Positions 1-64,000 of a stretch of 64,000 nt of DNA are shown one piece after another. The translations under genes and the position numbers were made by a program. Source of the DNA: Acetobacter indonesiensis (GTDB taxonomy: Bacteria; Pseudomonadota; Alphaproteobacteria; Acetobacterales; Acetobacteraceae); the NCBI RefSeq assembly GCF_000963945.1, contig NZ_BAMW01000024.1:1-64000 (forward strand), read 5' to 3'. The first letter of the stretch is position 1; each line of letters opens with the position of its first letter. The notes under the pieces were generated by a model. The model was not told the origin of the DNA. It was given only the letters and a program-made list of their open reading frames with translations, and ran no database searches.

Positions 1-271
1 CATCGCGAAGGGCATCGGCATCCCAGTGCCCGCGCCCCAGAAGCGCCTGCTGCCGCCATGGACCAGGATCTCCTGCAGCTTCCGCTCGCATCCATCCCGT
101 CTTGCGTGGTTCATTGCCAATCAGAACGTCAAGGAAGGCGCACGCAGAAGCCGCAACACGCTTCTGCCTAAACAGCGGCGCGATCCGCTCCTTGGCGGAC
201 CGAAGCCCGGACGCCCACAAATCCAGCGTCTCTTCAACTGACGCACCGCCACTCATCATATCCTGAATCAT
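1..271 (-). mobile_element. IS701-like transposase, N-terminal part (runs off left edge)
   Basis: Reading the minus strand from the ATG at 271 gives about 90 open codons to the window edge. Near its end the translation has KTGWMRAEAAGD, then LLGRGHWDADALRD, which matches the N-terminal region of IS701/IS4-type DDE transposases (the conserved 'K-x-G-W-x-x-A-E-A-A-G-D' stretch followed by 'LLGRxxWDADxxRD'). The catalytic residues would lie beyond the left edge. An in-frame stop at 293-295 bounds the frame upstream. The neighbouring AIPR gene ends a few bases away at 286, so the element's end probably lies close to 272-300. No terminal inverted repeat could be assigned because the other end is not in view. 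Confidence 0.7.
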
Positions 272-285
272 GGTTACCCATAGAT

Positions 286-1605
286 TCAGAACTCAATACA
301 AAATGCAACTGTAGTGCTAGTCCTCAAAGCATCAGAATACTCACCGCGCTTCGGTTCATAGAGTAGTCCGGTCTTCCTGAAGACGATTTCCGCGATCTCG
401 CGGTTTTGATCATTGCTCGCGGTGCGGTCGATCGAAGACACTGCCGTCTGCGAATTCGTGGCGGACGAGATGCTCAGGATGAGGTTTTTCTTTGCTTCTT
501 CGTTGATCTGCGGCAACGTTATGATCCTGACCATCACTTCCTTACCAGAGAAGAGACGTTCGCGATCGATGTCAGATCTTTCGTCAAATATCCGCGCAAG
601 GGTATATGCGGTCTGCCCGCCGTTGATAATCTGAGGATTGACGATCTCCACTTGAGCTCGGTTCTGAGATCCGACACGCTCGTTCACGTAAGTCTCATCC
701 GAGACAATGGTAATCCCGTTATTTAAAATCGCAAACTCGCCGGTATCGATGTCGACGATGCTATGGTAGATTCCCTCGTTCGTCCGCTGCTCCCTGAATT
801 CGAGATAAGACCTCGGATTATAGCGCAGGATGGAGTTCTTGTATCGTGACATGATCCTAGCGATTTCGATCGTCGGCACAAGAACGACTGTAACCTCACT
901 AGGTCCGTGTGCTGTGATGATCTCCGCACTCAAGCGGGAGCGGTTGGACTTGTTGCTCAGATCAATCTGGAGCCGCATGCTTGAGGTGTAATATTGCTCG
1001 CCGCGGATGGTCGGCATAACCAACTCGCCGTAGCAGCGGTCGAAGTTGACGATGTTGGTCTCGTCTCCATGGAATAGCCGCTCGACAAGAACATATTGCT
1101 CAGCCTTGACATTCGCGAGAATTGTAACTCGTGTCTTGTACCGCGCGATGTCGGAGATCTTTTGAAGCTTTTCGATGAATGCCAGAATGCGACCATTGTA
1201 ATTCTGCCCGTCGATGCTCTGGCGATGCCCATTAAGTACCCGGTCCAGATCGATCGACATGATCTCTTCCGGAGAAATATTTTTGGACTCAAAGTTGCTA
1301 GACCCGACCCTGAACTTAGACTGGATGATGTCTAGAATCTTGTTTTCAGTGTCTATGTGATAAGCGTCGATCCCACCGTCATAGCTCCCATCCGTTATCG
1401 TTAGTTCACGGTCTTCGAAACTCAGTATTCCGTAGGTCGCGGCCAGGTAGAGATGGATGAACGCTCGAGCTCGCGCCTGATTTTGCCGTTCTTCCGTACT
1501 GCTGTCGAACAGGGAGCTACGTTTCTTAACCCCCTTCCCCTGTCGCACATATTCATCAAGGATATGTGTCAGGATGGCGTATTTTCGAGTCTGTCCCGCA
1601 TTCAT
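286..1605 (-). CDS. AIPR-type abortive phage infection protein, probably 3'-truncated
   Basis: 439 aa. The segment NPQIINGGQTAYTLARIFDE in the C-terminal half is the signature of the AIPR family (abortive infection phage resistance), whose members act in phage defence by a mechanism I cannot read from sequence. The N-terminal third (FEDRELTITDGSYDGGIDAYHID...ILDIIQSKF) resembles the restriction-endonuclease-like fold often found in AIPR proteins (D-G-G-I-D ... I-Q-S-K, a D-(x)-E/Q-x-K type core). The reading frame stops at 286, immediately beside the IS701-like transposase start, and family members are usually longer, so the tail was probably lost on insertion. The start is at 1605. Confidence 0.7.
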   Translation of the reverse strand: MNAGQTRKYAILTHILDEYVRQGKGVKKRSSLFDSSTEERQNQARARAFIHLYLAATYGILSFEDRELTITDGSYDGGIDAYHIDTENKILDIIQSKFRVGSSNFESKNISPEEIMSIDLDRVLNGHRQSIDGQNYNGRILAFIEKLQKISDIARYKTRVTILANVKAEQYVLVERLFHGDETNIVNFDRCYGELVMPTIRGEQYYTSSMRLQIDLSNKSNRSRLSAEIITAHGPSEVTVVLVPTIEIARIMSRYKNSILRYNPRSYLEFREQRTNEGIYHSIVDIDTGEFAILNNGITIVSDETYVNERVGSQNRAQVEIVNPQIINGGQTAYTLARIFDERSDIDRERLFSGKEVMVRIITLPQINEEAKKNLILSISSATNSQTAVSSIDRTASNDQNREIAEIVFRKTGLLYEPKRGEYSDALRTSTTVAFCIEF

Positions 1606-1965
1606 TTTTGGTCCCTATGTAGCCGACTTCGTAATCACCGATCCGGCCAAAACTGATTGCTATTCAATATCGCGGGAAGATATCCATACAGCCGCCCGGA
1701 GACAATGTTCGGACGGTAGATAGATTCCAATTGCCAGCCGAGCGCAGTAAGATTGATGTCTGCTATGCGGAAAGCGATATTAGCAACTGTATGCCCGATA
1801 TGAGGGCGTCTGCCGCCTGTCCGCTTCACGTTTCTTGAGCGGACAGGCAGTTCAGGGGGGAGAACGGAAGGTCGGCTTTATGTTTGAAGGCAATAAAAAG
1901 CGGCCATGGAAATTGAAAAGAAATGTCTTGCTGTCGTCCGACGTACTGTTTGCTACGATGGCGCG
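1606..1965. other. gene-poor stretch with an 11-bp inverted repeat
   Basis: No convincing gene is seen between the AIPR start and the SCO-family start. It contains a perfect 11-bp inverted repeat, GCCTGTCCGCT at 1815-1825 and its complement at 1838-1848, with a 12-nt loop. There is no T-run after it, so a simple intrinsic terminator is unlikely; a transposon or recombination remnant, or a protein-binding palindrome, is equally possible. Confidence 0.4.
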
Positions 1966-2607
1966 ATGACTCGCAAGAAACCCATAAAAATTGCATTAAC
2001 CAAGCAAGTCCCTCTTTCGAGACGACAGGAGTGGAAAAAGATATTTCCTCTTCTTTGTATCATAATGTTCCTGTTTTCTGGGGCTGCGGGACTAAGACTA
2101 TTTCTGACGTCGCAGCAGCATACACAGATTGGCGGGCCTTACACTCTGGTTAATGGTCATGGGCAGACTGTCAGTCAGGCGGATTTTGAAGGGCATTATA
2201 CGCTTCTGTATTTTGGCTATACGCACTGTGTAGATATCTGCCCGTTGACACTAGCGACCGTGTCAGCCGCTCTTGATGAGCTTGGTAAGCGGGGACAAAA
2301 CATTATTCCCGTATTCATTTCAGTTGATCCCGAACGTGATACTCCTGCAGTGTTACAGGAGTATGTTGAACGTTTCTCCCCTCATATTGTCGGTCTGACT
2401 GGATCCGAAAGCCAGCTTCAGCCGGTTATGAAGGCATTTCATGTCTCAGCACGACGTCGTGCCCCCAATGGTTCAGGCTATCTCGTCGATCATAGTTCGC
2501 TCCTTTACCTCATGGACGGACAAAATCATCTGGTTGGCATGATCCCCGTTGATGCCAGTGCCCATCAGATTGCAAGCGAACTCAGACGGCTTTTACCATC
2601 CTCCTGA
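1966..2607 (+). CDS. SCO1/SenC/PrrC family copper-chaperone-like protein
   Basis: 213 aa from the ATG at 1966. An upstream in-frame ATG at 1906 exists, but the protein from 1966 starts with a basic stretch followed by a hydrophobic anchor (FPLLCIIMFLFSGAAGL), as expected for a membrane-tethered periplasmic thioredoxin-fold protein. The SCO copper site is visible: CVDIC (C-x3-C) after FGYTH, and the later histidine in LVDHSS. Family role: copper delivery to cytochrome c oxidase, or redox/metal handling in the periplasm. It converges with the PepSY gene (3-bp gap) and is probably functionally linked to the TonB/PepSY pair. Confidence 0.85.
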   Translation: MTRKKPIKIALTKQVPLSRRQEWKKIFPLLCIIMFLFSGAAGLRLFLTSQQHTQIGGPYTLVNGHGQTVSQADFEGHYTLLYFGYTHCVDICPLTLATVSAALDELGKRGQNIIPVFISVDPERDTPAVLQEYVERFSPHIVGLTGSESQLQPVMKAFHVSARRRAPNGSGYLVDHSSLLYLMDGQNHLVGMIPVDASAHQIASELRRLLPSS

Positions 2608-2609
2608 TG

Positions 2610-3974
2610 TCAGGTCGGGCCTAATCTCGCAAACATCCGGTTTGCGAGAACCAGAACAAATAATGCGACCCCCAGTTCTGGTAGAAGCAGCCCCAGAATG
2701 ACAAGGGTCGTCATACCGACAATCCCATATTTCTGAGAGGGCATGGCCGGCGGAACCCCCAAGGAGCCCACAGGTTTGCGTTTAAGCCACAACACTGTTG
2801 CTGCACTGCTCATCATCAGTAAGCCGACTGCCACTAAAAGGTTGATAGCCTGATTTATCCCTCCAAAAAGTTGGCCCTCATGCGCCGCTACACCGTAGCC
2901 AATGATCCGATCCATAAAGCCTTTCTGGGCAAACGTTTCCTGTGTCATCACATGGCCGTCGGGTGTTACCGTCACACTTTTCCGCAAAGGTCGGTTTTGT
3001 GTGTCGGAACGCACCGTCCACAGAGAGCCAGACGGTGTAATGATTACCGGAGCAGGCAGGGAAAGAGTGCTCGCAGTCTGTACAACAGTATTCAGGCTGC
3101 TTAGCAAGTCTCCTGCCGGAAAAGTGGAGACGGTTGGCATGTCCATACCGGGCATATCCATACTGTCTTTTACGGGAAGGTTATGTGGTTGTCCGACCGG
3201 GTACCCTGCTATGACCGTGGCGGCTGGAATCGCGCCAATTTCCCACTCCTTGACAGAGGTCAGGCGACCAACCGTGTTCTCGACCGATTGCAGGGCATGT
3301 CCCCAGACGAAAGACCACGGTAGACCGGACACCAGAAACAGCACCAGAAATACTGACGTCCAAACACCAGTGACCGCATGGAGGTCTCGCCAACGGGTCC
3401 GTCCCTTTGTTCCAAGACGTGGATAGACAACGCCTGCCAGTCCGCGCTGATGACGTGGCCACCACAGCAGCAGGCCTGTCACGATGAGCATAATGGTCCA
3501 TGATGCAACCATTTCCATAATGACAGAACCCACATTACCCAAAAGCAACTGGCCGTGCAGCCGAAAGACCAGCCGCTCAAATCTGCTTTCTTCCAGAACA
3601 GTTTTCAAAATGGTGTGGGTGTTCCTGTCCACATAGACCCGCACGGCCTCTCCGTCTGGTCTGCTGACCAGAATACGTGCGGCACTCTCCGAAGTCCGCG
3701 GAAGTTCATAAGCCAGGAAAGCCCCCTGCGGCACTGCTGATAAAGCAGCCTGAACGTCATGCTTGGGAGAGGGCGACTGAACTGTGGGCAGATGGTCATA
3801 TCGCCAGTCAATCCAGTCATCAATCTGGGGTTTGAAAAGATAAACCGCCCCGGTCAGAGAAAGAAAAGCCACAAAAGGCAGGCAGAACAGCCCTGCGAAG
3901 AAATGCCAGCGCCAGAGCGTGCGACGGTCTGGCCAGAGAGTGGCACTGTGTATGGTCATGGTACTATCCCTCAA
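2610..3974 (-). CDS. PepSY-associated membrane protein (PiuB-like)
   Basis: 454 aa inner-membrane protein with an N-terminal transmembrane helix (WRWHFFAGLFCLPFVAFLSLTG), a periplasmic PepSY-like region, further helices in the middle (MEMVASWTIMLIVTGLLLWWP) and three C-terminal helices. A Met-rich loop, DSMDMPGMDMP, lies near residues 265-280 and looks like a copper/metal-binding motif. Members of this family sit next to TonB receptors and are implicated in reduction or handling of imported metal complexes. Its first codons overlap the TonB receptor stop by 4 nt (ATGA at 3971-3974), so the two are translationally coupled. The true start could also be the ATG at 3959. Confidence 0.8.
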   Translation of the reverse strand: MRDSTMTIHSATLWPDRRTLWRWHFFAGLFCLPFVAFLSLTGAVYLFKPQIDDWIDWRYDHLPTVQSPSPKHDVQAALSAVPQGAFLAYELPRTSESAARILVSRPDGEAVRVYVDRNTHTILKTVLEESRFERLVFRLHGQLLLGNVGSVIMEMVASWTIMLIVTGLLLWWPRHQRGLAGVVYPRLGTKGRTRWRDLHAVTGVWTSVFLVLFLVSGLPWSFVWGHALQSVENTVGRLTSVKEWEIGAIPAATVIAGYPVGQPHNLPVKDSMDMPGMDMPTVSTFPAGDLLSSLNTVVQTASTLSLPAPVIITPSGSLWTVRSDTQNRPLRKSVTVTPDGHVMTQETFAQKGFMDRIIGYGVAAHEGQLFGGINQAINLLVAVGLLMMSSAATVLWLKRKPVGSLGVPPAMPSQKYGIVGMTTLVILGLLLPELGVALFVLVLANRMFARLGPT

Positions 3975-6301
3975 AACCTGATGCGCACGCCGCCGAAATA
4001 CGCACGGGGCGAGCCTGCGTAGATGGAACCTGTGCTGTTCATGAGTGTCGTGGCACCAGCCTGCTGACCACTGGCCTGTAGTTTATCGCTGATGTTGGTG
4101 GCACCTGCGATATAAGTCTGGTTAGCAACGTTCTGCACCTCGAAATACCAGTGCAAACGATGCGCCCAGCCGAACCGGGCGGGAGGATCATAATGCATTT
4201 CAAGATTAAGCAGCGCATACCCCGGCGCTTTCAGACGATTGGCGTTATCTAGCCAGTAAGAATCACGCCACGTAACTTCCGCATATCCGCCCAGCCCTTC
4301 CAGTAAACCGTCAGGCTGGTCGTAAAGAAAGCGGGCATTAAGAAAATTGGGAATGACCCCAGGGATATAGTGCCCATTACGGCTGAAGCTGCGTGAGAGC
4401 GTGCTGTTGGAAAGAACCTCGGTGTAATTGGTATAAACCTGATTATCGTAGGTGTAACTCAGTTTAACCCGACCGCCGGGAAGCATTTTCGGCATAGGTT
4501 TCCACTCCACACCAAGAACAACACCACGATGTTCAGACGCAGGTGCGTTGAAAGTGTAGGAGCCAACGGTGTTGACCCCGGCAGACTGGCTGACCAACTC
4601 ATTTTTATAAAACTCGTAAAAACCTGTTGCCTGAATGCTGACCGTCGAGGAGGGGTGCCAGTCGGCGCCCAGATCAATACCGACACTTGTCTGGCTTTTC
4701 AGCTGTGTATTGTTCCCGTATTCCCCTTGTTGCGTAATGAAAAGATTGGAAGAAGATGGCGTGCCATAGGCTGTGCCGACACGGGTATGCAGTGTCCAGT
4801 CTTTTGACGGCGTATAAATCAACGCGCCTTCTGGCGCGAGATTGAAATAGAAACGATTGGCTGTGATGGCTCGCTGGCTTCTGGCCATCGCGGAGTAGCC
4901 ATAGAGTGTTTCGGTTGCGCCAATATCGGAATATGTGCCGCCAAGCCCTACGACGATGTGCCAGTCAGGTGCAAAATGCCAGTCTTCCTGAAAGCGTACG
5001 CCAAGATTCCACTGGTGCCCGTAGCTTTCGGAACTCATGGCCCCCCGTGTCGCACCGCCAAGGGGCATGATGTTGTAAGTCTGCGAACCAAAATCGAGAT
5101 AATCAAAACTGACGCCAGCAAACGTTTCCAATGCTCTGCCAGCAAGTTCGGCGTGGTTGGTGATGTCGCTACTGACATTATAGGAATTATAAGGACCGAC
5201 ATACGCCGTGGGCGACGTGGGTTGATCGATATGGCGCTGATCGTAAGTAAACTGGTTTCGCCACGTTGTGTGGCTGTTGAAATCATGCTCCCAGCGCAGG
5301 CCAACCACCGTGCGTCGATCAAAGCGGCCCAATCCGGCGGCTTCAGGACTCATGGCAACCTTCGCGCCATAGCGGCCATTGACCAGCAGATTGACAGACG
5401 CGCAGCCTGCCGCCGCACTGGACGCATTGGTGCACCCTTGCTGGTAAGGATTGGCCCGATACTGGTTGAGTGACACTCTTGCTGGCAGAAAAGCATCCGT
5501 GACGTTGTTGACGAATTTCAGGATAAGACGATCCGATGACGTCAGATTGACACGCAGCCGCATATTTTCTGTCGAGGTATTATAACGGCTATTGGCAATG
5601 AAGCCGTTTCCACGCACATCGCTGCCAAAGATCATCAGATCATAGTGTCTATTGCCAAAACCGAGCGTTGCATAATTGTTGAACATCCCGAAACTGCCGA
5701 AATCGGAGCCCAGTTCCAGTCCGTGGATGTCTGTGCCCTTTCGCGTGCGGAAATTGATGGCACCATTAATGGCGTAATTACCATACAGGGTTGAGGCAGG
5801 CCCCTCGAAAACATCCACACCCTGATAGGCATGAGGATCAATCAAATCGGCCCGGGCGGTCCCATCGGGTTGGGTCATGGGGAACCCATCTTCCAGAACC
5901 TGAATATTTTTAAGTCCCCATGATTGACGATCTCCTGAGCCACGAATGGACACGTTCGTATCGCGAGGGCCATTCCCCTGAGTGAAGCTGACGCCAGGAA
6001 TGGTCACCACCATATCGGCAACACTTTGGCTAACCTGGTTCGCGAAACTATTTCTGTCGGAACTATAAGTCGTCTGGCCCGCGGGACGCGTAAGGGCAGA
6101 GGATCGACTTAATCCCGTTACAAGAATCTGTTCAGTTTTGAAGGGATTTTTTTTGGTTCTGGACGCAGGAAGAACACGGTTGCTCAAAGGTGGGCGAGGC
6201 TTCTCTGTGCCGACGGCAGCGTAGGTAGTGGTAGCCGAGAAAATGGCGGCAGCGACCATTGTCCCGTAAAACGGGAGTGAAAAATAAATAATACGAAACA
6301 T
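3971..6301 (-). CDS. TonB-dependent outer-membrane receptor
   Basis: 776 aa from the ATG at 6301, chosen because it opens directly into a signal peptide (FRIIYFSLPFYGTMVAAAIFSATTTYA). The plug domain is recognisable (VADMVVTIPGVSF, NVSIRGSGDR, GVDVFEGPASTLYG, NGAINFRTRKG), followed by a beta-barrel that ends in the typical terminal phenylalanine (GGVRIRF). It imports a metal chelate or related ligand across the outer membrane. The substrate is not readable; the copper-like motifs in the neighbouring SCO and PepSY proteins make a copper or iron chelate plausible. It is followed by the coupled PepSY gene. Confidence 0.9.
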   Translation of the reverse strand: MFRIIYFSLPFYGTMVAAAIFSATTTYAAVGTEKPRPPLSNRVLPASRTKKNPFKTEQILVTGLSRSSALTRPAGQTTYSSDRNSFANQVSQSVADMVVTIPGVSFTQGNGPRDTNVSIRGSGDRQSWGLKNIQVLEDGFPMTQPDGTARADLIDPHAYQGVDVFEGPASTLYGNYAINGAINFRTRKGTDIHGLELGSDFGSFGMFNNYATLGFGNRHYDLMIFGSDVRGNGFIANSRYNTSTENMRLRVNLTSSDRLILKFVNNVTDAFLPARVSLNQYRANPYQQGCTNASSAAAGCASVNLLVNGRYGAKVAMSPEAAGLGRFDRRTVVGLRWEHDFNSHTTWRNQFTYDQRHIDQPTSPTAYVGPYNSYNVSSDITNHAELAGRALETFAGVSFDYLDFGSQTYNIMPLGGATRGAMSSESYGHQWNLGVRFQEDWHFAPDWHIVVGLGGTYSDIGATETLYGYSAMARSQRAITANRFYFNLAPEGALIYTPSKDWTLHTRVGTAYGTPSSSNLFITQQGEYGNNTQLKSQTSVGIDLGADWHPSSTVSIQATGFYEFYKNELVSQSAGVNTVGSYTFNAPASEHRGVVLGVEWKPMPKMLPGGRVKLSYTYDNQVYTNYTEVLSNSTLSRSFSRNGHYIPGVIPNFLNARFLYDQPDGLLEGLGGYAEVTWRDSYWLDNANRLKAPGYALLNLEMHYDPPARFGWAHRLHWYFEVQNVANQTYIAGATNISDKLQASGQQAGATTLMNSTGSIYAGSPRAYFGGVRIRF

Positions 6302-6371
6302 GTGAAGGGACCTGAAGAGACAGCACAAAATGCTCACCTGCATGGCAGGTGAGCGGCTCTTTCAATTCAGA

Positions 6372-6761
6372 TCAGGCAGGAGGTCCCTGCGGGCAGAGAG
6401 AAGTCCGTTTTGGTGTTGGCGGCCCCCGGATGAATGTGAACATCCATGACTGACGAATGGCAGCAACACATAATCCCACAAAAAGACAGAAAACGATGCC
6501 TACAACGAGCAGGTCCAATGCTTCGGACAGAAGAAAGCCGTCATCATCGGGGGCAGTTGAGCGATGGTGCTGTCCGTCTGGATCAGACGAAGTGCTTAGA
6601 TCGTCGCAAAGAATGCTCAGCTTTGTAAGGGTGTTGAGGGGATCGTCGATTAGTGTCGCAGGGGAAGCAATTCCGCCAAATGTCAGGCGTGCAATCAGTG
6701 CAAGCAATACGAGAGGCCAGAAGGCCAGCAGGTAAGTTGGACTGTGAGCACGTGGAGTCAT
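6372..6761 (-). CDS. small two-helix membrane protein of the TonB/PepSY operon
   Basis: 129 aa with two hydrophobic segments (LLAFWPLVLLALIARLTF and LDLLVVGIVFCLFVGLCVAAI) separated by a polar, Asp/His-rich loop (SSDPDGQHHRSTAPDDD), and a Pro-rich C-terminus (RGPPTPKRTSLCPQGPPA). It lies just upstream of the TonB receptor on the same strand. It resembles the short DUF2946-like proteins that accompany metal-transport genes, but the resemblance is weak. Probably cotranscribed with the receptor. Confidence 0.5.
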   Translation of the reverse strand: MTPRAHSPTYLLAFWPLVLLALIARLTFGGIASPATLIDDPLNTLTKLSILCDDLSTSSDPDGQHHRSTAPDDDGFLLSEALDLLVVGIVFCLFVGLCVAAIRQSWMFTFIRGPPTPKRTSLCPQGPPA

Positions 6762-6987
6762 GTGTCACCGTTACATCAAGTTCTCTCTGTTAACCAGTCC
6801 ATACCGATCGCTTCAATCCTACCATTCAATGACGACATCTCTGATCTTTGAGCAACATTGCATGTCTGATTCCGGATAGAAGGAGCAGAAAGCTGTCAGC
6901 TGATTTTACAGTTTGAAAGATGCCCCTAACAGATTTCATCTCCACTCAAAGCCAAAAAATTCCGGATCCAAAAAACTCACAATCTAT

Positions 6988-7815
6988 TCATCGTAGTTTA
7001 CTCACGAAATATCTGAGATGATCTGCAATAAAACTGGCTACAAAATAATAGCTGTGATCGTAATCAGGACGAAGATTCAGGATAAGTTCCTGCCCTGCAT
7101 TCCGTGCGGCTTCCTGGAGCAGTTCTGGCCTGAGCTGTTCTTTCAGAAACTGGTCCGCCAGACCCTGATCTATCAGAACAGGTAGTCTTTCCTTCGCTGT
7201 CCGCACAAGTTCAAGCGGGTCATAGGCTACCCAACTGGCACGATCCGGACCCAAATAAGCACTGAATGCTTTTTCACCCCATGGTACCTGCGTTGGCGCC
7301 ACAATGGGTGAAAAGGCTGACACAGAACGATAGCGGCCAGGATTACGCAGTGCGATCATGATGGCGCCAAATCCACCCATCGAATGTCCCGCAATGCCTC
7401 GCTGCTGCGTAACCGGAAAGCTCGCCTCAATCAGCGCAGGAAGTTCCGTGACGACGTAATCATACATCCGATAATGCGCAGCCCACGGCTCCTGCGTCGC
7501 ATTGAGGTAAAATCCGGCACCCTGTCCAAGATCGTACGCATCGTCATCAGCCACACCCACGCCCCGTGGACTGGTATCCGGCGCGACAATGGCGATGCCC
7601 AGTTCTGCGGCCACGCGTTGCGCGCCAGCCTTGCCAATGAAGTTCTGCTCCGTACATGTCAGACCGGAGAGCCAGTAAAGAACGGGAACCTTTTCAGTTT
7701 TTGCCTGCGGCGGCAGGTAGATCGCGAAGTTTGCTTCCACACCCAACGACACGGACTTGTGTCGCCAGACTTCCTGCACGCCCCCAAAAGAGGCGTGTGT
7801 TTCCTTGCGTTCCAT
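6988..7815 (-). CDS. frmB: S-formylglutathione hydrolase
   Basis: 275 aa from the ATG at 7815 (a GTG at 7824 would add three residues). Esterase D / alpha-beta hydrolase with the nucleophile elbow GHSMGG around residue 147, the N-terminal [11 protein letters not shown] signature of the family, and a C-terminal DHSYYF carrying the catalytic His. It hydrolyses S-formylglutathione to formate and glutathione, the last step of glutathione-dependent formaldehyde detoxification in the cytoplasm. Last gene of the frmR-frmA-VOC-frmB operon. Confidence 0.93.
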
Positions 7816-7839
7816 GGCTCTCACTGCCTTTTGCGCATG

Positions 7840-8241
7840 TCAGTTACCGTCCGTGAAGGTATAACTGCAGATCTTGTTCCCTGCCGGATCCCGGAGATAG
7901 GCAGCGTAAGCGCCCGGTAAGTGGCTTCGCGGGCCGGGTGCGCCTTCATCGGTTCCCCCATTGGCAAGACCTGCGGCATGAAAAGCCTCCACTTCGGCGG
8001 GTGTCGCTGCTGCAAAACCGATGGTGACACCGTTGCTTGAGGGCGCTTCACCGTTGCCAGGACGTGCAATGATGAAGGCTGGCTTTTCGCGGCCATACAG
8101 AATCCACCCATGCCCGAACGGCCCCAGGTTTTTTATGCCCAGAGCCGCAAGCGCGGCGTCATAGAATTTCGCGGATACCGCAGTATCCACTGCCCCAAGA
8201 AAAACGTGAGAGAAAACATCGTCACCGGAAATAACTGCCAT
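7840..8241 (-). CDS. VOC (glyoxalase/dioxygenase) superfamily protein
   Basis: 133 aa from the ATG at 8241, which follows a clear AGGAG ribosome site; the longer frame to 8268 lacks one. Features: HVFLGAVDTAVSAKFYDAALAALGI (typical VOC opening), the central HAAGLANGGTDEGAPG loop and the AYLRDPAGNKIC ending. VOC proteins bind a divalent metal and act on small electrophiles or confer resistance. Position between frmA and frmB suggests a role with glutathione or aldehyde adducts, but the substrate is not readable. Confidence 0.85.
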   Translation of the reverse strand: MAVISGDDVFSHVFLGAVDTAVSAKFYDAALAALGIKNLGPFGHGWILYGREKPAFIIARPGNGEAPSSNGVTIGFAAATPAEVEAFHAAGLANGGTDEGAPGPRSHLPGAYAAYLRDPAGNKICSYTFTDGN

Positions 8242-8300
8242 GATCGTTCTCCTGTAATTTCCAACCATTGGAAATGATGTTGCGCGGTGAGACGTAGACC

Positions 8301-9727
<1,427 letters not shown>

Positions 9728-9745
9728 GAACGCTTACTCCCGAAT

Positions 9746-9795
9746 ATACTACCCTTGAGTATCCTCGTCATACTATAGGGCAGTATGACGAGGAT
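9746..9795. promoter_or_regulatory. two FrmR-type operators
   Basis: Two copies of ATACT-N7-AGTAT occur side by side: 9746-9762 (spacer ACCCTTG) and 9770-9786 (spacer ATAGGGC), 24 bp apart. The second is embedded in a larger inverted repeat with 14-bp perfect arms at 9761-9774 and 9782-9795. This TACT-(G/C tract)-AGTA layout is what CsoR/RcnR/FrmR-type repressors bind. The sites lie just upstream of frmR, so they probably give autoregulated, formaldehyde-inducible expression. Confidence 0.75.
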
Positions 9796-10460
9796 ATAAG
9801 GGCGTGCTTGTCATATGATCCGATCACAATTCCGTATCGCTGAAATTTTCATCGCAACGTCCATGGGTTGCCCGTCTGTGTCTTGGGATCATTCAATAGG
9901 TGCAATCAGTGAGATCCAGACAATCTCTGCAACGAGGCTTTGAAGCGCTGATGTCCGCTATTTGGCAAACAACCTTGTGGTCCAAACGACCGACATGAGG
10001 CGAAAGCAGAAGGTCCGCTTAGCGCGGCGTAAGCAGACAAGCGGCAATCGCCCTCTTTGCGGACACGTGAGCCTATGAATAGCTTTCCGCGTAGCGGACA
10101 TCAGGAAGGAAGCAGTCGGCTGGCAGCTAAGGCCTCTGGCGGTGCGGCGGATCGCGCCGTGACTGACCCGAGCCGACTCCCTTTGATGATGCTGGAGGTG
10201 CTCCGCCTTTTAGCTGGAGCCGAGAGGCCGGTTCCTTGGGAGCTGCCGCTCGTCACGGAAACCGCGTGCGGCAAGGGGCAGTGCAATGCAGACTTTCGGG
10301 CCAGATGCATGAAACACGGTTTGGACAAGAGTTGACGGAAGGTAGTCGTCCGCCGCATGTACGAAAGTTCCATAGGCCCTCCAGAAATTACATCTTTCCT
10401 ATTCGATCAGTTTCATCATAGAATTGAACAATGTATTGTCTCGAACACCTATGAACTTTG
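9796..10460. other. 665-bp stretch without a supported gene
   Basis: No gene could be supported between the frm operators and drt3a. Short open frames exist (for example 92 codons from 10057) but have no recognisable features or good ribosome sites. Text such as TCCGCTTAGCGCGGCG and CCGCGTAGCGGAC looks like decayed mobile-element or chromosomal sequence. The promoter of the DRT3 operon should lie in its last 100 bases, which are more AT-rich. Confidence 0.4.
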
Positions 10461-11693
10461 ATGTATGATCCCACATTCGGCGGCGCAGCACTCGCCCGAC
10501 AGTTGAATAAAAGTGATTTTCTAAAAGAACCGGCCTTGAAGAACGAGGCCCACAAGGCCGCTATAGTAGCACAGGCTGTGGCGATTGCTCGCAATGGGTT
10601 TGCTTACTTGCCGTTGACCCCAAATAGCTTAGCAGGGCGAACGGTCTTCCAGGTCACCGATCTGGCAAGCGATCTGGTATTACGAAAGGCGGCTCAAAAT
10701 ATTCGTCGAATCACGGCGTCAAAGCAGGGAAGCCGGATCGAGATCATTCGTCGTCTAAAATTGTTCTGTGAAGAAGGCATTCCTTTCACCGTTGTAAAGA
10801 TGGACATAAAAAACTTCTATCCTTCGGTTGATCAGGATTTTCTATCTATCCAACTAAACAAGAGGCTTGTGACCGCGCCCAGCACGGGATCGGTAATAAA
10901 ATCCTTAATTAATCAATGTAGAAGTAATTCCGTGGGCGGTCTGCCCCCAGGATTGGCAATAAGTGCAGAACTCAGCGAGTTCTACATGCAGGATTTTGAT
11001 TGCCATATGCGCGAAGTGCTAAAGCCACACTACTTTGCACGATACGTAGATGATATAGTTGTTATTTTGCCACATTTGGACAACCCCAAGGCACTTAAGA
11101 AATTAATTGAAGATATTTTACCTAATGGTTTGAAGTTAAACTTCTCAAAATCGAAGGCATATACTTTTGGAAATGCGAATATAAAGTCACCATCTATTGA
11201 GCATAGCTTCGATTATCTTGGCTTCAAGTTCAATGTTTATCAAGTGGGTAAAGACAGACCGTATTCGCGCCGAGTTGATCTGGATATTGCTTCATCGAAG
11301 GTAAAAAAGAACAAGACTCGAATTGTGAAGTCCCTTCTACAGTATTTATCTGACGGAAACTTTGACGACCTTAGAGATCGTATCCGTATATTGACATGTG
11401 GCTATCAGTTCTTTGATGAGCGGCAGCAAAAGAGACGAAGTGCGGGTCTACAACACACTTATAAACTCATCGAAGGCAATGCTCCGGCGCTTGTTGAGCT
11501 TGATAGGTTCCTTTCTCGGATGGTCCTTTCAAATTCTGGGCCCATTTGTGGATGGTTGGCACTCGCTATGACAAATCAAGAAAGAAAAGAATTGCTTAAG
11601 TACTCATTTTTCACTGGCTTTAATAACCGCGAACACTTCAGGTTTAGCGCCAGTCGGTTGGCACACCTAATGGGGTGTTGGAAGTATGCCTAG
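10461..11693 (+). CDS. drt3a: antiviral reverse transcriptase Drt3a (UG3-like)
   Basis: 410 aa from the ATG at 10461; a TTG three bases earlier is the only alternative because an in-frame stop lies just upstream. RT motifs in order: the N-terminal NIRRITASKQ region, motif A VKMDIKNFYPSVD (near residue 114), motif B GGLPPGLAISAELSEFYM, motif C ARYVDDIVV (YVDD near 195-198), and the LGFKF thumb entry. Family: defence-associated reverse transcriptases; the pairing with a second, larger RT that overlaps its 3' end by 8 nt matches DRT type 3 (UG3 plus UG8). The base composition is more AT-rich than the flanks, consistent with transfer. Confidence 0.85.
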   Translation: MYDPTFGGAALARQLNKSDFLKEPALKNEAHKAAIVAQAVAIARNGFAYLPLTPNSLAGRTVFQVTDLASDLVLRKAAQNIRRITASKQGSRIEIIRRLKLFCEEGIPFTVVKMDIKNFYPSVDQDFLSIQLNKRLVTAPSTGSVIKSLINQCRSNSVGGLPPGLAISAELSEFYMQDFDCHMREVLKPHYFARYVDDIVVILPHLDNPKALKKLIEDILPNGLKLNFSKSKAYTFGNANIKSPSIEHSFDYLGFKFNVYQVGKDRPYSRRVDLDIASSKVKKNKTRIVKSLLQYLSDGNFDDLRDRIRILTCGYQFFDERQQKRRSAGLQHTYKLIEGNAPALVELDRFLSRMVLSNSGPICGWLALAMTNQERKELLKYSFFTGFNNREHFRFSASRLAHLMGCWKYA

Positions 11694-13692
11694 CAAGCGC
11701 AAGTCACGAGTGAAGCTAGATAAAGCGGATAAATGGCGCGTTGTACTTACAGATACATCACCGTTGGAGGTTCCGATTATCGTTAGCAACGATGGCTTCT
11801 ACAAAAATCTTTATGGAGCAGCCAAGAAATCGGCGCATTTCAAGAAGATGATCACTGCTCTTGTGCTGGACGATGACGGTAAAGGATACACTATTCCTCT
11901 CAGGTACAATATCGTCAAGGATTCCCGTAGCGTCAGAACCTTGAGCCTCCTACACCCGAAGGGTCAGGCCATTTTGGCCGAGTTCTATCAAAAGTATGAG
12001 GAACTGATCTGCGAATATGCGGGACGTGGACCATTCTCCATTCGTGCGCCGAAGAAAGTTGGAAGTTCTTTTTTTGTGCCATCTTCGATGGAGGATAAAA
12101 ACCGCTACAAGAACGCAACTGTCGATATGACCGGGCTGGACAAATTGGTCCGAAACCCGGCCAGCTACTTTTCATATTCAGGGTATGATCACCTATACAA
12201 ATTTTTTTCTTCAAATGACCACATTCGCCTAGAGAAAAAGTATCGTTATCAACTGTCTCTAGATATAAGCAAATGCTTTGACAGCATTTACACGCACTCA
12301 ATGGCATGGGCAACTAAGAGTAAAGATGAGGCGAAAGAGAATACATTCGCCTCAAGCTTCGGAAATAATTTCGACAAGGTAATGCAGCGACTCAATCACA
12401 ACGAAACTAGTGGTATTTGCATAGGGCCGGAAGCTAGTCGCATTTTTGCTGAAATCATACTCGCCAAGGTGGATCAAAATGCACGTCGAAGTCTAGAGGA
12501 GAAAAGATTTCCCATACGTGATGGTGTCGATTACGAGTGCAGGCGCTACGTAGACAACTACTATGTTTTCACTAATGATCCTGCGACTGCCGATTTGGTG
12601 GAGCATGAACTATCAATCGCATTGCGGGAATATAATCTCCACCTGAATACTGGAAAGAGGGAATTCGAGAAGCGACCATTCTATTCAAAAAAATCACTCG
12701 TTATAGACGCGATCAACGAATCTCTCGCCAATCATTGGGAAAAACTCTTTGAGTCTGTCTTCTTGCCTGAAAGTGGCAGAAAGGCATTGTCTCCGAGACA
12801 CATATACAAATACCGTTCGTTGTTTGGAAAACTCACCAGAGAGGTTAAGGCAGCATGCTTTGCCTCCGAACTCGGTTATGACGCAGTTGCAAACTATATA
12901 ATCGGTGCCGTGCGCAGGAAAGCTATCGATATCGCAGAGGGATATGTTGGTCTTTCGGCTTTAAAAGATAGGCCTGTTTCCGATCTAAATTATCGACAGA
13001 TGTTCTTTTTCTTGCTTGATGTTGGATTTTACTTTTTTACACTTCATCCAACGGTAGCGTCGTCGCTTCGCCTATCTCACACTATTGTGTGCGCTGCGCA
13101 GCATCTGCAAGAATACGATCCCGAAGGTTTTGATATTCTCAAAGAGGCCTCCCTTCGTTGGGCATCACAATTAGCTCGAGCGCCTAGCTTCGAAGGTTTA
13201 CTCTCGAAAGAGTCAGTAATCCCAATAGAATTGCTCAATATTTTGATTAGTCTCCAACAGTTTGGGGCAGATGGGCAACTAGAGCATGATTTGATTTCAC
13301 TCGCTAAACTGGACCGAAGGAGTGTGGGCTACTTCGAACTGGTCGTGAAGCTATTCATCTATGGTGACCGACCACAGTTCTCTGACCAGAGGGACGAAAT
13401 CTGGGAAATTATCTGCCAGCGAGTTTCTTCAGAGAAGTCTCTGAATAGGTCTTCGGAGATAGTGCATCTTTTATTGGATGCGCTTGCTTGTCCGTATCTT
13501 GATAGAGTGAAACGAGCCGAATTGCTTCATGCTTCATGGAGTAGGATGGGCTCCAACCTCGGCAATTTAAGTGCAACGGAGGCCAAGACACTGGTTGACG
13601 AAATCCAACAGCAGCATTGGTTTGTTCGCTGGGATGGCGTCGACCTTTTGAATATGATCGAAAAGAAAGAGTTGAGCAGCGTTTACGCCTAA
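11686..13692 (+). CDS. drt3b: antiviral reverse transcriptase Drt3b (UG8-like)
   Basis: 668 aa. RT-like core: motif A LSLDISKCFDSIYTHS (near residue 190), motif B GICIGPEASRIFAEIIL, motif C CRRYVDNYYVF (near 286-291). The second Asp of the usual YxDD box is Asn here. After the palm comes a long helical C-terminal region of about 330 residues with no other recognised domain, as in Abi/UG RTs. It overlaps drt3a by 8 nt, so expression is coupled. In DRT3 the two RTs act together with a noncoding RNA against phage; a matching RNA candidate follows the stop codon. Confidence 0.82.
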   Translation: MPSKRKSRVKLDKADKWRVVLTDTSPLEVPIIVSNDGFYKNLYGAAKKSAHFKKMITALVLDDDGKGYTIPLRYNIVKDSRSVRTLSLLHPKGQAILAEFYQKYEELICEYAGRGPFSIRAPKKVGSSFFVPSSMEDKNRYKNATVDMTGLDKLVRNPASYFSYSGYDHLYKFFSSNDHIRLEKKYRYQLSLDISKCFDSIYTHSMAWATKSKDEAKENTFASSFGNNFDKVMQRLNHNETSGICIGPEASRIFAEIILAKVDQNARRSLEEKRFPIRDGVDYECRRYVDNYYVFTNDPATADLVEHELSIALREYNLHLNTGKREFEKRPFYSKKSLVIDAINESLANHWEKLFESVFLPESGRKALSPRHIYKYRSLFGKLTREVKAACFASELGYDAVANYIIGAVRRKAIDIAEGYVGLSALKDRPVSDLNYRQMFFFLLDVGFYFFTLHPTVASSLRLSHTIVCAAQHLQEYDPEGFDILKEASLRWASQLARAPSFEGLLSKESVIPIELLNILISLQQFGADGQLEHDLISLAKLDRRSVGYFELVVKLFIYGDRPQFSDQRDEIWEIICQRVSSEKSLNRSSEIVHLLLDALACPYLDRVKRAELLHASWSRMGSNLGNLSATEAKTLVDEIQQQHWFVRWDGVDLLNMIEKKELSSVYA

Positions 13693-13708
13693 GATATCAT
13701 AAGTGCGG

Positions 13709-13835
13709 GTGTCAGCCACGTTTTGCCGTAACTCGATTGCGGTACAGACATTCCGTTCAAACTGCGTGGACCGTATACAATCTGCGTAAGAGTTCGGTTT
13801 GAGCAGCAATGCACACACTTACGTTGGCTGGCATT
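13709..13835 (+). ncRNA. candidate DRT3 noncoding RNA with exposed ACACAC
   Basis: Begins 17 nt after the drt3b stop. Three nested stems can be drawn by eye. The closing stem pairs 13711-13721 with 13821-13832 (one bulged base, one G-U). The middle stem pairs ATTGC 13736-13740 with 13806-13810. The upper 10-bp stem pairs 13755-13764 with 13795-13804 (two G-U). The single-stranded segment between middle and closing stems on the 3' side holds ACACAC at 13813-13818. An alternative hairpin can pair CGTAAG 13785-13790 with 13818-13823. DRT3 systems need an ncRNA, and I recall an AC-repeat template for Drt3a. The exact ends are guesses. Confidence 0.55.
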
Positions 13836-14147
13836 CAAAAAGCCCTATTTTGTCGCCAACGCCCACAATCGTTCGTTACGCTGTAGTATCTGGAAGCTCA
13901 CCCGAGAACTCCGCAAGGGGCTGGTTGTGTCGATCAGCCGCGACGTGAACGCCTTTGATCCACTGTTCGCTTCCTGCGCAAAGCGGTCGTCATACGCAGT
14001 TGAATGAAAGGCAGGAAACATCGCCTGGGAACTCCAAAGCGGTCAGACCGCCTTCCCCCCCTTAGCGGCCTATCTATTCGGAAAATGCGAAACAGGCACA
14101 CAGATTCCGTCAGAACCAGCCACCTCTCTATTACGCCTTCGGTAGGA
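13836..14147. other. 312-bp stretch without a supported gene
   Basis: Between the candidate RNA and the end of the HNH gene no start, ribosome site or family signature supports a gene. The text looks like decayed coding sequence, but no parent gene could be recognised. Confidence 0.35.
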
Positions 14148-15368
14148 CTATTCTGCTCCAGGTTGTTTTGACCGTCTCAATAGAAATTTTTCCTTGGTAG
14201 GAATCTGCATCAACGCGGCGACCAACTTCTGACTGATCTCGATTATGGCTGCTCTGCCCTTCTCATCCATCTCGATCATATCACCTTCATCGTAATAGTG
14301 CCCCAGGACATCATTGAGGACATTGTGGATAGTTCGTTCCCGGCTCACATCCTGATGGAGCTTGAGAACTGTTGACACGCGCGCAAGCGAGACGTCATTG
14401 AGTCTGCTGCCATCGGGTGCGTTGAGCCAGTCGAAATCGAGTGACACCTTGGCGGCCAGATCACCGTCCCAACGTGCCGGATTGAGTGGATCGGATGCGA
14501 GCCCGATCTCAATATTCCTTGGCCCACCTTTCTCAGCCAACACCATTTGCCAAGAAGCGATGTTAAATGCGTGATAATAGGCAAGAGTTCGCCCATAATC
14601 ATCGCTTCTGACATAAATGAGATTGAACATCGGCCCATGGTTTTCCAGCAAATACTGATAGGCAGATTCAGGAAAATCACGAGCATCCACAGTGGTGAAG
14701 CACTGAAGGAAGTCTTCGCTCCCCTTGACGACGAAGTCGCGGGCTTGGGCAAAAGCCGCGTCTTTTAAAGGCATCGTCCCAACACGGGTTGCCAGCAAGA
14801 CTAGGCTGGATTTTACCATCGAGCGGACGACTTCCTCACCGCCGCACTGGATCCGAGTGTGAAGTGTGCCGGGATATTCGTTCTGAAAGGAAGCGTACTG
14901 TCCCTCAATTTTGGCCCAGAAATGATCCTCGGTTACGCCTATAGCCGCTGCGGCATGAGCAACATATTTCCTAAATTCCTCCATGCTATCGACGCTGAAA
15001 CTGACATCATAGCGCTCGTTGCCCAGTGGTGTGATAGTGAATGGTTTACCCCCAACGCGCTTGGGTCTACCACGAGAATCGAGAGTGATCGTTCCGGTCG
15101 ATGCGAGGATTTTGGACAGACCGGGTGGAGGTTGACCGCTCCCGCTTTTCATCTGGAACATGTTGCGGAGCATGCGTAACTGCTCAGGCAGAACCTTGTC
15201 GATCGTCCCACCGAAGGATTGATTGCAGTGATTGCAATCAGCCCATTTGGTCGTCATTCGCCCACCTAGCGCGTCGAGCAGAATATGTTCAGGTTTAGTG
15301 CGAGTGCCCACTTCATTATCGCAGAAAATGCAAAGCACCTTGTCTTGTAATAACCTCTGCCGAATCAT
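14148..15368 (-). CDS. HNH endonuclease family protein
   Basis: 406 aa. The N-terminal 60 residues hold a zinc-HNH arrangement: CIFCDNEVGTRTKPEHILLDALGG followed by CNHCNQSFGG, that is C-x2-C, an E-H-I-L core and a second C-x2-C-N, like HNH_5-type nucleases. The remaining 340 residues match nothing I recognise and may be the recognition or sensor part. It converges with the DRT3 operon, so it has its own promoter. In this setting a defence nuclease is a reasonable reading, but no function is shown. Confidence 0.65.
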   Translation of the reverse strand: MIRQRLLQDKVLCIFCDNEVGTRTKPEHILLDALGGRMTTKWADCNHCNQSFGGTIDKVLPEQLRMLRNMFQMKSGSGQPPPGLSKILASTGTITLDSRGRPKRVGGKPFTITPLGNERYDVSFSVDSMEEFRKYVAHAAAAIGVTEDHFWAKIEGQYASFQNEYPGTLHTRIQCGGEEVVRSMVKSSLVLLATRVGTMPLKDAAFAQARDFVVKGSEDFLQCFTTVDARDFPESAYQYLLENHGPMFNLIYVRSDDYGRTLAYYHAFNIASWQMVLAEKGGPRNIEIGLASDPLNPARWDGDLAAKVSLDFDWLNAPDGSRLNDVSLARVSTVLKLHQDVSRERTIHNVLNDVLGHYYDEGDMIEMDEKGRAAIIEISQKLVAALMQIPTKEKFLLRRSKQPGAE

Positions 15369-15770
15369 TATTAGCTCCAGTTACCCGTTGTGACGCGATA
15401 ATTACGCCAGCGCCAACGTCACGGACGATTACAGCTTTTTCTGCCTTCAAAAGAACTTTTCGAGTCGGTGTGTGTAGTGAGCGGCAACAATATCGCACTA
15501 TAGAGAGAAATCGGTCGTGATTAACAAACTGAATATGTTTTATACACGTACACTCAATTAAACGTTTAGCTCTAATTATTCCGTAACCAAATGCCGGATT
15601 CCGGCAAGTTTCTGGGATGGCCTCGAACAGGTTCAATATCTTAGCGAGCGTCGTCCATTTGAGTGTCCAGTTTACCGATAGCCTTATCAAAAGCAGACAT
15701 TCCGTTCCCCCCCACTCCTGCCGTTTCGCAGATGTTGCTGTTTCATTGGGGCAGGCATAGGATAATTATC
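15369..15770. other. 402-bp intergenic stretch
   Basis: Divergent region between the HNH gene (leftward) and the P-loop kinase gene (rightward); it must hold both promoters. It is fairly AT-rich around 15530-15580. I see no repeat, RNA or further gene that I can support. Confidence 0.35.
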
Positions 15771-16307
15771 ATGATGCTTGATGACCTAGGACCACGTATC
15801 TGCATTATGGGGCCGTCCAATAGCGGGAAGTCCACGCTGGCGGACGCGATCTCACGGGTGCGCGGTTTAAAAACCGTACATCTCGACCAATTGAGCCACC
15901 TTCCTCACACTGACTGGCTCTCCAGAAACTCAGAAGAATTTAAGGCACTTCATGACGCGGAAATTTTAAGTTCAAGTTGGATTATTGAGGGTAATTATTC
16001 TTCTTTGCTCCCACAACGCCTGGAACGAGCAACTGGATTTATCCTTCTTGATGTTCCCACTCCTGTCAGTCTATATCGCTATCTACGGCGCTGTTGGGTC
16101 AAGGGAGTGCGGCTGGGAGGGCTAGAGGGCAGCCATGACAGTATGAAATGGAGTATGATACGTCACATAATTGGCACCACCCGCTCCAATCGCAATCGTT
16201 ACAAGCGTCTATTCAACGATATCAGCTTGCCAAAAGTGGAACTGAATACCACTAAAGCATTAAGCAACTTTTACCGCGTTAACGGTTTAAAGCTATTACA
16301 ATCCTAA
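15771..16307 (+). CDS. P-loop kinase/ATPase (topology-modulation/adenylate-kinase-like)
   Basis: 178 aa from the ATG at 15771 (next Met at 15774); the longer frame reaching to 15663 has no features. Walker A GPSNSGKST sits at the very N-terminus. TVHLDQLSHLP follows like the D-x-x corresponding to 'LDxxxxxPxW' in FlaR/AK-like small kinases, then WIIEGNY and FILLDVPTPVSLYRYLRRC (lid with arginines). It probably phosphorylates or hydrolyses a nucleotide or small molecule in the cytoplasm; the substrate is unknown. Confidence 0.65.
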   Translation: MMLDDLGPRICIMGPSNSGKSTLADAISRVRGLKTVHLDQLSHLPHTDWLSRNSEEFKALHDAEILSSSWIIEGNYSSLLPQRLERATGFILLDVPTPVSLYRYLRRCWVKGVRLGGLEGSHDSMKWSMIRHIIGTTRSNRNRYKRLFNDISLPKVELNTTKALSNFYRVNGLKLLQS

Positions 16308-16827
16308 GGCGCATACCGCAAGTTTACTTCTGACTGCGTTAAATCCCATAAAAATAGCACTGACAAACAGTAGTCCAGCGATTGTAGTATATATCCAAAA
16401 TCAACGGTTTTCCGCCACAAATTCTACGTCCGCTTCTACCATTTATCGCAAGTAGGTGGGCACACGGAAAAGGAAGGTTTTTTGTCGAGATCCCTTAATT
16501 GGGAGAAACCTAGTTTTCAGGCCGACCACCGCCACGAAAGTAACCTTGATCAGGATATAACAAGTCACTTAATTGGATTAAAATATGCCCGTTCTTCGTC
16601 GGACTTGTTTCACACCGAGGATGCTCTCCATGTCCGCCTTGGGGGTGAACGGGCAGTCGGCTTCTCGATTAAGACAACTTCGAAGCAAACGTTTATGTCG
16701 ATCTCGCAGATGTTCACGTCCACTTGCAAGGCTTGACATTTTTTCGTTGAAAATTGACCCTATTTTCAATGCCTAGTCCATTTACAGGAAACAACTATTA
16801 AAAATTACGAATTAAGGAGATGATTTT
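16308..16827. other. 520-bp AT-rich stretch without a supported gene
   Basis: An 84-codon frame from a TTG at 16482 is open, but it shows no family feature. The last 60 bases are strongly AT-rich and lead into the clear AAGGAG site of the gene at 16828, so the promoter of that gene is probably here. Confidence 0.35.
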
Positions 16828-17355
16828 ATGAAATCAGGTTCAGAACGTAGGTCAATACCAAGAGCTCACATCTATATAGCAGGATCATTTTTTCATCTAG
16901 CCAGCCGAAATGAAGATGCTGCATATTTCTGGAAAGTTGGGAAAGCATACAATATTATTGACCGGTTCTGGCTTGCCCCCAACTCTTATTGCATGGAACA
17001 TAGAGGACACGGTTATTATCCAAAGTATGTTTGGCATTGGGTAGAAAACGCAACTGCTACGGAAAGCAGGATATTGAATTCTCTTTCAGATAATATAGAT
17101 CAAAGATACTCTAAAAATTTACCCTATAGTAGCGAAGTTGTATCCAATGTAAACGTAGAAATTATAAAAAATAAGATAATAGAAATAACAAAAACAGAAC
17201 CAACATTTCATTGGGACGATGAGGATTACACTGCTGATTTATCAAAATTTCTTAAATCTGTCGCTCATAATGATAAAAAGCAAGCTTCGAAATGGGACGA
17301 TAGGTCAATATTAAATGCTTTTATTAAGATGATGGGGCATGATTTTTCTTTATGA
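16828..17355 (+). CDS. putative GIY-YIG-like (T5orf172-type) protein
   Basis: 175 aa with a strong AAGGAG site 8 nt before the ATG. The opening HIYIAGSFFHLAS...YFWKVGKAYNIIDRF has the shape of T5orf172/GIY-YIG domains (a Y-x-I strand, then 'hKVGka-N-hxxR'), and HWVENATATESRILNSL fits the following 'E-x-x-h-h-x-x-L' helix. Codon usage is distinctly AT-rich (many ATA, AAA), unlike both flanks, which points to recent transfer. If the assignment holds, it is a small nuclease of the defence island; otherwise an unknown protein. Confidence 0.5.
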   Translation: MKSGSERRSIPRAHIYIAGSFFHLASRNEDAAYFWKVGKAYNIIDRFWLAPNSYCMEHRGHGYYPKYVWHWVENATATESRILNSLSDNIDQRYSKNLPYSSEVVSNVNVEIIKNKIIEITKTEPTFHWDDEDYTADLSKFLKSVAHNDKKQASKWDDRSILNAFIKMMGHDFSL

Positions 17356-17458
17356 AAATGTGAACCTCAATCGCTTTGGACGATATTCATTTTCGTAAGC
17401 TAACTACGTCCGCCCTGCGGAATCGTAGACTAGCTCTCAGGTGTCTTCATTATTCTGT

Positions 17459-18274
17459 TTAAGGGATAAGATCTTCAGATGCATCCCAAGCCATTTCTAT
17501 AGCCGCACCGGTGCCACCGACAGCTAGTATCATGACCGAAGTGCTCCAAAGCTCAAAGAAATTTGAAATTCGAAACGTCGATACCGTATGAGGGAACATT
17601 AACAGGACTAAGCTAATGGCCGTCAGGCCTCCTGCAAAGGCAACATACGCCTTCGCTGCAAGAAATACGCATGTGCCAACTATGTAGTATAGGTATGAAC
17701 GGTAAGGAGGATTAATTCCTATTCCTCTAAGAAGCCCAACAAAAACTAGCCTTTTATACCATTTTGGTATCTCATTGACTTTCGTAGTAAGCCATGATTT
17801 CGCTGGTATTCCAAAGATGACAGTCAAAACCTTTACCACCATCTCAAGCAGGAGCAGGCTACCTAAAGTGGCCGAAAGTCCGTAAAATTCAGGTATAGGT
17901 TCCAACGCGAATTCTTGAAATTTAGCCGCGTAGCCGATTAACCTCTTTGAGGTTGATGCCTGTGATGAACCTAGTAGCTCGGCCGTGATTAGCAAAGCAG
18001 ACATGACCACCAGAGGAAACGCATATGCGTAGCAGAATGCTCGAACCTTTTCGGGCTGCTTCTGGCTGGTATGAAAACAGAACCAGTACAAAAGACAAGG
18101 AGTGAAAGTCAGAAAAAAGAATTTGTCGTATATTGGCATCTCAGGAAGGGGGTTTATGTCAATGTGTGCCAACATCCAGCCGGATGCAATGAGGGTTGGA
18201 AACACCAAAAAAGCGCTAACTAAACCTTTATGCCGCAATAAAAATAATGCCGTATGATTCTTTGTTCGGTTCAT
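17459..18274 (-). CDS. multi-pass membrane protein of unknown function
   Basis: 271 aa from the ATG at 18274, which follows GGAGGC; a longer frame reaches 18313 without a site. At least six hydrophobic segments can be seen (for example GLVSAFLVFPTLIASGWML, FFFLTFTPCLLYWFCF, FPLVVMSALLITAELL, ATLGSLLLLEMVVKVLTVIFGI, YIVGTCVFLAAKAYVAFAGGLTAISLVLLMF, SVMILAVGGTGAAI). No transporter or enzyme motif was recognised. It stands alone on the minus strand between the defence-like genes and the small-ORF cluster. Confidence 0.6.
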   Translation of the reverse strand: MNRTKNHTALFLLRHKGLVSAFLVFPTLIASGWMLAHIDINPLPEMPIYDKFFFLTFTPCLLYWFCFHTSQKQPEKVRAFCYAYAFPLVVMSALLITAELLGSSQASTSKRLIGYAAKFQEFALEPIPEFYGLSATLGSLLLLEMVVKVLTVIFGIPAKSWLTTKVNEIPKWYKRLVFVGLLRGIGINPPYRSYLYYIVGTCVFLAAKAYVAFAGGLTAISLVLLMFPHTVSTFRISNFFELWSTSVMILAVGGTGAAIEMAWDASEDLIP

Positions 18275-18594
18275 ATGGGGCCTCCGTGAGTTGAGCGACG
18301 CATGCCGGGACATTAGTGGTCATCTGGTTGACAGGCATGACGTAGTAGCTGTCCGGTCGGGAGCCAACGATAGTTATTTTACACTTTGCTGGCAGGGATG
18401 CCGGCTTTCTGCTTTCCCCTCATTGTTACCGTTCAATAGAGGTTGCTGATTTTTAAGGCACCCTGATCTTGTAGGCTCAGGCACACCTAGGACCAATAGA
18501 GATGTCTGTTTTCTACTTCCGCCTGCCCTGTTTTCGGTCGCATGATTTTACCCCAACTCTGAGTGTCATAAACGCGTGGTGATGGAGTTACGCA
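18275..18594. other. 320-bp divergent intergenic region
   Basis: It separates the leftward membrane protein from the rightward small-ORF cluster and must contain both promoters. Nothing else could be identified in it. Confidence 0.3.
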
Positions 18595-18915
18595 ATGAAT
18601 GATAACCAGACGACCCCGAACGATACGCTCGATTACACCAACTTGCGGATCGCTCTCGTGGCGAATTCGAATATGTGGACTTGCCGAACTTTGTCGCTGA
18701 TTAGGGCAATCAGCGGCACACAGATCGACATTCGGAGCGAGACGCTTCTTGAAGACCTTGAAGGGAACGCGCCAGGGCATCTGGAGATTGGGCAGTTCCT
18801 TGAGGCGCTTCTCATATGGTTCTCTGGCGAGAGAGATCAAGCATTGGAGCAGCTTGCGTTGATCGCATCGGAGCCGCGCAGACTTATCGAAAATATTACC
18901 AGCCTTGAGCCTTGA
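18595..18915 (+). CDS. small hypothetical protein (first of the DNQTT cluster)
   Basis: 106 aa, starting MNDNQTTPND, with a GGAG-like site (GATGGAG) upstream. Soluble, Glu/Leu-rich, with no recognised domain. It is the first of four consecutive small ORFs whose N-termini share a D-(N/K)-(Q/L)-T-(T/I) stretch, upstream of the tyrosine recombinase gene. Function unknown. Confidence 0.5.
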   Translation: MNDNQTTPNDTLDYTNLRIALVANSNMWTCRTLSLIRAISGTQIDIRSETLLEDLEGNAPGHLEIGQFLEALLIWFSGERDQALEQLALIASEPRRLIENITSLEP

Positions 18916-19064
18916 GCCTTGTGTGCTGGGCCAAGATCGGTTCTCAGGTTCATTTCGCTTGAAGGATAAGCCTCGCCATACCGTGAAAGTTCGCGAGTTG
19001 CCGGACGGTGAGGGCGGAAGAACCATAGGCACAACAGAATATGTTTTGCCGAAGGCCTAAGCAA

Positions 19065-19244
19065 ATGCCTGACAAGCAAACGATACGGCAGGACAGCCCC
19101 ACAATGGGAACGTTGATCGTAAGCATGGTACTCGGCATAGCCGCGTTCGCGCTCGGCTACCATTTCGGCGCGTTCGACTCCCTTATAGCGACCTGGACGC
19201 CAGCAGATCATCAAGGCGCCCTCGCACAACTGAAGTGGGGATAA
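19065..19244 (+). CDS. small single-helix membrane protein
   Basis: 59 aa from the ATG at 19065 (MPDKQTIRQD). One transmembrane helix (GTLIVSMVLGIAAFALGYHFGAF) follows the shared N-terminal motif. The next ORF starts 3 nt after its stop. A longer frame begins at 19041 with no better support. Confidence 0.5.
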   Translation: MPDKQTIRQDSPTMGTLIVSMVLGIAAFALGYHFGAFDSLIATWTPADHQGALAQLKWG

Positions 19245-19246
19245 CG

Positions 19247-19498
19247 ATGGCCGACAACCAGACAACCCGAAGTAGTCTTAAGGCATGGCTGTCTGAAACG
19301 AAGATCTATTCAAACGGAGCGACATTTAGTCGCAAGGAAATCATTATATATTCAGCGTCATGTCTGGCGGCGTTACCAGTGATAGTAACAAGTGGATCTA
19401 TTGTCGATGAATGGGCCATTCGTGGCCTTGCGAGGCAGTCAGCGATATTGACAGCGGTACACGCTATCAAGCTGACATTGATTGGTTTGATTGGTTGA
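19247..19498 (+). CDS. small membrane-associated hypothetical protein
   Basis: 83 aa from the ATG at 19247 (MADNQTTRSS), preceded by GTGGGGATA. It has two moderately hydrophobic stretches (IIIYSASCLAALPVIVTSG and ILTAVHAIKLTLIGLIG). The N-terminus repeats the D-N-Q-T-T motif of its neighbours. Tightly packed with the flanking small ORFs, so probably one transcript. Unknown function. Confidence 0.5.
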   Translation: MADNQTTRSSLKAWLSETKIYSNGATFSRKEIIIYSASCLAALPVIVTSGSIVDEWAIRGLARQSAILTAVHAIKLTLIGLIG

Positions 19499-19512
19499 AA
19501 AAGGTGAAAAAG

Positions 19513-19749
19513 ATGACTGAAACTTTAGTCGTGAAGATAACCCGGATGCCCATTATAAAGTGTGTTTATGCAGCCGTAGCTATTATGACATTTCTAGCAA
19601 TAACATTTGTTGTTCCTGATTTTTTACCAAAGACATCAGCGTCGGCGCTAGTGCTTTGGACAATTGCTAAGCTTGTTCTAGGTGCTTGGGTAATTCTCTC
19701 CTTAGGCGTGCATGCCGGCGAGGGAAGCAATGACGGATGTTCCCGTTAA
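19513..19749 (+). CDS. small two-helix membrane protein
   Basis: 78 aa from the ATG at 19513, chosen because AAGGTG lies upstream. Two transmembrane helices (IIKCVYAAVAIMTFLAITFVVPDFL and ALVLWTIAKLVLGAWVILSLGVHAG). Its stop lies 11 nt before the next ATG, within the same cluster. No family was recognised. Confidence 0.5.
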   Translation: MTETLVVKITRMPIIKCVYAAVAIMTFLAITFVVPDFLPKTSASALVLWTIAKLVLGAWVILSLGVHAGEGSNDGCSR

Positions 19750-19760
19750 GGAGGCTTTTG

Positions 19761-20111
19761 ATGAGAAGTGACAACCTGACGACCGAGGCTAACTTTCCAG
19801 CGTCCCTTCACCCCGCGCTTAAAGCCCTTGTCGCCGAAGCCGTAGCAAATGCAGCATACTCAGAAGAACTTGCGTCCGCTTCTGAAGAAGAATTTGTCAC
19901 GGCCGCCATGGTGAAAGACGGGCTAGAAATGGTCGGTCTCAATCTTGAGATAGGCGCTACATATCAAATCTGGTCCTTGATCTCTCTCAATTCTCAGGCC
20001 GGTTGGCTCGATGGACCTCGTGATGCGGCGGATGCGCTGGTCGCGGTGCAGCGACTGTGTCAGGATATTGCTGATGGGTCTGACTATGCGGGTTTTTCGG
20101 GAAAAGGATAA
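19761..20111 (+). CDS. hypothetical protein next to the recombinase
   Basis: 116 aa from the ATG at 19761 with a strong AAGGAGG site. Soluble, Ala-rich, starting MRSDNLTTEA, the degenerate fourth copy of the shared N-terminal motif. Its stop is 7 nt before the recombinase start, so the two are very likely cotranscribed and the protein may assist or regulate recombination. No domain recognised. Confidence 0.6.
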   Translation: MRSDNLTTEANFPASLHPALKALVAEAVANAAYSEELASASEEEFVTAAMVKDGLEMVGLNLEIGATYQIWSLISLNSQAGWLDGPRDAADALVAVQRLCQDIADGSDYAGFSGKG

Positions 20112-20117
20112 CGAGCA

Positions 20118-21626
20118 ATGCTGGATGCTCTACACCTGACCGGATCCTGGCCTGTTCTACGCTCGCGTGTTCTCGAACAGGTAGACCGCCTCACTAGGCA
20201 GCGTTTGGCTCAATCTGTCATTACGATCGACGTTCTCCGTCCCATTCTCTCGACAGCCCGCTTCTCCCCGCCCCTTCCAGTCTTTATCGCCGGCAGCATG
20301 CTTCCAGATGGGTCTGCTCTGCCCGATACTGAATTGCCCTACTGCGCCGAACACACAGCCAGTGCGCGTAAACTTCTTGAGGGGGCGCTTTCCTCCCTCC
20401 CCAGCGGCTACCATCTCGAAGTAGCTCTTGAGATCGATCGACAACGCTTAGCGTTTGTCGCGTCGCTTGTTTCGTCGGACCAAAAAGAAAGACCATCTTT
20501 CCTTCCGAGCAAGGACAAGGTCAATTCTATCCCGACACCTGCACCTATCGGACAAGCTCCAGCTAATGTTGTCCGCTGGTTTTCGGCTTTGGCCGAAGCT
20601 GAAGTTCCCAAACATGACGGCCAACTGGAGACATCACAGGCAGCCGTAGGCACATTCGTTCATATCGGTAAGGCCGCTAACACCCGCCGGGCCTACCGCT
20701 CGGCCATCCGTGGCTGGTGTGCATTTGCTGAACGTCATGATCTCCCTGCCCTGCCTGCGCGGAGTGAAGATGTTGCAACCTATCTCGCGGACTTGGCTTT
20801 GCGCGGACGAAAGCCAGCAACTATTGAACTCTATAGGGCTGCGTTGCGCTATCTTCATCATGTGGCACATCTACCCATACCTACGACACACGCCCTCGTC
20901 TCTGAGATGCTGGCCGGAATTCATCGCTCACCAAGCAAGACGCCACAACGTCGGGTAAAAGGTTTGACTTGGGAAATGCTCTGCGAAGTCGTTGATAAGA
21001 TCCCTATGACATCGCTGGTGGATACACGTGACCGCGCCATTTTGCTTCTTGGCTATGGGGGAGCGCTTCGTCGCTCTGAACTGGCAGGGATCCAGCTCGA
21101 ACACGTCACGCTTGATGAAGACTGCATGCGTATCACCCTACCCCACTCTAAGGGGGATAAGAAGCATCAGGGTACCTCAATAGTTATACCCCGTGGGATA
21201 ACTATACATTGTCCAGTTCGTGCCTGGGAGACGTGGATACGACAGTCAAAATTGACACCACGAAGCAACACGCCAAGCGATACAAAGATAGAGAGCACAA
21301 ACGAGACGACTGCCGCTTTCCCAAGAATTTGGCTGCCTGCAAAGGCGAAAATGAATGAGACTGCTCCCGATCCTAAAATCGGTAAGGAAAGTCTTTCGGA
21401 CTTTTCGATAGCCACAATTATCAAACGTCGATGTCAGGCAGCCGGAATTGAAGGCGATTTTAGTGGGCACAGTCTACGTCGTGGTGCCATCACAACAGGC
21501 GCTCAGGACGGCATTGACCTGATCGCGCTCAAACGATTTTCCCGTCATCGCGATTACCGAGTTCTTGAAGCATATGTCGAAGAAGATCAAGCCTTAAGCA
21601 AACACCCAGGAAAGACGCGCTTTTAG
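20118..21626 (+). CDS. tyrosine recombinase / site-specific integrase
   Basis: 502 aa. After an unusual N-terminal extension of about 160 residues comes the SAM-like core-binding domain (TRRAYRSAIRGWCAFAERHDL...DVATYLADLALRG) and the catalytic domain: first Arg in GYGGALRRSELAGI, H-x-x-R in GHSLRRGAIT, His in SRHRDYRVLEAYVEE with the tyrosine nucleophile. It carries out strand exchange, here either for resolution of plasmid multimers or for integration. No att sites could be identified, though the cluster of small ORFs in front is a candidate mobile unit. Confidence 0.85.
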   Translation: MLDALHLTGSWPVLRSRVLEQVDRLTRQRLAQSVITIDVLRPILSTARFSPPLPVFIAGSMLPDGSALPDTELPYCAEHTASARKLLEGALSSLPSGYHLEVALEIDRQRLAFVASLVSSDQKERPSFLPSKDKVNSIPTPAPIGQAPANVVRWFSALAEAEVPKHDGQLETSQAAVGTFVHIGKAANTRRAYRSAIRGWCAFAERHDLPALPARSEDVATYLADLALRGRKPATIELYRAALRYLHHVAHLPIPTTHALVSEMLAGIHRSPSKTPQRRVKGLTWEMLCEVVDKIPMTSLVDTRDRAILLLGYGGALRRSELAGIQLEHVTLDEDCMRITLPHSKGDKKHQGTSIVIPRGITIHCPVRAWETWIRQSKLTPRSNTPSDTKIESTNETTAAFPRIWLPAKAKMNETAPDPKIGKESLSDFSIATIIKRRCQAAGIEGDFSGHSLRRGAITTGAQDGIDLIALKRFSRHRDYRVLEAYVEEDQALSKHPGKTRF

Positions 21627-21678
21627 ATTAATTGCACAATTATAACATTAATTTGCATTACAGGAAATTAGAGCCAAT

Positions 21679-21696
21679 CTATGCAACGTTGCATAG
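21679..21696. promoter_or_regulatory. candidate parS palindrome, copy 1
   Basis: Perfect 18-bp palindrome CTATGCAACGTTGCATAG, upstream of the iterons. Two further identical copies follow parB. A perfectly repeated long palindrome linked to parA/parB is the expected form of a ParB binding site, though binding is inferred. Confidence 0.65.
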
Positions 21697-21710
21697 AGTC
21701 GGAAGTCGAT

Positions 21711-21963
21711 TGGACTTTACTCACGGCTGATCGATATGGAAAGCGTCCAACTAAATTATCTAGGATAAAACTACACAGTGGGTTGGACTTTACTCACAAC
21801 AGAAATGGACTTTTCTCACGCGAATCTACTTAATCCACTGGACCCTACTCACACAGCAAATAATATATATCTAATAATCTTCAATTCGCTTCGTGAGTAT
21901 AGTCCAAAGGCCGTGAGTAATGTCCAACCCAAACACGGGGAAAACTGGTGTGAGTAAAGTCCA
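21711..21963. repeat. iteron array of the replication origin
   Basis: Seven copies of a 14-bp iteron with consensus TGGACTTTACTCAC. Four are in direct orientation at 21711-21724, 21784-21797, 21806-21819 and 21839-21852. Three are inverted at 21893-21906, 21913-21926 and 21950-21963. Between the two groups lies an AT-rich stretch (about 21855-21890) suited to strand opening. The array ends 39 nt before repA, so it probably serves both as oriV and as the autoregulatory operator of repA. Confidence 0.8.
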
Positions 21964-22002
21964 ACTTGACCAACGCCCCTTTGCTACGTCAGGGTTGGGC
22001 TA

Positions 22003-22926
22003 ATGGCAGATGTTCATCACCTCTTATTGCAACATGGCCTTGAAGAGGCCCGTCGATTACAAAACATCGACAAGAACTCCCGTGCTTGCGTCGATGCCGC
22101 ACACGAAGTGCTGTGTGATGAACAACAGGCTATCGGGATAGCGCACGCAGGCTTCGCAATGGCAGCTCTTCCACACAAAAAACCTAAAACTGCCGTGTGG
22201 GAGCGCGATGGTGGGCCAGTAAAATTACTTATTGAGAGCGGCCTTGATGCGAATAAAGAGCCAGTTGGTATTCCTTATGGCTCAGTAGCACGACTAATAC
22301 TGCTATATCTTCAGACACAGGCTGTAAGAAACAAGAGCAGGCAGATTGAGCTAGGCGCATCTATGAATGCCTGGCTTTCTGCAATGAATCTATCAATTGG
22401 AGGAAAAACTTACAATTTAGTGAGGGAACAGAGTCGAAGAATTAGCCGATGCCGCTTAACTTTTTTCAGAACTGATGCTGGAAACCAGTATGTCAGCAAT
22501 GGAGCATTTGTCCGAGACGCTATATTCCCACTCGATCCGACAAACTCAGAACAGCAGTCTTTGTGGTTAGAAGTAGTAACGCTAGATGAGTCTTTCTATA
22601 ATAGTCTCATTCAGCATCCACTACCTCTGCGTGAAGTGGCAATTCGCCAAATTTCAGGTAGGTCAATGGCTATAGACCTCTATATTTGGCTTGCTTATCG
22701 CCTCCACGTTCTTACAATGCCTATAAAAGTGACTTGGGCAGCCCTTAAGAGTCAATTCGGTCCAGATTATCGAGAACTTCGTTTTTTTAGACGCGATATT
22801 ATTCCTTCTCTGAATCTTGCTTTGTCTGTTTACCCTGAGGCCATTGTAACTATAGATGACCGCCAAGGGCTAACTCTGTTTCCTTCGCCTGCACCCGTTA
22901 AAGAGCGCAGCCGACGCTTGCTCTAA
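22003..22926 (+). CDS. repA: plasmid replication initiator RepA
   Basis: 307 aa, RepA_C-type initiator. Recognisable stretches: VARLILLYLQTQAVRNKSRQIELG, YNLVREQSRRISRCRLTFF and SMAIDLYIWLAYRLHVL, typical of alphaproteobacterial plasmid RepA proteins with winged-helix folds. It binds the flanking iterons and recruits the host replication machinery. It is preceded by seven iterons and followed by two more, all tied to this gene. Confidence 0.85.
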   Translation: MADVHHLLLQHGLEEARRLQNIDKNSRACVDAAHEVLCDEQQAIGIAHAGFAMAALPHKKPKTAVWERDGGPVKLLIESGLDANKEPVGIPYGSVARLILLYLQTQAVRNKSRQIELGASMNAWLSAMNLSIGGKTYNLVREQSRRISRCRLTFFRTDAGNQYVSNGAFVRDAIFPLDPTNSEQQSLWLEVVTLDESFYNSLIQHPLPLREVAIRQISGRSMAIDLYIWLAYRLHVLTMPIKVTWAALKSQFGPDYRELRFFRRDIIPSLNLALSVYPEAIVTIDDRQGLTLFPSPAPVKERSRRLL

Positions 22927-22941
22927 AAAATTTCACTCAAT

Positions 22942-23052
22942 TGGACTTTTCTCACGGTTCACTTTTGATGGACGAGAAATTTTACGCAAAAAAATAATTT
23001 CCATTTAATCCAATTGATTACTCACAAAAAAATGGTCCGTGAGTATAGTCCA
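22942..23052. repeat. two further iterons after repA
   Basis: One direct copy at 22942-22955 (TGGACTTTTCTCAC) and one inverted copy at 23039-23052. A half-degenerate match, CCAATTGATTACTCAC, lies between at about 23010-23024. They lie in the promoter region of parA, so RepA may also bind here to regulate partition genes or to couple copies. Confidence 0.7.
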
Positions 23053-23134
23053 GTACCTTCCTGTTGATGTTGAGTGTTGACAGGGGGGTGTTGATAGATC
23101 AACACTCACTGTAATTTCTGACAGGTGAGTGGTT

Positions 23135-24178
23135 ATGACGGAAAATAATGCGGGTAATACTCTAAAAAAAGTTAGGCTGAGCTTAGGTCTCTCACAGGCC
23201 GAGTTAAAAACTTTGCTGAACGAAAGACTTTCTAGAAACTATGATAGACACACAGTCTCACGCTGGGAAAACGGGCGTCAGCCTATTCCCTCTGAGGTAT
23301 CTAACGAACTAGAGCAGCTTGTCGAACGCAGACCTCAGCCATTGCAGGTAATTGTCTTTGCCAACCAAAAAGGTGGAGTTGGTAAAACAACAAGTGCATT
23401 AAACATTGCTTATGCTTTAAGTCGTCTAAACTATCGCGTATTGTTAATAGATGCTGATCCACAAGCAAGCGCAACTTCAGCTCTCGTAGGCGATGCTTTA
23501 GTTCAGCTTTATCGCAATGGTAGAACACTGGATGCGGCCTTACTAAAGGGGGCTTCATTTTCAGACGTCATACTTGATAAATCAGCAGAACTTGAAAACG
23601 GACGAATTCTACCGTTTTCTTTTATACCAAGTCATATTGATTTGGCTGAAGTAGATGTTCGCAGGGAACCTGGAACAGAAGGTCTGCTACGTGAGGCCAT
23701 TCAAGGGGTTCAGAATGATTTTGACTACATTATTATTGATAGCCCGCCCCACCTTGGCTTTCTGACCTGGATGGCATTAACAGCAGCAAATCAGGTTTTC
23801 ATTCCAGTTCGTACTGAGCCCTATGACGTGATGGGGGTAAACCTGATTTTAGACACTATTTCCAAAGTAAATCGCCGATCAAACCCACGTCTCAGAATTG
23901 GTGGAGTAATTCCGACACAATATTCGTCAAATCAATATGTTGATGTGGGAATAATTGAACACCTAATTTCGTCTCTCACAGGAAAGGCTGATGTTCTGGA
24001 GCCTGTTCCAAGTAGTACAGCTTTCAGTAATGCTGCCTGGGAAGGTAAAATATCTGTGGAGCTAACACCTCTGAACCCTGCCGTCCGTCCCTACGTGCGG
24101 CTCGCTGAAGCGATTGGCACGGGAAAGCAGCCTGTGCTTGCAACCGATGTTTTGGACCTAAATCAGACAGAGGAATAA
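23135..24178 (+). CDS. parA: ParA partition ATPase with N-terminal HTH
   Basis: 347 aa from the ATG at 23135 (a GTG at 23129 would add two residues). An XRE-like helix-turn-helix (RLSLGLSQAELKTLL...DRHTVSRWENGRQPIP, residues about 10-60) precedes the deviant Walker A FANQKGGVGKTTSAL. Walker B-like IIIDSPPHLG follows. The HTH-ParA layout is that of type Ia plasmid ParA proteins, which repress their own operon and drive plasmid segregation with ParB. It lies 4 nt upstream of parB. Confidence 0.92.
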   Translation: MTENNAGNTLKKVRLSLGLSQAELKTLLNERLSRNYDRHTVSRWENGRQPIPSEVSNELEQLVERRPQPLQVIVFANQKGGVGKTTSALNIAYALSRLNYRVLLIDADPQASATSALVGDALVQLYRNGRTLDAALLKGASFSDVILDKSAELENGRILPFSFIPSHIDLAEVDVRREPGTEGLLREAIQGVQNDFDYIIIDSPPHLGFLTWMALTAANQVFIPVRTEPYDVMGVNLILDTISKVNRRSNPRLRIGGVIPTQYSSNQYVDVGIIEHLISSLTGKADVLEPVPSSTAFSNAAWEGKISVELTPLNPAVRPYVRLAEAIGTGKQPVLATDVLDLNQTEE

Positions 24179-24182
24179 GCCC

Positions 24183-25049
24183 ATGGCTAGAACTTTCAAA
24201 AAGAGAAGTCCCTCTGCATTTCTTGAATCGCAGAAGGGGGTAACTACCTCTTTTGCAACTCCTTTTCTCGGCAAAGGAAAATTTAATCATAGCTTTGAGG
24301 TCCAGCTTACAGAATTGCTTCCTGATCCGGAACAGCCTCGTAAAAATTTCAATTCGGAAGAAATTGAAGCGTTAGCATCGTCTCTTACAGAGCAAGGAAT
24401 TCTACAGCCTATTCTTGTTAGAGAGGCAGCAGAAGGCTCTGCAAAATGGATTATTGTGGCAGGTGAAAGGCGGTGGCGAGCTGCTGTTAGCCTTGGTTGG
24501 GAGACGCTCCCAGCAATAGAATATGATGGAAATTACAGAGCAGCCAGCTTGGTTGAGAACTTACTGCGAACTGATTTGTCTGCAGTTGAGGAAGCGCGCG
24601 GTCTGCGTAGCATTATGGACCTAAATCACTGGTCACAAAGTGAAACAGCAAGACAGTTAGGATTGAGTCAATCCAGAGTAAACCGCACACTGCGGGTTCT
24701 TGATCTCCCTAGTGATTTTTTAGATTATGCATCTGCGAATGCCATTCCTATTAATGTATTAGTCCAAATAGTGCGTGAAGAGGATGCTCATAAGCAACAG
24801 GCCTTAATGGACCGTGTAATATCTGGTTCTGGGTCTGTCTCTGAATTGCTGGACATACGCCAAATGTCCAGCGCGCAATCTCAGAAAGCAACAGCAAAGA
24901 AAGTAGGAACAGGGCTTAAAGCTTTTAAAACCATTCGCAGATTCATCAAAGAAACCTCTACAATCGCTGACAAAAAGGTAGCATTGTCTGACGAAGAGAA
25001 AAATGACCTTCGCCAAGCCCGTGATATGATTGACCAGTTGCTAGCTTAA
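24183..25049 (+). CDS. parB: ParB partition protein
   Basis: 288 aa. The ParB/Srx core is seen in LLPDPEQPRKNF, LTEQGILQPILVRE and VAGERRWRAAVSLGWETLPAIE, followed by the ENLLRTDLSAVEEARGL motif and the HTH QSETARQLGLSQSRVNRTLRVL. It binds parS and, with ParA, segregates the plasmid. Candidate parS palindromes lie 30 nt beyond its stop codon and upstream of the iterons. Confidence 0.92.
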   Translation: MARTFKKRSPSAFLESQKGVTTSFATPFLGKGKFNHSFEVQLTELLPDPEQPRKNFNSEEIEALASSLTEQGILQPILVREAAEGSAKWIIVAGERRWRAAVSLGWETLPAIEYDGNYRAASLVENLLRTDLSAVEEARGLRSIMDLNHWSQSETARQLGLSQSRVNRTLRVLDLPSDFLDYASANAIPINVLVQIVREEDAHKQQALMDRVISGSGSVSELLDIRQMSSAQSQKATAKKVGTGLKAFKTIRRFIKETSTIADKKVALSDEEKNDLRQARDMIDQLLA

Positions 25050-25074
25050 CTGAGAGAAATAATCCGATAGCTCC

Positions 25075-25100
25075 AAGGCTATGCAACGTTGCATAGCCTT
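25075..25100. promoter_or_regulatory. candidate parS copy 2 that doubles as a terminator stem
   Basis: The 18-bp palindrome CTATGCAACGTTGCATAG at 25079-25096 is extended here to a perfect 26-bp palindrome, running directly into a T-run (25099-25106). As DNA it matches the other two candidate parS copies. As RNA it would form a hairpin with a U-tail that could terminate the parAB transcript. Confidence 0.65.
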
Positions 25101-25123
25101 TTTTTTGATTTCGACCTCAACTC

Positions 25124-25141
25124 CTATGCAACGTTGCATAG
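25124..25141. promoter_or_regulatory. candidate parS palindrome, copy 3
   Basis: Third identical copy of CTATGCAACGTTGCATAG, 45 bp after copy 2. No mismatch between the three copies. Confidence 0.65.
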
Positions 25142-25169
25142 GACAGAAGGACAGAAGGTTCACCAGCCC

Positions 25170-25290
25170 TGAGCGTGCGCCGCAAGTGGTTGGTGCTCGC
25201 CATGCTCGTCCGCTGCGCGGCCTGTGCGTGGCTCCGCTCCCGGCGCTTCGCACCGCACTTGCGCCCCCCACTCCGGCCCGGTTGTCAGGA
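25170..25290. repeat. GC-rich intergenic long-stem element, copy A
   Basis: Central module with CGCCATGCTCG, CGCTGCGCGGCCTGTGCG, TGGCTCCG and CGCTTCGCACCG, shared with the elements at 32.8 and 34.4 kb. The flanking arms pair with each other: CGCAAGTG at 25181-25188 with CACTTGCG at 25256-25263. It fills most of the gap between the parS sites and the giant helicase gene. Confidence 0.6.
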
Positions 25291-25428
25291 AGGCATAAGG
25301 TACAAGGGATGAAGAGAGTAGACGCTCCCCTTCCCGCTCCTTGCCACTAATCCCGACAAACCTATGCAATCAGGCCCCCGACCCTTTCTAAGGCGTCGGG
25401 CGATGCCGATTGGACGGAGTGCGCCATC

Positions 25429-28400
25429 ATGTCCATGTCAGCCTCGCAACTCAATCTGTTTGATACCACTGTACTGTCCGGTGAGCTCGCATCCCTCTGG
25501 TCTCTAGACGATGACCAGCCCCTTCCCGAAGTCAGCCTCCCCTCCCCTCACTCTTTCCGTATCCCTCAGCGAGATTTCCGGCTGAAGGGACTGCGGGGTC
25601 TTGCGAGCGGATGGAAAGCCCGTGCTGAGGGTAATCTGGCAGCAATTGCCCTTCTCGGTGAACTTGAGCGCGAGGATCGTAATGCCACTGAGGCAGAGCA
25701 GGACGTGCTCGCTCGTTTTACAGGTTTTGGTGCGGGTGAACTTGCCAACAACCTCTTCCCGCCAACAGGCAAAGAAGTGCGCAAGGGATGGGAAAGTCTT
25801 GCATCAGAACTAGAACAGCTTACGACGGAGACTGAAAGGGCTGGCCTGCAGCGCGCCACACAATATGCACACTACACACCAGAACTGATTGTTCACTCAC
25901 TGTGGGATATGGCTCAGCGCATGGGTTTTCGTGGCGGTTCAGTGCTTGAACCGGGTTGCGGAACCGGGGTCTTTATAGCCGCACGACCTGAGAAACTGGA
26001 AGGCAAGATCGCCTTCACAGGCATTGAAAACGATCCAATCTCTGCCCGGATAGCGCGCAAGCTCTACCCGAACCAATGGATCCGCAGTGAGGATTTCACG
26101 CGAGCCCAGCTCCCACAGGGCTATGATCTGGCGATTGGTAATCCACCCTTTAGCAATCGCACGGTGCACGGTCGTGATGGCTTGGAGAAGCAGGGACTAA
26201 GTCTTCATGACTTCTTCATTGCCCGCTCACTCGAAGCTTTACGACCAGGCGGTATCGCCCTGTTCGTGACCTCCCGATACACACTGGACAAAACGGATAC
26301 TAAGGCACGACAGATTATCGGCGAGAGCGCTGACCTGCTTGGCGCTGTGCGTTTACCTGAAGGCGCAATGCGTGACGATGCCGGGACAGATGTGGTGGTC
26401 GATATCCTGGCATTCCGCAAACGAGAAGTGGGAGAAGTGCCGTCAAATGAGAGCTGGGTTCAAACTGCAGACATCCCAGACTCAGACGAGGGAAATGGTC
26501 CGCTCGTCATAAACCGGTATTTCCTTGACCATCCCGAACAGGTGCTCGGCTGTCATATTTGGACGACAACACAGTTTGGTCCTGGTTACACATGCTCTGC
26601 CACCGCCGGAGCAGAACTAGATCTTCTTCTTCCGCAAGCCCTGAGCCGGATTGCGCCCAACGTTCATTTTCTACAGCCGCTAGAGGCGCGCATTGTCCGG
26701 CCAGCAGGTGAGGGCGTTACGGTTGGAACCGCGGCAAGTGGTGCAGACCTCAAGGAAGGAAGCTACTTTGTAGAACGGGGTGTTCTGCACCAGATTAGCG
26801 AGGGACAGGCCCAGATCGTCCCGATCCGCAAAGCAGGTCAGGCAGAGGGGATTTTTGCCAAGCATGCTCGGATCATCCGCGGGCTGGTGCCCATCCGTGA
26901 TGCCGCACGAAGTGTGTTGCGGGCTCAGATGCAGAACCTGCCTTACGGATCGCAGCAGCGCACACTGAAAACAGCGTACCAGAGTTTCGTGCGTGAATTT
27001 GGCCCCATCAATCATACCCGCACCACGCTGCGCGAAAATCCTGAAACTGGGAAAACACGGGAAACCCAGCGGCGTCCGAACCTGCAGCCCTTTCTGGATG
27101 ATCCTGACGTTTGGTTGGTGGCTTCGATTGAGGACTATGACGAACGCACGGATACGGGCCGCATGGGGCCGATATTTTCTGAGCGTGTCATTCATGCACC
27201 GACAGAGCCTGAAATACACGGAGCCCATGACGCGCTGGCTGTGTCCTTGCATGAAACGGGTCGTGTAGATCTGCCTCTCATTGCCGAACTGCTGGGACGG
27301 AGTGAAGCCGATACGTTGGTTGAACTGGGCGAGAGTGTTTACCTTGATCCAGAACGTAGCACACAGGGCAGGGACGTCTGGGTCACGGCCGATGAGATGC
27401 TCTCAGGTGCCGTGCGGACCAAGCTGGCTTTGGCACGTGAGGCCACACAACTTGACCAACGGTTTGCACGCAATGTCAGCGCCCTGGAAGGCGTGCAGCC
27501 AGCGGATCTGCGACCCTCTGAAATTACAGCGCGTCTGGGAGCGCCCTGGTTGCCCGTTACGGACATTCAGGACTTCGTACAAGAGGTCATGGGGATTGAA
27601 ACAACCGTTCGTCATACCCCTGAAGTGGCATGCTGGAGTATCAACCGTACGCCTTTCCTGTCTCGCGCTGAAGCAACATCTGTCTGGGGCACAGAACGAC
27701 GGAATGCAGCGGAACTGTTGGAAGACGCGCTCTCTCAGTCCATTCCCAAAATCTGGGATCATTGGCGCGACGAAAATGGCAACGAGCAACGCGAACTCAA
27801 TACGCAGGAAACGGAAGCGGCCAAAGCAAAACTGGCTGCAATTAAAAGCGCGTTCGAAAAGTGGGTGTGGCAGGATCCCGACCGCTCTGATCGTCTCGTA
27901 AAGCTCTATAACGAGACTTACAACAATCTGGTGCCACGGGCCTTTGATGGCAGTCATCTGCGTCTCCCTGGCGCAAGTAGTGCGATTACACTTCGTGCTC
28001 ACCAGAAGCGCGTGGTCTGGCGGATTATTGCCTCAGGGCGCACTTACATGGCCCATGCTGTGGGGGCAGGAAAAACCTTCTCCATGGCGGCTGCCGTGAT
28101 GGAGCAGAAACGCCTTGGACTGATCAGTAAGGCCGTTATCGTGGTTCCCGGCCACTGCCTTGCACAGATGGCGCGTGAATATCTCATGCTCTACCCTACA
28201 GCGAGAATTCTCGTGGCAGACGAGACAAATTTCGTCAAAGCAAAACGTCAGCGTTTTATTGCCCGCGCAGCAACTGAAAACTGGGATGCGATCATCATCA
28301 CCCATGACGCTTTCAAGTTTATTCCAGTGGAGGCGGGTTTTGAACGGGGGATGATTGAAGATCAGATTGCGTCATACGAGGCCATTCTGTCTGGCCTGGA

Positions 28401-30555
28401 TGGCGATGACCGTATCTCCCGCAAGCGCATTGAACGCATGAAAGAGGGGATGGAGGCTAAACTGGAAGGATTAGCCGCCCAGAAGGATGATCTCCTTCAT
28501 ATGGGTGAAATGGGCATCGACCAGATCCTTGTGGATGAAGCCCAGCTCTTTCGGAAACTGTCTTACGCGACCAATCAGTCCGATCTGAGAGGTGTCGATC
28601 CTAACGGCTCACAGCGCGCATGGGATCTTTTCGTTAAAACGCGTTATCTCGCAAAGACTGATCCAACACGTCCACTGATCATGGCTTCAGGTTCGCCGAT
28701 TACGAATACGATTGCCGAATTGTGGAATGTCGGACGGTATATGGATCTGGATGCTCTTGTCGCCCGCAATCTCCATGAATTTGATGCTTGGGCGGCCAAC
28801 TTTGGGGAAACACGCACCGAACTGGAGCTTCAGCCCAACGGTCTCTACAAACCGGTCACGCGCTTCACCGAATTCGTCAATGTGGCCGATCTTATGGCCA
28901 TGTATCGTGACTTTGCGGACGTCGTTCAGTCAGACGAGTTGGCCCGTTATGTCAAGCTGCCCTCACTTAAGGGCGGTAACAGACAGATTGTGGTGGCCGA
29001 AAGCACAGAAGACTTTAGGGCATTCCAGCAGACCCTTGCAGAGCGGATGCGCGCGATTGAAGCCCGTTCAGGTCGTCCACAGAAGGGAGACGACATCATT
29101 CTGAGTGTGATGAATGATGCCCGGCATGGTGCGATCGATCTGCGCTTTATCGCACCATGGGCGGATAGTGACCCACATTCCAAGCTGAATGTGATGATCC
29201 GGAAGGTGTTTAAAATCTGGCATGAGACATCTGCCAATCGTTACACCAATCCCGAGACGGGCAGGGCTTACGATTTACCGGGGGCGGTGCAGATGATCTT
29301 CTCCGATCTCGGCACCCAGGCCTCCCAGACCAAGCGCGGGTTCTCGGCTTATAACTGGATCAGGTCAGAGCTGATCCGCATGGGTGTCCCAGCCGAGCAG
29401 ATTGCCTTTATGCAGGATTACGACAAGGCGGCAGCCAAGCTACGACTGTTTGGTGATCTCAATGCAGGCCGCAAGCGTATCCTGATCGGTTCAACAGCCA
29501 CAATGGGAACAGGGGTCAATGCCCAGCAACGCCTAAAAGCCCTGCATCATCTCGACGTGCCCTGGCTTGTGGCGGATATCATGCAACGTGAAGGTCGGAT
29601 TGTGCGTCAGGGCAATCAGCATGACGAAGTGGAGGTTTACGCATACGCCCAGCAGGGATCCGTGGACGCCACCAACTGGCAGCTCCTTGAACGGAAGATG
29701 CGATTTATCGGCCTTGCAATGTCGGGAGACCGGACCATCCGTCGTATTGAGGATGTGGGCGGTGAAGGCAACCAGTTTGCAATGGCCAAGGCGCTGGCAT
29801 CAGGCGACATGCGTCTGATACAAAAGGCTGGCTTGGAAGCCGATATCGCGCGTCTTGAGCGTTTGCAAGCCGCACATTTCGATGATCAGTTCAATGTGCG
29901 CCGGCAGATCTAGAGAGCTGAACGCGACATCAAGACAGCGCAGGCACGGATTCCGAAAATTGAGGCGGCACTCACACAGCGTATCACCACGAAAGGCGAG
30001 GCGTTTGCGCTTCACCGTGACACCAAGGTGGTTGAGAGCTGTGAAAAAGCTGGGGCATGGATACTGTCGCAGGCGCGGCTCGCTGAACGGGAAGGCCGGA
30101 CCGGGCAGTGGAGCATGGGTCGGATCGCCGGATTTGAAGTGATGTGCGAAGCTCATGAACAGCAGTTCAGAACGTCCGATAAGAGAAAACCAGAAGTAGT
30201 CTCCTCGATCTATCTGGATACACCTGCCGGGGAAATCGAGGTTGAGACCGATCGTGAGACCAGGCCTCTGGGACTGATTTCACGGATTGAGCACGCAGCC
30301 TTACGTCTGGACAGCGATCTGGCTGAAACACGTCGCAGTCTGGATGAGGCACAGCGGCGACTGCCAGCTTATCGCGCACGAGAAGGACTTCCTTTTGCAG
30401 AAGCCGACGATCTCGCGGCGAAATGTGCCGAGCTATCCGCATTGGATGCTGCGCTGGCGGCTGAAGGCAAGGAAAAGGAAGCTGCGCTGAAATCGGCCAC
30501 AGCAAATGATGATACTGCTTCTGCGGTTGCAGAGAAAATTGAACAGGTGGCTTAA
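25429..30555 (+). pseudogene. methylase/SNF2-type helicase fusion interrupted by one amber codon
   Basis: The frame starts at the ATG 25429 and stops at a TAG at 29911-29913 (1,494 aa), but continues in the same frame to a TAA at 30555, for 1,708 codons in all. Domains: an N6-methyltransferase-like region (VLEPGCGTGVFIAA near 172, IGNPPFSNR near 233), a linker, and an SF2/SNF2 helicase with Walker A VGAGKTF near 877, ILVDEAQ near 1033 and QREGRIVRQGNQ near 1386. The part after the TAG (RAERDIKTAQARIPKIEAAL...) is a coiled-coil-like tail. Such proteins are common on conjugative plasmids and are linked to antirestriction or DNA modification. The first 1,494 residues hold all catalytic motifs, so activity may survive. 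Confidence 0.8.
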
Positions 30556-30579
30556 GAAAATAAGAAAAGCACAAAGCCG

Positions 30580-30690
30580 AAAAGGGAAGGGCGGGCCACA
30601 GGCCGCCCACACGCCGCAAGGGTTCGCCCCGTTCCGGGGCCGCGCTGACGCTCGCCCTTGCCCCGTGTAGGCGTCTGCGACCGTGCCGAA
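30580..30690. repeat. GC-rich intergenic stem element, copy D
   Basis: Consists of stacked short palindromes (GCGGGCCACAGGCCGCCC, CCCCGTTCCGGGG) inside longer partial arms (GAAGGGCGGG against CGCTCGCCCTT). It sits between the helicase gene and the ParB-like gene. Similar in design, though not in sequence, to copies A-C. Confidence 0.45.
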
Positions 30691-30742
30691 GGTATGAGGT
30701 CAGAAAATTACACCTCATGACCCTGAAAGTGAGGAGAGTATC

Positions 30743-32647
30743 ATGACGGAACTTCGCCGCGTCGATCCCAGAACACTCGTACCAAACCCGAATAATCCAC
30801 GTAAGACCCAGCCAGATCCTCGTGCGGAACATCAGCTTGCGCTGAATATCAAGACGGTGGGCCTGATACATGCGCCCTGTGTGCGTGAACTTGAGGATGG
30901 TCGGTTGATGATTGTCGCTGGTCACAGGCGGGTGCGAGCCAGTATTGCGGCGAAATTGCCTGAAATTGACGTGCATGTCCGTTCTGGTGATGAAAAAAGC
31001 GATACGATGGCCGCTGTTGCCGAGAACGTCGTGCGTGCCGATATGACGCAATCCGAACAATGGCGTGGTGTGCTGGATATGCGCGAGAAGGGCGCTACTG
31101 ATACGGAAATCTGTCGGGCTTTTATGGTCACACCAGCTTATCTTCGTGGCTTGATGCTGTTGTCCCAAATTCATCCGCCCATTATTGCGGCAATCGATAG
31201 TGGGATTGGGCCTTCCTATACTGACCGGAACGCAATTGCGCGCACTCCGCTGGAGCGCCAACGTGATGTATGGGCCGAGATCTGGGCGGAAAGCGCTGAC
31301 GAAGGAGCAGATTCGGCCGACTATGAGATGAGTAGGGAAGACGCCACACATTTCGACTGGTCGGAATTTGTAAGATATCTTGATCAGGTCGAATTATATG
31401 CTCGCAACTACGAGTTTGACGACGAGACTGCAAAAGAAGCTGGTGTCGTCTGGGAAGAAGATCTCTTCGGGCAGGGTGGAGAAGATAATCGATACTGCAC
31501 CCAATATGCCGCTATGTTTAAGGCGCAGCAGATTTGGGCAGAGAAAACTAAACCTGAAGGAACCATTTACCTCCAGAGCAACGAATATGGGGAAGGAATT
31601 GCGCCAGACGGATACCGGAAGGTGGGGTCCTGGGAAGCGGAATGGGACGAAGATATCCCGGCGATCTGGGTTAACCCACGCACACTGCAGATTCAAAAAG
31701 GACGGCTTCGCGAACTAGGAGAACAGTCCTCCCGCGGGAGAGAAAATGGCTCACTCTCTTTACCGTCTGCCCAAAACCCCGAAAAACCTAAAGAGCGCGC
31801 TGATATTTCAGGCACAGGGCTTAAAATTATCGGGGATGTTCGGACACAGGCTTTGCGTCAGGCGCTGGATGCTGCACGAGTAAATGCTGATCCTTGGGAT
31901 CTGGTTGGTGCTTTCATTCTGGCCCTTAGTGCCAATAATGTAAAAGTCCACGGTGATGATACATATGAGCCTTATGGGAGTGTTACTGAGCGTGACCTGG
32001 CTGTCGCCCGCATCTTCCCCGAAGGTGTGTTAGTTCGTGATCCGGATCTTCTCAGAAACGCAGCTTTGGGTGTTCTCAGCAATTTCATGAATTGCGGCCT
32101 TAGTCAGCACAGCGGTAGCGGTCTACCCGCCCAGATCCTTGGGGTGTTGTTTGGTGCGGACGAGTATATGCCCACAATGGCCTTTGAGGAATTTCTTAAA
32201 AGTTACAGTAAACCGGGAATTACCAAAGCTGTTCAGGCTGAAGGTCTAGAAGAAAAACCTACTGGTAAAGCGATGCGCGAAGCGCTGATGGCCCATTTAG
32301 GCGAAAAACGATGGGTGCCAGAACCCGCTACATTTGCAGCAGGTCTTCCAGAGTGGAAAAGCAAAATAGAGGATCAGGCTGCGCGGCTGGCAGCTCGGGC
32401 ACGTTTTGCGGAGCAGATGGAGGAAGAAGAAGGTGATGCCGATACTGACGTCATAACTGATAGTGAAGAGGATGATAACTGTGAGGAGGGTGGGGAGCTT
32501 GACGAAGGCCAGACTGATCAGGACAGCCTGTCTGATGGTGATGACAGTTCGCACCACGCCACTATTCCCGACGATCCACGCATCCCCAGCGAACTGACAG
32601 AGCTGGCCCGTGCGATGCCTGAACGTCTTGAAGTTATTATGGTCTGA
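30743..32647 (+). CDS. large ParB/Srx-domain plasmid protein
   Basis: 634 aa with a GAGGAG ribosome site. The N-terminal ParB nuclease-like domain is clear (LVPNPNNPRKTQ, IKTVGLIHAPCVREL, MIVAGHRRVRASIAAKLPEIDVHV, VAENVVRADMTQSEQWRGV), followed by an HTH-like TDTEICRAFMVTPAYLRGL. The rest is unassigned, ending in a very acidic stretch (EEEEGDADTDVITDSEEDDNCEEGG). Unlike the parB at 24 kb it has no partner ATPase; such long ParB-domain proteins accompany the giant methylase/helicase on alphaproteobacterial plasmids. Its role is unknown. Confidence 0.7.
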   Translation: MTELRRVDPRTLVPNPNNPRKTQPDPRAEHQLALNIKTVGLIHAPCVRELEDGRLMIVAGHRRVRASIAAKLPEIDVHVRSGDEKSDTMAAVAENVVRADMTQSEQWRGVLDMREKGATDTEICRAFMVTPAYLRGLMLLSQIHPPIIAAIDSGIGPSYTDRNAIARTPLERQRDVWAEIWAESADEGADSADYEMSREDATHFDWSEFVRYLDQVELYARNYEFDDETAKEAGVVWEEDLFGQGGEDNRYCTQYAAMFKAQQIWAEKTKPEGTIYLQSNEYGEGIAPDGYRKVGSWEAEWDEDIPAIWVNPRTLQIQKGRLRELGEQSSRGRENGSLSLPSAQNPEKPKERADISGTGLKIIGDVRTQALRQALDAARVNADPWDLVGAFILALSANNVKVHGDDTYEPYGSVTERDLAVARIFPEGVLVRDPDLLRNAALGVLSNFMNCGLSQHSGSGLPAQILGVLFGADEYMPTMAFEEFLKSYSKPGITKAVQAEGLEEKPTGKAMREALMAHLGEKRWVPEPATFAAGLPEWKSKIEDQAARLAARARFAEQMEEEEGDADTDVITDSEEDDNCEEGGELDEGQTDQDSLSDGDDSSHHATIPDDPRIPSELTELARAMPERLEVIMV

Positions 32648-32651
32648 GTAA

Positions 32652-32680
32652 TAAGGCGATCCGTCCCTACGGGTCGCCTT
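32652..32680 (+). terminator. intrinsic terminator after the ParB-domain gene
   Basis: Hairpin AAGGCGATCC / GGGTCGCCTT beginning 5 nt after the stop codon, followed by ATTTGT. The right arm runs into a short T-rich end. Confidence 0.65.
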
Positions 32681-32758
32681 ATTTGTAATATCCTCTGATC
32701 ATTTGAAAGGTCATTCAGAAAGTTCAGAAAATAAAAGGGGATATTTGAAAGAGAAGGG

Positions 32759-32879
32759 CCATAGTCTGGAGGCTGAAGCAAACGGTGGGTTCTCTCCATG
32801 CTCGACCGCGTAGCGGTCTGCGCGTGGCTCCGATCCCGGTGCTTCGCACCGCGTTTGCCTCAGCCTCCAGACTATGACG
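32759..32879. repeat. GC-rich intergenic long-stem element, copy B
   Basis: Left arm 32760-32784 and right arm 32852-32876 are inverted repeats with 24 of 25 positions complementary. The enclosed module (CCATGCTCG, CGCGTGGCTCCGATCCCGG, TGCTTCGCACCGC) is the same as in copies A and C. It lies between the terminator and the DUF6876 gene. Confidence 0.7.
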
Positions 32880-32955
32880 GCCGCTCTGGTATCAGAAAGT
32901 GTACTCTTAAAAAGGATGCATTTTCTGGAAATAAACCCAGATTACGGAGAGTTTT

Positions 32956-33357
32956 ATGTCCGATATATTAGAACCGACACACGCTCTTACATCCCAGGCC
33001 CTCGCCGGATTTACAGGAACAGTGAAGTATTACCGGTGGCATAGCGGGCTCATTCTGACTGATGGCGCACGTTACATCGCAGCAAATGGTGCCGCGTGGC
33101 TGATTGATATACTGGCAAGCGTTCAGCATTTGCCGACTATGCGCGAGGAAGATCGACAGTTCTGGACCTTGAAGGTTGATCTCGAAAAACACACAGCCGT
33201 TATTATTTGCACCGATGGAGATAAGACAGGGGATGGGGAAGTCGAACTCTATCGTCAAGACATCCCTTATACGGATTTCCCCCTAAAAGAAGCCAAGTTA
33301 TACGCTTTCAGTGAACCTGGCATAGGGCGAATTGTTCTGCTTCCCAGCGAATACTGA
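32956..33357 (+). CDS. DUF6876-family protein
   Basis: 133 aa. The block LAGFTGTVKYYRWHSGLILTDGARYIAANGAAWLIDILASVQ is the conserved core of a plasmid- and phage-borne family of unknown function (DUF6876 as I recall it). An in-frame GGAG lies ahead of the ATG (TACGGAGAGTTTT). It is closed by an intrinsic terminator, so it is transcribed alone. Confidence 0.7.
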   Translation: MSDILEPTHALTSQALAGFTGTVKYYRWHSGLILTDGARYIAANGAAWLIDILASVQHLPTMREEDRQFWTLKVDLEKHTAVIICTDGDKTGDGEVELYRQDIPYTDFPLKEAKLYAFSEPGIGRIVLLPSEY

Positions 33358-33380
33358 AAACGCTGACGCTCTCTTGTGTA

Positions 33381-33408
33381 AGGCCGCCCTGAAGGGCGGC
33401 TTTTTTTT
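33381..33408 (+). terminator. intrinsic terminator
   Basis: Stem GCCGCCCT (33383-33390) with AGGGCGGC (33393-33400), followed by eight T residues. A textbook terminator for the DUF6876 gene. Confidence 0.85.
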
Positions 33409-33436
33409 ATAGCTGTGGTGATAGGGACGTTTTGAA

Positions 33437-33775
33437 ATGTGCAAGACACTCGATGTGACACGACAGACATGTGGTCGATATGTTGTGGAAACTTGCCTTC
33501 GACCTGATGGAGCCGTTTTTTTACGCACCCCGGAAATATTCCCGGTCAATGCCCGCAACTGGCATGGTCCGTATGAAAATATGAATGCTGCGATCACTGA
33601 TTTTTTGGACCGGACGGCAATACCGAAAATAACCCGCAAGAAGCTCTCCTCTCTACGCGATCACGGCTATGCCGGGGATGTTGGTGGAAAGGAGATGATC
33701 CTCCATCTCGATCGTTGGACGGGAGCCACAACACTGAGTGATTTCGAATTGGTCGAGGAGAGCACCCAGACCTGA
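33437..33775 (+). CDS. hypothetical protein
   Basis: 112 aa, soluble, no recognised domain; starts MCKTLDVTRQ. First gene after a terminator, so a promoter should lie in 33409-33436. The gene is followed by a Zn-ribbon-like protein on the same strand after a 47-nt gap. Confidence 0.5.
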   Translation: MCKTLDVTRQTCGRYVVETCLRPDGAVFLRTPEIFPVNARNWHGPYENMNAAITDFLDRTAIPKITRKKLSSLRDHGYAGDVGGKEMILHLDRWTGATTLSDFELVEESTQT

Positions 33776-33822
33776 TTCCCTTTCACCCGCATCTCTCATA
33801 AATTTGTCAGGAGAATGATCTC

Positions 33823-34194
33823 ATGCTGAAACACAGGATCGTTTCTGGAAACCACTGGCCCCGTCCTGCAAAGCCGACCCGATGGATCTGTACAGATGAA
33901 CCGGTCACATGTCGGCGTTGCCACATCGAGTGGCTGGATGGCGACCCGGCATTATCCATTGAGTGTAGTGGCTGTGGTGCGGAAGCTGGCTATCCGTGCC
34001 AGCGCCCCCAAGGCGGTAATGAACGTGTCTGTTTTCAGCGTGACCGTCAGGCTATTCGCAATGGTTTGCTGATGCCATGCGAAGGCTTATCGTGGGATGG
34101 ACGGCACGATAAACGCCTTATGATGACGTTACATCCTCACCCTCACGCCATTCCAATTCTGAGTGGCGCACCAGTAAGCCGCTTTACTGCGTAA
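33823..34194 (+). CDS. small zinc-ribbon-like hypothetical protein
   Basis: 123 aa with two Cys pairs that could hold zinc: CRRCHIEW near 29 and CSGCGAEAGYPC near 46. A GGAGAATG site precedes the ATG. The remainder is basic and unassigned. Unknown function. Confidence 0.5.
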   Translation: MLKHRIVSGNHWPRPAKPTRWICTDEPVTCRRCHIEWLDGDPALSIECSGCGAEAGYPCQRPQGGNERVCFQRDRQAIRNGLLMPCEGLSWDGRHDKRLMMTLHPHPHAIPILSGAPVSRFTA

Positions 34195-34530
34195 GGGATC
34201 ATCTCACGTGATTCAAGTGTGTCCAATATGGGCACATGTTCAGAATTTTCATGTTGAAGAAGACGTGTTTTCTAACACGAAGGATGAGGCACGTCACGTC
34301 CTGTTTCATCGTGTAGACAAAAATTAAATCAAAAAAAAAGAAAGAGAAAAACAAAAACAACAAAGAACGAGCACCAGAGCGTCGCGTCGGGGGCAAGAGG
34401 TGGGTTCTCGCCATGCTCGGCCGCTGCGCGGCCTGTGCGTGGCTCCGATCCCGGTGCTGGCGCACCGCTCTTGCCCCCGCCACGGCGCTCCGGTCGCGCG
34501 AAGGTATCCAAAAGAAAAAGGACACCGACG
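34195..34530. repeat. intergenic region with GC-rich long-stem element, copy C
   Basis: AT-rich left half (34200-34370, with long A-runs) followed by copy C of the GC-rich element. Arms GGGGGCAAGAG (34389-34399) and CTCTTGCCCCC (34468-34478) are fully complementary, and pairing continues imperfectly outward. The module between them (TGGGTTCTCGCCATGCTCG, TGGCTCCGATCCCGGTGCT) is nearly identical to copy B although the arms are different. Confidence 0.65.
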
Positions 34531-34692
34531 ATGCGCGATACGAAACTCCCTCTTCCCACAACAGCACGCGATTATCTGGAACTCGCAGGTTTCCTTGCTG
34601 GGACAATTCTTCTGGGGCTGACACTTATCATCCTGATTTGCGGACCAGCATTCATACTGCCCCACAGCATGACCTTTGCCGGCTTGGGTTAA
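34531..34692 (+). CDS. small single-helix membrane protein
   Basis: 53 aa from the ATG at 34531 (MRDTKLPLPT), with one transmembrane helix (LAGFLAGTILLGLTLIILICGPAFIL). It lies between the long-stem element and ardC, 22 nt before the ardC start. Probably the first gene of that operon; function unknown. Confidence 0.5.
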   Translation: MRDTKLPLPTTARDYLELAGFLAGTILLGLTLIILICGPAFILPHSMTFAGLG

Positions 34693-34714
34693 CGTCTAAG
34701 GAGAGGAATAGATC

Positions 34715-35620
34715 ATGACCAAACATGAACGTATTGATCTCTATCAGGATGTGACCAACCGCATCGTGGAGCAGTTAGAAAACGGAGTAGCCCCATGGGT
34801 GCAGCCTTGGTCTAATACCGCTTCAGGCCCGTCACTTCCACTCAACGTCACCACAGGTCGCCGATATAGCGGTATCAACGTGCTCCTGTTGTGGGGAACC
34901 GTGCAGATGTGCGGTTTTACCTCTCAGAGATGGCTGACGTTTAACCAGGCACGAACAGTTGGTGGGAGTGTAAGGAAAGGTGAAAAAGGCACAACCGTTT
35001 TTTATGCTGACAGCTACGTGCCCGGTGGAAATGAGGCTGATGAAGAAGAGCGTGCCGTTCGGTTTCTGAAGCGCTATACGGTTTTCAACATTGATCAGTG
35101 CGAAAACCTGCCCGAAGACATGACAGGATCGGTCGCATCGTTACCGGAGCGCGAAATCGTCCCTCATGCAGAAGCTTTGCTGCAGGCCACAGGTGCGGAT
35201 ATTCGAATTGGTGGTGACAAGGCATTTTATGCCCCAGATCCAGACTACATCCGGCTTCCCCCACAGACTGCTTATTTTGAGCAGATCAACTGGTATCGCA
35301 CGGCTTTCCACGAAACCGCGCACTGGAGTGGCCATAAAAGCCGTCTGGACCGAGACCTGTCAGGTCGGTTCGGTTCTCACAAATACATGGCAGAAGAGAT
35401 CGTGGCTGAGCTTACGGCGGCCTTCGTTCTTTCCGACCTGAACATCTCGCCGACAGTCCGACACGCTGACTACATTGGGAGTTGGATTGCCCTGTTGAAG
35501 GAAGACAAGCGTGCCGTTTTTGCAGCAGCTCGTCTCGCGACACAGGCAGCGGAATACATACTTGGTTTCCAGAGTAAGGCTCCACGGTTACCCGCAGAAC
35601 TTTCACAGATGGCGGCCTAA
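34715..35620 (+). CDS. ardC: ArdC-family antirestriction protein
   Basis: 301 aa with a GGAGAGGA site. The N-terminal ssDNA-binding domain is seen in YQDVTNRIVEQLENGVAPWVQPW and GRRYSGINVLLLW. The C-terminal zinc-metallopeptidase-like domain has YRTAFHETAHWSGHKSRL (H-E-x-x-H) and EEIVAELTAAFVLSDL. ArdC proteins bind single-stranded DNA and protect incoming plasmid DNA against type I restriction during transfer. Coupled by TAATG overlap to the next gene. Confidence 0.9.
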   Translation: MTKHERIDLYQDVTNRIVEQLENGVAPWVQPWSNTASGPSLPLNVTTGRRYSGINVLLLWGTVQMCGFTSQRWLTFNQARTVGGSVRKGEKGTTVFYADSYVPGGNEADEEERAVRFLKRYTVFNIDQCENLPEDMTGSVASLPEREIVPHAEALLQATGADIRIGGDKAFYAPDPDYIRLPPQTAYFEQINWYRTAFHETAHWSGHKSRLDRDLSGRFGSHKYMAEEIVAELTAAFVLSDLNISPTVRHADYIGSWIALLKEDKRAVFAAARLATQAAEYILGFQSKAPRLPAELSQMAA

Positions 35621-36006
35621 TGGGACGAGGGATGCGGGCACTCGTGTCCGTATTCTGGGCTAACCCGAATACGATGCCCCCTCCAACAAGTGACACATTG
35701 CCGGACGGCAAGAGTTTATGGCTCTGCACCATACTAGACCGGAGTGTAGAGCGAGAGATCATCTCTCACTATGCACCACGTGTCCGCCCTGGTTCGGGGT
35801 GGTCACACAGCTGGTCTCCTTTGCTCGACCCACCCAAACGCTGGAGTGGCACACGCAAAGCGGCAGCACGTCGTCGCAACCTGCGCCGACGGTTGGAAAA
35901 GGCAGTTCCACTCTTTGCCGATCAGTTCGAGAAGCAGGAACTCCAACGAAGGCCGGACTACTTCGATCCAGACAGTATTGAGCGCGAACAGTGCAATAAA
36001 AACTGA
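35620..36006 (+). CDS. hypothetical protein coupled to ardC
   Basis: 128 aa; its ATG overlaps the ardC stop (TAATG), so translation is coupled. The middle is basic (GTRKAAARRRNLRRRLEKA), which would suit nucleic-acid binding. No family recognised. Confidence 0.5.
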   Translation: MGRGMRALVSVFWANPNTMPPPTSDTLPDGKSLWLCTILDRSVEREIISHYAPRVRPGSGWSHSWSPLLDPPKRWSGTRKAAARRRNLRRRLEKAVPLFADQFEKQELQRRPDYFDPDSIEREQCNKN

Positions 36007-36049
36007 TTACTGATCGCTCAAAATACCCACGCACGGGAAAAAACTGATC

Positions 36050-36439
36050 ATGAATAGACAATATTACACGTCACCTTTTCAGGGGGGAGACAATCCGTTG
36101 CGCGTCGGAACCATAGCCCTTGGTGCAATTTATCACATGCCACTTGGCGATTTTATCGGTCCGCGTGAGCCATGGATCGTCGAAGCATTTTTGAACGGCC
36201 AGTATCATGCTGCCCGTCGAGATCCTCAGACTGGGAAATGGCAGAGTGTGTTTGTTAGCGGCCGGTCAGACCGTGCTCAACTTCGTAACCTTGCTACAGG
36301 AAAACGCATGATATTGGCCACTCACTGGTTGGTCAGTAGCGCGCGGCAATTTGGTGATGAGAACTCTTATCCCAACCTTCCCGATATCGGAAAATTCTAC
36401 AGAATATCCGAGAGAAAAGGGAAAGAGATACGAAGTTAA
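36050..36439 (+). CDS. hypothetical protein
   Basis: 129 aa (MNRQYYTSPF...), 43 nt after the previous gene in the ardC operon. Contains no motif that I recognise. The downstream element with long complementary arms begins about 38 nt after its stop. Confidence 0.45.
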   Translation: MNRQYYTSPFQGGDNPLRVGTIALGAIYHMPLGDFIGPREPWIVEAFLNGQYHAARRDPQTGKWQSVFVSGRSDRAQLRNLATGKRMILATHWLVSSARQFGDENSYPNLPDIGKFYRISERKGKEIRS

Positions 36440-36476
36440 AATAAAGAAAAAGAAGAAAGAAAGAAAAGACAACACA

Positions 36477-36661
36477 CTGCCGCACATCTTTCCGGGTCTG
36501 TGCGGTGTGAAGCGGCCGTCGTCGTGGTCAAGCCCCAAGCCTTCGGTCGTGACGGCACCGTGAAGCCGCAAGCGGCTTCCGCACCACTGCCGTCCCGAGG
36601 GCCTGACCCCGCCGCCTATGGCCGCTTCTTAAGGACCGCACCCGGAAAGATGATGCGGCAG
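36477..36661. repeat. GC-rich intergenic long-stem element, copy E
   Basis: Left arm 36477-36496 (CTGCCGCACATCTTTCCGGG) is the near-perfect complement of the right arm 36641-36661. The 145-bp interior is different from copies A-C but again packed with short palindromes such as AAGCCGCAAGCGGCTT. It lies directly upstream of the first ssb gene. Confidence 0.6.
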
Positions 36662-36704
36662 CGGGCCGTCTCAAGATCCGGGAAAAACAGAAAGAAAATC
36701 TGTC

Positions 36705-37100
36705 ATGCGCGGAACCGTCAATCGCGTCATCCTCGTGGGAAACCTCGGCAAGGATCCCTTACGAGAAGATCAGGAAAATGGGGGAAGCCGGGTTTCATTC
36801 CCTTTGGCGACCTCAGAGATCTGGTCAGATCAGTCTCAGGGCAAGCGGAAACAAATGAGAGAATGGCATCAGATTGTCTGTCTCGACCAACGCCTTGCCG
36901 ACATGACGATGCGCAAATGCCGAAAGGGCACGCAGGTTCTGGTTGAAGGACGCCTACGCGCCACACTCGTCAGTGAAGGGCCAGCTCAGTGGGTGCGAAC
37001 CGAGATCGTCATTGATGGGTCTGGTTGCGACATCACAATTCTTGAACTGAGCAAACCAACCAGGCGGAAGGCCAAAAAACCACGGGTTCGCAAAAACTGA
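36705..37100 (+). CDS. ssb: single-stranded DNA-binding protein, divergent short form
   Basis: 131 aa OB-fold SSB: VNRVILVGNLGKDPL, VSFPLATSEIWSDQ, REWHQIVCLDQRLADMTMRKCRKGTQVLVEGRLR. It lacks the acidic C-terminal tip (D-D-x-h-P-F) through which SSBs recruit partners, ending instead in a basic tail (KPTRRKAKKPRVRKN). The second SSB at 56.2 kb keeps the tip. It probably coats plasmid DNA in transfer or replication, or acts in recombination without recruiting host factors. Confidence 0.85.
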   Translation: MRGTVNRVILVGNLGKDPLREDQENGGSRVSFPLATSEIWSDQSQGKRKQMREWHQIVCLDQRLADMTMRKCRKGTQVLVEGRLRATLVSEGPAQWVRTEIVIDGSGCDITILELSKPTRRKAKKPRVRKN

Positions 37101-37134
37101 AATCCAGAAATTAAAACAGCAAAGGACAAACGTC

Positions 37135-37356
37135 ATGACGATGCAGATGCAGATGACCTCCTTATCTTCCGTACGCCCGAATGCTCGTTCGAGCTGGCGC
37201 CAACTGTCGTCTGAAGCCTCTTTCCTGGATTACAGTATCGGGTGCCATGCTCTTCCGTCCCGATTTGAGGCGGCCTTGCGGCGCAAAGCGGAGCGGGCAC
37301 GGCGTAAAGCCTGGGAACATATGCTTGATAGCAGCCACCCGGAACGTCGGTCATGA
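37135..37356 (+). CDS. small basic hypothetical protein
   Basis: 73 aa, C-terminal part rich in Arg/Lys (RFEAALRRKAERARRKAWEH). Its stop overlaps the next start by 4 nt (ATGA at 37353). Unknown function within the ssb-toprim operon. Confidence 0.5.
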   Translation: MTMQMQMTSLSSVRPNARSSWRQLSSEASFLDYSIGCHALPSRFEAALRRKAERARRKAWEHMLDSSHPERRS

Positions 37357-38729
37357 ACACATCACAAATCGTCATTAGCCATAAATTTTCAAACTCGTCG
37401 CATCATGCACTCGCAGGATGGATCTCCGAGAGGGGAGAACCGACATGCACCGAACTGCCTGCAGGCCGACTGCCAACGGTCAAACGAGCTTACAACATTC
37501 TGGGCTTACGGAAAGAAAACAAAGCTTTCTGGCCTCGGGGAGTGCTGGTCATGGTGGATAACCGTGCCATCGACGCACAACGGGATGAGCTTGCAACACT
37601 ACGTGAGCGTGTTCGGTGCGAACTGGTCCTTGAACGCGAAGGCTATCGTCTTGACAAAGAAGCCACAGCGCAACGGTCGGCCAAAAACCTCAAATTCCGC
37701 CGTGGTGAAGGCGAAATCATCATTGTAAACCACGGTGGTAAAGGCTGGTGGGATCCGACAAATCCAGATCGCAGCGCGCGTGGTGATGTCATCAAACTTG
37801 TTCAGCACCTCAAGCCCGGTCTTAATCTTGGTCATGTTCGGCGCGAGTTACGCAACCTGATAGGTCTGGAGCCCAGCTACGAAGTCAGGGAACGGGTCAA
37901 ACCGACTTCGACAGACGCGAACCAGAAACGTGACCCAGCATGGATGTGGGAACATCGTAATCCACCCCAGCAGGGATCAGCTGCATGGCGCTATCTTTCA
38001 GAAGAAAGAGGGCTGCCTGATCGCATACTGGACGCTGCGGCGAAACAAAACCTGTTACGAGAAGGACCCAACGGGACAGCCTGGTTTGCGCATCGTGACA
38101 ATCAGGGACAGTTGAGCGGCATGGAAATGCGTGGGCCTGAGTATCGAGGCTTTTCAACCGGGGGCATTGGCAAGCGGTTATTCCGGTTTGAGTCTGATCC
38201 CGGTGTACCACCCTCACGTGTCGTCGTGGCCGAAGCAGCAATAGATGCTCTGTCTTTCGCCTCCATGGACCGTTTTTCCCGCAACACGCTTTACCTATCC
38301 ACGGGCGGAGGCATGAGTCCGGAAAGTGTCGGTGAGCTGAAGCAGGTTCTGGCGGATGTAGCAAAACGTCCAGAAGGGCGTCTTGTTATCGCTGTCGATA
38401 ATGATCAGCAGGGTGATCACTATGCTGCACTATACTCACAAATGGCACAGGAGGTCGGGTTGTGGAATGGACGGGCCTCTCCAAAAACACCCGGATCTGA
38501 CTGGAATCAGGTTTTAAGGGCACGCGGAAACAAGGAAAGTTCAGCCCCGCGCCCTTTTGGCGAACTGGCGGGATCAGCGACATCCACCACACCAACCCCT
38601 CAGGTCGCAGCAGGATGGGTCGATGAACTCAAATCACGCAAACGCCAACAACCTCAGCCCGTCCCTCAGGCAGATCAGGCAGCGCCATCCTTAAAGCGCT
38701 CTGGCTCACCCTCAATGGGAGGTCGATAA
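37353..38729 (+). CDS. DUF3991/Toprim-domain protein (primase-like)
   Basis: 458 aa from the overlapping ATG, or 392 aa from an ATG at 37551, where the recognisable homology begins. DUF3991-like zinc-binding region replaced by FRRGEGEIIIVNHGGKGWWDPTN...GDVIKLVQHL, then ERGLPDRILDAAAKQNLLRE, and a Toprim domain with VVVAEAAIDALSFASM (the acidic first motif) and GRLVIAVDNDQQGDHYA (the D-x-D motif). Plasmid Toprim proteins of this type are thought to be primases or topoisomerase-like helpers of replication or transfer. The TCGTCGCATCATG text at 37394-37407 resembles the shared promoter motif and would favour the later start. Confidence 0.75.
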   Translation: MNTSQIVISHKFSNSSHHALAGWISERGEPTCTELPAGRLPTVKRAYNILGLRKENKAFWPRGVLVMVDNRAIDAQRDELATLRERVRCELVLEREGYRLDKEATAQRSAKNLKFRRGEGEIIIVNHGGKGWWDPTNPDRSARGDVIKLVQHLKPGLNLGHVRRELRNLIGLEPSYEVRERVKPTSTDANQKRDPAWMWEHRNPPQQGSAAWRYLSEERGLPDRILDAAAKQNLLREGPNGTAWFAHRDNQGQLSGMEMRGPEYRGFSTGGIGKRLFRFESDPGVPPSRVVVAEAAIDALSFASMDRFSRNTLYLSTGGGMSPESVGELKQVLADVAKRPEGRLVIAVDNDQQGDHYAALYSQMAQEVGLWNGRASPKTPGSDWNQVLRARGNKESSAPRPFGELAGSATSTTPTPQVAAGWVDELKSRKRQQPQPVPQADQAAPSLKRSGSPSMGGR

Positions 38730-38733
38730 CGCC

Positions 38734-39423
38734 ATGTTCGCCCAGAATTATCATGAACAAAAAAGCGAAATCCACGATCCGAAGTGGAGACGCGCAATAC
38801 TGACAGTTTTTCACAACACTGAAGGCGCAAGGAATGTGTGGGAAAAACGATGTTCCAATCCTGCTCAGACACCTTGCCAGTTTGTCAGCTGCACCGATGG
38901 AACACGTGATCTGGTTGGCGTGGTGATCGGTGGAACGATGCCAGAGGCTGCAGACTCAAGGCTCTGGGACTTAGACTGTGCGTTCACCTTACTCACTGAA
39001 AATGCCGAAATTCTCATTGTTAAAGGCTGGTACGCCACAGCAGTCGAACAGGTCGTTGAGGATATCACAGAAGGAATTGAAGCCATGAAATCAAACGAAC
39101 AAACATATCGCGATGACGTTCTTGACCTTCTGGTTATCAAAGCGGGTCTTGCGCAGCAGCTTGATCAGTCCCCAGCTGCTAAAGCGTTCTGGGATATCCA
39201 TCTTGAACGCCTTGGAGCAGCAAAATGGCCAGAGGGGCCTCTGCCACAATGTCTTGTGCGTTTTGATGAGCGAACCGGTGCCAAACTCGGTCTCGTTATC
39301 AGTGGTGTCTGGGTTGAGCGTTTGGGAGACTGGGATCTGAATGAACCGTTCCTTGTGCTTTCAACGGATGGAGAAATCCAGCGGTGTGAGGGGCGCGTTG
39401 TGGAACAGGTGAGCGTGTTATGA
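38734..39423 (+). CDS. hypothetical protein between Toprim and helicase genes
   Basis: 229 aa, start 4 nt after the Toprim stop; its own stop overlaps the helicase start (ATGA at 39420). Two similar halves may exist (VSCTDGTRDLVGVVIGG...LDCAFTLL near 45-85 and VRFDERTGAKLGLVISGVW...LNEPFLVL near 175-215), suggesting an internal duplication of a beta-rich domain. No known family. Confidence 0.55.
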   Translation: MFAQNYHEQKSEIHDPKWRRAILTVFHNTEGARNVWEKRCSNPAQTPCQFVSCTDGTRDLVGVVIGGTMPEAADSRLWDLDCAFTLLTENAEILIVKGWYATAVEQVVEDITEGIEAMKSNEQTYRDDVLDLLVIKAGLAQQLDQSPAAKAFWDIHLERLGAAKWPEGPLPQCLVRFDERTGAKLGLVISGVWVERLGDWDLNEPFLVLSTDGEIQRCEGRVVEQVSVL

Positions 39424-41477
39424 GCGCCGCTCTCAGCATTCCACCGCGACTTGCTCCTGTGCTGGATGACCTCACTCCAGCGCAGCGTGCTGCCGCTTTG
39501 GCACTGGGGCGCGTTCTGGTGCTTGCAGGTGCTGGGACAGGGAAGACCAAGACCCTGACGGCAGGTGTTGCCGCTCGGATCGAACTGTATGGCATGGAGC
39601 CATCACGTATTCTTTGCGTGACGTTTACAAACAAGGCAGCCCGAGAAATGCGGGAACGTATTACAAGGGCCTGCGGAGAAGGAATGGCGCCATCATGGCT
39701 GGGAACATTCCATGCACTGTGCGCACGCCAGTTGCGGGCGGAACCCGACATTGCCCATTTGAGACCAGGGTTTGATATTCGCGACGCCGATGACACGCTT
39801 GCGATTGTTCGTCGTCTGATCAAGGCCACGCCCGTTGAGCAGTTGCCCCGCCCAGAGGAGGGAGAACCCGGAGATGCGCGTCAAATCGCCAAGATGGCCG
39901 AACGGATTTCTCGTTTGAAGGAAGATCTGGTGACGCCTGAGATGGCAGGGCATCATGTTGAAGCCATGATAGCGCGAGCACATGCCCAGAAACGTTTTGT
40001 GGACGATGCGGGCTGGCGCTATGTGGTTGGGTTGTATGGTCGTTACCAGAGTTTGCTACGCGAGCAGAATGCTGCAGATTTTGGGGATCTGTTGATGTGG
40101 CCGACATTGGCAATGCTTCACAATGATGCCTATCGCTACCGCTGGTCACGCCGTTTCACAGCCGTGATGGCAGATGAGTTTCAGGACGTCAATCGAGCCC
40201 AGTTTTTATGGCTTAAAATGATTTCAGAGGTGTCAGCAGAGTTCTTTGCTGTAGGTGATGACTCTCAAAGCATTTATTCATGGCGTGGGGCGAAAATAGG
40301 ATTTATCCGGGGGTTTTCAAAAGAATTTCCAGACGCGCAGACATTTAAACTGGAAGAAAACTTCCGATCGACAGGTCATATACTTGATGCATCGAATGCA
40401 ATCATCGCTCAGGATCAATCGCGCATTCCCAAAACTCTCTATACGCGCAAAGGGGCAGGTCAACCCGTTGAGGTGCTGCAGTTTTCCTATATGAGCGAAG
40501 AGGCTGATGCGATTGCCGCTGAAATTGGTAGACGTGCAGCATCTGGGTGCGCTTGGCATGATATAGCCGTTATTTACCGACAGAACAGGCTCAGCCGTGC
40601 CATTGAGGAAGCTCTGATCCAGGCCCGTGTTCCTTATGAAATTGTAGGAGATGTTGGGTTCTACCAACGTGTGGCAGTTAAAGATGCTCTTGCACTGCTC
40701 TCTCTTGCCGCCCGCCCGGATGACCGACAATCCGATGAAGCCTTCCGTCGGGTAGCAAATAAACCCACGCGCGGGCTTGGAGCCAAGGGGTTAGGAGCTA
40801 TTGAACTGAGAGCCCGTGATCAGGACATATCCTTATTGGCTGCTGTCAGTGAAACACGCCTCTCCCAAAAAGCTGCGGTCGCCCTGGGAGAGTTTGAGCG
40901 TGTGGTGAGGGAGATTGGCGCACAAGAGGATCTGACTGTCGGGGATCGGATGCGTCTCTTGCTTGAAGATACCGGTTATTACGACATGCTCCGAGCTGAT
41001 GACAGTGATGAAGCTGCGACGCAGATGGAAAACCTCGCGGAGTTGGCCGACGTTGCTGACCGTTATCGTAAGATTGATCACTTGATGGAGCATGCCTCAC
41101 TGGCTTCCGGCGCCCCAGGGGAAAAAGGTAAGGAGCGGGTGCAGTTACTGACAATGCACCGCGCTAAGGGTCTGGAGTTTCGTCACGTTTTTCTTCCAGC
41201 TTGGGAAGATAATCTCTTCCCAGGCACGAATGCTCGTAATCTGGATGAGGAACGTCGCCTAGCCTACGTTGCGCTGACGCGCGCTATGGAGCAGGCGACA
41301 GTGACCTCATGCGATTATCGGCAAGGAACATCCTCCACTCCCTCGCGGTTTCTCAATGATATTCCACCGGGCAATCGGGTTTCACACTGGAACTGGCAGG
41401 TTGGGCAAGGAGCGATTCCAAGCACCAGATCTGCCTGGGAGCAAACAAGACGTGAACTTGACGCACTAGGTTTGTGA
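39420..41477 (+). CDS. UvrD/Rep-family superfamily I DNA helicase
   Basis: 685 aa. SF1A motifs: Q motif LTPAQRAAALA, Walker A VLAGAGTGKTKTLTAG, motif Ia VTFTNKAAREMRERI, motif II VMADEFQDVN, motif III VGDDSQSIYSWRGAKI, motif IV EENFRSTGHILDASN, motif V LLTMHRAKGLEFRHVFL and motif VI DEERRLAYVALTRAM. A 3'-5' translocating helicase for plasmid replication, repair or displacement of the transferred strand. It is coupled to the preceding gene by a 4-nt overlap. Confidence 0.93.
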   Translation: MSAALSIPPRLAPVLDDLTPAQRAAALALGRVLVLAGAGTGKTKTLTAGVAARIELYGMEPSRILCVTFTNKAAREMRERITRACGEGMAPSWLGTFHALCARQLRAEPDIAHLRPGFDIRDADDTLAIVRRLIKATPVEQLPRPEEGEPGDARQIAKMAERISRLKEDLVTPEMAGHHVEAMIARAHAQKRFVDDAGWRYVVGLYGRYQSLLREQNAADFGDLLMWPTLAMLHNDAYRYRWSRRFTAVMADEFQDVNRAQFLWLKMISEVSAEFFAVGDDSQSIYSWRGAKIGFIRGFSKEFPDAQTFKLEENFRSTGHILDASNAIIAQDQSRIPKTLYTRKGAGQPVEVLQFSYMSEEADAIAAEIGRRAASGCAWHDIAVIYRQNRLSRAIEEALIQARVPYEIVGDVGFYQRVAVKDALALLSLAARPDDRQSDEAFRRVANKPTRGLGAKGLGAIELRARDQDISLLAAVSETRLSQKAAVALGEFERVVREIGAQEDLTVGDRMRLLLEDTGYYDMLRADDSDEAATQMENLAELADVADRYRKIDHLMEHASLASGAPGEKGKERVQLLTMHRAKGLEFRHVFLPAWEDNLFPGTNARNLDEERRLAYVALTRAMEQATVTSCDYRQGTSSTPSRFLNDIPPGNRVSHWNWQVGQGAIPSTRSAWEQTRRELDALGL

Positions 41478-41479
41478 GA

Positions 41480-41689
41480 ATGGACGATAGGCCTGAACGA
41501 CAGAGGAAGGCTCCAGATCTGGCAAAGGCAAGGAGTTGGGCGCATTATTGCTGTATCTGTAACGCCGGTGCCGCATTCGGCGCAAACACACGGACTGGAG
41601 CAACCGAGTGGTATTGTCGCGAGCATAGCCATCTGATGCGCCCCGTGCCACCGGGGCCAATGCCTCGTGCTGCAGGCCGCAACTCATGA
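41480..41689 (+). CDS. small Cys/His-rich protein
   Basis: 69 aa from the ATG at 41480. WAHYCCICNAGAAFG and WYCREHSHLMR form a possible C-x2-C ... C-x2-H zinc site. It directly follows the helicase stop and overlaps the nuclease start (ATGA at 41686). Unknown role. Confidence 0.5.
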   Translation: MDDRPERQRKAPDLAKARSWAHYCCICNAGAAFGANTRTGATEWYCREHSHLMRPVPPGPMPRAAGRNS

Positions 41690-42570
41690 GCAAAGGGTTC
41701 CACAAGGGGCTGAAGCTCATGTTCCTCTTCCTGATATACGATGTGCAAGTTGATTGGGCCTACGGAAAAGAAACCTGTTCCAATTTGTTTTTCGCAGGAG
41801 AGATCCCCACTCTAGAAGGTGAGTTTGGTCATGGGACTGTCCTGTGCAACACCGCTTATGCAGTAATGGACTCTCCAGTAACAAAAGGTCCGATCTGGTC
41901 GGCAGAGTATATCGTCGAAGAAAACCTAGAAGTTGCGGCTCGTACCAAGCGAGAAGGATATTTCTATCCGGATGCCCGGCTTCCTGCAGGATATCGTGGG
42001 GAGTTGGCCGACTGGAAGCATAGTGGCTGGGATCGAGGACATTTGTCCCCATCCGGTGACTTCGCCGGTCTGGCAGCTCAGCAAGAATCCTATGCGTTAT
42101 CTAATGTTGTCCCACAGGCACCGGGTTTGAACCGCGGAGCATGGGAAGGAATTGAGGCCGCGGTTCGGGGGCTCGCGAATGCTGAGGGAGAACTCTATGT
42201 TGTCACAGGAGTGCTGTTTTCTCATGAAAGAGCCAGTGTCGGCCCGGATAGAGTCATGATCCCGTCAGGCATGTGGAAAGCTGTCTATGATCCCATTGCA
42301 GAAGGAGCCGCAGTGTATGTCTGCGCAAACACAAATCTGCCCGATTGCAAGATCGTCTCTTTAGATGTTTTGTACCGTTGGGCCGGTGTAGATGTATTTC
42401 CATCTCTGGCACTCTCTATCAAACAGCACATCATGCCGATGCCCGCCATAGAAGAGAGCCCATATGCAGCAAGCGTTCGAACCGAGCAGTCACGAGCAAA
42501 TGGATTTAACTGGAATAATCGTCACGTCAAAGAAGTGTTGCGTTTGCTGCAGAAAGCACTTGGTCGATAG
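41686..42570 (+). CDS. DNA/RNA non-specific endonuclease (NucA/EndA type), exported
   Basis: 294 aa. The N-terminal stretch LKLMFLFLIYDVQVDWAYG looks like a signal peptide. The catalytic signature DRGHLSPSGDF (D-R-G-H, near 122) and the downstream SNVVPQAPGLNRGAWEGIE (metal-binding Asn) identify a beta-beta-alpha-metal nuclease. Several cysteines outside the active site may form disulfides. It would act in the periplasm, for example on surrounding DNA during transfer. Same-strand coupled to the preceding small gene. Confidence 0.85.
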   Translation: MSKGFHKGLKLMFLFLIYDVQVDWAYGKETCSNLFFAGEIPTLEGEFGHGTVLCNTAYAVMDSPVTKGPIWSAEYIVEENLEVAARTKREGYFYPDARLPAGYRGELADWKHSGWDRGHLSPSGDFAGLAAQQESYALSNVVPQAPGLNRGAWEGIEAAVRGLANAEGELYVVTGVLFSHERASVGPDRVMIPSGMWKAVYDPIAEGAAVYVCANTNLPDCKIVSLDVLYRWAGVDVFPSLALSIKQHIMPMPAIEESPYAASVRTEQSRANGFNWNNRHVKEVLRLLQKALGR

Positions 42571-42666
42571 GTTGTAAACCTCTGTTATTTACAGATAATT
42601 ACCCAAAACTCTTTGAATTTTAAGAGGGATTAAAGTATTATTGCAGAAATTACAGGAGGTGTAACA

Positions 42667-42876
42667 ATGGAAAAGACACTTATCGCACCGACAATTACTC
42701 AGGAAGAATCACAGCGCCGTCGGCGAGCTGTTGAAGAAGCACGAGCAGCAAATTTCCGCCAAGGCTACCTTCATGATGCGGTGCTGGAAGAAGCGAATGA
42801 GCGCTTTATTCAGGGTTTGATTTCGCTTGATGATTTAAGAAAAGAAATGCGGCAGGCCATTCAGAATAACCGTTGA
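42667..42876 (+). CDS. VbhA-family Fic antitoxin with a degenerate inhibitory motif
   Basis: 69 aa with AGGAGGTG before the ATG. Layout of VbhA: an N-terminal helix RRRRAVEEARAANFRQG, then LEEANERFIQGLISLDDLRKEM. VbhA antitoxins block Fic proteins with a motif [S/T]-x3-E-[G/N]; here the aligned text is A-N-F-R-Q-G, so the Ser/Thr is Ala and the inhibitory Glu is Gln. It lies 10 nt upstream of the fic gene. Confidence 0.75.
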   Translation: MEKTLIAPTITQEESQRRRRAVEEARAANFRQGYLHDAVLEEANERFIQGLISLDDLRKEMRQAIQNNR

Positions 42877-42886
42877 GCGCTCTAGG

Positions 42887-43975
42887 ATGTCAGAGCATGA
42901 TTTAAAGCACGGTTACACCTACCCCAATGTGTCAGATGACCCGGATCAGCGCGATGTCTTGAGGAACCGCTTAGGTATTCGCAGTCATACAACACTGAGC
43001 CAAGCCGAATACCGTATTACAAATGATCGATGGATCGAAATTCAGTTTGGTATGGGACCAGAAGGAAATTTCGGAACAGCGCATCTCAAAGCCATTCATA
43101 AGCACCTTTTTAATGATATTTATGAATGGGCAGGTCATACACGTAATGAAAGCCCTGTTGTTGATGGTAAACCAGTTGAGACCATTGGCATTCTGAGGAA
43201 AGGTAAAACGACTTTCCTGCCAGGTTCACGCATCGAGATGGGATTAACAGAAGCGCTCAGACCTCTTGTAAAGCCCGAGCTACTGAAAAATGTATCAGTC
43301 CGACGTTTCGCGGCCGTCGCAGGCAAGGTTCTGAACGAGTTGAATTATGTCCATCCTTTCAGAGAGGGGAATGGCCGAGCTCAGGAAGCTTTTATTTCTG
43401 AGCTCGGGCGGCAAACAGGTCACGACGTGCGGTTCTCGGTGATTAGTAGACCGCGAATGATGGCCGCCTCTATTGCGGGCATAGCTGATCCCGACTGCAA
43501 AGCTATGCAGGATCTGCTGGAAGATGCTGCTGATCCGCTTCGTAGCGCTGCGTTGACTGAGACATTTGGTTTTCTCAGACAACTAGGGATAGAGCCTCTG
43601 AAATGCGATATCCGCACTGCACGGTCGGGAGAAATGATCTCCGGGACAGTGATGAGCATCGCGGCACAAAGCTGTTGCCTAGATAGTCCAGAGCAAGGAA
43701 TGATAGTTATTCCGGCTCATGAGGCACAATCCTTCAAAGTGAAAGCAGGGGATCCCGTAACCCTGACAACGGCAGCGCATTTTGAGAGAGAGGGCGGGTT
43801 TAGCCGCCTTGCTGCTTCACTGGCACCCAAACCTAGTGATCCTGCTACGTCTTCTTCCGAGTGGTTCGAGCGGACAATACGGCCCAGATCTGACCAGGAT
43901 AGCCCATCAACAGGTCCAACACAGGCCGATCATTCAGTCACACGTAAACGTCCATTTTCTCCTGGTGATCGCTAA
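42887..43975 (+). CDS. VbhT-like Fic protein with an altered Fic motif
   Basis: 362 aa. The Fic core is HPFREGNGRAQEAF (near 150): the catalytic His, phosphate-binding Arg and GNG loop are there, but the last Arg of the H-x-F-x-(D/E)-G-N-G-R-x-x-R motif is Glu. YEWAGHTRNESPVVDG supplies the flap region. A later block (GEMISGTVMSIAAQ...KAGDPVTL) resembles the OB-fold-like linker of VbhT, and a short disordered tail follows. Fic proteins AMPylate target proteins; VbhT-type toxins are neutralised by VbhA and may be transferred through type IV secretion. Activity is uncertain because of the change. Confidence 0.82.
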   Translation: MSEHDLKHGYTYPNVSDDPDQRDVLRNRLGIRSHTTLSQAEYRITNDRWIEIQFGMGPEGNFGTAHLKAIHKHLFNDIYEWAGHTRNESPVVDGKPVETIGILRKGKTTFLPGSRIEMGLTEALRPLVKPELLKNVSVRRFAAVAGKVLNELNYVHPFREGNGRAQEAFISELGRQTGHDVRFSVISRPRMMAASIAGIADPDCKAMQDLLEDAADPLRSAALTETFGFLRQLGIEPLKCDIRTARSGEMISGTVMSIAAQSCCLDSPEQGMIVIPAHEAQSFKVKAGDPVTLTTAAHFEREGGFSRLAASLAPKPSDPATSSSEWFERTIRPRSDQDSPSTGPTQADHSVTRKRPFSPGDR

Positions 43976-44049
43976 TCGCCGATTGTTTGTAACGATTGGG
44001 TATCCGGAAAAAAAAACTACATCAAGACGGCTCTTGCTAGGTGTTGCGT

Positions 44050-44064
44050 GTTCTTGTTATGTTC
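44050..44064. promoter_or_regulatory. SOS box (LexA operator)
   Basis: GTTCTTGTTATGTTC, a perfect GTTC-N7-GTTC, the alphaproteobacterial LexA site, 18 nt before the umuD-like start. It predicts DNA-damage induction of the umuDC-like operon. Confidence 0.8.
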
Positions 44065-44081
44065 CGCACAGGAGAGCAGCT

Positions 44082-44462
44082 ATGAGTGATTACAAAGGGG
44101 ATCGTACGACTGGTTTCGCTTCGCCTGCAGCTGATGCAGTCGAAGGCCCAATTGATCTGGCGGATGTGCTGGATTTACGGCGGCCCAGTCGCTATCCGGT
44201 AAGGCTGCGGGGTGCAACATTCAGAACACGTGGGATCATGGACGGTGATATTTTGATTGCCGATACGTCGGGCCAGCAGATTTCAGGCCAGCTTGTGATT
44301 GCTAGTGTTTCTGGCGTGTTTGTCCTGGCGGAGCTGCAGTCCCGCAAGGGTGGCTGGTGGCTGATCTCTGGGGATGATATGCGGGAGCCTGTGCGTGTTG
44401 ACCCTGCGTTGGACGTAGAAGTCTGGGCCAATGTGTCTGGCGTTGTGCGCGAAAAGCCATGA
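44082..44462 (+). CDS. UmuD-like protein without the Ser-Lys protease dyad
   Basis: 126 aa. GFASPAADAVEGPIDLADVL is the UmuD sequence that begins right after its self-cleavage site, and DGDILIADTSG matches S24 peptidases. Only ten residues precede GF, so the gene encodes something like UmuD' directly. The nucleophile segment S-G-D-S-M of UmuD reads R-G-A-T-F (Ser to Thr), and the general-base region F-T-V-K-K-L reads F-V-L-A-E-L (Lys to Ala). It is coupled to umuC by ATGA and follows an SOS box, so it probably serves as an always-active partner of the polymerase. Confidence 0.78.
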   Translation: MSDYKGDRTTGFASPAADAVEGPIDLADVLDLRRPSRYPVRLRGATFRTRGIMDGDILIADTSGQQISGQLVIASVSGVFVLAELQSRKGGWWLISGDDMREPVRVDPALDVEVWANVSGVVREKP

Positions 44463-45718
44463 CAATATATGGTCTGATTGATTGCAACGCGTTCTACTGT
44501 TCGTGTCAAAAAGCTTTTGACGCGCGCCTGAAACGACTGCCTGTGGTCGTTTTGTCAAATAACGACGGATGTGCGATTGCACGATCATCTGAAGCTAAAC
44601 ACCTCGGAATCAAAATGGGTGATCCGTGGCATTTGATCAGAGATCAGAAGAAACTGGGCGAAGTAAAGTGGTTCAGTAGTAACTATCCATTATATGCTGA
44701 TATGTCTCGTAGAGTGTATCAAGTTCTGACAGAATATACTCCGAAAGTAGAACCTTATTCTATAGATGAAATGTTTCTCGACTTAAGCGGGTTATCCGGC
44801 TCCCTGAGCGAGCGGTGTGAAACAATTAGAAGCCGTGTCGAACAAATTACAAAAATCCCAACATGCATTGGGTGGGGAGCAAGTAAAACAATCGCTAAAC
44901 TTGCAAACTATATTGCAAAAGACAGACCCGAATTAGAAGGCTTGTGTGACTTAACTGACGATCGCGTCAGAGAGCGTTATTATCGTAATTTACCAATAAG
45001 TGAGATTTGGGGAGTTGGTCGGAGACTTGTACCACGCTTGAATAGTGTAGGCATACGCACCATCGAACAGTTTGTAAAAGCTGATCCCGCGCAAGTCCGC
45101 CAGATCATGACAATGACAGGCGTAAGATTGCAAGCTGAGTTACGTGGAGTTTCCTGCCTGGAGCTGTCAGAAATGGCTGATGTTCGCAAAGGTCTGGCAT
45201 CCACGCGTTCATTTGGTAGGCCTATCACATGTTTCTCTGAAATGGCGGAAGCTGTGGCGGGATTTGCAGTGAGGGTGACTGAAAAGCTTCGTGCTGAAAA
45301 GCTTGATGCAGGGCACGTGAGTGTTTTTGTCCAGACAAATATACATCAGCGTTCCAACGGATGGTATGCCAACCAAGCCAGCATAACCTGTGCTCCGACT
45401 CAGGATGCTTTGACGATGATCGGTATTGTCACTCGGTTACTTCGCACGATCTGGAGAGATGGATACAGATATAGCAAAGCAGGCGTCCAGCTCAATGATC
45501 TTGCTCCTTGTGGGCGACAATCCTCTTTATTTGATAAGCCTCACGAACAGACATCTGCGTTGATGACAGCCATGGACACTCTTAATAGGCGATATGGACG
45601 GGAAACAGTCAGGCCGGCTGCTACAGGCGTTGTAAGGTCATGGCGTCCACGGCAGGATATGCTGTCACCCCGATATACGACAGAGCTTTCTGAAATAACT
45701 GAAGTTAGAAGTTTTTGA
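44459..45718 (+). CDS. umuC: UmuC-like Y-family DNA polymerase (Pol V catalytic subunit)
   Basis: 419 aa. YGLIDCNAFYCSCQKAF (first metal-binding Asp), VVLSNNDGCAIARSSEAK, VEPYSIDEMFLDLSGL (the D-E pair of the palm), IGWGASKTIAKLANYIAK and the C-terminal UmuC-type finger RYGRETVRPA. Performs translesion synthesis and is induced by the SOS box upstream. It overlaps the umuD-like gene by 4 nt. Confidence 0.93.
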   Translation: MTIYGLIDCNAFYCSCQKAFDARLKRLPVVVLSNNDGCAIARSSEAKHLGIKMGDPWHLIRDQKKLGEVKWFSSNYPLYADMSRRVYQVLTEYTPKVEPYSIDEMFLDLSGLSGSLSERCETIRSRVEQITKIPTCIGWGASKTIAKLANYIAKDRPELEGLCDLTDDRVRERYYRNLPISEIWGVGRRLVPRLNSVGIRTIEQFVKADPAQVRQIMTMTGVRLQAELRGVSCLELSEMADVRKGLASTRSFGRPITCFSEMAEAVAGFAVRVTEKLRAEKLDAGHVSVFVQTNIHQRSNGWYANQASITCAPTQDALTMIGIVTRLLRTIWRDGYRYSKAGVQLNDLAPCGRQSSLFDKPHEQTSALMTAMDTLNRRYGRETVRPAATGVVRSWRPRQDMLSPRYTTELSEITEVRSF

Positions 45719-45739
45719 GAACAAAGCAACTTCAGTTAT
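45692..45739. terminator. inverted repeat across the umuC stop
   Basis: Perfect 12-bp inverted repeat ATAACTGAAGTT (45692-45703) and its complement (45728-45739), 24-nt spacer, spanning the umuC stop codon and facing the convergent NYN gene. It may act as a bidirectional terminator, although no long T-run follows. Confidence 0.45.
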
Positions 45740-45752
45740 GTTTCAGTCCCGT

Positions 45753-46412
45753 CTAAGGCAATGAATAGACTACGCGCTTTCCATCGAACAAAATTACCCC
45801 ATTTTTTTCTAGGTCAGTAATGATTTTTTCAGCGGACATGGTGATTTTATTTGCTGATACCTTGTTCATAGTCCACGAAATAAGAGATTGACGGGACGCT
45901 GGACGACTTTTGTCATGCTTCTTAAGCATTTCCAAAATGAGCTGTGTATCTAATTTAAGAGGCGGTGGATGTTGAGCAGAGCGCAGTCCTCGGGACGGTA
46001 AGGGCAATCCCAGGTGAGGCCTGCGGTTGATAGAGACGCCGCGTTTGGTCAGAAACTGGATAAGGGGGTCATACCCCTTGTCTTGGGATATGATAAGGAA
46101 ACGAGCTGAGGGCATACGGGCAAGAATAAAACCAGTATGATGCGCAATGCACATGTCGAGAGCGTTTTGTCCTGTTCCTTCAATTTGAATGTATTGTGCG
46201 CGGGAACCCAATGCCTGCATCTGGAGCGCCAGTTTCGTAGAGATTTTCGTTTGTAAGGCACCCATAAACAGTAATAGATGCATGTCGGGCTGACTTAGGT
46301 AACTCAAATCCTCAGTCTGAATATTCTCATAATCAATTAGTACAAACAAAGGTTTGTCGTTCCCGCTTTCAACTGCAGAAGTGCAGTGTTGGCCGTTAGT
46401 AATGATATCCAT
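45753..46412 (-). CDS. NYN/PIN-like domain protein
   Basis: 219 aa from the ATG at 46412 (the frame opens at 46424). The N-terminal half has the NYN signature LFVLIDYENIQ, a conserved polar NALDMCIAHHTGFILARMP and FLIISQDKGYDPLIQFL, the acidic residues of a PIN-like RNase fold. The C-terminal part looks like a small winged helix (SAEKIITDLEKNGVILFDGKRVVY). Likely an RNA-processing enzyme of the plasmid. Just downstream of, and nearly overlapping, the exported protein gene. Confidence 0.75.
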   Translation of the reverse strand: MDIITNGQHCTSAVESGNDKPLFVLIDYENIQTEDLSYLSQPDMHLLLFMGALQTKISTKLALQMQALGSRAQYIQIEGTGQNALDMCIAHHTGFILARMPSARFLIISQDKGYDPLIQFLTKRGVSINRRPHLGLPLPSRGLRSAQHPPPLKLDTQLILEMLKKHDKSRPASRQSLISWTMNKVSANKITMSAEKIITDLEKNGVILFDGKRVVYSLP

Positions 46413-46423
46413 AACCGTTACCA

Positions 46424-46936
46424 CTAATTGTTGCGATTTCTATAAAATGAAATTTGTTCTTTTAAAAAGGCATATTTCCTTTTTACAATACCTGTAAGCC
46501 AGTAATTGGCTCGATAGAGAACATAACCCAATACCGCAAGCGTAAGGAATAGGCCCCAGGCAGCGCCCATGGTGAGTATAAGAAGTGACCTTTCTACCCG
46601 ATCGGGCTCAATGGCCATTGTGCATAAATCACGCTGATGTCGTGTTTCGCTACTCAACTGGACGGAAGGGGGGAGACCTTTTTCGCCTTCGCGCATTGCT
46701 GGAAGGGTTGTGGGCAACCAGGCTCTGCAGCTTTCAGTCATAGCTCGGGTTTGGTCCCGCAAGAGCGGAGAAGGCTCCGGAATTGTGCTCGTAGGCTGTG
46801 TCGTTTTAGGGGCTGGTGACGTGGTTTCTGCTACCGCGAACGCAGGCATGCCCCCAAGCAAGATGAATAGAGGCAGGATAAGTTTTGCAGTGCGGACGGC
46901 TCTGCCATGGCTGGCAGTGCAGTGGGGATGAGGCAT
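46424..46936 (-). CDS. exported/membrane hypothetical protein
   Basis: 170 aa with a signal peptide (AKLILPLFILLGGMPAFAVA), a polar Pro/Thr-rich spacer, two Cys, a transmembrane helix (LLILTMGAAWGLFLTLAVLGYVLYRA) and a basic cytoplasmic tail. Preceded by AAGGAG and by copy 1 of the shared TTCGGTCGCAT-type motif (46971-46984). Function unknown; it could belong to a transfer apparatus. Confidence 0.55.
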   Translation of the reverse strand: MPHPHCTASHGRAVRTAKLILPLFILLGGMPAFAVAETTSPAPKTTQPTSTIPEPSPLLRDQTRAMTESCRAWLPTTLPAMREGEKGLPPSVQLSSETRHQRDLCTMAIEPDRVERSLLILTMGAAWGLFLTLAVLGYVLYRANYWLTGIVKRKYAFLKEQISFYRNRNN

Positions 46937-46970
46937 GAGTGGTTCTCCTTCAAGGAGGAGTATTCCCTCT

Positions 46971-47031
46971 CATCATGCGACCAGATTCTCTTTTTTAAAC
47001 GAATCTGGCGAGACTAAGTTTTTCGTCGCAT
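46971..47031. promoter_or_regulatory. divergent promoter region with two copies of the shared motif
   Basis: Copy 1 (46971-46984) is read on the minus strand toward the gene at 46936. Copy 2 (TTTCGTCGCAT, 47021-47031) is read on the plus strand toward the gene at 47081. Between them an 8-bp inverted repeat, CCAGATTC (46981-46988) and GAATCTGG (47001-47008), forms the symmetry centre. Confidence 0.55.
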
Positions 47032-47080
47032 CCTGTGACGCAAAGATAGGGGCTCACGGGAATAAGGAGACGAAACTGTT

Positions 47081-47695
47081 ATGCAACATGGCGTCAATCC
47101 GAGTTGTGACGCGCTGTGCACCTGGGAAGATACTGGAATACAGGGTGAACACCTGAAACTGGAGGAAACATCCACCAGTGTGGTGACATTCCGCACTCCA
47201 AGTTCACCAGAGGTGAGAGCGCGTTATAGGCAAATTGCCCAGGATGGAGAAGGAAACGTACCGCACCCCCGTTTTGGTGATGGGTGGCGGTTGCGTGTCG
47301 ATATCCTGGGTGAAGATGGCAGCATAGTCGATGGGAGTGTCTTTTTCAGACTGTTCCGTGGATCTGAACAGATCGTCAGACCATATTTGTTAGGGCTGAT
47401 GACATGGGACGAAGACATGCGTCTTGGAGTGTTGATGACTGCCAGCTTACTAGGTTCCCTTGGATATGCTCAGGGAAAGATCAACCCGACAGACAAACCC
47501 AAAGAAATCAAAAAGAGCGGCAGACTTCCCCAACTTATTACCCTGATTTCAAACACGCCGCATGGGCCGCGTCCATCTGAAGCGCCGCATATGATGGAAC
47601 TCATTCACGAAATTGCCGCCGTCCTCATGCAGGAAGTGAAGAGGCGGGTTGGAGAAATCGCTCCCCCACCACCTGTGGTGAAATTCTGTCTGTGA
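47081..47695 (+). CDS. hypothetical protein
   Basis: 204 aa from the ATG at 47081 with AAGGAGACG upstream. A block WDEDMRLGVLMTASLLGSLGYAQGK and a conserved Pro-rich end are the only remarkable parts. The gene is coupled to the exported protein that follows (GTG at 47692 overlapping the stop). Confidence 0.45.
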   Translation: MQHGVNPSCDALCTWEDTGIQGEHLKLEETSTSVVTFRTPSSPEVRARYRQIAQDGEGNVPHPRFGDGWRLRVDILGEDGSIVDGSVFFRLFRGSEQIVRPYLLGLMTWDEDMRLGVLMTASLLGSLGYAQGKINPTDKPKEIKKSGRLPQLITLISNTPHGPRPSEAPHMMELIHEIAAVLMQEVKRRVGEIAPPPPVVKFCL

Positions 47696-48069
47696 AGGAA
47701 CTTATTGTGAAATTAACGTATAGCCTGCCACTGGCAGCTCTTGCTGGTTTGGTGACACTGTCACAGCCGGCTGCAGCGCAAAACATGATCAGCAGCGGGA
47801 CGAGCCAGTTCGCACCAAAAACCACGCCACATGCTGTTCCCACTCTCTTTTCTGAACATCCAGCCTCCTTGGAGCAGTTGCTGAATTCTGGATATGAAAT
47901 CCGTTCCAGCGCCAGTAGCGAAACAGGTTCATCCATGATTCTTTTCCGACCGGCCCAGCCAGACCAGAAGGCATCATGGGTAAGGTGTGAATTGATTGGC
48001 GACAAAAACGGCAACGTCGTGTTGCGTTCGAGTCATAATGTTACATCAGACTGTCGAAATTTGAACTGA
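47692..48069 (+). CDS. small secreted hypothetical protein
   Basis: 125 aa from the GTG at 47692 (another GTG at 47707). A signal peptide (YSLPLAALAGLVTLSQPAAAQ) is followed by a mature part with two Cys (WVRCELIG, TSDCRNL). Overlaps the previous gene by 4 nt. Unknown periplasmic function. Confidence 0.55.
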   Translation: MKELIVKLTYSLPLAALAGLVTLSQPAAAQNMISSGTSQFAPKTTPHAVPTLFSEHPASLEQLLNSGYEIRSSASSETGSSMILFRPAQPDQKASWVRCELIGDKNGNVVLRSSHNVTSDCRNLN

Positions 48070-48130
48070 GAAGACCAGGCGTCTTGCGGTATTCAAACAC
48101 TCGTTTTTTAGTCAACCACACAGGTCCGTT

Positions 48131-48766
48131 ATGACAACCAAGAAAACTTCTCACACCAAAAAACCAGTCGTCTCCAAAGTTCCAGAAGATCCTGCACGGC
48201 ATCGTTATACAGAAGAAGAAATGGATGCGCTTATCGATAAAGCGTGGCCAGAGGAAAAAGTGGAGGCATATTTCCAAGCCGAGCGAGACGATGCACCTAT
48301 TCCTGTTGTGCATGATTTCGCTGTGATGAGGCCCCAGACGGCGCGGTTGGCAAAGGCTCTTGCCGACATGTTTCCTGGCCAGTTTAAAGGCGTGGAAATC
48401 GGCGCGTGGCCCCCGATCAATGCAGAAGATGGCATGATAGATGTGATCTATCTCGGAGAGAGCTGGATTGTACAGCTTGGATATGACGGGTACGAGCCCT
48501 CAAGACTTGGTTTTGTCAATGCGACATGTGACGGGCTGGACTACCTGGAAGCGCTCGAAATTGATTGTGGTAGCTACCAGAAAGATGGCTTTGATTCCTA
48601 TGAGGCTGAGTTTCCGTTGACCGATGAAGACCGGGAGGAATTCATTGATTACATGCAACGCAATTTTAACCGACCGGCTGAAAAGGTCATTCTTGTTCGG
48701 GAAGATGATCGCGAAGCAAATCAGGCAAATGGGGATAAGGTCGTTCCTTTCCGCAAGCCCTCATGA
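48131..48766 (+). CDS. acidic hypothetical protein
   Basis: 211 aa; Lys-rich start and a strongly acidic middle (DAPIPVVHDF...FDSYEAEFPLTDEDREEFIDYMQ). No recognised family. Its 3' end overlaps the end of the NERD gene on the other strand by about 46 bp. Confidence 0.45.
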   Translation: MTTKKTSHTKKPVVSKVPEDPARHRYTEEEMDALIDKAWPEEKVEAYFQAERDDAPIPVVHDFAVMRPQTARLAKALADMFPGQFKGVEIGAWPPINAEDGMIDVIYLGESWIVQLGYDGYEPSRLGFVNATCDGLDYLEALEIDCGSYQKDGFDSYEAEFPLTDEDREEFIDYMQRNFNRPAEKVILVREDDREANQANGDKVVPFRKPS

Positions 48767-49323
48767 TGTTTTGCTACTTCCGTTAGACGTTCCCAGGCAT
48801 GCTGGAGCAGCTCTGAAACAGAGTTGTTCCGTATGCTTTTCAGCTCCTTCGTAAATGTTTCACTTGTGTGCACCACTGAGGAAAGCTCGGGGGCAACTTC
48901 TGCAGTCCCCGTCATGACAATTCTACTGAGTGTCTGAATCCGAGAATCTATGTGACGGACGATCATATAGACGGCATCACAATGGCCGGCATTTTGCCGA
49001 ACAGGACTGTATATTTTCTCAGACCACCCACCCGGCAGAGTTAGCCGCCAGTAATCGTTGCGAACATCCCCACTCAATCGGCCTCGTAAGTGTTTGGTTT
49101 CAATGACGAGTATGCCAAGCGCCGTCAGCGCGATATGATCAATCTGCGTCGCGTTTCCAGATCGGGTTGGCAACACAATATCATGGAGACTGGGGAGACC
49201 ACATTCAGCAAGAATGTTCTTGACGTCCGTCTCACCTTTGCGCCCCTGAATGTCAGATTTGAAAGCTTTCAAGAATGAGTTTTCTCGTGCAGACCGCAGG
49301 GCAGGACCGTATCGCCGACGCAT
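48721..49323 (-). CDS. NERD-domain protein
   Basis: 200 aa from the ATG at 49323, which overlaps the stop of the preceding small gene. The NERD nuclease-related core is GRKGETDVKNIL...LPTRSGNATQIDHIALTALGILVIETKH (E ... D ... E-x-K type), then LSGDVRNDYWRL and NPVRQN-like YSPVRQNAGHCDAV. Such proteins are predicted nucleases of the restriction-enzyme-like superfamily. Confidence 0.75.
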   Translation of the reverse strand: MRRRYGPALRSARENSFLKAFKSDIQGRKGETDVKNILAECGLPSLHDIVLPTRSGNATQIDHIALTALGILVIETKHLRGRLSGDVRNDYWRLTLPGGWSEKIYSPVRQNAGHCDAVYMIVRHIDSRIQTLSRIVMTGTAEVAPELSSVVHTSETFTKELKSIRNNSVSELLQHAWERLTEVAKHHEGLRKGTTLSPFA

Positions 49324-49565
49324 CAGATGTCCCCCTTTTTTTGGGAGACTTGCAATACTTGCTTGCGGCGTCTGGCTTCCCGCTGGCGTGCACAAACTAA
49401 TTCACGGTTGCGAGCATAGTATCGTTGATGCTTTGACATGTTATCGCCAGAGGTTCGTGGGTAATGAGTTGTTTTGTGCGGTGAACCATTGGGTGCAATG
49501 ACAATGCTTTCAGTTTCGACATGGGACGTCATGACCGAAGGCTGATGACTGGATTTTCGCGGCAT
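49323..49565 (-). CDS. small basic hypothetical protein
   Basis: 80 aa, Arg/Lys-rich C-terminus (NRELVCARQREARRRKQ) that would suit DNA or RNA binding. Coupled to the NERD gene by overlap. A copy of the shared motif (GATGCGACGAAA, 49607-49618) lies 42 bp upstream. Confidence 0.5.
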   Translation of the reverse strand: MPRKSSHQPSVMTSHVETESIVIAPNGSPHKTTHYPRTSGDNMSKHQRYYARNRELVCARQREARRRKQVLQVSQKKGDI

Positions 49566-49660
49566 TAGAAACTCCTCACTGATCGGGAGACAGTTTGGAG
49601 TGTGGTGATGCGACGAAAAATACTCATTTCTTCAGGAAAGAAATTTTTATGATGCCTTGA

Positions 49661-49750
49661 GCGCACAGAACACCACGTTCGCCGCAATGGTGCGGCCTGA
49701 CGGCCCGCGCCCTTAATGGCGCGCCATTGCCCCGACCGGTTGTCTGTGCC
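49661..49750. repeat. GC-rich intergenic stem element, copy F
   Basis: Arms GCGCACAGAACACCACG and CCGGTTGTCTGTGCC are partly complementary; between them CGCCGCAATGGTGCGGC, TGACGGCCCGCG and a GGCGCGCC palindrome. Located between two divergent genes. Confidence 0.45.
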
Positions 49751-49783
49751 CCACGAAATTGAGACCAAAATTAAAGGATCTCA

Positions 49784-50596
49784 ATGATGAGTATATCCAC
49801 AATATCAGTCCAGACACTCACTGGCCCAGCCTCGCTCCTCAACAGGCTCGTGAAAGAACTTGTTGAGGGATACTGTCACTCCGAAGACATCATGTTTCTG
49901 GATGACAATACGGTACAAATTTCACTTTATAACGGCTCTGGTTCGACCCTTCTCCATCATGCAGATGCTCTTTCTGTAGAATATCCAGCACTGGAAATCC
50001 GAGCCGTAGAATGGGTTGATTGTTTCGAGGACGTCAGTGTTGCTTATTGGAAAAGCGGACGTAAAATCTACCAATGCGATTTGTGCGAGATCGTCTCGTG
50101 TGAGAAACCTGAAGGCTACAGCGGCCCGTTAGCCGATAAAAGGATCAGGTTTTGGCAAGCCGTGCCCGATTTAAAGATGGCGATAGAGCATATCCTGCCT
50201 GATTACGATCTGATGGCACTCTCAGGGCTTGTAACGTTGGCTGGTGGTTGGCTTGCCCTGCATAATGCAGACAGCAAAGTTCTCTTACGGCTCCCTTCGC
50301 AACCCGACCTGAACGATGGATGCTTTGTCCAGCTTTCATCTGAAATAGGGCGCGTTGCTATCGTGCAGGGCATAGATCGCTACGGATGTTGTGCGTCTGA
50401 ACATTCAGTTTCTTATGCGGATGTAACAGCCCGTTGGCCAGAGTTGCGACCGTTTCTGCGCTCGTATTGGCGCTCAGGAAAAAAGCAGCGCACACGCAAT
50501 AGAAGATGGTATCGACTTCAACAGAGAATGGCCGGAAAGCCAATGAAGTGGAGATTATCGCTTAGACACAGTGAGGATCTGGATATTCCTTTCTAA
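49784..50596 (+). CDS. hypothetical protein
   Basis: 270 aa. The first 90 residues look like an alpha-beta domain (SLLNRLVKELVEGYCHSEDIMFLDDNTVQISLYNGSG...), reminiscent of YubB-like ferredoxin-fold plasmid proteins, but the match is weak. The C-terminus is very basic (SGKKQRTRNRRWYRLQQRMAGKPMKWRLSLR). Stand-alone gene flanked by GC-rich stem elements. Confidence 0.45.
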   Translation: MMSISTISVQTLTGPASLLNRLVKELVEGYCHSEDIMFLDDNTVQISLYNGSGSTLLHHADALSVEYPALEIRAVEWVDCFEDVSVAYWKSGRKIYQCDLCEIVSCEKPEGYSGPLADKRIRFWQAVPDLKMAIEHILPDYDLMALSGLVTLAGGWLALHNADSKVLLRLPSQPDLNDGCFVQLSSEIGRVAIVQGIDRYGCCASEHSVSYADVTARWPELRPFLRSYWRSGKKQRTRNRRWYRLQQRMAGKPMKWRLSLRHSEDLDIPF

Positions 50597-50611
50597 AACA
50601 GGATCCCTCTG

Positions 50612-50735
50612 ACCGAAACGGTCTCTCGCATCAAGCGGTGGCTCCTCGTCCGTCTGGCTGCGCCAGACGGCCTGCGGTGCCGGCGCTGCGCGCCGCGCAT
50701 GACCCGACAGCCCGCTCCGGTCGGACATGAAGGAG
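50612..50735. repeat. GC-rich intergenic stem element, copy G
   Basis: Contains CCGTCTGGCTGCGCCAGACGG (a strong hairpin) and GCGCTGCGCGCCGCGC, between partial arms TCTGACCG and CGGTCGGA. It fills the gap between two unknown genes and has no ORF. Confidence 0.45.
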
Positions 50736-50763
50736 TTCAAAACTCCTAAGAAAGCGACATCTC

Positions 50764-51417
50764 ATGTCCTATCGTATTGTTTACGACCTCGCAGCCACGA
50801 AGTTTTCTTCGGACACTCTAAACGCAGCGTTCCCAGATCATGGGTTTTCTAGTGACCAGTATCTCTTCTTCGAATTGGGTGGCGACAACAACCTCTATGA
50901 ATCCTATGCGTCCCGCCAGCGCACCCTCCAACGGCGTGTCAGAAACTGGTCACTGATTGCAATGGGATCAGAGTGGGAAGTGATGCGTCAGCTCGTCACT
51001 TTTGCTGCGTCATGTGAAGGGGGCGGTATGCGGTTCAGTGGGGCATCTGAAACGGCCGCCGAGACATACATACGCAAATGTAGGGTAATAGTCTCTGAGG
51101 CAGTAACGCCTGATACCCTCTTGCAAAGAATGGGCTGTGGGGTGTCCCTGCAGATTGCCACACTCGGTGACGAGTGTCCTGAGTGGAGAAAGAGGAAAAT
51201 CGAGACGCTGACGGCACTTCTTGGTCAGCCTGGAGGAACAGACACTCACCAATGGTTTGTCCGGCCCCTGCATGACATGAAGGATGCGGCCGCTTTATTT
51301 GCCTTTGGCTACATGGACGGTAGGCCAATTTACAACATGGCAAGCGTCTCAGTCGTCCACCAGTCCAAACGCCCTCTGATGAAAGACTTGGCGATGCGGA
51401 AACAGCACGCATTCTAA
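50764..51417 (+). CDS. hypothetical protein
   Basis: 217 aa (MSYRIVYDLAATKF...). Mixed alpha-beta composition, several Cys, no recognised motif. Stand-alone; the stop is followed by a small hairpin (CACCTGCATAG...GTGCAGGTG) at about 51433-51458 that could terminate it. Confidence 0.45.
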   Translation: MSYRIVYDLAATKFSSDTLNAAFPDHGFSSDQYLFFELGGDNNLYESYASRQRTLQRRVRNWSLIAMGSEWEVMRQLVTFAASCEGGGMRFSGASETAAETYIRKCRVIVSEAVTPDTLLQRMGCGVSLQIATLGDECPEWRKRKIETLTALLGQPGGTDTHQWFVRPLHDMKDAAALFAFGYMDGRPIYNMASVSVVHQSKRPLMKDLAMRKQHAF

Positions 51418-51470
51418 TGCCAGAGTTATCCCACCTGCATAGTCTGTTGTGCAGGTGGGAGGAGAGCGCT

Positions 51471-51668
51471 TCATCGTATCTGCGCGGCTTTCATCATGAA
51501 ACCCCAGGCTAACATTGCTGTCACGGTGGTAGGAATCAGCATCAATTGGGCAATGGTCGTGTGACCAGAACAGGCAAGGCAAATGGCGGTGCAGCCTATC
51601 GCTACTTCTGCAAACTAGTAAGTTAGGCCTTGGGTTATCGTGCGTGTGTTGTCGTTGTGATCCATCAT
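51471..51668 (-). pseudogene. small membrane protein frame interrupted by an amber codon
   Basis: From the ATG at 51668 (or 51665) the frame reads about 16 residues (MDHNDNTRTITQGLTY), meets TAG at 51615-51617, then continues open with a hydrophobic sequence FAEVAIGCTAICLACSGHTTIA...TTVTAMLAWGFMMKA to a TGA at 51471. The intact version would be a 60-odd residue two-helix protein. It follows the small membrane gene at 51875 on the same strand. Confidence 0.4.
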
Positions 51669-51683
51669 AAAGTGTTATCCTTT

Positions 51684-51875
51684 TTAGGGCACATTGCTGA
51701 ACAGTGAGTCCGAGCCACCACACAATGCCGCCAGAAAGGCAGGAACTGTTAGTAAACAGAATGCGATTATACACTGTCTGCGTTCGCTAAACCAAAGCCT
51801 TGTCACAATAAAAACCACAACAGAGTAGAGCAACAGAATTAAAACTGCGTTGAGACTAACGCTATCACTATCCAT
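51684..51875 (-). CDS. small two-helix membrane protein
   Basis: 63 aa, two transmembrane helices (VLILLLYSVVVFIVTRLWF and CIIAFCLLTVPAFLAALC). The shared motif GTCATGCGACCGAAAA at 51921-51936 lies 46 bp upstream in the usual orientation. Function unknown. Confidence 0.5.
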   Translation of the reverse strand: MDSDSVSLNAVLILLLYSVVVFIVTRLWFSERRQCIIAFCLLTVPAFLAALCGGSDSLFSNVP

Positions 51876-51968
51876 GCCTCGCTTCCCATTCCTGTATCGA
51901 TGCTTCAGGTGTCATCCATCGTCATGCGACCGAAAACGCGAATGGGACATTTTATTGAATAGTCAGAC

Positions 51969-52508
51969 TTATTTCGTTTTAGACGTGCGAGTGCGGCGAT
52001 CTTCTATGCCTTTCACTTTCGCACCAGGACTACGTCGCCCAAGAGAAGTGCGCTTGGCAATCGCTGCCCGTTGCGCAGAGTAGTTTGGGGCTACCATGGG
52101 GTACTCGGGAGGCAATCCCCACCGTGTTCGATAGTCTTCAGGGCTCATGTTGAAATGTTTCCGAAGATAAGACTTCAACATCTTGGTTTTCTGACCATCC
52201 TCAAGACAGATGATGTAATCCGGGAAGACGGAACGCTTGACCTCAACGGCAGGAGAAAGAGCCTGTTGGGGCTGTAGGACAGTGTCATCCAATGGCTTAG
52301 AGGCCGGTGGTGTAACTGTCTTCTCTTGAAACGCTTCAGGAGTAGGCTGGGGCAGGGTGAGTGTCTCCAGCGTTGAATAAACCGATCGGATCAGACCTGG
52401 GAGTGCGTCAGCACTAACCGTGTTATGACCGACATAGGCTGATATGATTGCTACAGTCTGATTGAATTTATGTGTCTCAGTGTCATGCCCTGATACTGAT
52501 TTTGCCAT
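51969..52508 (-). CDS. MucR/Ros-family transcriptional regulator
   Basis: 179 aa from the ATG at 52508 (MAKSVSGHD). The C-terminal domain is diagnostic: PDYIICLEDGQKTKMLKSYLRKHFNMSPEDYRTRWGLPPEYPMVAPNYSAQRAAIAKRTSLGRR. The N-terminal 100 residues are unusually long and Pro/Thr-rich. These alphaproteobacterial zinc-finger proteins bind AT-rich DNA and silence or activate many genes. As the only recognisable global-type regulator in this region, it is a candidate for acting on the shared promoter motif. Confidence 0.85.
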   Translation of the reverse strand: MAKSVSGHDTETHKFNQTVAIISAYVGHNTVSADALPGLIRSVYSTLETLTLPQPTPEAFQEKTVTPPASKPLDDTVLQPQQALSPAVEVKRSVFPDYIICLEDGQKTKMLKSYLRKHFNMSPEDYRTRWGLPPEYPMVAPNYSAQRAAIAKRTSLGRRSPGAKVKGIEDRRTRTSKTK

Positions 52509-52616
52509 TACGCTGCTCTCTTTGGTTTCCAAATGCCGTCACAAGACTAAATCTTTGACCTGTAATGGTTTGACCTGTTTAACATGTTGCCTCTCTCCGG
52601 CAACTTAGTGATGTTC

Positions 52617-52892
52617 TTATGACGTTAACCCGTCATTTTGGCCGTTGCAGGGCTCACAGGGTATGCCCCTTAGAACATGTGTTTTGTTCTGACGCTCAAT
52701 CCAGCCGCTTTCCCATCCGCACCGCTCACACGAAAAGAGGGCGACACACGTGTTTCCCGGTTTATAGACGCACCCGTGATCTCCGACATCAATCATATGC
52801 GCCAGAAACCGCCGGGGTGACCGTGGCTTTCTATAACCGAACAGGTCCGGTTGGCGAGGTTTGTATTTGCTCGCGGAGTGAGGAGAAACCAT
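52617..52892 (-). CDS. zinc-ribbon hypothetical protein
   Basis: 91 aa from the ATG at 52892 (MVSPHSASKY). FSCERCGWESGWI and GIPCEPCNGQ give two C-x2-C pairs, a zinc ribbon. The ATG follows the stop of the next upstream gene by 7 nt, so the two form an operon behind the motif at 53166. Confidence 0.55.
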   Translation of the reverse strand: MVSPHSASKYKPRQPDLFGYRKPRSPRRFLAHMIDVGDHGCVYKPGNTCVALFSCERCGWESGWIERQNKTHVLRGIPCEPCNGQNDGLTS

Positions 52893-52899
52893 CAACAGC

Positions 52900-53115
52900 T
52901 CACTGGCTATCTTCGGGCGGGGTGTTCTGCTTGAGAGATTGGTCACTTCTTTGGTCTGACAGGACACAGAAGGAGGTCAGGCCAGCTTTAGACCTTAAGA
53001 CATCGAAATGGGCAGACTGCTCTCGCGGAAAGGGAAAGAAGGGGTTTTCGCCAGAGGCGAGCTCAATAATACAGGGTCTGGCCCAGGGGCTCTTTGGGAG
53101 TTCCTCAATCGTCAT
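52900..53115 (-). CDS. small hypothetical protein
   Basis: 71 aa (MTIEELPKSPW...), preceded by AAAGGACTACAAG. It is the first gene downstream of one of the two nearly identical promoter regions (53166-53265). Unknown function. Confidence 0.5.
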   Translation of the reverse strand: MTIEELPKSPWARPCIIELASGENPFFPFPREQSAHFDVLRSKAGLTSFCVLSDQRSDQSLKQNTPPEDSQ

Positions 53116-53165
53116 CTTGTAGTCCTTTCAGATAATAAAATTCCGTTCTGCGTTTCTGTCAGGCT

Positions 53166-53265
53166 ATGATGCGACCGAATAGATAAAAAACAGCCCGTCT
53201 TCAAAATTATGAAGAGAGTTCAGATCAGGTTGGGCTTTGCCTGTTGCAAGTTTCTCGTTTCCGAC
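53166..53265. promoter_or_regulatory. duplicated promoter region, copy 1
   Basis: About 95 bp nearly identical to 53790-53885: the shared ATGCGACCGAAT motif, GATAAAAAACAG, then CTTCAAAATTATG and GAGAGTTCAGATCAGGTTGG (20 identical bases). On the minus strand a TTGAAG (-35-like) lies 17 nt before a TATC-rich -10-like element, with GGTCGCAT just after it. Confidence 0.6.
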
Positions 53266-53360
53266 AGCGCTTGGTACATACGGGCCGGCCTCCATACCGG
53301 CACACTGTATGAATCCGATGAGATCAGATTATGCTTTGAGCTATCCAAGAAACCCAGCGC

Positions 53361-53717
53361 CTAGATTTCTTCGATCATTGAAGCGAGAAGATCCAGAAGC
53401 CAGCCCCCAAATCCGGCCATCAGCGCCACGTCGAGAGCGCTGAGCGCCTCTTTCTCATGGCCCAGAAGATAGAGGCCGAGCGAGAGAACAGTGCAAAGCG
53501 CCGTAACCGGAACAGCTAGGAAAACAGCGTAGCGGGTTGAGCGGCGGAGCCACAGCATCATCGTCGCCATGCCCGCCGTAGCGATATCGAAAAATGCAAA
53601 GGGAGTGCCGAGCAACTTGGCGTTGTTTCGCTCACGAATGGCCGCGATAAGCCATTGGACACCAAACAGAAGGAGAAAATAAGGCCAAAAAGTCGGTATG
53701 GTAAGCATCTGTATCAT
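53361..53717 (-). CDS. small membrane protein
   Basis: 118 aa from the ATG at 53717 (MIQMLTIPTF), which follows AAAGGAC. Four hydrophobic segments (FWPYFLLLFGVQWLIAAI, FFDIATAGMATMMLWL, YAVFLAVPVTALCTVLSLGLYLLG, LMAGFGGWLLDLLASM). No family recognised. It is read from the second copy of the duplicated promoter region. Confidence 0.55.
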   Translation of the reverse strand: MIQMLTIPTFWPYFLLLFGVQWLIAAIRERNNAKLLGTPFAFFDIATAGMATMMLWLRRSTRYAVFLAVPVTALCTVLSLGLYLLGHEKEALSALDVALMAGFGGWLLDLLASMIEEI

Positions 53718-53789
53718 GTCCTTTTGACAAAGCAGACGCCTCGAATGAGGACGTTTCTTCTGCTGATGAAGGGCAGAGTGACGCGCAAA

Positions 53790-53885
53790 GATGCGACCGA
53801 ATTGATAAAAACAGTCTTTCTTCAAAATTATGGTGAGAGTTCAGATCAGGTTGGGCTTTGCCAGTCGCAGTTTTCTTGTTTCCGT
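53790..53885. promoter_or_regulatory. duplicated promoter region, copy 2
   Basis: Partner of 53166-53265. Differences are scattered single bases, while GAGTTCAGATCAGGTTGGGC and the GGTCGCAT element are conserved. It precedes the membrane protein at 53717. Confidence 0.6.
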
Positions 53886-53920
53886 TTGCCCAGGTCTTGC
53901 GTGTGTCCCTTCAATAAGGA

Positions 53921-54246
53921 TCCGGGACGCCCCTGTCGGGGTGCGTTCGCTCAGCATCTCTAGGCGGCCGAGCCGCCAAGAGATGTCGAGCCCCCTAAAC
54001 GGGGTCTCGCCACTTTCGTGCTAATGCTCACCGTCGTTCTTTTCTATACTTGTCTTTACTGTCTTGCATGAAAGTAAATAAAGGGCATGCGGAAAAGAAA
54101 GCGGAAGTTATTAGGCAAGTAAACAAAAATAATTCATTTATTTTGTTGGTTTTATTGCATTTTATGCTTGCAATAGTGGGGCGGTTTGTACTATCTTTTA
54201 CTTGTGAGAGGGAAATAACTCCCAAGCACAAAGCGCCCCGAGCCAG
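53921..54246. repeat. structured leader, copy 1 (upstream of the gene at 54294)
   Basis: Begins with about 130 bp nearly identical to 55839-55969. Hairpins: GCCCCTGTCGGGGTGC; CATCTCT-A-GGCGGC / GCCGCC-A-AGAGATG; GAGCCCCCTAAACGGGGTCTC. A further hairpin of TTTACT and AGTAAA follows, then a conserved ATCTTTTACTTGT. It ends about 50 nt before the start codon. Confidence 0.65.
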
Positions 54247-54293
54247 TGGTACGAACACTGAAACGGGGCTAACGCCAGACAGGAGACTAGATC

Positions 54294-54974
54294 ATGTCAA
54301 ACGCTGCTACCGCTATCGCTCAAGCCCACACCGAAGCGCAAGAGAAGAAAGCCAACAAGGCCAATAAAAACGCACCCCGCGTCCGTTCCTTTCAGGAAAC
54401 CGTTGACCGCAAGGCCGCTGCCCCTATCGCCAGCCTTGAAGCCGTCAAGGCACTCATTCCCACCGATGCACAGGCCGCAGCCATTGCCCGCGCCTTTGCC
54501 ATTGAGGAAGTGGACACCGATGAAGTGTTCGGAGCCGGTTTCAATTCCGTGATGGAAGAAATCAAGATCATGGAACCCATTCTTGCAACCACCGTAAACG
54601 GTGAAAAGAATTACCGCGCTCTTGAAATGCACATGCAGCGCATCGTTGGCGCACGTGTGGCCTCTGCTTTCGGGCAGGCCCAGTTCTACGAAACCAAGCG
54701 GCAGGCCGCCCGTGAAATCTCCTCAGGCTTTACAAACGACAACCGCGACGAAGATCGCATGGGCGTTGACGGGCAGGCCAACCGCGCCGCCTTCGCCCGC
54801 GAATTTGCCGCACAACTCGGCATGAAAGCCTATGGCCTGTCAGCCCTCGCAGAAGGTGCTGCCAAGGCTTACGCAGAATATTTTGGCTCTGAATGGAAGC
54901 CCTACAGCCGCACCTCTGCCCGCTCTCTTGATCGTCAGATTGCCGATGCACAGGCCGACGCTCTCGGGTTCTGA
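54294..54974 (+). CDS. hypothetical protein, Ala-rich
   Basis: 226 aa (MSNAATAIAQAHTEAQ...), highly GC-rich and codon-biased compared with its neighbours, suggesting strong expression. Ribosome site AGGAGA. Helical and soluble; no known domain. It sits between structured leader copy 1 and a strong terminator, so it is a single-gene unit. Confidence 0.6.
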   Translation: MSNAATAIAQAHTEAQEKKANKANKNAPRVRSFQETVDRKAAAPIASLEAVKALIPTDAQAAAIARAFAIEEVDTDEVFGAGFNSVMEEIKIMEPILATTVNGEKNYRALEMHMQRIVGARVASAFGQAQFYETKRQAAREISSGFTNDNRDEDRMGVDGQANRAAFAREFAAQLGMKAYGLSALAEGAAKAYAEYFGSEWKPYSRTSARSLDRQIADAQADALGF

Positions 54975-54979
54975 TACAA

Positions 54980-55008
54980 CCGCCGGGCGGCTTCGCCGCC
55001 CGGTTTTC
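54980..55008 (+). terminator. intrinsic terminator
   Basis: Stem CCGGGCGGC (54983-54991) with GCCGCCCGG (54995-55003), TTC loop, then TTTTCTTT. Confidence 0.85.
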
Positions 55009-55033
55009 TTTCCTTCAAACCGGATAGAATTTG

Positions 55034-55333
55034 ATGGACACGAACCAGATTACAGACCGAGAGCGCCGCTTTCTCCGGGCTATTCTGCCCCCAAGGCAGA
55101 CCCGGAAATCTCAGGAAGATCGGCTTAAGGCAGTAGCGTCAGCCTTGCAGACGATGTCGCTAAGTGTGATTGGGGTTGGTATCATAACCCCGTTTTTTAC
55201 CTCACAAATGGGGGTAAATTGGCGTATGATGATGGTTGCCGCTGGCGTGGCTTCATCGGTGGAAGTAATTTCCTTGCTAACTCTGGCCTATATCCAATAT
55301 CCTCCAGACAAGGAGAGCAGCGACCATGAATAA
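55034..55333 (+). CDS. small membrane protein
   Basis: 99 aa from the ATG at 55034 (MDTNQITDRER). A basic N-terminal half is followed by two transmembrane helices (MSLSVIGVGIITPFFTS and MMMVAAGVASSVEVISLLTLAYI). Coupled to the next ORF (ATG at 55326 within its last codons). Confidence 0.5.
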   Translation: MDTNQITDRERRFLRAILPPRQTRKSQEDRLKAVASALQTMSLSVIGVGIITPFFTSQMGVNWRMMMVAAGVASSVEVISLLTLAYIQYPPDKESSDHE

Positions 55334-55472
55334 CTTCACAATCAATATGATTGGCATCGTCGTGCCGTTCTGCATCATTACCGTTGTAGTGGGGTTTGCT
55401 CTCGGCCCAATACTCCGCCGACTGAACAAATTACGCGACAGGCTAGACGCTCAGGCGTCCCATCATTCCTGA
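55326..55472 (+). CDS. tiny single-helix membrane protein
   Basis: 48 aa (MNNFTINMIG...), one helix (IGIVVPFCIITVVVGFALGPIL) and a basic tail (RRLNKLRDRLDAQ). It overlaps the preceding gene and ends right before a terminator (AGGCGGC / GCCGCCT, 55478-55497, then TTCTCTT). Confidence 0.5.
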   Translation: MNNFTINMIGIVVPFCIITVVVGFALGPILRRLNKLRDRLDAQASHHS

Positions 55473-55477
55473 CAACT

Positions 55478-55504
55478 AGGCGGCCTCAGTGCCGCCTTTC
55501 TCTT
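55478..55504 (+). terminator. intrinsic terminator
   Basis: Stem AGGCGGC (55478-55484) with GCCGCCT (55491-55497), loop CTCAGT, followed by TTCTCTT. Confidence 0.7.
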
Positions 55505-55838
55505 ATGCCTTGCACCAGCGCGGGGAAAAGGGGGCCAGCAGAGCTGGCCAACTATGAACGGCCGGGGCTGCGCCCCGGCAGCTCTTGGACTGTTCTCACG
55601 CTCTGACGATTCAGCCTCCCTGTTAGCTCAGTCAGTCTCTGCTCATGAGGGGGATCACTGCACCCTATTTCCTCTTTATGTGAGGCTGGGTGCGGGGGAG
55701 GGCGTTCTGGATAGTCTCACGCTTATGGCCGCAGGGCTGTATCGTTCTTGCCATGACCGGCATGACCTTATGTTTCCTGTCGGGTTGCTTCTTTTCTTTC
55801 TGTTTGTTTCAGCTTTTCCGGGTGGTTCTCTGCATTGT
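55505..55838. other. 334-bp stretch without a supported gene
   Basis: Contains a hairpin GCCGGGG-CTGCG-CCCCGGC (55561-55579) and otherwise a Cys/Leu-rich open frame with no start signal that I would accept. Probably noncoding sequence before structured leader copy 2. Confidence 0.35.
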
Positions 55839-56160
55839 CCGGGGCGCCCCTGTCGGGGTGCGTTCGCCCAGCATCTCTAAGCGGCATAGCCGCTAAGAGA
55901 TGTCGAGCCCCCTAAACGGGGTCTCGCCACTTTCGTGCTAATGCTCACCGCCGTCCTTTTCTATACTTGGTATTTACTTATGTATTTGTAAGTAAATAAA
56001 GGGCAGCCGGAGAAAAAAGGGGTTGTTTATTGGGGTTTATCCTCAAAAAACATAGATTTTATTGCGGGTTTTGTCATTTTTTTCTTGCACTCTTTCCGTA
56101 TTCATATTATCTTTTACTTGTAGGCGGAAGAAACAACACCGCCAACGGCCAGTAAAGCCG
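55839..56160. repeat. structured leader, copy 2 (upstream of the second ssb)
   Basis: Partner of 53921-54246. The central hairpin is CATCTCT-A-AGCGGC / GCCGCT-A-AGAGATG, so a G-C pair of copy 1 is an A-T pair here. The later hairpin is extended to TATTTACTTA / TAAGTAAATA. The conserved ATCTTTTACTTGT lies about 75 nt before the ssb start. Confidence 0.65.
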
Positions 56161-56196
56161 GTTTCATCTGAAGTATAGCTGTGTAGGAGAAGTGTT

Positions 56197-56685
56197 ATGG
56201 CTGGTTCCGTTAATAAAGTTATTCTTGTCGGCAACCTCGGCAAAGACCCGGAAGTGCGTCACTCACAGTCTGGGCAGAAGATTGTTTCTTTCACCCTGGC
56301 CACGTCTGATACGTGGAACGACCGCCAGTCAGGCGAACGGCGTGAACGCACTGAATGGCACAAAGTCGTCGTCTTTAATGATCGTATCGCAGATGTCGCT
56401 GAGCGTTTCCTGCGCAAGGGTCGCAAGGTCTATCTCGAAGGCTCACTCCAGACCCGGAAATGGCAGGGGCAGGACGGAAAAGATATGTACACCACGGAAG
56501 TTGTAATTCCTCGGTTTGGCGGAGAGCTGACCATTCTGGATACGCGACACACTGAGGAAGGCGAACAGACTGGCGGATACAGCACCGCCCCACGGAACTC
56601 TGGCGGCCGCAGTAACGGCGGTCAGGCGGGGGCATGGGATGCTCCTCAGTCAAACGGTGATCTGGACGACGAGGTACCGTTCTGA
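56197..56685 (+). CDS. ssb: single-stranded DNA-binding protein, full form
   Basis: 162 aa with an AGGAGA site. OB-fold MAGSVNKVILVGNLGKDPEVRHSQSGQKIVSFTLATSDTW, FLRKGRKVYLEGSLQTRKWQGQDGKDMYTTEVV, a Gly-rich linker and the classic acidic tip DLDDEVPF. It coats ssDNA and recruits partners during plasmid replication or transfer. Read from structured leader copy 2, alone, before an unrelated pair of genes. Confidence 0.95.
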   Translation: MAGSVNKVILVGNLGKDPEVRHSQSGQKIVSFTLATSDTWNDRQSGERRERTEWHKVVVFNDRIADVAERFLRKGRKVYLEGSLQTRKWQGQDGKDMYTTEVVIPRFGGELTILDTRHTEEGEQTGGYSTAPRNSGGRSNGGQAGAWDAPQSNGDLDDEVPF

Positions 56686-56747
56686 GTGCCCTTTTTTTCC
56701 TCTAAGGCCGGGGAGGTGCCCCGGCCAGTTCAGCCGGAGTATTCCTC

Positions 56748-57185
56748 ATGTGTGATGTCGCAGAACTGTATGAAAGAGCCAATTCCGCCGCCAGCAAGGG
56801 CTGTGGCTGCTCTTATGAACTCTATGTTCAGAAACTGACAAGAGAGATTGATCACACAGCCTCTCAGCTCACTCCTGATCAGGCCGCCGCCCTGCAAGAG
56901 TATGCCAGACAGAAAGGGGACTATGCCCCAGACGCCGAGGAGGGGCACCTTGAGGGGTTCTGCTGTCACGGCATTGAATACGGCTGCTGCCCCGCAGGAT
57001 GCGACGCGCCAGAGGAGGATGAGTGGGAGAGTGAGGACGAAGAGGCTGCCAGAATAGCCCTCAATCAGGAGATCATGGCAGAAATCGAGGCTGAGGAAGA
57101 GTTGGCCCGTTTGTCCGCCATTGCTGTACGTGATGCCCAGGTGCTTGACCGTATCAGCTCAATCCGCAGGAGATTGGCAGCATGA
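56748..57185 (+). CDS. Cys-rich acidic hypothetical protein
   Basis: 145 aa with nine Cys clustered in GCGCSYELY and GFCCHGIEYGCCPAGCDAP, followed by a very acidic stretch (EEDEWESEDEEAARIALNQEIMAEIEAEEELA). Possibly metal-binding. Its stop overlaps the next start. Confidence 0.5.
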   Translation: MCDVAELYERANSAASKGCGCSYELYVQKLTREIDHTASQLTPDQAAALQEYARQKGDYAPDAEEGHLEGFCCHGIEYGCCPAGCDAPEEDEWESEDEEAARIALNQEIMAEIEAEEELARLSAIAVRDAQVLDRISSIRRRLAA

Positions 57186-57598
57186 TGCAGCTTGTCCAGG
57201 AACTGGGGCGGACGGCATTCCATATCGTGAATGGGATGCCCTCACCTTCCTTTGTCACTCTTTCCACACTCAGGCGGTTTGAAGGGCTGTTGCTTGATAT
57301 TCAGGAAGACAGGCAGGCCTCTGCGTTGCTTCGGTCTTTGGTACCAGAGCAGGATCCAACGCCTCATGATGTTGCACGCGGGCTGGCCGACCTTGTTCCA
57401 CTCCGGTTCCAGTTGCGTGGAGATCAGTCCTTCAGGCCCTTTTCAAGAGGCAGTGCGCTGGCCTTTATCGCTGCACGCCGACACGAGGCTCTTGTGGAAG
57501 GGTTGCAGGGCCTTGCTGAGCCCCTCTCACTCGCAGGAGCGGAATATATGGTGCACTACTTGCGGGGGCAGGATGGCGTGGTCGTTGGCCACCTCTGA
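57185..57598 (+). CDS. hypothetical protein
   Basis: 137 aa from the ATG at 57185 (another ATG at 57182). Helical, Leu/Arg-rich, no known domain. Coupled to the Cys-rich gene and followed 70 nt later by vapB. Confidence 0.45.
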   Translation: MQLVQELGRTAFHIVNGMPSPSFVTLSTLRRFEGLLLDIQEDRQASALLRSLVPEQDPTPHDVARGLADLVPLRFQLRGDQSFRPFSRGSALAFIAARRHEALVEGLQGLAEPLSLAGAEYMVHYLRGQDGVVVGHL

Positions 57599-57668
57599 AG
57601 GCAATCAAAAGGCTTGAAGCCTGAGTGTCTGGCATATACAATAAGGGATATACACGCAGGAGGCCATT

Positions 57669-57941
57669 ATGCCAGTTCCTAAAGTGACTCCCCGACCACG
57701 CGAAGTAAAACTGTTTTGGAACAACCGCAGTCAGGCAGTGCGGATCCCGGTTGAATTTCAAATGCCAGGTGATCGGGTGCTGATCCGCCGTGAAGGTGAG
57801 AAACTCGTTCTGGAGCCAGTGAAAACGCCTCCTACGCTGAAGGAGCTTCTCATGGCATGGCGTGAAGAGCCGCAGCTCAGTCCCGACGATGATTTTCCTG
57901 ATATTCAGGACGTTGCCGCCACACCGGAAGATATTCTGTGA
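57669..57941 (+). CDS. vapB: VapB-type antitoxin
   Basis: 90 aa with CAGGAGG. AbrB/SpoVT-like swapped-hairpin start (VKLFWNNRSQAVRIPVEFQMPGDRVLIRREGEKLVLEP), then a C-terminal toxin-binding segment. It represses its own operon and neutralises VapC. Overlaps vapC by 4 nt. Confidence 0.88.
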   Translation: MPVPKVTPRPREVKLFWNNRSQAVRIPVEFQMPGDRVLIRREGEKLVLEPVKTPPTLKELLMAWREEPQLSPDDDFPDIQDVAATPEDIL

Positions 57942-58348
57942 GCACCTATCTTCTTGATACCAACATCATCAGTGATCTGGTTCGCAATCCTTCCGGCTTA
58001 TGTGCGCAACGCATTGAGCTTATCGACCCCGGCGACCTTTGCACCAGCATCATTGTGGCTGCTGAGTTGCGTTATGGATGCGCAAAAAAAGGCTCTGTGA
58101 AGCTATTGAACCGGGTTGAGAGCGTGCTGGCGTTTATCCCCGTCCTGCCACTCGATATTCCTGCTGACGGTCAATACGGTGGCATCCGTGCCGAACTCGA
58201 AGCCGCAGGGCAGACGATCGGCATGAATGATCTGCTGATCGCGGCGCATGCCTACACCCTCAAAGCAACTCTGGTGACGAACAACACACGTGAGTTTATG
58301 CGTATCAGAGGCTTGAGGCTCGAAAACTGGCTGGAGAATGAGACGTGA
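57938..58348 (+). CDS. vapC: VapC toxin (PIN-domain RNase)
   Basis: 136 aa from the GTG at 57938. PIN-domain acidic residues: LLDTNIISDLV (first Asp), VAAELRYG (Glu), GMNDLLIAAHA (Asp) and LVTNNTREF. VapC cleaves specific RNAs. Together with VapB it forms an addiction module that stabilises the plasmid. Confidence 0.92.
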   Translation: MSTYLLDTNIISDLVRNPSGLCAQRIELIDPGDLCTSIIVAAELRYGCAKKGSVKLLNRVESVLAFIPVLPLDIPADGQYGGIRAELEAAGQTIGMNDLLIAAHAYTLKATLVTNNTREFMRIRGLRLENWLENET

Positions 58349-58396
58349 TCATCAAGCAAATGCTTGTCTTGCAAGACCGTTATTGAGGAGTTTCAC

Positions 58397-58900
58397 ATGC
58401 CAGAAGAGACTTATAAGCCAGAAACGATTGTATCCATGACTGTGGCGGATGATGAGGCTGAATCACAGTTCGGCAGTCTGATGAAAGCGGTCAGGAGAGA
58501 AGAAAATTATGACCCCAGCAGGCCACTAACAGTTATCGTCGAGCAAAAATCAGAGGGTTATACGAAATCACTGGTGGGCTGCTATCATGTATCCCAGAAA
58601 ATAGTGGCTCTACTGGGGGATAAAGTCTGCGGAATTGAGCCTCACGATCCGAACCACCACGATAGTTCGGACGTCCTGTGGTTGTCTGGGTATCCAGAGA
58701 CGGAATTGTCACTGGGTCGGGCTATCTTTGTGACCCCCGATACATCCATGGAAAAGCATTGGATGATTGACGATTGCAATGTGAGCAAGGTCGGCAGGAA
58801 TGGAACATACTGGACCGTCACAGTGCCTGGGTCAGAAGTTATCGGCGTCGTGGAAAAGCTCTACGGCGGTAGTCCAGTTTGCGAGAGAGGTATGTCATGA
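58397..58900 (+). CDS. hypothetical protein
   Basis: 167 aa from the ATG at 58397 (GAGGAG site). Beta-rich, with VGCYHVSQKIVALLGD and GNGTYWTVTVPGSEV-like text; no family recognised. Coupled to the next gene by ATGA. Confidence 0.45.
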   Translation: MPEETYKPETIVSMTVADDEAESQFGSLMKAVRREENYDPSRPLTVIVEQKSEGYTKSLVGCYHVSQKIVALLGDKVCGIEPHDPNHHDSSDVLWLSGYPETELSLGRAIFVTPDTSMEKHWMIDDCNVSKVGRNGTYWTVTVPGSEVIGVVEKLYGGSPVCERGMS

Positions 58901-59097
58901 ATCTTGCCCGTGCAATCATGATCCGCAAGGAGCGGAAACGGCAACGCAGAGAGGGGGCAACCCGACGAGAGAGGCTGTCAGTCTCGCCTTTGCTATGGGA
59001 TAGCCTTGCGGCAGACAGGCAACTCCAGCGGACCTGGAGGGCAGAGGGGGTGCCATTCTGGAAGCGGTTGCTCAGGGCCTTCCTGATCCAGGGATAA
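58897..59097 (+). CDS. small very basic protein
   Basis: 66 aa from the overlapping ATG (MNLARAIMIR). The N-terminal half is Arg-rich (RKERKRQRREGATRRERL), which would suit nucleic-acid binding. Unknown function. Confidence 0.45.
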   Translation: MNLARAIMIRKERKRQRREGATRRERLSVSPLLWDSLAADRQLQRTWRAEGVPFWKRLLRAFLIQG

Positions 59098-59112
59098 AAA
59101 ACAGTAAAGGTT

Positions 59113-59128
59113 GGTCGGTCGCATCATG
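59113..59128 (+). promoter_or_regulatory. shared motif upstream of the HTH-like gene
   Basis: GGTCGGTCGCATCATG, the best match to the consensus, oriented toward the gene that follows. If it is a promoter/leader element, the gene must start at the later ATG (59147), because the earlier ATG (59126) lies within the motif. Confidence 0.5.
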
Positions 59129-59146
59129 GCCAGCCAACATCACACT

Positions 59147-59434
59147 ATGAAAACGACAGACACCCCCTCTTCTTCCGAACGCCCAGCTCTACGGCTCTCC
59201 GGTCGCCGACTGTTCCAGTGTCTCATGGTGTTGGGTTGGACAGAACGTCTCGCGGCCGAGAGATGCGATATGCATCGCACACAGTTTCGACGCGCCATTG
59301 CCGGGACATCGTCATTGCCTCCTGATCTCTCGGCATGGTTGCTCGATCTGGAAGCAGCATTTCTAGCGCGACCATCACCCCGTAAACGACTGCATGATCC
59401 GGCCTTTCAGGATCGCAGTTTGAGCACTGTCTGA
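59147..59434 (+). CDS. small HTH-like protein
   Basis: 95 aa from the ATG at 59147 (MKTTDTPSSS); an ATG at 59126 is possible. LSGRRLFQCLMVLGWTERLAAERCDMHRTQFRRAIAG has the layout of a helix-turn-helix (W-T-x-R-L-A-A-E-R-x-x-M-x-R-x-x-h-R-R). A candidate transcription factor; closed by a terminator. Confidence 0.55.
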   Translation: MKTTDTPSSSERPALRLSGRRLFQCLMVLGWTERLAAERCDMHRTQFRRAIAGTSSLPPDLSAWLLDLEAAFLARPSPRKRLHDPAFQDRSLSTV

Positions 59435-59442
59435 ACCACAAA

Positions 59443-59466
59443 AAAAGCCGCCATAGGGCGGCTTTT
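59443..59466. terminator. bidirectional intrinsic terminator
   Basis: AAAAGCCGCC (59443-59452) and GGCGGCTTTT (59457-59466) with an ATAG loop; A-run on one side, T-run on the other. It separates the HTH-like gene from the convergent secreted-protein genes. Confidence 0.85.
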
Positions 59467-59498
59467 CTGTTTCTACGTGGTCGTGAGTTTTATACTAA

Positions 59499-59891
59499 TT
59501 AGTGACCATATTTGAAACCAAGATGGCCATTTGACATGACAGTAGGAGTACATGTTGCAGAGGGATCTGCCTTAGCGTGATAAGGCGCAAGGTATTTCTG
59601 TGCGACCCAGCGTGGACGGAATGCAAAATCAAAGGTTTCGACATATCCATTCATGACACGGCCACCAATTTTCACGGCTATCTGATTTCCGACTGGTGCA
59701 ATATCGGGCTCAGTGTCAAAGGGTCTTAACTTGAACGAAACAGGATGTTGGAAGTCCATTGCCTGTGCTGCGGTTTCATTCAGCATCATACACGTGTACC
59801 CAGCCAATGGTTTTACTGGTGTCAGGCCTGCAGCCAGAGCTGGCATTGGAGCAAGTGCTAGGACTAAGGCCAGTAGATTTCTTAATTTCAT
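59499..59891 (-). CDS. secreted hypothetical protein
   Basis: 130 aa from the ATG at 59891. Signal peptide KLRNLLALVLALAPMPALA, mature part with two Cys (YTCMML and SATCTPT). It follows the lytic-transglycosylase-like gene by 11 nt on the same strand, so it probably works in the same export or transfer process. Confidence 0.55.
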   Translation of the reverse strand: MKLRNLLALVLALAPMPALAAGLTPVKPLAGYTCMMLNETAAQAMDFQHPVSFKLRPFDTEPDIAPVGNQIAVKIGGRVMNGYVETFDFAFRPRWVAQKYLAPYHAKADPSATCTPTVMSNGHLGFKYGH

Positions 59892-59901
59892 AATACCCTC
59901 A

Positions 59902-60714
59902 TTAACTAGCAAGGATTGGAGAGGTTGCTGCTGATCCCATTTTGGAAGAAACATTAGCTTTCCATTGTCCGACTGTCTCTCCCGGTGAAATGCCGTTTTT
60001 AGAAAGTTGATCAGACGACATATTGGATAAAACTGAGGCCATAGAAGCGTTCTCGTCGGCCTGGGCTAGCTGAACTCCTGCGTGCGGCCCAAAGTTATAA
60101 TAGCCTCTGGCATCAAGAGCTGTCGGGTTGCTAATTCCCGAATTCTGCAGCGTAGTGGCAGCATCCTTGAGATACTGCGCAGCGGCAACGGCCTGAGTGG
60201 CCGGATCCTGCTGGCCAGAAACTCCCGTGTTGGTGATACTGGATGCAAGGCTAGGGTTAGAGGCCAACGCCTTTTGCAGAGCTTCATTGTAGGTGCCGTT
60301 CGACATTTGAAATGCACCAGTAATGGATGAGTTGCCGTTTGCTGTATAAACGTTACGACATCCTGACTCGACAACGCAGGTTGCGGCCAGAGCATCTGGA
60401 TTGACCCCAAGGGCGCTGGCATTTTGGGCTGCTGCATATCCCCACGACTGGGAATACATCGATTGCAGAGCATCAGTTCCGCTGCCATTGGATGTCGTTG
60501 TAGAGACCACGGACCCGCTACCGCTGATCTGCTGTGTTGTTGAGGAGGTCGGTGGTGTCCAGCCTCCCATCCCAACTTCCTGATAGGTTGCATTGACCGT
60601 TGGCGGCAGACCTGCAGGGACATTGACGGTCTGTGCCAATGCAGGATAAATAAAGAAGGAAGAGCCAAGCACAGGCCAGACCTTCCATGCGGATCGTCTC
60701 TTTCTCACGAGCAT
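59902..60714 (-). CDS. secreted lytic-transglycosylase-like protein
   Basis: 270 aa. Signal peptide SAWKVWPVLGSSFFIYPALAQ, then an SLT-like region: LAATCVVESGCRNV (catalytic Glu in V-E-S), GAFQMSNGTYNEAL, AAQYLKDAATTL and ALDARGYYNFGP. Such muramidases open the peptidoglycan for conjugation machinery. It is preceded by the shared motif at 60749-60764, near the TraK/L/M-like operon. Confidence 0.7.
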   Translation of the reverse strand: MLVRKRRSAWKVWPVLGSSFFIYPALAQTVNVPAGLPPTVNATYQEVGMGGWTPPTSSTTQQISGSGSVVSTTTSNGSGTDALQSMYSQSWGYAAAQNASALGVNPDALAATCVVESGCRNVYTANGNSSITGAFQMSNGTYNEALQKALASNPSLASSITNTGVSGQQDPATQAVAAAQYLKDAATTLQNSGISNPTALDARGYYNFGPHAGVQLAQADENASMASVLSNMSSDQLSKNGISPGETVGQWKANVSSKMGSAATSPILAS

Positions 60715-60810
60715 CTCCTCTGGTTGCGATGCAGTGATTTTCCCCCATCATCATGCGACGGAATTAAAAAAAGAGCGGGTAGGGAAAGTGTGTCCATTAT
60801 GGTCACACTT

Positions 60811-61275
60811 TCATGGAAGACGCCCCAGTACGAAACCGATGAGAACAAGCACCATTCCCCAGAAAATGATGAGGCCAGTTGATCGCCATTGATACCGGTC
60901 GGCGATCAATTTTGCCCGCCGACTGATCTCAGGTTGCAAGGATTGGAAAACCTTGCTGACGACATCCAGAATGCGTTGCTCAACCATCCGTTCGTTGATC
61001 TGGTTCAGCGCCTTCGCAGCATCCACACCGTCCTGCAAGGTCAGCTCGATTGAGCGGCGTTCTGCCTTAACCAGGACGAGAGCCTCATTCAGGCACCTGG
61101 GCATCGCTTCGAGTGTGCGGTTTTGTGCCTCTAGCACGGCCAGTATGGCCAAGAAGAAACGCCCATTCGCACTATCCGGCCTGACAGTGAAGTGCTGAAG
61201 CGCATGCTTCAGCTCCTCAATTGCCTGCGCGGGAGTGGGTGGACTTTCCGGCTGTCTGTCGTTTTTCAGGCTCAT
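60811..61275 (-). CDS. TraM-like small protein with a C-terminal membrane anchor
   Basis: 154 aa; a long helical cytoplasmic part and one C-terminal helix (STGLIIFWGMVLVLIGFVLG). Third gene of an operon whose order (DNA-binding protein, P-loop ATPase, tail-anchored helper) matches traK-traL-traM of IncP-type systems, or stbABC-like units. The assignment is by order and size, not sequence. Confidence 0.45.
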   Translation of the reverse strand: MSLKNDRQPESPPTPAQAIEELKHALQHFTVRPDSANGRFFLAILAVLEAQNRTLEAMPRCLNEALVLVKAERRSIELTLQDGVDAAKALNQINERMVEQRILDVVSKVFQSLQPEISRRAKLIADRYQWRSTGLIIFWGMVLVLIGFVLGRLP

Positions 61276-61277
61276 GG

Positions 61278-62126
61278 TTACTCAAAGTCTTTCGGGACCG
61301 GCAGATCTTTGGGCATATCGGGAAGGAGACTAGGGTCAATCTGTGCAAGAAATTCGGGGAACGAGCGATGGAACCAGACTTCTGCCCGCATACGGTCAAA
61401 AAGACCGCTGGGTGGATGGCCCTCGACGTTCTTGTCATCAATGAAGTCTGCGTATGACATCCGGCGATCCGTGATTTCGTCCATACCGTCCAACTCGGGC
61501 AAGAAGTAAATTCCGCCATCCTCATCTGACACATCTACCGTGGCGTTCATGACAGCCGGTGTCTGACGGATTTTGTCGAAATGGCTGTTGTTTGTGTAAC
61601 CCAGCGGCAGCAAGCCGCGGTTCATCACGATGATGCTGTGGCCGGGAAGAAAGCGACGCTTTTCCTGAAGATCCTGCAGATAGTCAGCGTCAGCCAGTTC
61701 TGTGCCGAGCATATACACCACAACGACCTTGATACCCAGTTTGGACAGTTGCGGCACAAGAGGGGTGCTGTTGATGATTTCGTGGAAGGCCGTCCATCCG
61801 CCCCCAATGTCCAGAATTACGTCCTTCTGTCGCTTCACCATCCCTTCGATCTGCTGTTCCAGCCAGGATTTCTGTTCCTTGAGATTGCCGGTAGCGGGTT
61901 TCTTTGCATTAGGATGGAAGTGCGAGATGGAGTGGGAGACATTCAGATGGTCCGTGTTCCAGACCTCCACATCGCCCCCTTGACGTGTAACGGTTTCCGT
62001 CAACGCATTCAGGAAAACAGTCTTGCCGGTGCGCTGCCGACCAACCGCAGTCAGGAGCACGGGTGGTTTTGTACGGGCAGGCTTGGCGGGTTTGGCCTGA
62101 ACTGGGTCCACTTTGGTTGCAGTCAT
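61278..62126 (-). CDS. TraL/StbB-like P-loop ATPase
   Basis: 282 aa. Walker A AVGRQRTGKTVFLNAL near residue 28, acidic switch-like DVILDIGGGWTAFHE near 100, VVVVYMLGTELADADYL near 135. ParA-like small ATPases of this kind (TraL, StbB) accompany relaxosome genes and affect plasmid positioning or mobilisation. A Lys/Pro-rich N-terminal extension of about 22 residues is present. Preceded by the shared motif (62195-62209) and followed by the TraM-like gene at a 2-nt gap. Confidence 0.6.
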   Translation of the reverse strand: MTATKVDPVQAKPAKPARTKPPVLLTAVGRQRTGKTVFLNALTETVTRQGGDVEVWNTDHLNVSHSISHFHPNAKKPATGNLKEQKSWLEQQIEGMVKRQKDVILDIGGGWTAFHEIINSTPLVPQLSKLGIKVVVVYMLGTELADADYLQDLQEKRRFLPGHSIIVMNRGLLPLGYTNNSHFDKIRQTPAVMNATVDVSDEDGGIYFLPELDGMDEITDRRMSYADFIDDKNVEGHPPSGLFDRMRAEVWFHRSFPEFLAQIDPSLLPDMPKDLPVPKDFE

Positions 62127-62242
62127 TGAATCGTCCTCTTCTGGTACGGCTCTTCTCAGTAAGGAGTGTGCCGTTCAGAAGGATTTCATCGTGTCATCAT
62201 GCGACCAGATAGGATTTCTGGAAAAAAATTCAAAAAGCCCGC

Positions 62243-62959
62243 TCAGTCAGAATATTCTTCTTCTTCTCTCTCGCGAGGCGATTTGAATTCCAGCTCTTCG
62301 TCGGGAACATCCTCACCAGCAAGGAGGCGGTCATAAATGGCCCGTCTTTGTTTGATGATCTCCCGCAGGCCTGGGAGTTTTGCTTCCCCTTCCTTTGCAA
62401 GCATTGGAGCCCCCTGACTGTCGTTCAGCCGGATCTGTTCTTTTGCCATCGTGAGGTCGAATTTCGCCTGACCAAGGGTGAAACGGGCTCTGTCAATTTT
62501 CTGCTCCATAGTCTTGGAGGCGTTGGCCTGCAGTTTGTCGCGCTTGACCGTCAAAGCCTGACTTTGTGGTGCTTGCTGGACGGGTTGAGCGTCAGGTTGG
62601 GGTATCTCCACGAATTCTGGTGTCCAGTCAGATGGCAGTCGGCTGGGCATGATGGGCCCTGGCTTAGAAGGAGGAACTTGCACCCGATGACGTTCTTGCT
62701 TGTTCTGTTTGTGTGAAATCGCACGACAGACAACCCGCCATTTGCGTTCAATCTTTTTAAGATCCTGACGTGACGTGCCAATATTGATCCCATCATCAGC
62801 AGCCACAGTTGCGACGATTTTCCAGCTCGTTGTAACGAGCCGAAGTTCGGCAATAGCCTCGTGATGTTGATATAACCACTGGTACAATTCTCCACTTAGC
62901 GGCGGGCAGCTCGATTGTTGGGCGAGTTTGACGAGTTTTTCTCTTACAGACGCCATCAT
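62243..62959 (-). CDS. TraK-like DNA-binding protein
   Basis: 238 aa with GGAGGAC before the ATG. The N-terminal 80 residues (KLVKLAQQSSCPPLSGELYQWLYQHHEAIAEL...DGINIGTSRQDLKKIERKWR) look like a small DNA-binding domain of the TraK/KfrA type. A long coiled-coil region follows (KTMEQKIDRARFTLGQAKFDLTMAKEQIRLND), with an acidic end. It lies directly beside the phased TGCCG repeat array, the arrangement expected for an oriT-binding protein and its target. Confidence 0.5.
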   Translation of the reverse strand: MMASVREKLVKLAQQSSCPPLSGELYQWLYQHHEAIAELRLVTTSWKIVATVAADDGINIGTSRQDLKKIERKWRVVCRAISHKQNKQERHRVQVPPSKPGPIMPSRLPSDWTPEFVEIPQPDAQPVQQAPQSQALTVKRDKLQANASKTMEQKIDRARFTLGQAKFDLTMAKEQIRLNDSQGAPMLAKEGEAKLPGLREIIKQRRAIYDRLLAGEDVPDEELEFKSPREREEEEYSD

Positions 62960-62990
62960 GTCCTCCTTGCTTCATGTCAGCATGTCTTTT

Positions 62991-63006
62991 CATCATGCGA
63001 CCGAAA
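62991..63006. promoter_or_regulatory. shared motif upstream of the TraK-like gene
   Basis: CATCATGCGACCGAAA, on the minus strand TTTCGGTCGCATGATG, 32 bp before the ATG at 62959. It lies between the gene and the phased repeats. Confidence 0.55.
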
Positions 63007-63033
63007 CCCCCTCCCCATAATTTTCCTGTGGAT

Positions 63034-63173
63034 GGCCGTACGTTTGCCGTCTGATCGCCAGTGGTATGCCCCTCGCTTGCCGCCATGATGCCGTCTGGTG
63101 TGCCGTTACATTGCCGTAGGGCTGCCGTGGTGTTGCCGATGGGATTGCCGCATGATTGCCGTAGGGTCTGCCG
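63034..63173. repeat. helically phased TGCCG repeat array, candidate oriT-associated scaffold
   Basis: TGCCG starts at 63045, 63078, 63089, 63101, 63112, 63123, 63134, 63146, 63157 and 63169, with degenerate units (TGCCC at 63067) in between. The spacing is 11 or 12 bp throughout, close to one DNA turn. Best units read TTGCCGTAGGG. Non-coding and next to traK-like genes. Confidence 0.65.
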
Positions 63174-63383
63174 TAGGGTTTTTTAGGGCCTTCATACACC
63201 ATTGCACCCTCAGTGCGGGCGGCTCCGCCGCCAAGGTTGGGCAGGCGGAGAAAGGGTGTCAGAATCGTGACTCCCTTTGGGGGGCCAATTCGTCTGATTT
63301 TTTTCGGAGTGAAGTCTGTTTTCCGTCGCATGATGGGCGGCAATGCTCGCGATCTCGAACAGCTGGAGAGAGGGTCAGATTAA

Positions 63384-63552
63384 TGAACAGCGAGAGCGCG
63401 CAGCGGAGACTCCAACATCACAAGAAGCCGTTGGTCGTTGAGACTGATAGTCTGCGTTTTGAGGAACAAGGACTGGGAGCAGTATCAATCGAGGGCAAGC
63501 GCTGGGTTCTGGCAAAGGAAATTTGCAACGTATTGGGCATCAGGAACCCTAT
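63384..63552 (+). pseudogene. truncated BRO-N/antirepressor-like gene
   Basis: Starts at the ATG 63384 (MNSESAQRRLQ) behind the shared motif at 63321-63335. RFEEQGLGAVSIEGKRWVLAKEICNVLGIRN is the opening of a BRO-N/phage-antirepressor domain (W-x-x-A-K-E-I-x-x-h-L-G). Homology ends near 63550, where the sequence becomes the complement of a Tn3 transposase. The frame stays open to 63715 only by chance. Confidence 0.6.
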
Positions 63553-64000
63553 ACAAGGGCGCAAGGGCCATTTCAGCTTCGTCTGGCGTGACGGCCCGAA
63601 GCGGCGATATCCGCAGCTTGCCGCCCGAGAGACGTACATCTTCGAGTGCATCGGCCGCTGCCTTTGCATCGACCTCGGCCAGTCTCTGGGTGAGCAGGGC
63701 CTTGCGTTCCGCTAGCCAAGTCGCGGCGGTTTCGGCGACCGGGATGGGCAGTGGCCCCGCCGCCCGCATGGCAGCGAACACAGGCGCGGAAATAAGCTGC
63801 TGCTCAACCGCTCTATATCGCCGGCTGCCCTCGACCCACATGTCGCCGGCGCGCAGCCGGTCTCGCAATTCGGTAAGAACACAGAATTCGAAGATGCGAC
63901 GGTCAAGACCGGCTCGGTCGATCCGCCGACGCCAGGCGGGGCGCACGAAGCCGAGCGGGACACCCACGGGCAATTTGCGCAGCCGCCCACTGCCCAGATC
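63553..64000 (-). mobile_element. Tn3-family transposase fragment (runs off right edge, 3' end lost)
   Basis: Minus-strand text RRIFEFCVLTELRDRLRAGDMWVEGSRRYRAVEQQL is a hallmark of TnpA of Tn3-family transposons. Downstream LRISPLRAVTPDEAEMALAPLYR is typical up to about 63556, after which the sequence turns into the BRO-like gene. The C-terminal catalytic part and the inverted repeat are missing, so this is a broken copy. The N-terminus lies beyond the window. Confidence 0.8.

Follow-up and report, generated by a model that had tools for sequence, protein, structure and literature searches.

The systems closest to the locus analysed here are of the DRT3 type, for which a mechanism has been published in E. 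coli. According to the text of that report (PMC13174585), the E. coli non-coding RNA is located downstream of DRT3b and carries a looped ACACAC that serves as template for poly(TG) synthesis by DRT3a; mutation of this ACACAC resulted in the loss of both the product and defence. The same text describes DRT3b as producing poly(CA) without a nucleic acid template, with priming on Y666, and states that the poly(TG)/poly(CA) duplex accumulates upon RecBCD inhibition and causes abortive infection (PMC13174585). The study of Deng et al. 2026 is summarised in a review (PMC13314766), and the PDB entries 9z6y and 9z6z presumably belong to that study.

The window, i.e. the whole 64-kb stretch of DNA that was analysed, contains on its + strand a DRT3 module in the order drt3a, drt3b, non-coding RNA. 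Both protein-coding genes encode reverse transcriptases. The gene drt3a occupies positions 10461-11693 (ATG at 10461, alternative start TTG at 10458), and its product scored 334 bits against the NCBIfam model (curated cut-off 200) and E 2.6e-134 against the PADLOC model, with an additional match to the RVT_1 domain. The product of drt3b (11686-13692) scored 603 bits (curated cut-off 350) and E 1.4e-209, respectively; its best solved relative is 9z6y (E 1.4e-116), followed by 26cz (E 5.1e-86). The two genes are adjacent with an overlap of 8 bases, and both frames are open. By analogy to E. coli, Drt3a would copy an RNA template while Drt3b would synthesise the poly(CA) complement independently of any nucleic acid template. 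The DRT3 non-coding RNA, as delimited by folding and an alignment of five sequences, extends from 13706 to 13837, its ends being estimated from conservation and the closing stem. No Rfam family reached its gathering score anywhere in the window. No clear promoter or terminator was found; a promoter-like site at 13672-13700, corresponding to a transcript start at about 13707, was discounted, as one such site was found where 0.6 are expected. In its sequence, the contig is similar to plasmids from acetic acid bacteria. Positions 1802-10005, including formaldehyde-detoxification genes, correspond to an Acetobacter pasteurianus plasmid at 93.9%, and positions 20092-24000 match the RepA region of Acetobacter plasmids at approximately 83%. 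Downstream of the RNA, the - strand carries at 14148-15368 a gene whose product has an HNH_5 nuclease domain (E 2.4e-9); no PADLOC or NCBIfam model matched this gene at E 0.001.

Four close relatives of the module (L002-L005), with Drt3b proteins 81-84% identical to that of the window, were used for comparison; a further locus, L008, is a copy of L005. When compared to window positions 9901-14500, each of the four aligned as one piece at 76% DNA identity. The match starts at 10452-10461 and stops at 13834-13840, that is, at the end of the closing stem. The initial annotation had named a conserved RNA upstream of drt3a as the contrary outcome; nothing upstream of drt3a is conserved in L003-L005, the three relatives that show that side. 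As the contig of L002 begins 10 bases before the match, the 5' border is drawn from three relatives and the 3' border from four. These borders indicate that the conserved module consists of drt3a, drt3b and the RNA and terminates with the closing stem. Between the window and its relatives, drt3b displayed a dS of 1.35-1.52, placing synonymous sites near saturation, and a dN of 0.09-0.10, a pattern of strongly purifying selection on Drt3b. Within the RNA, by contrast, a run of 24 bases surrounding the template (13799-13822) is the same in all five sequences. We concluded that the segment is a real, conserved RNA. The relative L002 lies on a short contig titled Verrucomicrobia, while the others are titled Rhodobacter, Loktanella and Minwuia; the odd taxon of L002 may reflect transfer or a binning error.

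The fold of the window RNA by itself is modestly better than chance. Positions 13709-13835 folded with a z of -2.10 (7 of 200 shuffles as good) and positions 13706-13837 with -2.29 (10/300), and a longer stretch around the RNA gave -1.47 (15/200); the RNAs of the four relatives folded more clearly, with z between -3.3 and -4.75. Because the single-sequence fold is modest, the case is decided by comparison with the relatives. The three nested stems of the initial annotation fared differently in this comparison. The closing stem of about 11 bp held: positions 13707-13717 pair with 13826-13836 at a probability of 0.98-1.0, and 11 of 11 pairs are kept in five of five sequences. Taken on its own, this stem was equalled by 41 of 5000 shuffles. 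A first inner hairpin, formed by 13724-13731 with 13737-13744, had been missed; it is paired in 97.5% of cells across the five sequences. When the 3' partners of the closing stem and this hairpin were slid by 1-3 columns, 31-57% of cells were paired. The two other annotated stems fall in a second inner stem region (13749-13811), the register of which is uncertain. The 5-bp middle stem (CAUU/AAUG) is predicted in the window with pair probabilities of 0.47-0.69 but fails in the relatives: the four of its five pairs that were scored are all present in the window and none in any of the four relatives, where sliding the stem by one base gave two of four. The 10-bp upper stem is complete in the window (10/10 pairs, probability 0.32-0.79) and retains 7/10 pairs in each relative, while an overlapping alternative stem of 8 bp could form completely in the relatives (8/8) and by half in the window (4/8), which leaves the register at this place uncertain. 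In addition, 24 nt that are predicted to form an apical hairpin in the four relatives are absent from the window.

The same comparison bears on a proposed switch, in which the AC repeat would represent one of two states and a hairpin between 13785-13790 and 13818-13823 would hide the end of the template. In the window, the arms of this hairpin are perfectly complementary over 6 bp; five of the six pairs are retained in three relatives (5, 4, 5 and 5 of 6 in the four). The relative with four, L003, has a mid-arm change without compensation, and in the window each pair was predicted at a probability of 0.0003, with forcing of the hairpin costing 5.2 kcal/mol. Conservation of the arms may also have other causes, given that the 3' arm falls within the invariant stretch at 13799-13822. 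We regard a switch as very improbable.

The putative Drt3a template, ACACAC at 13813-13818, is conserved and has an unpaired probability of 0.93-0.99, in agreement with its earlier placement in an unpaired segment. The repeat can be read as CACACAC from 13812, but C13812 is unpaired at a probability of only 0.5. ACACAC is common in the window, which contains 15 copies on the + strand and 13 copies of GTGTGT, so that its weight rests on conservation and place. These were assessed in drt3b loci drawn from genomes, plasmids, viral contigs and E. coli genomes, of which 42 were kept. ACACAC was present within 250 nt downstream in 38 of the 42 loci, compared to 234 of 4200 dinucleotide shuffles (5.6%); in the remaining four, which have interrupted frames, it occurs 143-242 nt past the last homologous piece. 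Interrupted drt3b frames with ACACAC still downstream were observed on viral contigs at L027, L033, L035 and L039. These data also bear on a more ordinary explanation, namely a regulatory, terminator or other 3'-end structure containing an AC repeat by chance. Such an explanation would suit the position directly after the last gene and the 15 copies of ACACAC on the + strand. However, no terminator-like site was found, ACACAC occupies the equivalent position in each of 35 diverged systems with stems of differing sequence, and mutation of the template has been reported to matter in E. coli (PMC13174585); we consider an ordinary 3' end extremely improbable. The assignment of ACACAC as the Drt3a template, proposed in the initial annotation, is supported by the scores of both genes above their cut-offs, by the position of the RNA downstream as in E. 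coli and by the role published for the repeat in the text of PMC13174585. It is thus very likely that this small RNA supplies the ACACAC that is copied in a DRT3 anti-phage system, one from a branch of the family that has received little study.

Covariation in homologous loci, which the initial annotation had called for, was found between lineages. Within the window clade, no pair was changed on both sides in the two helices scored, the closing stem and the first hairpin, and a control in which letters were shuffled gave no separation (500 of 500 shuffles as high). For this reason, the evidence for covariation comes from outside the clade. In the sister lineage, represented by a Novosphingobium plasmid (L012) and an Acetobacter plasmid (L013), 12 pairs carried changes in both partners, among them seven pairs of the closing stem and two of the first hairpin. 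The set L026/L028 yielded 11 such pairs, six in the closing stem; L020/L025 yielded one and L029/L056 none, and L021/L024/L034/L064 displayed two along with four broken pairs. Because the same few sequences served to predict the structures, the absence of broken pairs in sets of two carries little weight. An exchange test, in which the 3' strand of the closing stem was paired with its own or with exchanged 5' strands, is free of this weakness. Initially applied to 37 loci, it gave a mean of -20.8 kcal/mol for own strands and -14.8 kcal/mol for exchanged strands (permutation sd 0.61; lowest of 2000, -17.3), the own strand being strictly best among unrelated partners in 13 of 37; some ten short-form loci, for which shorter 5' segments had been used, performed poorly. 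With 16 long-form representatives, chosen by us as one per sub-lineage, the means were -22.7 and -14.3 kcal/mol and none of 5000 permutations was as low; the own partner was best in 8 of 16, with L014, L031 and L029 weak. Six short-form loci gave 31 of 5000 permutations as low and the own partner as best in three of six. The closing stem is thus supported by compensatory change between lineages. A MAFFT alignment including L012 and L013 agreed mainly at the template end, and the sister alignments and the exchange test were therefore used instead.

A covariance model of related loci, likewise envisaged in the initial annotation, recovered its own members and did not extend further. This model (R1) was built from the window clade with an RNAalifold structure including all apical stems. 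Its significant matches on the + strand were restricted to its five members; elsewhere, matches at the right place were weak (L064, E 0.31; L022, E 1.5; L021, E 2), and the specificity of R1 was too high for other DRT3 RNAs to be recovered. On the reverse strand, R1 also matched L002, L004 and L005 weakly (E 0.0089-0.089), an effect of the inverted-repeat character of the closing stem.

A tree of 35 Drt3b proteins places ten loci (L007, L009, L010, L011, L015, L018, L036, L037, L038 and L057) on one side of a branch with 100/100 support. The template follows the drt3b stop by 39-67 nt in this short-form clade (10/35) and by 101-221 nt in the other 25, among which are the window and the 26CZ-type loci of E. 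coli; the locus of E. coli strain Y5 is of the short form. Seven short-form RNAs fold into a closing stem, one hairpin, the template and the end of the stem, followed by a further hairpin. Of their 18 pairs, 10 show changes in both partners in one or more sequences, and 14 are broken or gapped in one or more. A model of these RNAs (R2) found, outside its own members, only L058, the RNA of which is the same as that of L057; none of the long-form RNAs matched with an E below 4, and R2 missed L015, L018 and L038, which were assigned to the short form by template position. In the passages of PMC13174585 and PMC13314766 that were covered, no description of a short RNA form was found. At L007 and L010 the reading frames after the RNA look alike by eye and might represent a shared partner or border gene. 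As a tentative generalisation, to which we give slightly less than even credence, DRT3 RNAs may share an irreducible core, made up of the closing stem and an ACACAC directly preceding its 3' strand, with a scaffold that has been rebuilt about this core; there would be a long form with hairpins enclosed by the stem (window and E. coli 26CZ type) and a short form in one clade (10/35), and the branch of the window would combine a trimmed long scaffold with a YVDN-type Drt3b.

The residues of Drt3b named in the text of PMC13174585 for nucleotide choice, metal binding and priming were compared in 35 distinct uninterrupted Drt3b proteins, with the E. coli numbering transferred through alignment rather than through structure. 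R241, D182, D278 and Y666 have invariant equivalents (35/35); that of E22 is E in 31 and D in four, and that of R71 is R in 34 of 35. By sequence alignment, E22, R241 and Y666 correspond to E28, R252 and Y667 of the window. The YVDD active site of DRT3 systems is absent from the Drt3b of the window, which has YVDN instead (residues 288-291, codons at 12547-12558 on the + strand). YVDN occurs in five of the 35 proteins, all in the clade of the window, and the other 30 have YVDD or YIDD. It keeps the first Asp of the motif, a metal ligand in the published structure as described in PMC13174585. Because every other DRT3 feature tested was found, YVDN is taken for variation within the family, probably a working natural variant that may alter metal binding, rate or product.

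The motif also figures in the possibility that the RNA originated as a DRT3 template RNA, with the present copy decaying or changed in activity. Together with YVDN, the missing 24-nt hairpin and a fold that is less stable relative to shuffles than those of the relatives would fit such a history. Yet both frames are open, the template and the closing stem are intact, YVDN is common to all five members of the clade, and the dN and dS values given above (0.09-0.10 and 1.35-1.52) speak for strong purification of Drt3b. We consider decay or changed activity unlikely. Very probably, the segment represents the non-coding RNA of an anti-phage system of the DRT3 type with a mechanism as in E. coli; the identity of the genes, the conservation, the closing stem, the place of the template and the conserved gate and priming residues of Drt3b are observed at the locus itself.

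Drt3b models matched 2 of 398, 5 of 385 and 1 of 9 genomes, the window's own being among the first two, and no relatives were found via Drt3a in viral contigs. The pattern AGCAGMAATGCACACACY occurred in 10 stretches of viral contigs; five had Drt3b (four already in the set) and five did not, so that the motif alone is no proof. Nine phage records matched Drt3b, none across 80% of the query. A megablast search of E. coli genomes with drt3b of Enterobacter was negative, while blastn with a longer locus identified 22 of 5426 E. coli genomes. On two E. coli chromosomes (L055 and L056), DRT3 follows a tyrosine recombinase gene and lies beside ogr/Delta-like and phage polarity suppression genes, a setting that we take to resemble a P4-like satellite.

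If transcription, chemistry and defence outcome are carried over from E. coli DRT3, the closing stem would join the ends of the RNA, the hairpins would fill the interior, and ACACAC would be held single-stranded just ahead of the closing stem's 3' strand. Drt3a would copy ACACAC repeatedly into poly(TG) DNA, with resetting by microhomology as proposed for E. coli. Drt3b would produce the complementary poly(CA), with its C-terminal tyrosine as primer and residues of the enzyme itself as guide. Annealing of both strands would result in double-stranded repeat DNA and, ultimately, abortive infection. The window extends the DRT3 template RNA to a branch whose sequences are remote from those of both structurally solved systems. 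The fixed parts are the ACACAC template and the Drt3b residues dictating the complementary repeat, and their joint conservation is a prediction of the published two-polymerase mechanism. The lost hairpin, YVDN and the short-RNA clade provide natural variants for probing the requirement for individual parts of the scaffold and the active site.

Compared to EcoDRT3 (Wang et al. 2026 preprint, PMC13174585; Drt3b 26CZ), as described in its text, the window has the same two RT genes with the RNA after drt3b, the looped ACACAC and the same gate, metal and priming residues of Drt3b. In contrast, its Drt3b belongs to another branch (E 5.1e-86 to 26cz) and carries YVDN instead of YVDD, and the scaffold sequence and hairpins of the RNA differ. 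L029 and L056 appear to be of the 26CZ type, judging by their common end and motif sequences. The DRT3 of 9z6y/9z6z contains the solved Drt3b and Drt3a closest to the window by sequence. Loci of the L021/L022 type, which appear to encode the 9z6y/9z6z protein, have GAGCAGCAATGCACACAC in common with the window RNA, but their Drt3b is about one third identical and the closing stem and hairpins differ. DRT10 and telomerase are like DRT3 in that a short RNA template is copied repeatedly into tandem repeats (PMC13174585), and unlike it in product and partners. As DRT3 has already been described, the window RNA represents a further member, with a corrected structure and natural variants.
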